Origin: a candidate division KSB1 bacterium
GTDB taxonomy: Bacteria; Zhuqueibacterota; JdFR-76; DREG01
Length of the DNA stretch: 34,773 nucleotides
NCBI GenBank assembly: GCA_022566355.1
Contig: JADFJB010000041.1
Coordinates: 1 to 34,773 of the forward strand
Direction of reading: 5' to 3'
The translations under genes and the position numbers were made by a program. The notes under the pieces were generated by a model. It searched no databases. It was not told the DNA's origin and was given only the letters and a program-made list of their open reading frames with translations. Below are positions 1 through 34,773 of the stretch, in pieces. Within the stretch, counting starts at the first letter, position 1; each line of letters starts with the position of its first letter.

Positions 1-446
1 TCCTTGACGGAGGTGGATATAATGTTAACTATCCTTCCATACTTTTCTTCCTTCATCCCAACAGCTAGTTCACGTACCAGAACATGATTGCAGATCAAGT
101 GACTTGCAAATGCATCAGTATAGTGTTTTGAATTTGCATCCATTGCCGGACCGGATGGTGGCCCGCCGGTATTGTTAATCAATATATGAACGGGGTCATG
201 CTCTTCCATATATTCCTCTACTTTCAACTTTAATTCATTCGGGAATCCAAAGTCTGCTTTAATAAAGTGGTGTTTCTGATCTTGTGAAGAGTCTAGCTCA
301 TTTAACACTGAATTCAACTGTGCTGCATTTCTGCCGAGTAACACGACTGATGCACCCATAGCAGCCAATTCTAACGCAATTGCCTTTCCAATACCTTGGG
401 TACTGCCACAAACAAATGCTGTTTTCTTACGCAAACTGATATCCAT
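1..446 (-). CDS. Short-chain dehydrogenase/reductase (SDR), 3' end cut by window
   Basis: The minus-strand frame opens with ATG at 446 and stays open to the window edge, giving about 148 residues of an SDR oxidoreductase whose usual length is about 250. The N-terminus has the Rossmann cofactor loop as CGSTQGIGKA near residues 13-22, so Cys replaces the usual Thr of TGxxxGIG. The second dinucleotide motif is NNTGG, near residue 88, where NNAG is typical, followed by GPPSGP. The catalytic Ser and YxxxK lie beyond the visible part, although the strand leading to the Ser (RIVNIISTSVK) is present. By family it should be a soluble NAD(P)-dependent reductase, perhaps of the 3-oxoacyl-ACP-reductase-like group. 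The substrate cannot be told. It is separated from the amidase by a repeat-bearing spacer and is probably transcribed separately. Confidence 0.85.
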   Translation of the reverse strand, partial: MDISLRKKTAFVCGSTQGIGKAIALELAAMGASVVLLGRNAAQLNSVLNELDSSQDQKHHFIKADFGFPNELKLKVEEYMEEHDPVHILINNTGGPPSGPAMDANSKHYTDAFASHLICNHVLVRELAVGMKEEKYGRIVNIISTSVK

Positions 447-800
447 AACAGCTTTTTAAATGTTTTTTAACTTAGCCACAAAATTAGGAACTTAACCTAG
501 TATTTTATTTTAAAATGACTTTTCTCTCTTGAAAATTTCATAATTAAGATAAAAGGATGCTGGATTCTAGATGCTGGATTCTGGATGCTTGAAACTACTA
601 CGTTTATCATTTCGCCAGTAACATGCAAGCGAATAATAATAAAACAGGGAATATTACGATGGGAGGTAGTTCCTAGAAATGCAGTTTCCAAAATGGCTGT
701 TTTTCAGGACTGGACTTTCACGTTTGCCGTCTGCCGTTTGCCGTCTTACCCTTCGCCGGAGTTTATCTTGAGCGTAGTCGAAAGGCTCAGGGTGCTACGT
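447..800. other. Intergenic spacer with short direct repeats and a REP-like segment
   Basis: No gene is supported here. At 555-590 the phrase GATGCTGGATTCT is repeated in tandem with small changes. At about 721-745 TTTGCCGTCTGCC is repeated. At about 757-791 a segment reading GAGTTTATCTTGAGCGTAGTCG resembles parts of the palindromic elements found later at 15.5, 16.8 and 25.4 kb. The spacer probably holds the promoter of the dehydrogenase and the terminator of the amidase, but neither can be fixed from sequence. Confidence 0.5.
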
Positions 801-2522
801 CTACACCTCCATCTTCGGATGCTGCAAATGAAAATCAGTCGCATCCTGGTAGGCTTTTGCCGCGATCAATAAATCCGATTCTTTGAACAAATTGCCGATA
901 AAGGAGATGCTAACCGGAGCGCCATTCTCCCGGAAACCGTTAGGCAAGACCACAGCCGGATGGCCTGTCAGGTTGGTTAGCAGCAAAGTTCCACCGCCAA
1001 ATGAAGGTGTAACCACCACATCTACCTGGGACATAACCTCCGCCATTTTTTGCATGACCATGGTTCGCAATCGATTCGCCTGGATATATTCAACCGCAGG
1101 AATAAACCTGGAAGACCGGAAGGAATTCGGCCAGGTTCTCCGGCCCTGGCGTACCATGGTATCGATTTCTTTATTCCATGTAATTTCATCGAAGGCTGTT
1201 GCCGCCTCGGCGCTAAGAATGAAACCGAGTTCCCCGTATGGAATATCCGGCCATTCGATAGGAATCAATTTTACGCCAAGTTTTCGTATGACATCCAGAA
1301 CGGCGTCGTTGAATGGCTTGCTGTTTTCATTGGCATCATCGAAGGCGGATTTGAGGTAGCCGATTTTTAAATCGCTGACTTTACGCTTTGCATTCCAGTG
1401 AAACGGAAAATCGACGGCGCTGGCATCTTTGTCATCCCCGCCGTGGATGGCATGCAGGACAAGGGCGGTATCTTCAACACTCCGGCAAATTGGACCGGCT
1501 TTATCCATGCTCCAGCTCAGCGCCATTGCCCCATAACGGCTTACGCGGCCAAATGTAGGCCGCAACCCGGTTACACCGCAGCGCGTACATGGCGACACAA
1601 TAGATCCCAATGTTTCAGTCCCGATGGAAAACCCGACTAAACCTGCAGAAGTTGCAGATGCGGAACCCGCCGAAGAACCGCTGGAGCCTTGTTCCGGATC
1701 CCAGGGATTCCGGGTCTTTTCGCCAAACCAGACATCGCCCCAGGCCAATGCACCTAGAGAAGTCTTAGCCAGCAAAACCGCACCGGCTTCATTTAATCTC
1801 TCCACAATTGTTGCATTTTCATTGAATTTTTGTTCTTTGAAAGGAGTTGCCCCCCACGTAGTCCGATAATCTTTTACCGCAAACAAATCCTTTACACCCC
1901 AGGGTATACCATGTAGCGGACCGCGATAATGGCCGACCCGAATTTCTTCATCCGCTTTTTTGGCTTGTGCCAAAGCCAGCTCTTCGGTAAATGTGATGAC
2001 ACAATGCAGTTTCTCGTTATATTTTTTCAACCGTTTCAAATAAAGCTTTGTCAGATCCATCGAGGAAATTTGCCGGCTTTTGATTAACTGCGACAAATGT
2101 GTAACGGACAGGAATGCAATATCGGTTTCAGACATCGATTTGATATTGGGTTTTGTTTTACTTGGCTTAAAAACATTTTTCTCTTTTTTTACCTGCATTC
2201 CCGGCAGCAGCGCTGAAAAAGTAATGGCCGGAGAAACAGCATTGTCTATAGTCACTTGCCGTATTTTTTCATATTTTTCGCGATTAGAAACAACACTTCT
2301 AAGCATTAGTTCGCGCTCATCATCTGTAAAAGGAATGCCGAATATTTTTTCAGCATATTGCAGCACTTCTTCGGTGATTTCGCTGGTTTCCTGTTCCTGG
2401 ACCGGAATCTCTTCGCCGGAAAGAACAGCGGGAATAATTCCCATAGCAGTGAGAAATGTAAAGAAATCCCGGCGATTGATTTGGCTATAAGTGTTTTCTG
2501 AAGTGTTTGTCGGTTGACTCAT
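801..2522 (-). CDS. Amidase-signature family hydrolase with Tat-type leader
   Basis: This 573-residue protein belongs to the amidase signature (GatA/FAAH) family, which cleaves amide bonds with a Ser-cisSer-Lys triad. The triad is visible as Lys211 in GVKDLF, Ser283 in the glycine/serine-rich loop GSSGSSAGSA, and nucleophile Ser307 in ETLGSIVSP. The 24-residue distance between the two serines matches the family. Residues 16-24 (NRRDFFTFL) followed by a hydrophobic stretch look like a Tat export signal, so it may act in the periplasm. A roughly 110-residue extension precedes the amidase core, which is longer than in GatA. No GatB or GatC is nearby, so tRNA amidotransfer is unlikely. The physiological amide is unknown. 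It lies 336 bases downstream of the porin, with an inverted repeat between, so co-transcription with that operon is doubtful. Confidence 0.9.
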   Translation of the reverse strand: MSQPTNTSENTYSQINRRDFFTFLTAMGIIPAVLSGEEIPVQEQETSEITEEVLQYAEKIFGIPFTDDERELMLRSVVSNREKYEKIRQVTIDNAVSPAITFSALLPGMQVKKEKNVFKPSKTKPNIKSMSETDIAFLSVTHLSQLIKSRQISSMDLTKLYLKRLKKYNEKLHCVITFTEELALAQAKKADEEIRVGHYRGPLHGIPWGVKDLFAVKDYRTTWGATPFKEQKFNENATIVERLNEAGAVLLAKTSLGALAWGDVWFGEKTRNPWDPEQGSSGSSAGSASATSAGLVGFSIGTETLGSIVSPCTRCGVTGLRPTFGRVSRYGAMALSWSMDKAGPICRSVEDTALVLHAIHGGDDKDASAVDFPFHWNAKRKVSDLKIGYLKSAFDDANENSKPFNDAVLDVIRKLGVKLIPIEWPDIPYGELGFILSAEAATAFDEITWNKEIDTMVRQGRRTWPNSFRSSRFIPAVEYIQANRLRTMVMQKMAEVMSQVDVVVTPSFGGGTLLLTNLTGHPAVVLPNGFRENGAPVSISFIGNLFKESDLLIAAKAYQDATDFHLQHPKMEV

Positions 2523-2858
2523 TTTGTTTCTCCTTTCAGATCACTGATTAATCGGATTAAGTATGTTCACCGCGAAGACGCCAAGAACGCAAAGTAACAC
2601 AATAATAGACTAAAAATTATTTAGAAAACTGCTTAATTTGTAATTTTTTTCTTTGCGCTCTTCGCGACTTTGCGGTTCACTTAAATGATCTCTATCTTAA
2701 TGAATCGGAGAATAAAAGTCAACGATCAAATTTACCCATCGACCCCTCGATACGCAATCACGAAAAAGGTGTAATACCGATTCCATCGCTCTTGCATGTT
2801 TTGTGAGTCATATATTTTTTAAATCAGTGAAATCCTGAAATCAGCGTGAATCTGTGGT
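2523..2858. other. Intergenic spacer between porin and amidase genes
   Basis: The spacer contains no supported gene. Its main content is the long imperfect inverted repeat described separately (2565-2680). Next to the amidase start, at about 2527-2536, lies a minus-strand GAAAGGAGAA ribosome-binding site close to ATG 2522. The rest is AT-rich and featureless. Confidence 0.5.
2565..2680. repeat. Imperfect inverted repeat with 30-bp arms
   Basis: Arms 2565-2594 and 2651-2680 are complementary at about 24 of 30 positions when aligned by hand. They begin with GTTCACCGCG and end with GCGGTTCAC. The 56-base AT-rich middle has no coding potential. It resembles a dispersed REP/MITE-type intergenic element and could also act as a terminator for the porin operon. 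Confidence 0.55.
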
Positions 2859-4037
2859 TCAGAAATACGTCGCAAGTCCAAATTGAAATCCGCCGATATT
2901 GACCGTCGGATTTCCTAAAATATCCCGTAGCCAATGCCTGCGGTAGTTGGCTCTAAAGACCGTACTGGCAGTGGGACGAAAGCTCACTCCCAAAACCAGG
3001 GCATTAACTTCATCATAGATATTCTCTTTTGTAGAATTGAATGTCCCCTTGTTATAATCGATTCGTTCCACGCGTACATTGAGATTGATTGTGGCGTTAT
3101 CATAACTCAGCAGATTCCCCCGGTAAATTGGATAAACGATCTCCGCATAACCACCCCATTGTTTCGTGCCATAAATTTCTGAAATATCATCAGGGACATC
3201 GATGGAATTAAATGCCACTTCCCCGCGAATTGAAGCTTTGCCTATTTTTGCGTCCACATCGAAAGCGACTATAGAAAGCTTTCGTTTTTCATCAACTTCC
3301 TCACCTTCCAGCTTATATGAATTGTAGGTGCCGCCATAATAGGAAATGCCAAATTCACCTAATTTCTGGTGGATCAATGCAAACCGGCCGGTAATCATAG
3401 GTTCGCCGTTATTGTCTTCCTCAAATCTTTCTTCGCTTTTTCCGGCTTGCAAAAAGGTTCTGCCTTCTTCATTAAGAATGATGCCGTCGCCAATGCCATT
3501 CACCAAATATAAATCATATGTCACTGAATAATTAGGACGAAAAATTCTGCCGTTAATGCCAAATCCTATTTCCGAAAGTGTTGAGGGAATGATCTGTGTT
3601 GATACCAAAGGTCTCTCGATAAATTCCCATTTTGGGCTGTCATGGTTTTGGTTGAATGACCCTATCGGTGGCAGTATAATTCCACCCCGGAGGATCAGCC
3701 CCGGATTGATCTCAAAATCAAGTAGTGCGGTTTCTAATTCAATTTCTTCCGTACCATGCTCGAATTCCAATTCGGATAAGAATCGTATTCTTTGACTGAT
3801 CGTTGAATAGAGAAAAATATTGAATCGACGCATTTCCATTGAAAATCCTTCGGAAACGCCATCTTCCGAAAAGTAGTTGGTATTGCCCTCCAGATAACCG
3901 CCAACCGCTGTATTGGATTGTCCAATGCCAATAAAAGGACGCTTATAAATTGCGTCCTGACTCGGTGTTCGTTCCTGCCCAAATAATTGCATGGGAAGGA
4001 GTACCATAAGTATTAAAAGTAAACTTTTGATTTTCAT
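2859..4037 (-). CDS. Outer-membrane beta-barrel porin
   Basis: The 392-residue product starts with a classical signal peptide (hydrophobic residues 5-18, cleavage near LFG-QE at 20/21). The rest is a run of amphipathic, aromatic-rich strands and ends in Tyr-Phe, the C-terminal aromatic typical of Bam-inserted barrels. The strand pattern and charged loops resemble phosphate-selective porin O/P-like families, but no specificity residue can be named. It is the third gene of a compact operon, 18 bases after the Rieske gene, which follows the DHOR gene. An outer-membrane channel made together with two envelope redox lipoproteins suggests passage of a substrate or metal complex linked to electron transfer. 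That role is inferred. Confidence 0.85.
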   Translation of the reverse strand: MKIKSLLLILMVLLPMQLFGQERTPSQDAIYKRPFIGIGQSNTAVGGYLEGNTNYFSEDGVSEGFSMEMRRFNIFLYSTISQRIRFLSELEFEHGTEEIELETALLDFEINPGLILRGGIILPPIGSFNQNHDSPKWEFIERPLVSTQIIPSTLSEIGFGINGRIFRPNYSVTYDLYLVNGIGDGIILNEEGRTFLQAGKSEERFEEDNNGEPMITGRFALIHQKLGEFGISYYGGTYNSYKLEGEEVDEKRKLSIVAFDVDAKIGKASIRGEVAFNSIDVPDDISEIYGTKQWGGYAEIVYPIYRGNLLSYDNATINLNVRVERIDYNKGTFNSTKENIYDEVNALVLGVSFRPTASTVFRANYRRHWLRDILGNPTVNIGGFQFGLATYF

Positions 4038-4055
4038 TGTTTTGATTTCCTATTT

Positions 4056-4484
4056 TCACATGATTTGGATATAAATGTTTTCATTGTCAGTTCTTACCGG
4101 AAAGGAAGTTAATTCTTTTTCCGCCGGTGATTTTAAAACTTCACCGGTATTTGAATATTCACTGCCATGACACGGGCAAATTAAAATCTCCGGAGATGGC
4201 CTCACCTCACACCTTTTATGGGTGCATTCTAATAATAATGCGGAGTATTTGTCTTCCGATATTTTCAGGATATAAATGGATGCAGGAAATGCAGGGTACC
4301 GCACCAGGACAAAAGGATCTAATTCGAAATCCGTCTTCGCAACCACTAAATCTCTTTCATGGGTGGTGTAAGCCGCATAGCGATAACTGCTGCAGCCGGA
4401 TAGCAGTGCGTTTACTCCACCACAGACTACAGCCAATGAAATCGTTGCGGTTTTTTGTAAAAAGTTTCTTCGGCTGGGTTTCAT
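4056..4484 (-). CDS. Tat-exported Rieske [2Fe-2S] lipoprotein
   Basis: A 142-residue Rieske protein. The cluster motif is complete: Cys87 and His89 in CTHKRC, and Cys103 and His106 in CPCH, are the expected iron ligands. Cys92 and Cys105 match the stabilising disulfide of bc1-type Rieske proteins. The leader SRRNFLQK at residues 4-11 is a Tat motif, consistent with export of a folded cofactor protein. LLSGC, with Cys31, is a probable lipobox, giving a membrane-anchored periplasmic lipoprotein. There is no cytochrome b gene nearby, so this is not an ordinary bc1 subunit. It sits 12 bases after the di-haem DHOR gene and 18 bases before the porin. A likely role is electron transfer with the DHOR haem protein. 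The partner is inferred from synteny only. Confidence 0.92.
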   Translation of the reverse strand: MKPSRRNFLQKTATISLAVVCGGVNALLSGCSSYRYAAYTTHERDLVVAKTDFELDPFVLVRYPAFPASIYILKISEDKYSALLLECTHKRCEVRPSPEILICPCHGSEYSNTGEVLKSPAEKELTSFPVRTDNENIYIQIM

Positions 4485-4496
4485 ACATTGCTCCGA

Positions 4497-5720
4497 TTAT
4501 AATGACATCAGGAATGCAAATAACTCTTGCTTTTCAGTTTCCGAAAGAGTGTTATAAGCACTTCGGCTATTGGAAGCTTCTCCGCCATGGAGTTGAATTG
4601 CCTGATCCAGGGTCCTTGCACGGCCATCATGAAGATAGAATGGCGAACTTCCCTGGGAGTCAGCCGCTAACCCCAGCCCCCAGAGTGGCGCGGTTCTCCA
4701 TTCAAAAGTCAGGGCAGTGCCTTCAGTATATCCATCGTCCAATTCAGGGCCCATATCATGCATCAATAAATCCGTATAAGGATGGACGGCTACTTCACTC
4801 AATGCTGCTATGTCTGATGTCGTGGTGACCAGAGTCGCCACATGGCAACCCACACAATTGATCTGTTTAAACACTTGTTCACCAGCCTGAACTGTAGGAT
4901 CATTCTCATCCCTTCTTGGTGGAATTTTAAGTGTCCTTACATAGAAAACCACATTACGGACAATACTCGCGCTGACTTCCGGATCTTCTACATCATCGCC
5001 GGTTAATGAACCAGCTTGGCGGTTGAAATTCTCATTCATGTTGAAATCACTGGTGATTCCCATATCCTCCAGATAAGCATTGACGATCTGGTTAAGTAAA
5101 TCGATAGCTCCTGCTTTCTTACCAAATCGACCGATGTATTTACCATTGTTGGGAATATGATGTTCTTTGGCTTCGAAATAATCCGGCGGTGTATGCCAAT
5201 TGGGTACTCCTGAAATTCCATCATTATTTGAGTCGGATGGGTCAGCCAGTGCAAGAAGTGTCTCATCGGGAACGGCTTCAAGATATCCCAAACCCGTTAC
5301 TGCCGGGGGCATTAAGTTTGTAACTCCTGTGGCTTGTGCCGGTATGGTCTCAGGAGGATAGCCAGCGATTGCACGATGCTGCAATTGTGGGCCGCCCTGG
5401 TCTATCATCGGATCCCAGACATTGTTGGTATATCTGCCAAATCTTGTCAAAGTGGTAAGAGGATGGCCTTTTCCGTCGCCGATGTGACAGCTTTCGCACG
5501 CATTAGAAACGAAAATGGGTCCCAATCCATCTTCCGTAGCAAAGATGCGGCCAAATTCCTCATCCCCAATCAAATGATCTTTAAGCTGGCTTGGGGTTAA
5601 ATCCGGAATCGGCTCTGCCAAAACATCTTCCGGTTCAGGCGCAGTTGGCAGAAGATTCTCGCAGCCAAACCAAATCAGGAAAAGGGCAGGCCCTACCATA
5701 AGGTATTTTAATCTATTCAT
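4497..5720 (-). CDS. Di-haem c oxidoreductase lipoprotein (DHOR / DUF1111)
   Basis: The 407-residue protein carries two c-type haem sites, CESCH at 75-79 and CVGCH at 289-293. It also has the family C-terminal signature HDGRART (364-370) followed by HGGEA (378-382). These mark the DHOR/DUF1111 family, called thiol oxidoreductase or putative di-haem peroxidase in databases. The N-terminal hydrophobic stretch ending in LIWFGC gives a lipobox at Cys20, so it should be a lipoprotein outside the cytoplasmic membrane, matured by the cytochrome c system. In other bacteria DUF1111 genes often accompany imelysin-type iron-regulated operons. Here the gene leads an operon with a Rieske protein and a porin and is divergent from feo. 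A near-consensus promoter and an operator-like palindrome lie upstream. The electron donor and substrate are unknown. Confidence 0.92.
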   Translation of the reverse strand: MNRLKYLMVGPALFLIWFGCENLLPTAPEPEDVLAEPIPDLTPSQLKDHLIGDEEFGRIFATEDGLGPIFVSNACESCHIGDGKGHPLTTLTRFGRYTNNVWDPMIDQGGPQLQHRAIAGYPPETIPAQATGVTNLMPPAVTGLGYLEAVPDETLLALADPSDSNNDGISGVPNWHTPPDYFEAKEHHIPNNGKYIGRFGKKAGAIDLLNQIVNAYLEDMGITSDFNMNENFNRQAGSLTGDDVEDPEVSASIVRNVVFYVRTLKIPPRRDENDPTVQAGEQVFKQINCVGCHVATLVTTTSDIAALSEVAVHPYTDLLMHDMGPELDDGYTEGTALTFEWRTAPLWGLGLAADSQGSSPFYLHDGRARTLDQAIQLHGGEASNSRSAYNTLSETEKQELFAFLMSL

Positions 5721-5751
5721 AATTGAAGAATCCCTATATTTATTAATTCTA

Positions 5752-5761
5752 TTTAGCTAAA
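5752..5761. promoter_or_regulatory. Secondary TTTAG/CTAAA palindrome
   Basis: TTTAGCTAAA is a perfect 10-bp palindrome inside the likely 5' leader of the DHOR operon, 31 bases before its start codon. It shares the TTTAG half-site with the elements at 6158-6184 and may be a second operator. A chance palindrome in AT-rich DNA is possible. Confidence 0.3.
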
Positions 5762-5776
5762 AATATTATTAGTTAT

Positions 5777-5791
5777 ACCTAAAAATTAGGT
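5777..5791. promoter_or_regulatory. Operator-like palindrome (ACCTAA-N3-TTAGGT)
   Basis: The sequence is a perfect 6-3-6 inverted repeat. On the minus strand it begins 5 bases after the -10 box of the DHOR promoter and so covers the expected transcription start, a classic repressor position. TTAGG and CCTAA are the half-sites of DtxR/IdeR boxes, although here they are arranged in the opposite order. The obvious candidate regulators are the two DtxR-like proteins encoded next door. Confidence 0.5.
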
Positions 5792-5796
5792 TACTT

Positions 5797-5825
5797 ATAG
5801 TATTACTTATTTTTTTGGATGTCAA
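5797..5825 (-). promoter_or_regulatory. Sigma70-type promoter of the DHOR operon
   Basis: Read on the minus strand, TTGACA (5825-5820) is followed after exactly 17 bases by TACTAT (5802-5797). The -35 box is perfect, the -10 box is 5/6, and spacing is ideal. The predicted start lies near 5790, about 70 bases before the DHOR ATG at 5720. It is the best promoter match noticed in the window. Confidence 0.6.
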
Positions 5826-6081
5826 CATTTATTTTCTAATTTGAAATTAAAACACGATGACTTAAATCAAAATAAATGAGCAACGATGGGTTATCATTTT
5901 TTCCTCCATAATAGATGATCATAAATGGTTGTGATTTTTTTTGAATACGGTAATTTAAAAGTTGGTTACTATATAGCTGGATTTGAGTTATCCTTGGGGA
6001 AATTATATTCATGAAATCAGTGCGTTCAGGAAACATCGTAGATGTTTAATTATTGTAGTATCAATTATTATCTTAAGCACA

Positions 6082-6103
6082 TGATCCGCCAGATGGCGGA
6101 TCA
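6082..6103. repeat. Perfect 10-bp hairpin of the CCGCC/GGCGG type
   Basis: TGATCCGCCA and TGGCGGATCA flank the dinucleotide GA. No T-run follows, so it is a poor terminator. Similar CCGCC-N2-GGCGG palindromes occur at 25501-25520 and 27624-27647, which suggests a dispersed intergenic family. Confidence 0.55.
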
Positions 6104-6157
6104 ATAAAAGACATCTATTTTAATAATGAGCCATATTTTACCGATCAAAATGTTTTT

Positions 6158-6190
6158 CTAAATAAAAATTTAGTTTATCCTAAAAAATAG
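6158..6190. promoter_or_regulatory. Operator cluster upstream of feo
   Basis: Three overlapping elements are visible. CTAAAT-N4-ATTTAG (6158-6173) is a perfect inverted repeat. TTTAG-N6-CTAAA (6169-6184) is a second one. CCTAAAAAATAG (6179-6190) resembles the DHOR operator core CCTAAAAATTAG and abuts the -35 box of the feo promoter candidate. The arrangement fits control by the DtxR-family protein whose gene begins 72 bases downstream, meaning autoregulation plus control of feoB. Confidence 0.45.
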
Positions 6191-6220
6191 TTGAAATACT
6201 ATCTAAAGATTTTTTATATT
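6191..6220 (+). promoter_or_regulatory. Promoter candidate of the feo operon
   Basis: TTGAAA (6191-6196) and TATATT (6215-6220) are separated by 18 bases, each box matching consensus at 5/6. A CAGGA ribosome-binding site at 6249-6253 precedes ATG 6262. The -35 box directly touches the operator-like element ending at 6190. Confidence 0.4.
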
Positions 6221-6261
6221 GTATCGAAATATAAATAAAAAAATGAGTCAGGAATTTATAG

Positions 6262-6915
6262 ATGATCACACAAGCCATTCAAGATTATGTTAAAGCCATT
6301 TATAAAATATTTATGAGTGACGGCAATGTGACTACAAATTCCATTTCAGATCGTCTTAAAGTGTCCCAGGCATCCGTCACAGGGATGATTAAAAAATTGG
6401 ATGAATTGAAACTCATTCATCACAAACCCTACCAGGGGGTGGAATTGACAGACGCAGGCAAAAAGGTTGCCATGGAAATCATTCGGCATCACAGGTTACT
6501 AGAACTTTATTTGGCAGAAGCAATGGAGTATTCCTGGGATCAGGTACATGAAGAAGCCGAAAAGCTGGAGCATGTGATTTCCGAACAATTTGAAGAGAAA
6601 ATAGCGCTGTTTCTTGGTGATCCAAAAACCGATCCTCATGGCGCTCCAATTCCAACCAAAGATGGCGTGATCGAGAAGAGGAACCTGGAGCCCTTAACCA
6701 TGGCCGAAGCCGGTCAGAAGGTACGGGTAAAACAAATCAGCGATACGAACCCGGAAATGTTGAGATACCTGGGCAAATTAGGAATCTACCCGGAAGTGGT
6801 TGTAAATGTGGTTGAAAGAGCGCCCTTCGAGGGACCACTTGTGGTTCAAATTGGAAAAAGCCGGCATCACCTGGGGCAAGCATTGACTGATAATATATTA
6901 GTAACTGCTGCTTGA
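6262..6915 (+). CDS. DtxR/MntR-family metal-dependent transcriptional regulator
   Basis: The 217-residue protein has the full DtxR layout: winged helix at about 1-65, metal-binding/dimerisation domain at about 66-130, and an SH3/FeoA-like domain at about 143-215. Putative metal ligands align as Asp8, His77, Glu81, His96, Glu100, Glu103 and His104. Asp8 and Glu100 are the residue types found at these positions in Bacillus MntR, where DtxR/IdeR have Met and Cys. MntR Glu11 is replaced by Lys11, so the site is mixed and metal choice (Fe or Mn) is open. It is the first gene of the feo operon and lies just downstream of CCTAA/TTTAG palindromes, so it probably represses its own operon when metal is plentiful and may also control the divergent DHOR operon. 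Confidence 0.9.
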   Translation: MITQAIQDYVKAIYKIFMSDGNVTTNSISDRLKVSQASVTGMIKKLDELKLIHHKPYQGVELTDAGKKVAMEIIRHHRLLELYLAEAMEYSWDQVHEEAEKLEHVISEQFEEKIALFLGDPKTDPHGAPIPTKDGVIEKRNLEPLTMAEAGQKVRVKQISDTNPEMLRYLGKLGIYPEVVVNVVERAPFEGPLVVQIGKSRHHLGQALTDNILVTAA

Positions 6916-6935
6916 ATATAAGAAAGGAATGTGAA

Positions 6936-7967
6936 TTGTTAGTCGATCCTTTAATTTCATTATTCATTATGGCCATTGTTATATTTCTGTTGGTGATTCT
7001 TTTTTGGTCTGATCGTGGACTATTCTGGAAATGGCAGCGTAATAGAAAAGTCACAAAACGTGTTTTAATAGAAGACGCCTTGAAGCATGTGTACGATCAA
7101 GAGTATAAACAGTTGATTTGTACGTTACAAAGCATCTCGGGAAAATTATCCATATCTGGAGATCAAACCGCAAAATTGATGAGTCGTTTGGAAGCTTTAG
7201 GATTAGTCAAAACCCAGAGTGAAGGCTTTATTCTAACGACTGAAGGCCGAACATATGCATTACGAATGATACGAACCCACCGCTTGTGGGAAAGGTATTT
7301 TGCGGATGAAACCGGAATGCCTGAAACCGAATGGCACAGAAAAGCCGAAGAATTAGAACATAAACTGTCCCGTGATGAAATCGAAACGCTCGCAGCTACT
7401 GTGGGACATCCCAGCTACGATCCTCATGGCGATCCGATTCCAACGAATTCAGGACACTTGCCTGCCAAACGAGGCGTACCTCTGGTAGATCTGGGTGAAA
7501 GCGAATTTGCCCGCATTATCCATATCGAAGATGAACCCAAGGAACTGTACGCACAATTGGTAGCGATGGGTTTGCAACTGGGAATGCAGATCCAAATGTT
7601 GGAAAAAACACCGCAACGGGTTTCTTTTGTCGCAGATGGTGTTGAAAATGTCCTGGCTCCGGTTTTGGCTGCTAATGTAACGGTGGAACCTTTACCGAAA
7701 GACCAGGAAGTTGAAGGACCTTTCGATTCCCTGGTATCCCTGGATGTTGGTCAAAAAGGCGAAGTGATCGGCATCTCAAAAGCTTGCCGCGGTCTACAGC
7801 GTCGCCGCATGATGGACCTGGGGATAATCCCGGGTACCGTCATTGAAGTTGAAATGAGAAGCGCTAGCGGTGATCCAACCAGTTACAATATTCGAGATGC
7901 ATCCATTGCATTACGCAACACTCATGCAGAATTAATCCATATCAAGCGATTAGAGGAGAAAAATTGA
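6936..7967 (+). CDS. Membrane-anchored DtxR-like protein with additional FeoA domain
   Basis: TTG at 6936 is the chosen start because AGAAAGGA lies about 7 bases upstream. A longer frame with TTG at 6912 has no such site. The 343-residue product begins with a transmembrane helix (about residues 5-24) and a basic stretch (WKWQRNRK). A DtxR-type winged helix (about 42-105) and metal/dimerisation region follow, with His115, Glu119, His134, Glu138, Glu141 and His142 aligned to the first regulator, and Asp47 aligned to its Asp8. Next come an SH3-like domain (about 190-250) and a separate FeoA-type domain (about 265-335, GLQRRRMMDLGIIPG). FeoA is normally a small free protein assisting FeoB, and no free feoA exists here. 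A role as tethered metal sensor or FeoB partner is inferred. DNA binding from the membrane is uncertain. Confidence 0.82.
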   Translation: MLVDPLISLFIMAIVIFLLVILFWSDRGLFWKWQRNRKVTKRVLIEDALKHVYDQEYKQLICTLQSISGKLSISGDQTAKLMSRLEALGLVKTQSEGFILTTEGRTYALRMIRTHRLWERYFADETGMPETEWHRKAEELEHKLSRDEIETLAATVGHPSYDPHGDPIPTNSGHLPAKRGVPLVDLGESEFARIIHIEDEPKELYAQLVAMGLQLGMQIQMLEKTPQRVSFVADGVENVLAPVLAANVTVEPLPKDQEVEGPFDSLVSLDVGQKGEVIGISKACRGLQRRRMMDLGIIPGTVIEVEMRSASGDPTSYNIRDASIALRNTHAELIHIKRLEEKN

Positions 7968-8783
7968 ATGTCTAAGAATAACCACCAGGGCTGTGAAACC
8001 TGTCCGGTCCACAATGTTGGCAATCTCACCAAATTAGGTGTGAATATGAAATCCTGGGATTATGTGGTTGCTTTGGCGGGTAACCCGAATACCGGAAAAA
8101 GCACAGTTTTTAACAGTCTTACCGGCTTACATCAACATACTGGCAATTGGCCGGGAAAAACCGTAGTCAGGGCTGAAGGTGGATTTGTTTATGGTGAAAA
8201 GCGTTACAAAATTGTCGATCTGCCCGGTACATATTCCCTGCTTTCAACCAGCACGGATGAAGAAGTGGCGCGAGATTTTATTCTGTTCGGAAAACCGGAT
8301 GTTACCGTGATTGTTGTGGATGCCACGCGACTCGAACGCAATCTTAACTTGGTGCTGCAGGTCCTCGAGATCACGGATCGTGCGGTTGTATGTGTGAACC
8401 TCATAGATGAAGCGAAACGTCATAAATTACAGATCGATGATCAGAAGCTGGTTAAACAGTTGGGCGTCCCGGTGGTTCCCACGAGTGCTCGGTCTGGTCA
8501 AGGCATACCCGAGCTATTAAAAGCAATAAGCGAAGTGTCCACAGGGACATTTGTCTGTAACCCCCATCGCATTGAGAGTGGTTCGAAAGAGTTGAAGCGT
8601 GCAATCAACCAGCTCACTGGAAAAATTGAAAGCAGATTTCCGGGTTTAATCAATGCTCGCTGGGTTTCCTTGCGGCTTCTGGAGGGAGACGTGCGCATGA
8701 TCGAAGCGGTGCGCACCGGGGAACTGGGTGAATTGATTAAGCCGGTAGAAGTAGAAACCATTTTTGCAGTGGGGGCAGCGTAA
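7968..8783 (+). CDS. feoB: FeoB GTPase domain protein (split FeoB, N-terminal part)
   Basis: The 271-residue product is the cytosolic G-protein domain of the ferrous iron transporter FeoB. All G motifs are readable: GNPNTGKST (38-46), the G2 region [13 protein letters not shown] (84-87), NLID (144-147) and SAR (173-175). A helical tail resembling the FeoB GDI region follows. The protein then stops, where FeoB normally continues into its membrane region. The N-terminus adds a small Cys/His-containing segment, CETCPVH, which is not part of the usual core. The start ATG follows the previous stop directly, with AGAGGAGAA as ribosome-binding site. The next gene supplies the membrane part and overlaps by one base (TAATG), so the halves are almost certainly co-translated and assemble. 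Confidence 0.93.
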
Positions 8784-10216
8784 TGAATCAAATACATCAG
8801 CCAAACGAAGCCATACTCGCCGAAGCCAATAGCCTGCGCTGGGAATTGGGAGAGAATTTGCATGATTCTGTCATCGAATCGATCTACCAGGATGCCGCCA
8901 AGATTGCAGACCAGGTTGTGACAAAAACAGGCGAGAAGCTGAAATTCAACTGGGAGCGAACTCTCGACAACCTGCTCACCAGCCGCCTAACCGGATTCCC
9001 AATCATGCTGTTATTGCTAACTGCTGTTTTCTGGATTACGATTGCCGGTGCGAATGTGCCTTCCAAGATGTTGGCCGTCCTTTTGATCGATAACTTCCAT
9101 CCGGTGCTGAAAAGTCTGGCTGCCGGCATCGGCATGCCCTGGTGGCTGGATGGACTTCTGATCGACGGCACCTACTTGGCCGGGGCCTGGGTGGTCAGCG
9201 TCATGCTGCCGCCGATGGCCATATTCTTTCCGTTGTTCACATTACTGGAAGATTTCGGCTACCTGCCTCGGGTGGTTTTTAATCTCGACAATCTGTTCAA
9301 GAAAGCCGGAGCACATGGCAAGCAGGCTTTAACGATGTCCATGGGATATGGCTGCAATGCGGCAGGCATTATCGCCACAAGAATCATCGATAGTCCCAGA
9401 GAGCGCTTAATTGCCATCATCACCAATAATTTTGCCCTGTGCAACGGCCGCTGGCCGACCCAGATTCTGATCGCTACCCTGTTTATCGGAGTGTTGGCGC
9501 CGACGGGACTCGCCAGCCTGGTTTCGGCATCCGCCGTGGTAAGCATTGCCGTTCTGGGAATATTTCTGACCTTTGTCACTTCGTGGTTTTTGTCCCGAAC
9601 CATGCTGAAGGGCGAAGCATCATCTTTCAGCCTGGAGCTTCCGCCGTACCGGCCGCCGCGAATCTTGCGTACATTATACACATCCCTAATCGATAGAACC
9701 ATTATCGTGCTCTGGCGGGCGGTGGTTTTCGCCGTGCCGGCGGGGGCGGTCATTTGGCTTCTTTCGAATATTCAGGTAGCCGACGTCAGCCTTGCGGAAC
9801 ACATCATGAGTTTTATGGACCCCTTCGGCATCTTAATAGGGCTGAACGGCGTGATCCTGCTCGCCTATATCGTTGCCATTCCCGCGAATGAAATCGTCAT
9901 TCCTACCATACTCATGTTAACAGTATTGGGCGCCAAACAACTCTCTGGTTTCGGCGCAGGAGACGGCGTTATGTTTGAGTTAAATGATATGGATGCTTAT
10001 ATGTCGGTGTTAAAGGCAGGCGGCTGGACTTTGTTAACTGCCGTCAATCTAATGTTGTTCAGCCTTTTGCATAATCCTTGCTCCACTACGTTATACACAA
10101 TCTATAAGGAAACCGGCAGCAAAAAATGGACTGCGGTTTCTGCTCTTCTTCCTGTAGTCATGGGATTAGCTTTGTGCTTTATAGTAGCCCAGGTATGGAG
10201 GTTGGTAGCGGGATAA
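8783..10216 (+). CDS. feoB: FeoB membrane permease protein (split FeoB, C-terminal part)
   Basis: The 477-residue protein is the integral membrane part of FeoB. It opens with the helical linker normally joining GTPase and channel, then enters the first membrane helix near residue 70. Family motifs are present: [22 protein letters not shown] (FeoB Gate motif with the conserved Cys), and [17 protein letters not shown] near the C-terminus. About 8-10 membrane segments are apparent. Together with the GTPase protein the length is 748 residues, matching a normal single-chain FeoB, so the split removes nothing obvious. The ATG overlaps the preceding stop. Ferrous iron import across the cytoplasmic membrane is the expected role. 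No feoC was seen. Confidence 0.93.
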
Positions 10217-10406
10217 CGGATTCGCGATTAAAATGACAATTATAACCGGCCGTCCTTCATATTGATTAACCGACAGGTGGACCTTCATTAACATTAGGGA
10301 CAGTTACTCTCCGACAATTTCATTGAGATATTTATTTAGTTTATTATACATATCATTTGCCATATTATAATATTGCACATTGTTAGCGATTCTGATATAT
10401 TAGATC

Positions 10407-10701
10407 ATGGAAAACAAAGTGACTTTTGAATGAGGATGATAGTAAAAACGAACAAAATATAAAAACACACAACGTTTCATTTTATGAAGCACAAAAAGAT
10501 TTTGCGGACACAAATCGTATTATTTTAACAGATGAAACACATAGTCAAAGCGAAGCTAAGTATTATTGTATTGGAAAAGTCACAGATGGTAGAGTAACTA
10601 TACGATTTACTTATCGAAATGAAATAATTAGAATAATTGGAGCAGGTTATTGGAGGAAAGGGAAAAAAATATATGAAGAAGAAAATAAAATATACGAATG
10701 A
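10407..10701 (+). pseudogene. brnT: BrnT-type toxin gene with a one-base frameshift near its start
   Basis: The downstream frame (from TTG 10426) encodes about 90 residues with BrnT hallmarks: NIKTHNVSFYEAQKDF, then RIIGAGYWRKGKKIYEE, matching the family KHGVSFEEA and RIISAR..RRxYEE regions. BrnT proteins normally begin with FEWD. That beginning is found in the other frame: ATG 10407 reads MENKVTFE and then hits TGA at 10431. Removing one base at 10433 gives FEWDDSKNEQN and joins both parts. So the gene is either inactivated by a single-base insertion, rescued by a TTG start lacking the FEWD strand, or affected by a sequencing error. BrnT is an RNase toxin of type II systems. The antitoxin gene overlaps its 3' end. 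Confidence 0.75.
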
Positions 10702-10912
10702 AACTATGGACAATGTAAGAGTAGTATCAGACTTTTTGCCCTCTCCGGAGCAATTGGCATTTAAGCAAGAGACTGTTAAAATTACTATCACTTTGACCAA
10801 AAACAGTGTGGAGTATTTTAAAAGCATCGCCTCCAAATACAATACTCAATACCAAAAAATGATTCGTGGATTATTAGACGAATATGTAAATAAACATAAA
10901 CAGGCACCATAA
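10673..10912 (+). CDS. brnA: BrnA-type antitoxin
   Basis: The 79-residue protein follows and overlaps the BrnT-like toxin by 29 bases, the order known for brnTA. ATG 10673 is chosen because GGAGGAAAGGG lies about 10 bases upstream. The C-terminal half, VKITITLTKNSVEYFKS followed by YQKMIRGLLDEYV, fits a ribbon-helix-helix DNA-binding domain as in BrnA, which neutralises the toxin and autorepresses the operon. The N-terminal half is lysine-rich and probably the toxin-binding segment. The frame is intact although the toxin frame is shifted, a common state for decaying toxin loci. Confidence 0.75.
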   Translation: MKKKIKYTNETMDNVRVVSDFLPSPEQLAFKQETVKITITLTKNSVEYFKSIASKYNTQYQKMIRGLLDEYVNKHKQAP

Positions 10913-11818
10913 CTTGGATTTAAAATTCCAAAAAACAAATCCCAAATATCAAAAAAATCACAAAAAGAATCGCCACAGACCTTCCCAGCGCGGCCTTGGG
11001 CCGCAACCAAATACCAACCATATTGGATAGTACAGACTATCGATATAGAGGAGAATACCATGGAGCAATTTCTTACTCGTCATAAAAAAAGTATATAAGC
11101 GGCGTTCTTTCTGGTTTTGATCGCGTTCTTTTTCGTGGGACGTTACGCTCGATCAGCCATGTTGAGGGGATGAGCTTGTTTCTTTCATGTCGAGACGTAG
11201 CATGTGTCTTGTTAGTCACTCCTACAATCACAAACAAATTGGAGAGCAGCTGTTATTTTTAGCCATTATTGATCGTTGCTTTTAAATATTTACTTATTCT
11301 ATCCTTGTTGGAAATCAAACTTGAAAGCTGCTTTTCAGAAACATCACTGAATCGAGCTAAACTTTCCTGTTTATGGAAGTTTGGTCCTCGAAAACAGCTA
11401 CTGATTTATAGTCAATTCCCCATTTTCGTATTGATGAAGATTTATTGTTACATCTCTGCATTTGTCATCACTACTAACTGCGAAAATCAGTAGTAGTGTT
11501 TCCATACTGTTTACTCAACAGGATAACTTTTTTGGGGATCATAATTTTGAAAATGATAATCGAGCTAATACATGGCTTGAATTTTATTGAACATTGAATA
11601 CTGATTTATTGTATTAAAGTGGATGGAATTGATATTCTATTTCCATTTTAAGTTCCATTATACAAGATCTTTAAAGCGCAAATTAATTATATTTAATCTT
11701 AAAGATGATTATGTCTATATATAGATGCTTTAGAATTGAAATTCATAGGGAAGTTTCGTAACTTTTCACAATCAAAATAATCATGAATTCTTCAAGCTAA
11801 TTATCAGAAGGAACAACC
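10913..11818. other. Long low-information intergenic region
   Basis: This 906-base stretch has no convincing intact gene. At 10919-10976 it carries an A-rich phrase (AATTCCAAAAAACAAATCCC) of a type also seen near 21.6 and, inverted, 27.7 kb. At 11060-11173 there is a possible gene-start remnant, listed separately. The frame at 11269-11493 shows no family-like features. The distal part is AT-rich and must contain the promoter of the propeller cluster, but no strong match was found. Confidence 0.5.
11060..11173 (+). pseudogene. Possible remnant of a membrane-anchored protein start
   Basis: A good ribosome-binding site (GAGGAGAA, 11048-11055) precedes ATG 11060. The frame reads MEQFLTRHKKSI, then a TAA at 11096, then continues in the same frame as AAFFLVLIAFFFVGRYARS before stopping at 11173. 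A basic N-terminus followed by a single hydrophobic helix is the typical start of a membrane-fusion or other inner-membrane anchored protein. The internal stop and the lack of a downstream body suggest a dead fragment. The parent family cannot be named. Confidence 0.3.
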
Positions 11819-14035
11819 ATGCGAACCAAGCTTCTTTTCTTCATATTAACCCTAATTTTGCTTTTAGGATTCACTCAATCGACTATAGCTTCCGACTGGC
11901 CGAGTTGGCGCGGACCAACCATGAACGGCGTCTCTCCTGAAACCGGCTTGATTTCAAACTGGTCTGTGGATGGTGAAAATCTAATATGGCGTGCTGATTT
12001 CATTAGCCGCTCTACACCGATAGTAATGAATGGCAAAGTTTATGTTTTTGGCAGAAGTGGAAATGGAATTACCAAACAAGAACGTGTTGCCTGTTTCGAT
12101 GCTGAAAACGGCAAATTACTTTGGGAACATCATCATAATGTTTATAATACTGCGGTGCCTCACAAACGAGTCGCTTGGTCTAGTATGGCAGGAGACCCGG
12201 AAACCGGAAATGTATATGTTATTGGAGGTGGCGGACTTTTTTATTGCTTTAGCGAAAACGGAAAAGTTCTTTGGCATCGGAAGATGATCGATGAATTTAA
12301 TGTCCGCACAGGTTATGGCGGCCGTACGGTATCTCCAATCGTAGATGAAGATCTTGTAATTATTGCATTCGTTAGCTCAAGTTGGGGCAGCCATGCACCA
12401 CCATTTATGAGGTATTATGCATTTGATAAACGAACAGGAGAGGTTAGATGGGTCTCCGCACCAGGAGGAAGATTTACCAATCCGAATGTTTACTCCACTC
12501 CGGTTGTCGCTAACATTAATGGAGAACGTCTTTTAATCAGTGGCAATGCCGATGGGGGTGTTTATGCCATGAAAGTTCGTACTGGCGAGAAAGTCTGGCA
12601 GTATAAATTCAGTAAACGTGGATTACACTCATCTGTAATTGTTGATGGCAATATTGTTTTTGCCGCACATGGAGAAGAGAATTTTGATACTCCTGTTATG
12701 GGAAGAGTTGTTGCAATTGATGCTACTGGTAAGGGTGACATAACCAAAACCCATGAGATCTGGCGTATCGATGGGATGGAAGTTGGTTTTACCTCTCTGC
12801 TGTTGAATGATGGCCGATTGTACTTCGTTGATAATTCAGCCAATTTGTTTGCCGTTGATGCGAAAACAGGTAAAGAAATATGGGATATTAATTTAGGAAC
12901 GGTTGGCAAAGCTTCGCCGGTTTGGGCAGATAACAAAATATTCTATCCTGAGGTGAATGGTAGATTCCGTATTTTAGAACCTGGCCAGGAAGAATGTAAG
13001 ATACTGGATTCAGAAAATTTAACCATGCCAGATGGCCGTTACGCAGAGCTATATGGTTCTCCTGCAGTCGCTTATGGGCGCGTTTACTTTGCATCGGAAG
13101 AAGGGGTCTATTGTCTTGGAAATAAAAATACGAAGTTTACTTCAACATCACCCAAAATGCCTAAAACTGAGTGGCAAGCTCCTAAAAATTCGGAAGCCGC
13201 TTATATACAAGTTGTGCCTGCAGATGTATTTTTGTATTCAGGAAATAAAAACGAATTTAAAGTAAGAGCTTACGATGATAAAAGAAGGTTTATAAAAGAG
13301 GTTGAAGCAACCTGGAGTTTGAAAGGTTTGGGAGGATCGATAAACAACAAAGGGGAATATATGCCAGCATCAAAATCAATGGGTTTGGTAGGTTTTGTTG
13401 AAGCAACTTATAACGACTTAAAAAGTCAAGCAAGAGTTAGGTTGTTTTCGAAATTACCATGGTCACTAGATTTCGAATCCATCGATGTGGATAAGAATCC
13501 AGCTTATTGGCTTGGCGCTGGAAGCGCTCGGTCTCCGGCGACAAAGTTTATTGTGAAAGATCTAAATGGCAATAAAGTCCTCAACAAACCAGTCTCTGTG
13601 AGAGGTCTCCAAAGAGGTATTATTTACATCGGCCCACCCGACTTGAGTAATTATACGATGCAGGTTGACGTTATGAGTGAAAAATTAAAAAGAAAGATAT
13701 CGGATATCGGTCTAATCAATAGTGGCTACACAATTGATTTAATGGGGACGAGACAAAAGATTGAAATCCGTTCATGGATGTCTGAAGTGAGAATGGCAAA
13801 AAATGTGACTTTCCGTTGGCAGCCGGACACCTGGTACACCATCAAGTTTTCAGTGGATGCAACGGGTGATAAAGCGATGGTAAAGGCAAAGGTATGGAAG
13901 AAGAGTGATCGTGAACCCAATGAATGGACCCTAAAAGTAGAAGATCCATTACCCATTCATAAAGGCGCCCCGGGGATGCACGCTTTTTCAAAAACAAATG
14001 TATATTTTGACAACTTAAAAATTATAAATAACTAA
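11819..14035 (+). CDS. Secreted PQQ-like beta-propeller protein with Ig-like and C-terminal beta-sandwich regions
   Basis: The 738-residue product has a signal peptide (1-24, cleavage near IAS-DW), then the phrase WPSWRGPTMNGVSPETG typical of PQQ-like/BamB-like propellers. Repeated blades (for example ACFDAENGKLLWE, YAFDKRTGEVRWV, FAVDAKTGKEIWD) run to about residue 435. An Ig-like region (about 460-545) and a beta-rich C-terminal domain (about 545-738), resembling concanavalin-like or 3-keto-disaccharide-hydrolase-type sandwiches, follow. It is therefore a large periplasmic or secreted protein. The blade motif alone does not prove PQQ binding, since many such proteins are scaffolds. It leads a cluster holding three more propellers, and the next gene begins 17 bases later. 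The start has AGAAGGA upstream. Substrate and partner are unknown. Confidence 0.85.
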   Translation: MRTKLLFFILTLILLLGFTQSTIASDWPSWRGPTMNGVSPETGLISNWSVDGENLIWRADFISRSTPIVMNGKVYVFGRSGNGITKQERVACFDAENGKLLWEHHHNVYNTAVPHKRVAWSSMAGDPETGNVYVIGGGGLFYCFSENGKVLWHRKMIDEFNVRTGYGGRTVSPIVDEDLVIIAFVSSSWGSHAPPFMRYYAFDKRTGEVRWVSAPGGRFTNPNVYSTPVVANINGERLLISGNADGGVYAMKVRTGEKVWQYKFSKRGLHSSVIVDGNIVFAAHGEENFDTPVMGRVVAIDATGKGDITKTHEIWRIDGMEVGFTSLLLNDGRLYFVDNSANLFAVDAKTGKEIWDINLGTVGKASPVWADNKIFYPEVNGRFRILEPGQEECKILDSENLTMPDGRYAELYGSPAVAYGRVYFASEEGVYCLGNKNTKFTSTSPKMPKTEWQAPKNSEAAYIQVVPADVFLYSGNKNEFKVRAYDDKRRFIKEVEATWSLKGLGGSINNKGEYMPASKSMGLVGFVEATYNDLKSQARVRLFSKLPWSLDFESIDVDKNPAYWLGAGSARSPATKFIVKDLNGNKVLNKPVSVRGLQRGIIYIGPPDLSNYTMQVDVMSEKLKRKISDIGLINSGYTIDLMGTRQKIEIRSWMSEVRMAKNVTFRWQPDTWYTIKFSVDATGDKAMVKAKVWKKSDREPNEWTLKVEDPLPIHKGAPGMHAFSKTNVYFDNLKIINN

Positions 14036-14052
14036 AAAAAGTGAGAAGAACT

Positions 14053-15498
14053 ATGCGAATGAAGACAGCTTTAATTCTCCTCTTAACCCTCTCTGGTTTA
14101 AGTTTAATGTCCTTAACAAGATCGAAAAATAACAATATTGCTATGTTTGGTCTTACGCCTAGCAGAAATATGGCCTCAGTTGAAACTGGGGTGGCTGAAA
14201 AGTGGGATGTGGATTCAGGTCAAAACATCCTTTGGAGCGCCAGCCTCGGTTCTCAAACTTATGCCGGGCCGGTTGTCTTTGGTGGTAAAGTGTATGTCGG
14301 AACAAACAATGAAAGTATGAAAAATCCGGATATAAAAGGTGATCACGGTAATATCCTAGCCTTCAATGCTTCGGATGGAAACTTTCTTTGGCAAGCAGCA
14401 CACACAAAACTCGCGGCAGGTCCGGTGCATGATTGGCCTCTACAAGGAGTATGTTCCACACCCGCAATTGAGGGCGACCGTATGTTTTATACATCTAACC
14501 GCGCTACCATTGTATGTATAGACACAGAAGGTTTTATGGATGGCGAGAATGATGGCCCTGTAAAAAATGAAAAACTGAATGGTAAAACAGATGCTGATAT
14601 TATCTGGGAATTTGACATGATAGGTGAACTGGATGTTTTTCCCCACAATCTTGCCGCATCATCTCCTCTTATCGTCGATGACCTGATTTACATCGTAACC
14701 GGTAATGGCGTCGATGAAGGCCATGTTAACCTGCCATCACCGTATGCGCCGAGTTTTATTGCATTGAATAAAAAAACAGGTGAATTGGTTTGGGAAAGCA
14801 ATGCCCCTGGCGAAGGTGTCGTACATGGCCAATGGGGCAATCCTTCATACGGTGTCATCGATGGAATACCGCAAGTTTTTTTCCCAGGAGGTGATGGATT
14901 TTTGTATTCGTTCGAACCTAAGACAGGTGAACTCATTTGGAAGTTTAATTGTAATCCTCCTGGTTCTGTCTGGGAATTGGGAGGCAGCGGTACAAAGAAT
15001 AATATAATTGCCTGCCCCGTAGTATATGACAATAAAATCTTTATTTCTGTGGGACAGGATCCGGAGCATGGCGAGGGTCCCGGACATCTTTATTGTATTG
15101 ATGCCACTATGAAAGGCGACGTGACAGATAAAGCTTTAGTGTGGCATGTCGGTGGTGAAGAGTATAACCGTAGTATCTCAACTGTCGCCATCCATGAAGG
15201 ACTTTTGTACGTCTCCGATTTAAGTGGCTTTGTGTACTGCTTTGATGTCAAAACCGGTGAAAAATATTGGACTTATGATACATTCGCCGCTATTTGGGGT
15301 TCTCCCATGTTCGTCGACGGTAAAATCTATATAGGTGATGAGGATGGCGATGTGGCTGTTTTAAAAGCAGGAAAAGAGATGAAGCTTCTCTATGAAACGA
15401 ATATGGGCAGCGCCGTATATACAACACCGCATATAAAAGATGGCATTCTTTACATCGCTACCAGAACGAGATTGTTTGCAATACAAGAAAAGAAATAA
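14053..15498 (+). CDS. Secreted PQQ-like beta-propeller protein
   Basis: ATG 14053 is preferred over an upstream in-frame GTG at 14041 because GTGAGAAG then acts as ribosome-binding site and the start matches the preceding paralogue (MRTK/MRMK). The 481-residue protein has a hydrophobic leader (about 5-20) and a propeller made of blades such as IALNKKTGELVWE, YSFEPKTGELIWK and YCFDVKTGEKYWT. Its N-terminal phrase GLTPSRNMASVETG is a variant of the WRGP motif of the other paralogues. It is about 75 percent propeller with no extra domain. It follows the first propeller closely and precedes a 14-bp inverted repeat that may end the transcript. Function is unknown. Alcohol-dehydrogenase-type PQQ enzymes have additional conserved residues that were not recognised here. 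Confidence 0.82.
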   Translation: MRMKTALILLLTLSGLSLMSLTRSKNNNIAMFGLTPSRNMASVETGVAEKWDVDSGQNILWSASLGSQTYAGPVVFGGKVYVGTNNESMKNPDIKGDHGNILAFNASDGNFLWQAAHTKLAAGPVHDWPLQGVCSTPAIEGDRMFYTSNRATIVCIDTEGFMDGENDGPVKNEKLNGKTDADIIWEFDMIGELDVFPHNLAASSPLIVDDLIYIVTGNGVDEGHVNLPSPYAPSFIALNKKTGELVWESNAPGEGVVHGQWGNPSYGVIDGIPQVFFPGGDGFLYSFEPKTGELIWKFNCNPPGSVWELGGSGTKNNIIACPVVYDNKIFISVGQDPEHGEGPGHLYCIDATMKGDVTDKALVWHVGGEEYNRSISTVAIHEGLLYVSDLSGFVYCFDVKTGEKYWTYDTFAAIWGSPMFVDGKIYIGDEDGDVAVLKAGKEMKLLYETNMGSAVYTTPHIKDGILYIATRTRLFAIQEKK

Positions 15499-15541
15499 AT
15501 TTCTATTAATTAACGTGGGCTCGACATATGGTTATTCATGG

Positions 15542-15590
15542 TTCGACTCCGCTCACCACGCTCAAATTAGCCAGCTTGAGCGGAGTCGAA
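15542..15590. terminator. Perfect 14-bp inverted repeat, possible terminator or REP element
   Basis: Arms TTCGACTCCGCTCA (15542-15555) and TGAGCGGAGTCGAA (15577-15590) are exactly complementary around a 21-base loop. The position, 44 bases after a stop codon, suits a terminator, but the loop is long and no T-run follows. The arm sequence resembles the REP-like spacers elsewhere in the window. Confidence 0.45.
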
Positions 15591-15655
15591 AGCTGGTTCA
15601 ATTGTAAACCTTCCGTTATTCATAATCATTATTAAAAATACGGTTGCTGTATAAT

Positions 15656-16744
15656 ATGGAAATTATTTCTAACCCTTTATCCGAGAAAATCAAACGAGCG
15701 AAGCATGAATTAGATAGGCATGTTCGAGAGATGGTACAGTGGCATTTTAATCCAAAGACTGGCTGTCCTTTTTGGTTAGATTATGCGGAAAATCTGGATT
15801 TTGATCCGGCAACAGAGATCAGCAGCTTTGATGATCTTAAAATCCTGGGCCATTTTCAGGACGAGTGGCTTCGTGGCGGCCCGGTGAGAAAATGGGTGCC
15901 GAAAGCGCTTGCCAATGAGCCTGTGTATGTCTTCGAAACCGGAGGCTCAACCGGTGTCCCGAAGTCCAGGATCAATATAAACGACTTTCAAATTGATTAT
16001 GAACTGTTTAGTAAAACCCTGTCCGACGAAAGTTTTCCGCCTGGCAGCGACTGGCTTATGCTTGGCCCGACTGGTCCCAGACGACTCAGGCTTGCAATCG
16101 AGCATTTGGCGCAACACAGGGCCGGCATTGCATTTTTTGTGGATCTGGATCCCCGTTGGGTGAATCGCCTGATCAGGTATCAGAAGTTTATGGAAATGGA
16201 AGATTACAAAAATCATGTGATCCAACAAGCCTTGAACATATTAAGAACTCATGATAATATTCAATGCTTGTTCACGACACCAAAGCTCCTGGAAGCGCTA
16301 TGCGAGAAAATCTCGCTCATAAAGATTGGAATTAAAGGCATCTTCTGCGGTGGCACTGAAATGAATGCACAATTTCATCGATTTGCCCGAGAGGAATTGG
16401 TGCCTGGAATTGATTTTGTCCCAACCTATGGCAATACGCTGATGGGACTGGCCTGTCATAAGCCATATGAACCTGGTGGCGATTATAAAATTACTTATTA
16501 CCCGCCCTCACCAAGGGCCATCTTTGAAATCGTAAATCCAAAGAATTTAGATGAGCCGGTAGATTATGGTGCGACAGGACGTGTATTATTAACAACCCTC
16601 ACAAAAGAATTTTTCATGCCTCGGTTTGCCGAAAGAGACGAGGGAGAACGAGAAGAACCTATCGAACTTTATCCATGGGATGGCGTAAGTAATTTACGTT
16701 TATTTTCAGAATACCGGGAATCCGTTGTCGTTGGAGTGTATTGA
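15656..16744 (+). CDS. EhpF/LuxE-like adenylate-forming (ANL superfamily) protein lacking the C-terminal domain
   Basis: The 362-residue product carries the phosphate-binding motif of adenylate-forming enzymes as FETGGSTGVPKSR (93-105). Later segments (FCGGTEMN, VPTYGNTLMG, TGRVLLTTLTKEFFMPRFAERDEGER) correspond to the ANL N-terminal domain. The length of about 360 and lack of the mobile C-terminal domain match EhpF-type proteins of phenazine antibiotic biosynthesis better than full acyl-CoA ligases of about 430-550. By family it should activate a carboxylic acid with ATP. The acid and acceptor are unknown. ATG 15656 is chosen over TTG 15644. The bases just before it read TATAAT, so a leaderless transcript is possible. 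An alcohol dehydrogenase gene follows after a MITE-like element, suggesting acid activation and carbonyl/alcohol chemistry in one pathway. Confidence 0.7.
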   Translation: MEIISNPLSEKIKRAKHELDRHVREMVQWHFNPKTGCPFWLDYAENLDFDPATEISSFDDLKILGHFQDEWLRGGPVRKWVPKALANEPVYVFETGGSTGVPKSRININDFQIDYELFSKTLSDESFPPGSDWLMLGPTGPRRLRLAIEHLAQHRAGIAFFVDLDPRWVNRLIRYQKFMEMEDYKNHVIQQALNILRTHDNIQCLFTTPKLLEALCEKISLIKIGIKGIFCGGTEMNAQFHRFAREELVPGIDFVPTYGNTLMGLACHKPYEPGGDYKITYYPPSPRAIFEIVNPKNLDEPVDYGATGRVLLTTLTKEFFMPRFAERDEGEREEPIELYPWDGVSNLRLFSEYRESVVVGVY

Positions 16745-16760
16745 TGATTATATATAAATA

Positions 16761-16907
16761 AAGGTGTCATTGCGAGGAACTTCCCCACGTTTACTAATTA
16801 CAAAATGATGACTAGGCGACGAAGCAATCTCCTACTATATCCCATTGAGATTACCATGTCGCGGAGTTTATCCTGAGAAGACGAAGGGCTCCTCGCAATG
16901 ACACCTT
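16761..16907. repeat. MITE-like element with 18-bp perfect terminal inverted repeats
   Basis: The ends AAGGTGTCATTGCGAGGA (16761-16778) and its exact complement (16890-16907) enclose 111 bases with no coding potential. A related, imperfect element lies at 25416-25540 with the same end phrase CTCCTCGCAATGACAC. It lies between the ligase and dehydrogenase genes and probably folds in RNA. Confidence 0.7.
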
Positions 16908-17002
16908 AGTTAAATTATTAAAATACAATTAGTTATATACATATTGATAAAAACGAGAATCTTAAGTAATCTATTAATTGAATTTTTGGTAGTAAAATTA
17001 TA

Positions 17003-18148
17003 ATGAATTTTGAATTTCAACTAACCAATCAAGTTTTTTTCGGTGAAAATACCATAGATCGTTTGGGAGAATTAGCAAAATCTTTGCAGGCCAATTCGAT
17101 TTTGGTGGTCACAGATCCGGGAATTGTTGCAGCAGGACATGTGGAGAGAGCCATTGCTTCATTAAAAAAGGAATCACTTGAATATCAAGTGTTTCATGAA
17201 GTAGAAGAAAATCCGACGACAAAACATGTTGAAAATGGAGTTCAATTTGCCAAAAGCTTACCAAAGCTCGACTTAATCATTGGTCTTGGCGGGGGCAGTT
17301 CTATGGATTGTGGCAAGGGAATTAATTTTCTTTACAGTAATGGCGGAAAGATGGAAGATTATTGGGGCATTGGCAAAGCAACAAAACCTATGCTGCCATC
17401 GATCGGGATACCCACCACAGCAGGAACCGGCAGCGAGTCGCAATCCTATGCGTTGATTTCCCAGGAGAAAACACATATCAAAATGGCTTGCGGCGATAAA
17501 AAAGCGCGCTTCAAAATAGTAATCCTGGATCCAGCTTTAACTCAAAGCGTTCCTGACCAGGTTGCCATTGCAACTGGACTCGATGCAATCTCTCATGCTG
17601 TAGAAAGTTATGTCACTACAAAAAGGACACCCTATTCACAGATGTTGGCCCGGGAAGCCTGGCGTTTATTGGAAAGAAATTTTGAGCGGGTAATACAGGA
17701 GCATCATGATGTTAAGGCTTGGGGTGAAATGCTTCTTGGCGCTCATTATGCCGGTGCAGCCATAGAAAATTCGATGTTGGGAGCTGCCCACGCATGTGCT
17801 AATCCATTAACTGCAAATTACGGGATCACCCATGGACTGGCAGTCGGTCTTATGCTTCCACATGTTATTCAGTTTAACAGCGAGATTGTAAACGGCTCTT
17901 ATGAGGAATTACTTGATTCCGCCGGTTTGACCAATGGAGAAAGGTTGAATAGTGCCGCAATTTTGGCAGATCGGATTAAAGAAATCAGATCTTTCGCTGC
18001 CGTACCAAATAATCTTCGGCAATTCTCAATAAACAAAGATGATTTAAATGATTTGGCCAGCCAAGCAGTAAAGCAATGGACCGGGAAATTTAATCCCCGT
18101 CCCTTGAGTAAAAGTGAATTCCTGAATCTTTACGAGGCGGCATTTTGA
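17003..18148 (+). CDS. Iron-containing (group III) alcohol dehydrogenase
   Basis: This 381-residue cytosolic oxidoreductase is full length for the family. The nucleotide-binding segment is IGLGGGSSMDCGK (about 93-105), followed by PTTAGTGSE. The four metal ligands align exactly: Asp194 and His198 in GLDAISHAVE, His263 in AAHACANPL, and His277 in GITHGLAVG. These match the iron ligands of E. coli FucO-type enzymes. It should reduce an aldehyde or oxidise an alcohol with NAD(P)H. Substrate is not visible. The following propeller gene starts with TTG inside its stop codon region (TTGA), so the two are translationally coupled. That links a cytosolic dehydrogenase to a secreted propeller and makes them parts of one process. 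Confidence 0.92.
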   Translation: MNFEFQLTNQVFFGENTIDRLGELAKSLQANSILVVTDPGIVAAGHVERAIASLKKESLEYQVFHEVEENPTTKHVENGVQFAKSLPKLDLIIGLGGGSSMDCGKGINFLYSNGGKMEDYWGIGKATKPMLPSIGIPTTAGTGSESQSYALISQEKTHIKMACGDKKARFKIVILDPALTQSVPDQVAIATGLDAISHAVESYVTTKRTPYSQMLAREAWRLLERNFERVIQEHHDVKAWGEMLLGAHYAGAAIENSMLGAAHACANPLTANYGITHGLAVGLMLPHVIQFNSEIVNGSYEELLDSAGLTNGERLNSAAILADRIKEIRSFAAVPNNLRQFSINKDDLNDLASQAVKQWTGKFNPRPLSKSEFLNLYEAAF

Positions 18149-19290
18149 GTTTCATTGTTAACCAAAAATATTATCGATATTTGATAAGTTGGATTTCTGT
18201 TTTTGTGGTTTTCCTTCTGCAATCCTCGATTCATCCAAACGATAAAAAGACAAAGCATTTGTTCATTTATCGTGGCAACCCACAACTTACCGGTGTTGTC
18301 CAGGGTGAATTCCCTGATCAACCAGAACTGCTGTGGACATTTCAAGCAAAAGATGAAATTACTACCGCTGCAGCTATAGTGGAAAACGATGTTTATTTTG
18401 GCTCTATCGATAGCACGCTTTATGCACTTGATTTGAATACAGGGAAATTGAAATGGCGCTATCGTGCGACAGACGCGATCATGTCATCGCCATCGGTTTA
18501 TAAAAACAATATTTATTTCGGCGACGAAACGGGTATTTTTCATGCAGTAAATAGAAAAACAGGTAAAAGTGAATGGACCTTTAAAACTGATTCCGAAATA
18601 ATCTCATCGGCTAATTTTTATCAAGACCGTGTCATTTTTGGTTCCTACGATCAATTTCTTTATTGTCTGTCCACAGAAGGAAAACTGATCTGGAAGTTTG
18701 AAACCGAACAATATATTCATGCCACACCAGCGATTTATGATGGGTATGTGATGATCTCGGGATGTGATGGTTTTTTTCGAATCATTGATGTGGAGACAGG
18801 TAAGCAAAAGCATAGCATTTATATGGGCTCTCAAGCTGCTGCGAGTGCCGCTATTTTAGACGATCGGGCCTATATCGGGACTTATGGCAGCCAGGTGCTT
18901 TGTATTGATTTAAAAAAGGCAGATATTGTATGGGTATACGAACATGCGAAAAGGCATTTCCCATATTATGCATCCGCCGCTGTTACAAAAGATATCGTGT
19001 TGGTGGCTGGCAGGGACAAAATGCTGCACGCACTTAATTCGAAGACCGGTGAATCCTTGTGGGATTTCATGACCAAATCCAAGATTGATTCATCTCCGGT
19101 TATTGTCGGGGATCGTGTCATCGTTGCTCCATTAAGCGGACAGATCTTTGCTCTGCAGATAAAAACTGGTGAGATTTTGTGGGAATATGATACCGGAAGC
19201 AGTATAGATGCTTCACCAAGCATAGCCAACGGGAAATTAATTATTGGCTCATTGGATGGGGTTTTGTATTGTTTCGGAAAGAAAAAATAA
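18145..19290 (+). CDS. Secreted PQQ-like/BamB-like beta-propeller protein
   Basis: The 381-residue protein starts at TTG 18145, overlapping the dehydrogenase stop by 4 bases, with GAGG 7 bases upstream. A hydrophobic leader (about 11-27, YLISWISVFVVFLLQSS) indicates export or membrane tethering. The mature part begins with the phrase FIYRGNPQLTGV, then has about seven very regular blades with the motif YALDLNTGKLKWRY and an alternating 'SSP/ASP...VYFGS' pattern. This is the most canonical of the four propellers here and the closest to BamB in size, but no lipobox is seen. Coupling to the dehydrogenase suggests a shared role. Function is otherwise unknown. Confidence 0.83.
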   Translation: MSFIVNQKYYRYLISWISVFVVFLLQSSIHPNDKKTKHLFIYRGNPQLTGVVQGEFPDQPELLWTFQAKDEITTAAAIVENDVYFGSIDSTLYALDLNTGKLKWRYRATDAIMSSPSVYKNNIYFGDETGIFHAVNRKTGKSEWTFKTDSEIISSANFYQDRVIFGSYDQFLYCLSTEGKLIWKFETEQYIHATPAIYDGYVMISGCDGFFRIIDVETGKQKHSIYMGSQAAASAAILDDRAYIGTYGSQVLCIDLKKADIVWVYEHAKRHFPYYASAAVTKDIVLVAGRDKMLHALNSKTGESLWDFMTKSKIDSSPVIVGDRVIVAPLSGQIFALQIKTGEILWEYDTGSSIDASPSIANGKLIIGSLDGVLYCFGKKK

Positions 19291-19380
19291 AAAATCGATT
19301 TAAAATGCGAATTTAAGAGGTTTATTTTTTATAATTAAATAGGACTCATTTAGTAGAATTTATTGAGATAGAGAAAAAAG

Positions 19381-20730
19381 ATGAGCGAAACGACACAAAC
19401 TCTAAAACCTGATCCGGCAACTTCAGGAAAGTTTAGAAAAGAAACAGAAATTGGAAGTGTCTTTGTTTCTAATTATCCAGCCTATTCATTCTGGAACCAG
19501 GATTATATGCCTGAATTCGAGAAAGTACTACAATCCAGTCCCCAGCCTTCTACGCCGCTTGGGCTTTATATGCATATTCCATTTTGTCGCAAACGCTGTA
19601 AATTCTGTTACTTTAAGGTTTATACCGGTAAAAATAGCTCTGAAATCCAAACATATTTAAATGCATTGTCAACGGAAATTGACATTTCCAGTCAAAAACC
19701 GGCATTTAAAGATCGTTCTTTAAAATTTGTTTATTTTGGCGGAGGCACGCCATCATTTATCAGCGCCAAACATTTAAAGCAATTGGTCGATCGTGCACGA
19801 CAAGCAATTTCCTGGGAGAATGTGGATGAAGTTGCATTCGAATGTGAGCCGGGAACCCTAACACAAACCAAATTGGAAGCTATCAAAGAAATTGGTGTAA
19901 CGCGATTAAGCTTAGGTATTGAAAATTTTAACGATAATATTCTTCAGGAGAATGGCAGGGCACATTTAGTAAAGGAAATCTTCAGGGTATCTCCGTGGAT
20001 TAAAGAGTTGGATTTTGACCAGGTGAATATTGATTTGATCGCGGGGATGGTTGGCGAAAGCTGGGACACCTGGAAAGATACGGTCCAACAAACCGTCGAT
20101 TATGATGCTGACAGCGTAACAATTTACCAAATGGAATTGCCATTTAATACAGTGTATTCGAAAGAGATAATGGAGGAAAACGGCAAAGTATTAGTAGCCA
20201 ATTGGGAAACCAAAAGAGAGTGGCACGATTATGCCATTGAAGAGTTAATCAAGGCCGGTTATGAAATTTCCAGCGCTTATACTTTGGTTAAAAAGAATAA
20301 GGACGTTTCATTTGTTTATCGGGATGCCCTTTGGCAAGGCAGTGATATGTTGTCGACAGGAGTCGCATCCTTCGGCCATTTGAGTGGCATTCATTATCAA
20401 AATACATCCAATTGGAATGAATATGTTGAGAAATTAAAAGAAGGCAAGCTGCCGATAAACCGGGTGTTTCCAACAACAGTTCGGGATAGATTAATTCGGG
20501 AACTCATTCTGCAAACAAAATCCGGTCGGATCGATCTTTCCTATTTTTACAATAAATTTAACGTCGATGTTTTATCTGAATTCAACTCAATCTATCAAAA
20601 GCTTCAATCTGACAAATTATTAGATTTTGATGAAACTGAAATTAAGTTAACCCGTAAGGGTTTGTTACGTGTGGATGGATTATTACCCTTGTTTTACGAT
20701 GACCAATATAAAAATACACGATATACTTAA
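19381..20730 (+). CDS. HemN/HemW-like radical SAM protein
   Basis: The 449-residue protein contains the radical-SAM cluster motif CRKRCKFC (Cys69, Cys73, Cys76) preceded by MHIPF, and the SAM-binding GGGTP (120-124). It ends in a HemN-type C-terminal domain. These assign it to the coproporphyrinogen III oxidase-like family, which includes HemN, HemW (haem chaperone) and the ChuW/HutW haem-degrading enzymes. The N-terminus carries an unusual stretch, NYPAYSFW, near residues 31-38. Placement beside propellers, a LolA-like protein and a TonB receptor is unlike HemN or HemW loci, so haem or tetrapyrrole use, or a different radical chemistry, are both open. It is cytosolic and needs a [4Fe-4S] cluster. 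Gene spacing of 90 bases upstream and 55 downstream suggests co-transcription. Confidence 0.85.
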   Translation: MSETTQTLKPDPATSGKFRKETEIGSVFVSNYPAYSFWNQDYMPEFEKVLQSSPQPSTPLGLYMHIPFCRKRCKFCYFKVYTGKNSSEIQTYLNALSTEIDISSQKPAFKDRSLKFVYFGGGTPSFISAKHLKQLVDRARQAISWENVDEVAFECEPGTLTQTKLEAIKEIGVTRLSLGIENFNDNILQENGRAHLVKEIFRVSPWIKELDFDQVNIDLIAGMVGESWDTWKDTVQQTVDYDADSVTIYQMELPFNTVYSKEIMEENGKVLVANWETKREWHDYAIEELIKAGYEISSAYTLVKKNKDVSFVYRDALWQGSDMLSTGVASFGHLSGIHYQNTSNWNEYVEKLKEGKLPINRVFPTTVRDRLIRELILQTKSGRIDLSYFYNKFNVDVLSEFNSIYQKLQSDKLLDFDETEIKLTRKGLLRVDGLLPLFYDDQYKNTRYT

Positions 20731-20785
20731 GAGATCCAAAGAAATCAATTAACTAAATCAATCAACTTAACTGGGAGGAGAACAG

Positions 20786-21589
20786 ATGCGAAATCCCTAT
20801 CTTCAATTTGTTGTGATTTTAATCGGGGTGGTTTCTTTAACGCTGGCAAATCCGCAATTTACACTAGCCCAAAATTCCGCCAATCCGCCAATGGAAGGCT
20901 TTGATCTGGAAGGATCTGATAAATCTGCCATTGAGATTGCTGATCGAGTTATGCAAGAATTGGGCGGACGGAAGAATTGGGATAATACCCGGTATGTTAC
21001 CTGGAAGTTCTTTGGCCGTAGGATGCATGTGTGGGATAAATGGACTGGAGACATAAGGGTGGAAGCACGTGATCGCGTAACTTTGATGAATATACACACG
21101 ATGAAAGGTAAAGTCTGGGAAAAAGGTGTTGAGATCACAAATCCTGATTCGTTAGCAAAAAGATTAGACCAGGGTTTGGCAGCATGGATCAATGATTCTT
21201 ACTGGGTTTTTATGCCGTATAAATTAAAGGATTCAGGAGTCACTTTAACATATAACGGCGAGGGCAAAACTGAAGACGGCAGAGATGCACATATGCTGCA
21301 GTTAACTTTCAAAGATGTTGGTAAAACTCCGCAAAATAAATACGAAGTTTGTGTGGATAAAGAAACCTATCTGGTAACTCAATGGTCGTATTTTCCGAAA
21401 GCATCAGACCAGGAACCGCGCTTCACCGGGGTATGGAAGAACTGGCAAAAACATGGCGACATAATGATATCCGATGATCGCGGTAGAAACAAACATTCTG
21501 ATATTGCCGTTTTTGATAAATTACCCAAATCCGTGTTTGAAAGTTCGAATCCTGTTGATATGATGTCTTTCATCAAAGAAGGTGAATGA
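20786..21589 (+). CDS. Periplasmic protein of unknown function, LolA/LppX-like appearance
   Basis: ATG 20786 has an excellent GGGAGGAGAA site. The 267-residue product has a signal peptide (about 1-28, ending TLAQN). The mature part starts with a helix (AIEIADRVMQELGGRKNW) followed by strands such as RYVTWKFFG and WDKWTGDIRVEARD, later YEVCVDKETYLVTQWSYF and FTGVWKNWQKHGDIMI. That order of one helix then a half-barrel of strands is what LolA/LolB-like lipid or lipoprotein carriers and related DUFs show. No catalytic motif was recognised. It is sandwiched between the radical SAM gene and a propeller, followed by a TonB receptor, so it could carry a hydrophobic ligand across the periplasm. Family assignment is by impression of fold and is only moderate. 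Confidence 0.6.
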   Translation: MRNPYLQFVVILIGVVSLTLANPQFTLAQNSANPPMEGFDLEGSDKSAIEIADRVMQELGGRKNWDNTRYVTWKFFGRRMHVWDKWTGDIRVEARDRVTLMNIHTMKGKVWEKGVEITNPDSLAKRLDQGLAAWINDSYWVFMPYKLKDSGVTLTYNGEGKTEDGRDAHMLQLTFKDVGKTPQNKYEVCVDKETYLVTQWSYFPKASDQEPRFTGVWKNWQKHGDIMISDDRGRNKHSDIAVFDKLPKSVFESSNPVDMMSFIKEGE

Positions 21590-21950
21590 TTTTTGCAAAT
21601 GAAATAACAAATAGCAATTGCCAAAAACAAACAAATTCCAATATTCAAATTACGAAATCACAAACTCAGCTTTAAGGATTTTGATCATTCGTAATTGAGT
21701 TTTGTGTTTTATTTAATATATATTTGGAATTTTCTCTCATCGAAAATTTGTTTTTCGATGCAGTCAAAAATTTAAGTAACTTTATACAATTATTAAAATG
21801 AATAAAAATTACCAATTATTCCGGAATCAATTTTATATTCTCTGTTGAATTGTCTCCAGGTGCTGTAAGAATAGATGACAGGCCGCATGGCGTGGGAAAA
21901 ATTGGGATGGCATTTCTAGCAAACGAATCTTAAACATGGATTAGTGGTGA
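21590..21950. repeat. Spacer with an AT-rich inverted repeat
   Basis: No gene is supported. Between about 21631 and 21740 a left half with AATTCCAATATTCAAATTACGAA and a right half ending TTCGTAATTG...TTTGGAATTT are imperfectly complementary. The same AATTCCAA vocabulary appears at 10919-10976 and, inverted, near 27713-27777. The remainder, about 21840-21950, should contain the start signals of the next propeller gene. Nothing decisive is seen. Confidence 0.45.
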
Positions 21951-23213
21951 ATGACAATTAAGATTCAAAACAACCTATTTATGTTTTTTAGTATCTTTCT
22001 GTTTATTGCCCTTTTGGGAAGTACATTTCTGCCAGATACTGGAATAGATGGCAATGTAAAAAATGATTGGTCACAATACCGAGGACCTAATAGGGATGGC
22101 ATTTCATCTGAAACCGGGTTAATAAAAAATTGGCCCGACAATGGCCCAAAATTAATTTGGAAAACTAAAGCTGGCGATGGCTATTCCGCTATTTCAATTT
22201 CTAAAGGCAAGCTTTTTACCATGTGGGCGGAAGGTCGCCATGAGTATTTATTCTGTTTAGATGTGCAAAGCGGTAAGAAGTTGTGGCGTTATGAAGTTGG
22301 TAGCAGCCTTTATAATGATCAAGGAAATGGCCCGCGGTCTTGTCCAACCGTCGATGGGGAACTGGTATATGCCATTAGCGGGAAGGGCAATCTCCATGCT
22401 GTAAATGTTGAGAATGGCAAAAAAGTATGGGGGCATGATCTTGTTAAGGAATTCGGCGGCAGGGTAGCCAGATGGGGATATGCATCCTCTCCTTTGGTTG
22501 AAGATAATAAACTCCTGGTTGAAGTTGCCGGAAAAGAATTCGCATATGCGGCATTTGATAAAATTACCGGTCAGGTTATCTGGACTTCTCATTCGGATCG
22601 GCCCGGTTATTCTTCACCCATTGCAATTGATGTCAATGGTAGCAGGCAAATTCTCTTTTTTAGCGCCAGTGGGCTTCATGGCATTTCACCCGTAGATGGT
22701 AAACTTCTCTGGCGTTACAAATGGAGAACGGATTTTGATGCGAATATTGCCATCCCAATTTTTATTGCTCCGGATAAGGTATTTATTTCGACCAACTATG
22801 GCGTTGGAGCAACAGTGCTGCAAATAAAAGGAAAGGATGGTAAATTCATAGCCTCACCGGTTTGGCGCAAACGTGTCATGAGAAATCATTTTAATTCTTC
22901 GGTATTGCATGGAAAGTATATCTATGGATTTGACAATTCTATGCTGAAATGTATAGATTCAACCAACGGCAAAGAAATGTGGAAAACCCGGGGCTTTCAG
23001 AAAGGCTCTTTACTTTTTGCTGACGGCCACTTCTTTGTATTGGGTGAACGTGGCAAGCTGGCTTTGGTTGAGGCAAATCCGAGTAGATACATTGAAAAGG
23101 CTAGTGTGCAAATGTTAAAGGGCAAATGTTGGACCATGCCGACTCTTGCCGGTGGTAAATTATTCTTAAGAAATCAAAGTGAAATGATTTGTTTGGATGT
23201 TTCCGGATCTTAG
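21951..23213 (+). CDS. Secreted PQQ-like beta-propeller protein
   Basis: This 420-residue paralogue has a hydrophobic leader (about 9-25) and then WSQYRGPNRDGISSETGLIKNW, which closely parallels the N-terminus of the first propeller in the cluster. Blades include FCLDVQSGKKLWRYEVG, HAVNVENGKKVWG and LKCIDSTNGKEMWKTRG. It lacks the Ig-like and C-terminal additions of the first. A propeller of this kind is usually periplasmic or surface located. The TonB receptor starts 57 bases later on the same strand, so the two are probably one transcription unit, which suggests binding or processing of a ligand before or after receptor uptake. Neither PQQ binding nor enzyme activity can be shown from the sequence. 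Confidence 0.83.
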   Translation: MTIKIQNNLFMFFSIFLFIALLGSTFLPDTGIDGNVKNDWSQYRGPNRDGISSETGLIKNWPDNGPKLIWKTKAGDGYSAISISKGKLFTMWAEGRHEYLFCLDVQSGKKLWRYEVGSSLYNDQGNGPRSCPTVDGELVYAISGKGNLHAVNVENGKKVWGHDLVKEFGGRVARWGYASSPLVEDNKLLVEVAGKEFAYAAFDKITGQVIWTSHSDRPGYSSPIAIDVNGSRQILFFSASGLHGISPVDGKLLWRYKWRTDFDANIAIPIFIAPDKVFISTNYGVGATVLQIKGKDGKFIASPVWRKRVMRNHFNSSVLHGKYIYGFDNSMLKCIDSTNGKEMWKTRGFQKGSLLFADGHFFVLGERGKLALVEANPSRYIEKASVQMLKGKCWTMPTLAGGKLFLRNQSEMICLDVSGS

Positions 23214-23270
23214 CTTTAGATCGTAATAATAAATTTTTAGTAAAAAATTGTTTTTAAAAAGAGGTTAAGA

Positions 23271-25379
23271 ATGATTAAATATTTATCTATCGGTTTTGTA
23301 ATATTGTTAATGACTTCGCTGGTTTTTGGTCAGGAAGAAGAAATCAAATCATACGCGCTAAAAGATTCTCTTGTGGTTGAAGCGGAAAGAGTATCAAAAT
23401 TCCCGATCTATAATTCTATTGCTGCAAAAGTACCTATTTCTATTCAACAAACCCCTGCCAGCGTAGAAGTTGTAACCAGCGCCACATTTTCCAGTCAGAA
23501 TGGAATTGTTCTGGGTGATGCTCTAAAGAATATAAGTGGTGTAAATATTCAATCCAATTTTGGCACGACTGACTATTTTCTCATTCGGGGTTTTGATTCG
23601 CTAACCAATGGTTTGGTACTAACTGATGGAACGGCAGAACCGGAAGTTTCTTTCTATAATTTATACAATGTTCAGCGCATCGAAGTACTAAAAGGGCCCA
23701 GTGCGTTTTTATACGGCGGGAATCCATTATCCGGCGCCGTAAACCTTGTTCGAAAAAAACCCATGTTTGTCAACTTTTCGCGGTTTTCAGGCTCCTATGG
23801 CAATTATGCAACATTCCGAGGTACTGCAGATCTGAATGTTTACAAACCATCGATGAATCTTGCATTTCGGTTGAACGCTTTGTATCAAGAATCTGATAAT
23901 TATCGCGATAATAAATCGAATGACAATAAAAGTATAAATCCGGCACTAACTCTGCGAATCGGGAATCGCAGTATATTGACGGCTAATTATGAATATGTTA
24001 GGAGTAGTTATCGGCCTGATTCCGGATTGCCCCTGCTTTTTCAATCCGAAGGAGGAATCATTCCAGATGTACCAAGGACTAATTCTTACCAGTCACCAGT
24101 AGATCAATCAGAACAGCAAATTTCCAGGGTTCAAATTGATTTTAATACTAAGATTAATGATTTTATTTCAATTCAGAGCAGAACGTATTTTACGGATTTG
24201 GATTGGGTTTCAAAGGGAACCCTTATTGACGGGGCTTTTCAGACATCTCCTTCAAATACGAGCGTGAATCGATTTCTTCTAGAACTTAGAGACCGGCAAA
24301 AACTACTCGGTAATCAACTTGAAGCACTATTTTCGTTCGAAACCGGATCCATTGAACATAAATTATTAACCGGTTTTGAAGTCAGTAGATTGACTGATGA
24401 TTTCACTTTACTTGCCTCTTTATTGCCAGGAATCGATCTGTTTAATCCTGTTGAAACGTTTGATCCGCGTATACCGCTTTTTCCACTTCAAGGTGAAAAA
24501 GGGGATGCCCGCAGCACAGTCTATGCTCCTTATTTTGTCGACAAAATTTCTTTTTTAGATCGCTGTATTGTTTTTGCAGGCGGCCGGTATGATGTGATTA
24601 ATTTCGACGAAAAAATCAATATGACTGAGCGAAGCTATAAAAAATTCAGTCCCATGTTCGGATTTGGCTATTCGCCTATTCATTCGATATCCTTTTATGG
24701 CAATGCTGGAAAAGCGTTTGCACCACCTTCCAGCAGGGTTATTGGAGATCGAAAACCGGAAGAAAGTACCCAGTTTGAGGTTGGAGTAAAAAAACGATTA
24801 TTTGAAAATAAACTAAATGCAACGCTAGCTTTTTACCAACTGGAAAAGGACAACATAGCCATTCCGGATGATAATGGCGTTACACAACAGATAGGAAGCC
24901 AGCGGTCTAGAGGCATTGAATTCCAGGTGATGGCTAAGCCGCATAGAAATATGGTAGCGCTATTTTCATATGCATATACAGATGCAGAATTAACAGAATT
25001 TGGCGAGCTGTCTATTGTGGGATTTGATCAAAGCTTTAACCCGATATTTCTGGTTATTGATCGTAGTGGTAACAAACCTGCTTTTGTTCCGAATCATATT
25101 CTAAATTTATGGGTCACGCAAGAATTCAGAAATGGAGTTGGCATTGGCGCCGGAGGTCGATATTTAAGTAGTCAGTATATTTCTGAGGACAATGCGTTTG
25201 AAATTGATTCTTATCTACTTATTGATGCCACGGTTTTTTATAATTACAAAGGAATGAGGCTCGGTCTGAATTTTAAAAACTTGACCAATAAAGAATATGA
25301 AATGCGGGGATTTGGGTCGGGATCAGTGATCCCTGCAAATCCGAGATCACTTTACCTCTCTGCAGATTGGAGTATTTAG
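23271..25379 (+). CDS. TonB-dependent outer-membrane receptor, siderophore type
   Basis: The 702-residue protein has a signal peptide (1-20, LVFG-QE), a possible TonB box DSLVVEA at 32-38, a plug domain at about 50-165 (QQTPASVEVVTS, DALKNISGVNIQ, FLIRGFDS, VQRIEVLKGPSAFLYGG, PLSGAVNLVRKKP) and a 22-strand-type barrel to the C-terminus. The plug signature places it with TonB-dependent siderophore receptors such as the FhuE/FpvA group. It has no CarboxypepD-like N-terminal domain of SusC type. The substrate could be a ferric siderophore, haem-like compound or another chelate. It ends the propeller cluster. A MITE-like element follows within 40 bases. No exbBD or tonB gene is in the window. Iron regulation is plausible, but no clear operator was found upstream. 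Confidence 0.92.
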   Translation: MIKYLSIGFVILLMTSLVFGQEEEIKSYALKDSLVVEAERVSKFPIYNSIAAKVPISIQQTPASVEVVTSATFSSQNGIVLGDALKNISGVNIQSNFGTTDYFLIRGFDSLTNGLVLTDGTAEPEVSFYNLYNVQRIEVLKGPSAFLYGGNPLSGAVNLVRKKPMFVNFSRFSGSYGNYATFRGTADLNVYKPSMNLAFRLNALYQESDNYRDNKSNDNKSINPALTLRIGNRSILTANYEYVRSSYRPDSGLPLLFQSEGGIIPDVPRTNSYQSPVDQSEQQISRVQIDFNTKINDFISIQSRTYFTDLDWVSKGTLIDGAFQTSPSNTSVNRFLLELRDRQKLLGNQLEALFSFETGSIEHKLLTGFEVSRLTDDFTLLASLLPGIDLFNPVETFDPRIPLFPLQGEKGDARSTVYAPYFVDKISFLDRCIVFAGGRYDVINFDEKINMTERSYKKFSPMFGFGYSPIHSISFYGNAGKAFAPPSSRVIGDRKPEESTQFEVGVKKRLFENKLNATLAFYQLEKDNIAIPDDNGVTQQIGSQRSRGIEFQVMAKPHRNMVALFSYAYTDAELTEFGELSIVGFDQSFNPIFLVIDRSGNKPAFVPNHILNLWVTQEFRNGVGIGAGGRYLSSQYISEDNAFEIDSYLLIDATVFYNYKGMRLGLNFKNLTNKEYEMRGFGSGSVIPANPRSLYLSADWSI

Positions 25380-25415
25380 AAAAAATTCTTATCAGTTTGA
25401 TTTTTCAATAAACAA

Positions 25416-25540
25416 GCGTCATCGCGAGCCCTTCGGCTACGCTCAGGATTAACTCCGCGACGTGGCGATCTCCTTCGGTAATTGCGGGAGATTGCTTCGT
25501 CGTCCCGCCCAGGCGGGACGGCACTCCTCGCAATGACACG
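25416..25540. repeat. MITE-like palindromic element related to 16761-16907
   Basis: The ends GCGTCATCGCGAG and CTCCTCGCAATGACACG are imperfect inverted repeats of the same type as the element at 16.8 kb. It contains the phrases CTTCGGCTACGCTCAGGATT and ACTCCGCGACG, the inverse of the 16.8-kb interior, and a perfect internal hairpin at 25501-25520 (CGTCCCGCC-CA-GGCGGGACG). Confidence 0.6.
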
Positions 25541-25636
25541 AAGCTAAACTTATTGTAAAAAAATAGATATGGTTACATAATAAAGCCAGTTAACGTAACG
25601 CCGGAAGAACCTAATAGATTAACTCGGAGTTCACCT

Positions 25637-25864
25637 ATGAAAAAAACAATACCCTCGTGGATGTTGTTCTTGTCATTGTTCGTTTTGTATTTACTGCATA
25701 ATGATTTCTGGTTACGGAATAATTCAAATTTGGTTTTAGGCATTCCGGTTAGCCTGTTCTACCATATCCTTTTGTGCTTTGCAGCTTCCTTGTTAATGGT
25801 TATTGCAGTGCAGTATTTCTGGCCTAAACATCTTGAGACGCCTACAGAGAAGGAATCTGAATAA
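25637..25864 (+). CDS. DUF3311 small membrane protein, partner of the symporter
   Basis: The 75-residue protein has two membrane helices (about 8-24 and 39-62) with the intervening phrase LVLGIPVSLFYH, characteristic of DUF3311. Such proteins are encoded directly before sodium:solute symporters and are thought to be accessory subunits. Here the stop codon overlaps the symporter ATG by one base (TAATG), which supports a complex. The tail after residue 62 is charged and probably cytosolic. ATG 25637 has an upstream CGGAG site. Confidence 0.8.
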   Translation: MKKTIPSWMLFLSLFVLYLLHNDFWLRNNSNLVLGIPVSLFYHILLCFAASLLMVIAVQYFWPKHLETPTEKESE

Positions 25865-27330
25865 TGATCATTGCGGTTATTTTTTCCTACTTAATTCTCG
25901 TCCTGCTCATTGGAGTTCTCAGCCATAGGTTTTTTAAAAGCACCAGTGAAGATTATTTTGTCGCCAGCAGAAGTATTGGTCCTTTTATATTGTTGATGTC
26001 CCTTTTTGGCACCAATATGACAGCATTCGCAATTCTTGGGGCTTCCGGAGAAGCCTATCGGGTAGGTATCGGCGTTTTTGCAATGCTGGCTTCATCTTCT
26101 GCATTGGTGATTCCAACTGTGTTTTTTTTCATAGGTACACGATTGTGGGCATTGGGAAAGAAATTTGGTTATTTAACCCAGGTTCAATATTTTCGTGATC
26201 GATGGGGCTCTGATGGACTTGGTTTGTTACTATTCATAGTTCTGGTGGCATTGGTTATTCCTTACCTGTTGATTGGTGTCATGGGAGGTGGCATCACCTT
26301 GAACCTTATTACCAATGATCAGATTCCTGCCTGGGTAGGAGGACTGCTGGTTTGTCTGGTGGTTATGATGTATGTAACTTATAGCGGAGCAAGAGGAACC
26401 GCCTGGGTAAATACATTTCAAACATTGGTATTTATGATTTTAGGAGCTGTATCTTTCGTTGTTATTGTGAATAAATTAGGCGGCCTATCAACTGCCATAG
26501 CAACCATTTCAAAATCCAATCCTGATTTACTCATCCAGGGTGAACATATCCAACCACTTAAGTTATTAACGTATACACTAATTCCTGTTTCGACTGCGAT
26601 GTTTCCGCATTTATTTATGCATTGGCTTACAGCTAAACGGGCAGAGACCTTTCGTTACACGATCATGTTTTACCCGCTATGCATTTTAATCGTATGGATA
26701 CCCAGCGTATTACTGGGGATATTTGGCAATATCGATTTTCCTGATCTGCAAGGCGCCGAGGGGAATTCTGTTTTAATAAGAATGGTGGCGTTGTACGCCC
26801 CGGGCTTTTTAGGTGGACTGTTAGCTGCCGGTGTGTTTGCCGCCATCATGTCTTCGTTGGATTCGCAGACCCTCGCTTTAGGAACCATGTTCACCCAGGA
26901 TATTGTCAGGCATTATGGTTTCCATAATAAAATGAGTGAAAAACAGCAAGTATTGTTTGGACGAGCCTTTGTTTTTTTTATTATTGGGATTACCTATATT
27001 TTGTCACTGGTAATGGAACGAAGTATTTTCAGATTGGCGGTGTGGTCATTCACCGGTTTTGCATCTTTATTGCCGGTGGTTGTTGCAGCCGTTTTTTGGA
27101 AGCGAAGCACTAAATACGGCGCATTGGCTTCGATTAGTAGTGTTGTTATTCTTTGGATATACTTTTTTAAACAAGGTTGGGAGAATCCGGGTTACACCAT
27201 TGCGGAAAGTGGAATGATGCCGGTTGGCGTTATGTTGGTTGTATCTGCCTTAGCAATGGTAGTTGGTTCGTTGGTTACCAAGCCACCGGAAGATGGTCGG
27301 CTTAAACGATTTTTTCCTGGAACCAACTAA
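25864..27330 (+). CDS. Sodium:solute symporter (SSF family)
   Basis: The 488-residue protein consists of about 13 membrane helices with the SSF features: a first helix followed by the SEDYFVASRSIGP loop, then the GTNMTAFAILGASGEAYR segment around residue 60, and the LLAAGVFAAIMSSLDSQ segment in helix 8, where the sodium-site serines of LeuT-fold symporters lie. Length is normal for the family. The substrate is not readable. The close DUF3311 partner resembles pairs with pantothenate-, acetate- or amino-acid-type transporters. It starts within the stop of the DUF3311 gene. The region downstream is repeat-rich and probably ends transcription. Confidence 0.9.
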   Translation: MIIAVIFSYLILVLLIGVLSHRFFKSTSEDYFVASRSIGPFILLMSLFGTNMTAFAILGASGEAYRVGIGVFAMLASSSALVIPTVFFFIGTRLWALGKKFGYLTQVQYFRDRWGSDGLGLLLFIVLVALVIPYLLIGVMGGGITLNLITNDQIPAWVGGLLVCLVVMMYVTYSGARGTAWVNTFQTLVFMILGAVSFVVIVNKLGGLSTAIATISKSNPDLLIQGEHIQPLKLLTYTLIPVSTAMFPHLFMHWLTAKRAETFRYTIMFYPLCILIVWIPSVLLGIFGNIDFPDLQGAEGNSVLIRMVALYAPGFLGGLLAAGVFAAIMSSLDSQTLALGTMFTQDIVRHYGFHNKMSEKQQVLFGRAFVFFIIGITYILSLVMERSIFRLAVWSFTGFASLLPVVVAAVFWKRSTKYGALASISSVVILWIYFFKQGWENPGYTIAESGMMPVGVMLVVSALAMVVGSLVTKPPEDGRLKRFFPGTN

Positions 27331-27837
27331 CGATGACTGTTAAATATAACTGATAATTTTAGGATGGAAACAATAAATCCGAATAACTAGTTTCAAAATA
27401 ACAATGTTTAAACCAAATAATATTATATGATACTATTAAATAATTAAATTAATTAACCTGGATTATTCATGAATCATGTTTTTAAGCTTAAAACTTCCAA
27501 TGTCATCCCGTCGCGCAGGATGCTGCAGGGTGTCGTTACCGAATGCTTTCAGGGTGTCCGAGTACTACCCAAAATATCATCCTAATGTTTTCAGGCTGTC
27601 CGAGAACCCCCTAAAATGTCACCCCCGTCCCGCCTGGGCGGGACGGGAATGACAGTTTTATAAACCAGTGACAATTTTTATGGATAGATCAGGTTAATTA
27701 ACAGTAATTACAAACAGTTTGTTATTTATTTCATTGTAATTTGTTTAGGATTTAGAGATTTGAAATTCGGATTTCCAGTACATTTTATGAGAATAGTAAG
27801 AATTGAAAAACCCTTACTGAGTTAATAGTATAATTCC
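27331..27837. other. Repeat-filled spacer after the symporter gene
   Basis: No gene is supported. Content is mainly the element at 27449-27701, with direct repeats of about 41 bases (27541-27581 and 27583-27622, phrase TTTCAGG-TGTCCGAG), followed by AT-rich DNA at 27713-27777 with the inverted form of the AATTCC/AACAAAT repeat. The glycosyltransferase promoter must lie near 27780-27830, but no strong match is seen. Confidence 0.5.
27449..27701. repeat. Palindromic intergenic element with 12-bp terminal inverted repeats
   Basis: TTAATTAACCTG (27449-27460) and its exact complement (27690-27701) bracket a repeat-rich interior that includes a perfect GC-rich hairpin at 27624-27647 (11-base arms, CCCGTCCCGCC around TG). 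Part of it, 27471-27528, recurs with changes at about 29957-30015. Confidence 0.55.
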
Positions 27838-29169
27838 ATGAAAATCGCATACATATCAGCCGGAGCAGCGGGGATGTATTGTGGTAGTTGTATTCACGAT
27901 AATACCCTGGCAGCCGCATTAATTAGAAAAGGGCATGATGTCGCCTTGATTCCGACTTATACCCCGATCAGAACTGACGAGGAAAGTGTCAGCATCGATC
28001 GAATTTTCTTTGGTGGAATCAATATTTATTTACAGCAGAAATCGGCAATATTTCGCAAAACACCCGAATTTTTGGATAAGCTGTTGGATTCCCCTGCGCT
28101 GCTCAATTGGATTTCTCGATTTAGTTCAAATACGGATGCGAAAGAATTGGGTGAATTAACAATTTCAATGTTAAAAGGCGAAGAAGGTAAGTTTAATAAA
28201 GAATTGCGAAAACTGGCAAAATGGTTAAAAGAGTCTTACCAACCGGATATTATTCAATTGACCAATTCGATGTTTGTCGGGGTGGCCAAATATCTGAAAC
28301 AGGAATTGCATGTCCCGGTGCTTTGCGCGATGCAAGGAGAAGATATTTTTCTTGATGATCTGATCGAACCGTACAAAACACAAGCTTTCAATTTAATCAG
28401 GGATAACTCCAAAGATGTGGATGGATTTATTGCCACATCTGAATATTACACCGAATTCATGGCCGACTACCTGGATGTGGCGCTGGAAAAAATTCATGAA
28501 GTCAAACTAGGCATTAAACTTCAAGGCCATGGAGATCAACAAAAAAATCTTGAAGATGGCGTTTTCACGATAGGTTACCTTGCCCGGATCTGCCCGGAAA
28601 AAGGTTTGCATCAATTGGTGAAGGCCTTTCATCAATTATCAACGAAAAATAAGAACCTGAAAATTAAGTTAAAAGCAGCGGGTTACCTGGGTAAGAAAGA
28701 TCATGTGTATTTTGAAGACATTCGAAAAAAGATCCAATCTTTGGATTTATCCGAAGACTTTGAATACTGTGGTGAAGTGGATCGAAGACAAAAAATAGAG
28801 TTTTTGAATAGTATCGATGTGCTTTCTGTTCCAACGATTTACAAAGAACCAAAGGGTCTGTTCGTCTTGGAAGCGTTGGCCAATGGCGTTCCGGTTGTGC
28901 AGCCCAGGCATGGCGCTTTTCCGGAGATTATTGAAGCGACAGAAGGTGGACTTCTGGTTGAACCGGGTTCAACTGTTGACTTAGCTGAAGGAATTCAAAA
29001 GATAATAGATTTTCCTGACCATAAAAATGAAATGGGTAAAAAAGGCAAGCAAGCTGTTCATAAATATTTTTCTGATGATCGCATGGCAGAAGACACATTA
29101 GCAGTTTTTGAGCAGTATTTAAGTGCTTTTGAAAAAGATAAAATGAGTGCTAAAACAGATAGTCATTAA
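27838..29169 (+). CDS. Family 4 (GT-B) glycosyltransferase
   Basis: The 443-residue protein opens with MKIAYISAGAAGMYCGSCIHD, a glycine-rich acceptor-side start seen in a GT4 subgroup. It has the GT-B C-terminal donor domain with IGYLARICPEKG near residue 243, FEYCGEVDRRQK, and the EX7E region EPKGLFVLEALANGVPVVQPRHGAFPE (about 336-362). It should transfer a sugar from a nucleotide donor in the cytosol or at the inner membrane face. The acceptor is unknown. An ABC ATPase gene follows after 15 bases, so products may be exported or the genes co-regulated. No other sugar genes are nearby. The unit of these two genes is flanked by related inverted sequences at 27454-27473 and 30251-30270. Confidence 0.9.
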   Translation: MKIAYISAGAAGMYCGSCIHDNTLAAALIRKGHDVALIPTYTPIRTDEESVSIDRIFFGGINIYLQQKSAIFRKTPEFLDKLLDSPALLNWISRFSSNTDAKELGELTISMLKGEEGKFNKELRKLAKWLKESYQPDIIQLTNSMFVGVAKYLKQELHVPVLCAMQGEDIFLDDLIEPYKTQAFNLIRDNSKDVDGFIATSEYYTEFMADYLDVALEKIHEVKLGIKLQGHGDQQKNLEDGVFTIGYLARICPEKGLHQLVKAFHQLSTKNKNLKIKLKAAGYLGKKDHVYFEDIRKKIQSLDLSEDFEYCGEVDRRQKIEFLNSIDVLSVPTIYKEPKGLFVLEALANGVPVVQPRHGAFPEIIEATEGGLLVEPGSTVDLAEGIQKIIDFPDHKNEMGKKGKQAVHKYFSDDRMAEDTLAVFEQYLSAFEKDKMSAKTDSH

Positions 29170-29184
29170 AAATTTAGAGGATTA

Positions 29185-29877
29185 ATGTCAGATCAATTAG
29201 AAAAGCTTTCTCTGAATGTCTTAAATGTGTGCAAGCAATTTGACACGGGAAGCCATACCGTAAATGTCCTTCAAGATGTTTCTCTGGAAATGTCGGGAGG
29301 GTCTGCTGCAGTAGTCACAGGGCCGTCCGGATCGGGGAAAAGTACATTATTACATATTATTGGAACTTTGGACACTCCCACATCAGGGAAACTCAAAATT
29401 AACGGGCAGGAACCATTTGAATTATCTGAACCGGAACTTGCAAAGTTCAGGAACAAAAGTATAGGATTTATCTTCCAGGATCATTACTTGCTGCCTCAAT
29501 ATTCGGTTTTGGAAAATGTCCTGATCCCAACATTGGCCTTTAAAACCAACGGCCATGATTACGAAAGTCGGGCTAAAGACTTACTGAACAAGGTTGGGTT
29601 GTCCCACCGCCTGGATCATCTTCCTGCAGAACTTTCCGGCGGAGAACGACAGCGTGTCGCCGTTGCCCGGGCACTCATCAATCAGCCAACTATGTTGTTG
29701 TGTGATGAGCCAACCGGGAATTTGGATCACGCCAATGCGAATGCCATCGCCGATCTATTGTTCGAATTACATCGGGAGGAACAAAATATTTTGATCGTTG
29801 TAACTCATAGCCTGGAATTGGCCGGGCGTTTTCCAAAACGATTAAAATTGATCGAAGGAAAAATTAAAGAAGAATAA
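29185..29877 (+). CDS. ABC transporter ATP-binding protein, LolD/MacB-like
   Basis: The 230-residue ATPase has Walker A GPSGSGKST (46-54), Q-loop FIFQDH (Gln98), signature LSGGERQ (150-156), Walker B MLLCDEP (170-176) and the H-loop His208. The size and the 'TLDTPTSGKL...FRNKSIGFIFQDHYLLP' segment place it with the LolD/MacB/FtsE-type group, which pairs with FtsX-like permeases for lipoprotein release or export. No permease gene is found on either side within the window, unusual for this family. The next genes are a chorismate-lyase-like protein and a flavoenzyme. It may serve a permease encoded elsewhere. AGAGGA lies 8 bases before ATG. Confidence 0.9.
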   Translation: MSDQLEKLSLNVLNVCKQFDTGSHTVNVLQDVSLEMSGGSAAVVTGPSGSGKSTLLHIIGTLDTPTSGKLKINGQEPFELSEPELAKFRNKSIGFIFQDHYLLPQYSVLENVLIPTLAFKTNGHDYESRAKDLLNKVGLSHRLDHLPAELSGGERQRVAVARALINQPTMLLCDEPTGNLDHANANAIADLLFELHREEQNILIVVTHSLELAGRFPKRLKLIEGKIKEE

Positions 29878-30292
29878 AGTGTTTAAGTTAACATTAGATG
29901 TTTTCAGGTACAAAATTGAAAATTTAATCGCAGAGTACACAGAGAACCAAGAGGTATGAATCATGGTTAAAAATTAAAACTTCCAAAACTGTCATCCCGC
30001 CGCGCAGGCTGTCGCAGAATACACATATCTGGCGAAATGTCATTCTGAACGAAGTGAAGAATCTCTTGATTTTATTGGGTTTATGACATTTCAGAGATCC
30101 TTCGCTACGCTCAGGATGACAATTTTTATCATCTGTGGATGCATTCTGCAACAGCCTCCTCGACGGGATCTATTTCCATACATATGAAAAAGCTGAATGT
30201 TAAACATTAAAGATGGTGAAATGTTCTTATCTCGAAAAACAGTGATAAGGTTCATGAATTATCCAGGTTAGTTATCAGGTAACAATAAATCT
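29878..30292. repeat. Repeat-rich spacer sharing a module with 27.5 kb
   Basis: No gene is supported. The segment 29957-30015 (GAATCATGG..AAAACTTCCAA..TGTCATCCCG.CGCGCAGG) closely resembles 27471-27528 in the same orientation. The segment 30039-30120 is an imperfect inverted repeat with arms GTCATTCTGAACGAAGTGAAG and CTTCGCTACGCTCAGGATGAC, a widespread type of intergenic hairpin. The sequence 30251-30270 is, inverted, nearly identical to 27454-27473 with one mismatch in 20. These arrangements bracket the glycosyltransferase/ATPase pair. Confidence 0.55.
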
Positions 30293-30859
30293 ATGATCGA
30301 AGCAAACACCCAACACGATGGCTTATATCCATTAGGTGAATTTTACAAAAGAAGTGAAATTAAACTACCCACCTTTACTTTCATCGAACCGGACTTAATC
30401 CCAGATCCGTACCGTCAGTTATTGTACCACAATGAAGATATGACTAGTGTCTTACAAAATCACCATCGGCAAAAAATTCACCTGGATTTAATCGAATTCA
30501 TCGAAGATGGCAATTCCATACTGAGGAGAGTCTCCCTTTTAAGAGAAGATCGTAAAATAGTCGAATTCGGTGCGATTGAAATTAATATGGCTCTTTTCCC
30601 CGATGCGGCAAGAATGGAAATCCGTAATTCATATACTCCCCTCGGATCAATTTTGGAAAAGTATCTGGTCGAATACAAAAGTAAACCAAAAGGTTATTTC
30701 CAAATAAACTCTGACGAAATGATCAATCGATCCCTAAATCTGCAGGGTTCCCATTTATTGTTTGGCCGGGTAAATCAAATTCGAAACCTTCAGGATTTAT
30801 CCCTGGCCAGTGTCGTCGAAATATTGCCACCCAAAGACAAATTTGATGAAAACCGATAA
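30293..30859 (+). CDS. Chorismate pyruvate-lyase-like protein (UbiC/DUF98 fold)
   Basis: The 188-residue protein shows the residue pattern of chorismate lyases: LRRV with Arg78 at the place of UbiC Arg76, the loop TPLGSILEK at about 115-123, LLFGRVNQI near 155-163 (UbiC LWGRRSRL) and VVEILPP with Glu176 at the place of the catalytic UbiC Glu155. The length of about 165-190 also fits. UbiC converts chorismate to 4-hydroxybenzoate and pyruvate, so a similar aromatic acid is the predicted product. The identity outside these motifs is low. The following flavoenzyme gene starts inside this one (14-base overlap), so the two act together. An alternative is an inactive UbiC-fold ligand-binding protein, but the conserved Arg and Glu argue against it. 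The start ATG lacks an evident ribosome-binding site. Confidence 0.72.
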   Translation: MIEANTQHDGLYPLGEFYKRSEIKLPTFTFIEPDLIPDPYRQLLYHNEDMTSVLQNHHRQKIHLDLIEFIEDGNSILRRVSLLREDRKIVEFGAIEINMALFPDAARMEIRNSYTPLGSILEKYLVEYKSKPKGYFQINSDEMINRSLNLQGSHLLFGRVNQIRNLQDLSLASVVEILPPKDKFDENR

Positions 30860-32099
30860 GCAATTTGATGCCATCGTAATCGGCGCGGGTCCGGCCGGAT
30901 CTACGGCAGCTGCCTTACTGGCACAGAACGGCCGGGATGTTCTGGTTCTGGAAAAGGAGCGATTTCCCCGCTACAAGATTGGCGAGTCCATGATCCCTTA
31001 TTGTTATTTTCCGTTGCAGCGGCTCGGTTTAATCGACAAGATGAAACAGTCCCATTTCACTAAAAAATTCAGCGTTCAATTTATCAATACCAATGGCAAA
31101 GTGTCTGCGCCATTTTACTTCTTCCAGCATTTCGATCATGATGCTTCCACCACCTGGCAGGTAGTTCGCAGTGAGTTTGATCTGATGCTTCTCGACAATG
31201 CTCGCGAAAAGGGCGCTGAAGTTATCGAAGCCATGAAAGTAAAAGACCTCCTGCGGGAAAATGGCCAGGTTAGCGGTGTGAAGGCGCAGAATTCTAAAGG
31301 CGAAATGCAGCAGTTCAAAGCAAAAATGACCATAGATGCCAGTGGGCGTGATAGCCTGTCGATTGTTCGGAATGGTTGGCGAATCGATGACCCAAATCTC
31401 AAAAAAGTGTCGATCTGGACTTATTACAAAGGCGCCAAACGTGACCCGGGCCTGGACGAAGGCGCAACAACCATTGCTTACCTGCCGGAAAAAGGTTGGT
31501 TTTGGTATATTCCGCTCCCGGATGATTTGGTGGGTGTCGGAATTGTTGCAGATAAGGATTACGTATACAAAGAAACGCGAGATCCTGAGATCATTTTCAA
31601 TAATGAAATTAAAAAAAATGCCTGGATTGAAGACCATCTTGCTGCAGGAAAACAGGACTGCCCTTTTAGAATTACCGGCGATTATTCCTATCGTTCGAAG
31701 TATTGTGCCAGTGACGGTTTAATCCTGACCGGAGATGCCTTCGCCTTTCTCGATCCTGTGTTTTCTTCCGGACTTCTGCTCGCCCTGCTAAGTGGGGAAC
31801 TGGCGGCGGATGCAGTGGACGCAGCTCTTGCGAAAAACGATGTTTCAGCGCATCAATTCGTTGATTATGGCGAAAAACTTTGCCAGGGCATCGAAGCCAT
31901 GCGCAAACTGGTCTATGCATTTTATGACAAAGAATTCAGCTTTCGAACTTTATTTGAGAAACATCCGGAATTGCGCAGCGATGTCACCGATGGCTTGATC
32001 GGCAATTTATTCAAGGATTTTGATCCGTTATTCGCAGCGGTGAAGGAATTTGCAGAGATCCCGGATAACCTGGCGCACGGGAGGCCGTTGATTAAGTAG
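30846..32099 (+). CDS. FAD-dependent oxidoreductase of the flavin-halogenase/monooxygenase superfamily
   Basis: ATG 30846 is chosen over an upstream in-frame start because it directly precedes the cofactor domain. The 417-residue enzyme has the dinucleotide motif GAGPAG (13-18), a GES motif in RYKIGESMIP, and a late FAD segment TGDAFAFLDPVFSSG. Residues 218-223 read WFWYIP, matching the WxWxIP motif of flavin-dependent halogenases, with Lys73/Lys74 near the position of the halogenase lysine. Several non-halogenating relatives also carry such motifs, so hydroxylation, reduction or halogenation are all possible. The 14-base overlap with the chorismate-lyase-like gene suggests modification of a 4-hydroxybenzoate-type aromatic. 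A decayed copy of its 3' end lies at 33489-33599. Confidence 0.85.
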   Translation: MKTDKQFDAIVIGAGPAGSTAAALLAQNGRDVLVLEKERFPRYKIGESMIPYCYFPLQRLGLIDKMKQSHFTKKFSVQFINTNGKVSAPFYFFQHFDHDASTTWQVVRSEFDLMLLDNAREKGAEVIEAMKVKDLLRENGQVSGVKAQNSKGEMQQFKAKMTIDASGRDSLSIVRNGWRIDDPNLKKVSIWTYYKGAKRDPGLDEGATTIAYLPEKGWFWYIPLPDDLVGVGIVADKDYVYKETRDPEIIFNNEIKKNAWIEDHLAAGKQDCPFRITGDYSYRSKYCASDGLILTGDAFAFLDPVFSSGLLLALLSGELAADAVDAALAKNDVSAHQFVDYGEKLCQGIEAMRKLVYAFYDKEFSFRTLFEKHPELRSDVTDGLIGNLFKDFDPLFAAVKEFAEIPDNLAHGRPLIK

Positions 32100-32349
32100 G
32101 GTTAATTAATTATTAACTAATTTTTTATTTTATGGTGATAGTTTTGTGAAGTCTTTTTTGTTTAATAGGAAAACAAATTAATTGTTTGGTCTTGCACAAA
32201 ACTTTACAGAGGATAGAGGTTGAGCAATTGATTACTGATTTCTTGCTCTCAAAAAAGACTAATGGAAACTTTAAGAATTGTGAAATGTTGAGTTCCTGTT
32301 AACTGTTATATCTGGTAATGCATGTTAAAAAATTAATGAGGTGAAAATT

Positions 32350-33456
32350 ATGAAAGCCATTTTTGGAATAATCACACTGATAGTGTTATTTGCTATAAGT
32401 GCATTTGCTTTGAATAAAAAATACAATAATGCTCAAAAAGCTCAAAGCATAAGCGGTGAAAAAAATACAATGTTCGAAAAAGCAACATTTGCAGGTGGAC
32501 GTTTCTGGTGTATGGAGCCACCTTATGAAAATTTGGCAGGTGTTCTTAAAGTAGTACCAGGCTATACGGGTGGACATAAAGAAAATCCAACCTATAAACA
32601 AGTAACTTCCGGGAAAACAGGCCACCTGGAAGCTGTTCAGATAACTTATGATCCTGATAAAATTACGTTTACTGAACTTCTAGATGTTTATTGGATGCAA
32701 ATCGATCCAACAGATAATGGTGGACAGTTTGTTGACAGGGGGTCACAATACAAAGCAGCCATTTTTTATCATTCCGACGAACAAAAAGGATTAGCGGAAA
32801 AGTCGAAAATAGCGCTGGAAAAATCCGGGCGATTTAATAAACCCATCGTCACAGAGATTCTCGATGCGTCAACTTTCTTTGAAGCGGAAGAATACCATCA
32901 CGATTTTTACAAAAAGAACCCTACAAGATATAAATCATATAGATCTGATTCCGGTCGTGATAATTATATAAAAATGATATGGGGAGAAGATTTGAATATC
33001 CAAAGTAACAATAATACTTACAATAAACCTTTGGATACGGAGCTGAAAAAGAAATTGACTTCATTACAATATAGAGTGACCCAGCAAGATGGTACGGAAA
33101 GGCCATTTAATAATGAATATTGGGACAATAAAAAAGAAGGAATTTATGTCGATATAGTTTCCGGTGAACCGCTTTTTAGTTCACGAGATAAATTTAAGTC
33201 CGGTACGGGGTGGCCAAGTTTTACAAAACCATTTAATCTCGAAAATATTATCGAGATTGAAGATGGAAGTCTTTTTATGAAAAGGACGGAAGTGAGAAGC
33301 AAACATGCGGATTCTCATCTTGGACATCTGTTTAACGATGGACCTAAACCGACAGGATTACGTTATTGCATAAATTCAGCCTCACTGCGCTTTATTCCAA
33401 AAGAAGATTTAGAAAAGGAAGGATATGGCGAATATAAAAAACTGTCTAAAAAATAA
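32350..33456 (+). CDS. msrAB: Exported MsrA-MsrB fusion (methionine sulfoxide reductase) with altered MsrA active site
   Basis: ATG 32350 is used because TGAGGTGAA lies about 6 bases upstream; a GTG at 32341 is in frame. The 368-residue protein has an N-terminal hydrophobic segment (4-20), MsrA (about 42-205) and MsrB (about 228-365). MsrB is complete: [22 protein letters not shown] and catalytic Cys340 in [11 protein letters not shown]. It lacks the zinc CxxC pairs found in some MsrB proteins. In MsrA the usual GCFWC reads GRFWC: residue 51, normally the nucleophilic Cys, is Arg (CGT at 32500-32502, one transition from TGT). The second Cys of the motif, Cys54, and the rest of MsrA are well preserved. 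Export suggests repair of envelope proteins. MsrA activity is predicted to be lost or read wrongly. Confidence 0.92.
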
Positions 33457-33488
33457 TTAGTAGTGTCGTTGAGATTGTTGTTTTCACA

Positions 33489-33599
33489 GATGGATTAATT
33501 GGCAATTAATTCAAGGATTTTGAGCCGTTGTTTACAGTGGTGAAAGAATTCGCTGAGATTCCGGATAATCTGGGACATGGGAAGCCGTTGATTGTTTAG
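33489..33599 (+). pseudogene. Fossil 3' end of a second halogenase-like flavoenzyme gene
   Basis: These 111 bases align without gaps to the last 111 bases of the flavoenzyme gene at 31989-32099, with roughly 21 mismatches by hand count. Translation gives DGLIGN, a stop in place of Leu (TAA for TTA at 33507-33509), then FKDFEPLF..VKEFAEIPDNL and the same final stop position; 29 of 36 residues agree. About half of the changes are silent third-position changes, so the copy evolved as a working gene before it decayed. The methionine sulfoxide reductase gene lies between the intact gene and this remnant. Confidence 0.85.
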
Positions 33600-33741
33600 A
33601 GTATCAATTCAAACCGAATGCAGTTCAAAATTCTTCAAGATCGAAGAGAGCGCTGGAGCGTTTTTGTCAGCTTGAGCAACTGTTAGGCTCGACCATCTGT
33701 AGAACCGGCAGAAACCATAAGCGCTAGTTCACCACATACAA

Positions 33742-34179
33742 CTATCCAAATTGCTTTGGTTCCAATTTTGTTAACAAATCAATAACGCCTGGATGTGTGA
33801 AAGGAACCTTATGTATTGTCAGTAATAGTTTAAAGAGGCTGAGAAAGTAAAACTCATCTTTTCGAAAATCAGCATACACTTTCTTTACTAATAACGGCGG
33901 TAGAGATGTCTTTTCTGAGCCATTTCTAAGAATCGGGAGTATAGTAGCTTTCTCGGCCTCAGAGCCGGTTAGTCGCTGATTTACAAGGTCCATTTCCGCT
34001 GCAACTGCATGCCCCATCTTGGGATCCTTATTGTTATATTTTTTTAGGTAAGTTGGCGTCCCTATTGTAATAATATAATTGTCTTCACCATTAAGACTCG
34101 GTAGCGGCAAGCGCGAATGCTCGCACGCGTTTCTTTTGTGACAAGTCATTATTCTATTTGATGTATTCTTTTTAATCAT
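33742..34179 (-). CDS. TIR-like domain protein, N-terminally incomplete
   Basis: This 145-residue product overlaps the stop of the TPR gene by ATGA and is therefore coupled to it. From residue 33 it resembles the latter two-thirds of a TIR domain: DNYIITIGTPTYLKK (strand C type), GHAVAAEMDLV with Glu62 at the place of the catalytic Glu of TIR NADases such as SARM1, ATILPILRNG (strand D), then VYADFRKDEFYFLSLFKLLLTIH. The first strands and helices, normally about 60-70 residues, are missing; residues 1-32 (basic, CHKRNACEHSRLPLPSL) do not look like them. So it is a truncated relic or a divergent effector. TIR proteins linked to repeat domains are often anti-phage NAD-cleaving systems, and that link is inferred. 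Confidence 0.55.
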   Translation of the reverse strand: MIKKNTSNRIMTCHKRNACEHSRLPLPSLNGEDNYIITIGTPTYLKKYNNKDPKMGHAVAAEMDLVNQRLTGSEAEKATILPILRNGSEKTSLPPLLVKKVYADFRKDEFYFLSLFKLLLTIHKVPFTHPGVIDLLTKLEPKQFG

Positions 34180-34773
34180 TTCTCTTTAAAATTATCTAAC
34201 TCTTTGTTTATCTTATCCCGATATTGCAAAAACTTAATATAAGATGGGAAGTCTTGCACTAAGGCGTCCCATAATCGTTTTGCTTTTTGAAAGTACTCAA
34301 AGGCTTTATTTTGTTCTTCTTTTTCATCCCTATAAAACAATCCCAATTTAGAGTACGATATTGCCAAGCCGTTTTTAAATCCTACATTTTGTGGATTGGC
34401 TTCATAGAGTTCTTCAAATAATACTGTCTCGTCTTCAAAATATTTCAATGCTTTGTCCAAATTGCCGAGGGAGGTGTGCGTAGATCCGAGTTTAGAGTAC
34501 GATATTGCCAAGCCGTTTTTAAATCCTACATTTTGTGGATTGGCTTCATAGAGTTCTTTTGTCAATTTTAAATCGTCTTCAAAATATTTCAATGCTTTGT
34601 CCAAATTGCCGAGGGAGGTGTGCGTAGATCCGAGTTTTTCGAACGATATTGCCAAGCCGTTTTTAAATCCTACATTTTGTGGATTGGCTTCATAGAGTTC
34701 TTTTGTCAATTTTAAATCGTCTTCAAAATATTTCAATGCTTTGTCCAAATTGCCATAATTCTCATAAAAATTA
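34176..34773 (-). CDS. Tetratricopeptide-repeat protein, 5' end outside window
   Basis: The frame is open from the right window edge to the stop at 34178-34176, so the N-terminus is missing; at least 198 codons are visible. It consists of 48-residue units with the consensus GNLDKALKYFEDDLKLTKEL then YEANPQNVGFKNGLAISYSKLGSTHTSL, ending in a more diverged unit (KAFEYFQKAKRLWDALVQDF) and a charged tail. The helical pattern fits TPR repeats of the type found in large bacterial sensor or conflict proteins with TIR, CHAT or NTPase modules. The downstream TIR-like gene starts inside its stop codon, so they act together. N-terminal domains cannot be judged. Confidence 0.85.
   Translation of the reverse strand, partial: NFYENYGNLDKALKYFEDDLKLTKELYEANPQNVGFKNGLAISFEKLGSTHTSLGNLDKALKYFEDDLKLTKELYEANPQNVGFKNGLAISYSKLGSTHTSLGNLDKALKYFEDETVLFEELYEANPQNVGFKNGLAISYSKLGLFYRDEKEEQNKAFEYFQKAKRLWDALVQDFPSYIKFLQYRDKINKELDNFKEK
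34345..34773 (-). repeat. Near-identical 144-bp tandem repeats coding the TPR units
   Basis: The phrase TATTTCAATGCTTTGTCCAA recurs at 34441, 34585 and 34729, exactly 144 bases apart (48 codons). Copies 34441-34584 and 34585-34728 differ at few sites. A diverged partial copy occupies about 34345-34440, and another runs off the window edge. Such nucleotide identity indicates recent duplication or gene conversion, so the repeat number may vary between strains. Confidence 0.9.

Follow-up and report, generated by a model that had tools for sequence, protein, structure and literature searches.

A membrane-anchored DtxR-FeoA protein encoded beside feoB, a candidate metal-sensing FeoA subunit of the FeoB transporter

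The window analysed here is a 34,773-nucleotide stretch of DNA from a candidate division KSB1 bacterium (contig JADFJB010000041.1), and directly ahead of its split feoB lies a gene for a protein, here called TM-DtxR-FeoA, in which a membrane helix, a DtxR-type metal sensor and a true FeoA domain are joined. This protein is probably, at a rough estimate of two in three, the FeoA subunit of FeoB, bearing a DtxR sensor and a membrane anchor on its N-terminus, and it would serve direct metal feedback rather than gene regulation. The reading is based on the architecture of the protein, its near-obligate pairing with feoB, its interchange with free FeoA, a metal site that has been kept and a DNA-recognition surface that has been lost.

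Gene and protein architecture

The open reading frame was read from a TTG start at 6936, with coding sequence to 7964 followed by a stop codon, and specifies 343 amino acids. Its features are as follows.

6921..6928, +: likely ribosome-binding site AGAAAGGA ahead of the TTG start (direct sequence reading)
6936..7967, +: TM-DtxR-FeoA protein, TTG start, stop included (ORF, Pfam, AlphaFold)
6948..7004, +: N-terminal transmembrane helix, residues 5-23, then a positively charged flank (hydropathy, charge, AlphaFold helix)
7065..7238, +: winged helix, residues 44-101, with a degenerate recognition helix at residues 74-88 (conservation, AlphaFold, Foldseek)
7239..7445, +: metal-binding/dimerisation domain, residues 102-170, with H115, E119, H134, E138, E141 and H142 (Pfam PF02742, conservation)
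7476..7691, +: first SH3-like domain (FeoA1), residues 181-252, DtxR-type (PF04023, 27.9 bits)
7725..7949, +: second, true FeoA domain (FeoA2), residues 264-338 (PF04023, 55.1 bits; FeoA structures; orthologous free FeoAs)

An earlier note, made from the sequence alone, had described a transmembrane helix, a winged helix, an intact metal site, an SH3-like domain and a true FeoA domain, and this order was borne out by Pfam, AlphaFold and conservation, the C-terminal domain matching the FeoA HMM at the 55.1 bits given above. Over the whole protein Pfam returned Fe_dep_repr_C (PF02742) at 89.6 bits and two copies of FeoA at 78.7 bits, above the cut-off. In the AlphaFold model, for which an alignment of 82 sequences was the input (mean pLDDT 95.1, pTM 0.89), a helix at residues 5-23 is followed by a long one at 29-57 that leads into the winged helix; the metal domain and a pair of SH3-like barrels come after it. 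In Foldseek searches the first three domains fall on Mn-dependent DtxR repressors (5zr6, with a target TM-score of 0.92, ScaR and SloR). The last barrel, FeoA2, matches solved FeoA structures, including the FeoA domain of Bacteroides fragilis FeoAB. FeoA1 is closer to the SH3 domain of DtxR than to FeoA2. Against the NCBIfam MntR equivalog (cut-off 350 bits) TM-DtxR-FeoA scored 118 bits and its soluble neighbour, also below, 209. With a single membrane helix and the ABC-3 domain absent (Pfam, AlphaFold), the window's protein is not an ABC-3 permease-DtxR fusion; nor, being 343 residues long with a DtxR portion and a membrane helix, is it a small stand-alone or FeoB-fused cytosolic FeoA.

Of 83 relatives, 80 have the helix, scored as a 19-residue window with a mean hydropathy of at least 1.6 inside the first 45 residues; all 57 soluble DtxRs from the fetched loci lack it. 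Lysyl- and arginyl-residues average 5.75 in the 22 positions past the helix as against 0.11 ahead of it, and because the positive flank follows the helix the sensor and FeoA domains are placed in the cytosol. Start codons in the relatives, for the most part ATG or GTG, lie no more than a few codons from the equivalent position, just ahead of the hydrophobic stretch. A soluble start downstream of the helix in all orthologues, which the earlier note had set against its own proposal, was rejected, since nearly all of them begin directly before it.

The feo operon and its surroundings

TM-DtxR-FeoA is the second of four genes, in the order soluble DtxR, TM-DtxR-FeoA, FeoB G-domain gene and FeoB membrane-domain gene. 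The other three are:

6262..6915, +: soluble regulator of the DtxR/MntR type, DNA-binding domain intact (PF01325 6.4e-15, PF02742, FeoA/SH3)
7968..8783, +: separate FeoB G-domain gene, with a CxxC-P-V-H extension at 7992-8012 (PF02421 1.1e-60, motif)
8783..10216, +: separate FeoB membrane-domain gene of the GCNAAG type (PF07670, PF07664, motif)

The soluble DtxR is the probable transcriptional regulator of the operon. Upstream of its gene, a search for operators gave no more than a weak AT-rich palindrome (5754-5775), with promoter hits at chance level. Free feoA is absent from the window's operon, as had been noticed before, and a search of the whole genome found FeoA domains only in TM-DtxR-FeoA and in the soluble DtxR neighbour; a second, classical FeoB in this genome is truncated where its contig begins, however, so that a free feoA may have been missed at that gap. 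The genome also carries a second FeoB membrane half (L145, G000:C111), 67% identical, with no G-domain gene adjoining.

The FeoB G-domains linked to this family carry an N-terminal CxxC-P-x-H extension, and of the linked loci examined about seven lack the CxxC; the extension, possibly a metal or redox site, is absent from classical FeoBs. The linked membrane halves have GCNAAG, replaced by GCNAAA in Holophagales and in one Thermoanaerobaculia bin. At this place the readable classical FeoBs from the same phylum have GCxVPA or GCNIPA, and their identity to the linked membrane halves is only 21-29%. Beside the Feo operon, at 2859-5720 on the minus strand of the window, lies a cassette of a di-haem cytochrome (DHOR), a Rieske protein and an outer-membrane porin. 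The same cassette stands by the Feo operon in distant genomes (loci L038 and L148, and in weaker form L054 and L087), which suggests a periplasmic redox step.

Distribution and pairing with feoB

TM-DtxR-FeoA was found in 19 of 82 genomes of the window's own phylum, one of these being a chimaera without the helix. In that chimaera (L020 and L151, G078:C448) a soluble DtxR N-terminus is joined, near a conserved DPHGDPIPT stretch, to the C-terminus of the TM-DtxR-FeoA family directly ahead of feoB-G, either through a real recombination or through an assembly error. A scan of GTDB added more than 70 loci, mostly from metagenome-assembled genomes, and places the family in at least nine bacterial phyla, the taxa being Bacteroidota, Ignavibacteria, Calditrichota, Chloroflexota, Gemmatimonadota, Acidobacteriota, Verrucomicrobiota, Planctomycetota and Myxococcota.

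Wherever a main locus has room for it, FeoB-G directly follows TM-DtxR-FeoA: 86 loci were counted, and three overlapping gene pairs come in addition. Six loci stand outside the count: these three, in which FeoB-G is plainly present, and three that run off the contig. The 86 comprise 60 with a split feoB, 21 with a single-chain feoB and 5 in which this part is not covered. Whether the protein always co-occurs with split feoB had been raised in the earlier note; it does not, and an obligate link to splitting was rejected, about a quarter of the loci being single-chain. Because of these 21 loci the pairing is with FeoB itself rather than with its division. In no counted locus is the slot next to TM-DtxR-FeoA taken by a free FeoA, and the soluble DtxR directly upstream is optional (33 loci with, 45 without, among those with room).

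The system is rare in Bacteroidia, where the same three of 295 genomes carry both TM-DtxR-FeoA and its FeoB. In one genome (G458) the protein is encoded away from its FeoB. In two others (G396 and G466; L226 and L227 with L230 and L231) it lies next to the G-domain gene, with the FeoB membrane half on another contig. A few divergent relatives sit with other FeoBs.

Interchange with free FeoA

Replacement was studied in 249 genomes sampled from one Chloroflexota class. TM-DtxR-FeoA and the window-type FeoB occurred together in 60 of these, FeoB alone in 8, TM-DtxR-FeoA alone in 6 and neither in 175. Seven of the eight genomes with FeoB only have a small free FeoA directly before the split feoB, scoring 91-109 bits with the FeoA2 model, and two genomes of the window's phylum have a free FeoA in the same slot, at 94 and 98 bits; free FeoAs that belong to that phylum's other Feo systems reach at most 44 bits. 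Because nine genomes thus hold an FeoA2-like free FeoA at this position, the slot takes either a free FeoA or TM-DtxR-FeoA. By their sequences the slot-filling FeoAs and FeoA2 are each other's closest kin and orthologous. The earlier proposal that the protein may replace FeoA and act directly on FeoB is, as an interpretation, well backed by the near-invariant feoB neighbour and the orthologous free FeoA; a split feoB is not needed for it.

Fusions to other transporters

In three genomes of Chloroflexota (Anaerolineae) TM-DtxR-FeoA is fused in frame, at a homologous junction, to an Nramp/MntH transporter:

L208, 1578-3851, +: TM-DtxR-FeoA-Nramp fusion
L209, 854-3145, +: TM-DtxR-FeoA-Nramp fusion
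L210, 3017-5284, -: TM-DtxR-FeoA-Nramp fusion

The one fusion scanned passes the NCBI MntH model (523.6 bits, cut-off 430). In the tree the fusions fall within the TM-DtxR-FeoA clade, which is separate from every soluble DtxR (96/97). Their FeoA2 signature and one metal ligand are weakened, and they may work differently. No further examples were found among 400 genomes drawn from the phylum.

Two ABC-3 metal permeases of Bacteroidia carry a C-terminal DtxR domain (L236, 736-2217, +; L237, 1489-2973, -), and their junction past the last helix resembles the membrane anchor of TM-DtxR-FeoA. The full TM-DtxR-FeoA model aligns across this junction with 155-179 bits, but the N-terminal 45 residues alone score only 6-8 bits; that the membrane helix arose from an ABC-3 permease is therefore no more than a suggestion.

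The metal site

The DtxR-family ligand positions correspond to D47, H115, E119, H134, E138, E141 and H142, of which D47 sits in the winged helix and the others in the metal domain. Five of them (H115, E119, H134, E141 and H142) do not vary among 83 sequences; D47 is conserved in 80, and 64 have Glu at position 138. The primary-site ligands are Asp/Glu/Glu/His, the set of manganese regulators. It is listed for BsMntR as the Mn site; in DtxR, an iron repressor, the set is Met/Cys/Glu/His (PMC4805248). Sensing of Fe(II), which the earlier note had put forward as possible, is unproven, the ligands being of the Mn type.

It is quite possible, though tentative, that Mn(II) and not Fe(II) is the metal imported and sensed, by a Meo-type FeoB with a Mn-sensing subunit. 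The primary site is that of BsMntR, the nearest solved structures are Mn repressors, and three genomes have the module joined to an MntH-type Nramp. In addition, in most of the genomes checked there is a free FeoA apart from this protein, generally together with a classical FeoB, and Mn-specific Feo systems have already been proposed (PMC8749426). However, DR2539, a repressor that aligns with the same ligand residues as TM-DtxR-FeoA, responds to both Mn and Fe (PMC3327659), so that the ligand set does not decide the metal, and the haem and Rieske genes next to the operon could indicate redox chemistry of the kind that iron undergoes. A role for Mn(II) concerns the metal and is compatible with TM-DtxR-FeoA as an FeoA subunit.

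The DNA-recognition surface

The DNA-contact regions were compared in 37 loci that hold both TM-DtxR-FeoA and a soluble DtxR. Metal-domain identity is equal in the two groups (0.575 and 0.575). Identity in the recognition helix is 0.19 in TM-DtxR-FeoA as against 0.44 in the soluble neighbours, and in the wing 0.33 as against 0.49; the mean net charge of the recognition helix is -0.32 as against +1.11 (paired p ~0.0003, a guide only, the loci being related). FeoA1 shows a conservation of 0.39, compared with 0.25 for the SH3 domain of the soluble proteins. The Pfam DtxR DNA-binding model PF01325 finds no match in TM-DtxR-FeoA and matches the soluble neighbour at 6.4e-15. On these sequence comparisons it is the metal site and the FeoA domains, and no longer the contact with DNA, that selection seems to act on. 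The winged-helix fold itself is intact (AlphaFold, Foldseek), and for that reason TM-DtxR-FeoA may still bind DNA to some extent.

These data bear on the alternative, also raised in the earlier note, of a membrane-bound gene regulator, either acting as a tethered transcription factor or cleaved from the membrane to release a DNA-binding DtxR in the manner of YtgC-YtgR. YtgR, a DtxR fused to a membrane protein, provides a precedent, for it is cut and binds DNA (PMC5599777), and the modelled DtxR fold of TM-DtxR-FeoA is complete, with Mn repressors as its best matches. Such a role is nevertheless unlikely: relative to soluble DtxRs of the same loci the recognition helix and wing have lost conservation and positive charge, the helix being unconstrained and on average slightly negative, and PF01325 does not match. 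Moreover, 33 of the 78 loci with room have, immediately upstream, a soluble DtxR whose DNA-binding domain is intact, and a free FeoA alone can occupy the slot.

FeoC is a small winged-helix partner of FeoB. That TM-DtxR-FeoA is an FeoA with a FeoC-like winged helix, which touches FeoB and not DNA (for the FeoC-FeoB interaction see PMC8749426), and with a purely structural metal domain would agree with the lost DNA-contact signature but is improbable, as the metal ligands are among the most conserved residues, five of them invariant in 83 sequences, and a structural role would not need that.

Proposed role

As a sensor-bearing FeoA subunit, TM-DtxR-FeoA would be held by its anchor on the cytosolic face of the membrane beside FeoB. 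Cytosolic Fe(II) or Mn(II) would fill the DtxR site and change the shape of the domain or its dimer state, which in turn would alter the seating of FeoA2 on the FeoB G-domain; GTPase gating and import would then fall, a direct product feedback on transport. Work on other FeoAs has found that FeoA contacts the FeoB G-domain in a nucleotide-dependent manner and slows GTP hydrolysis (PMC8980893). The effect may be a shut-off, as proposed, or an activation. The soluble DtxR next door, where present, would handle transcription.

On balance we lean towards a single conversion in which a DtxR sensor gave up repression through DNA binding and became an allosteric subunit anchored in the membrane, reading cytosolic metal and gating importers directly, FeoB through a fused FeoA first and Nramp later by covalent fusion, with spread across many phyla. 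If this is true, a repressor family has been repurposed for control at the protein level, and the label "transcriptional regulator", given on the strength of a DtxR domain, would mislead for such proteins. The role of FeoA has been described as unresolved, and little is known of how bacterial metal importers are shut off after synthesis; a well-understood metal sensor wired to FeoA, together with nine natural replacements by free FeoA, makes both questions directly testable.

Comparison with known systems

No description of a membrane-anchored DtxR-FeoA or of a DtxR-Nramp fusion was found in the open-access literature, subscription papers and preprints lying outside the search, and a census of FeoA fusions excluded DtxR-fused FeoAs by design (PMC8980893). 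Twin-FeoA DtxRs such as PgMntR and permease-DtxR fusions are known; a membrane-anchored DtxR-FeoA subunit of FeoB appears new to the open literature searched.

Free FeoA, and FeoAB of Bacteroides fragilis, share with TM-DtxR-FeoA the FeoA2 domain, the place before feoB and the expected contact with the G-domain, but free FeoA lacks the sensor and the membrane helix. PgMntR of Porphyromonas gingivalis, compared here by its description, likewise contains a winged helix, a metal domain and a pair of FeoA domains and is linked to a Mn-importing FeoB (PMC4805248). It is described, however, as a soluble DNA-binding repressor with no membrane helix (PMC4805248), whereas TM-DtxR-FeoA has the helix and has lost conservation of its DNA contacts. 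ScaR, SloR and MntR share the fold of the first three domains (5zr6) and the primary ligand set, yet they are soluble, bind DNA and have no second FeoA. FeoC, likened by description, is a winged helix associated with FeoB as here, but is encoded by a small separate gene, mainly in Gammaproteobacteria, and has no metal domain or FeoA.

In YtgC-YtgR of Chlamydia and the ABC-3 permease-DtxR fusions a DtxR domain is attached to a metal-transport membrane protein, as in the present case, and the L236 and L237 fusions share with TM-DtxR-FeoA a 'PxKGL...ED.LK' junction between membrane and DtxR portions. YtgR is cleaved and binds DNA (PMC5599777), whereas TM-DtxR-FeoA has its FeoB partner in trans, an FeoA domain and a decayed recognition helix.
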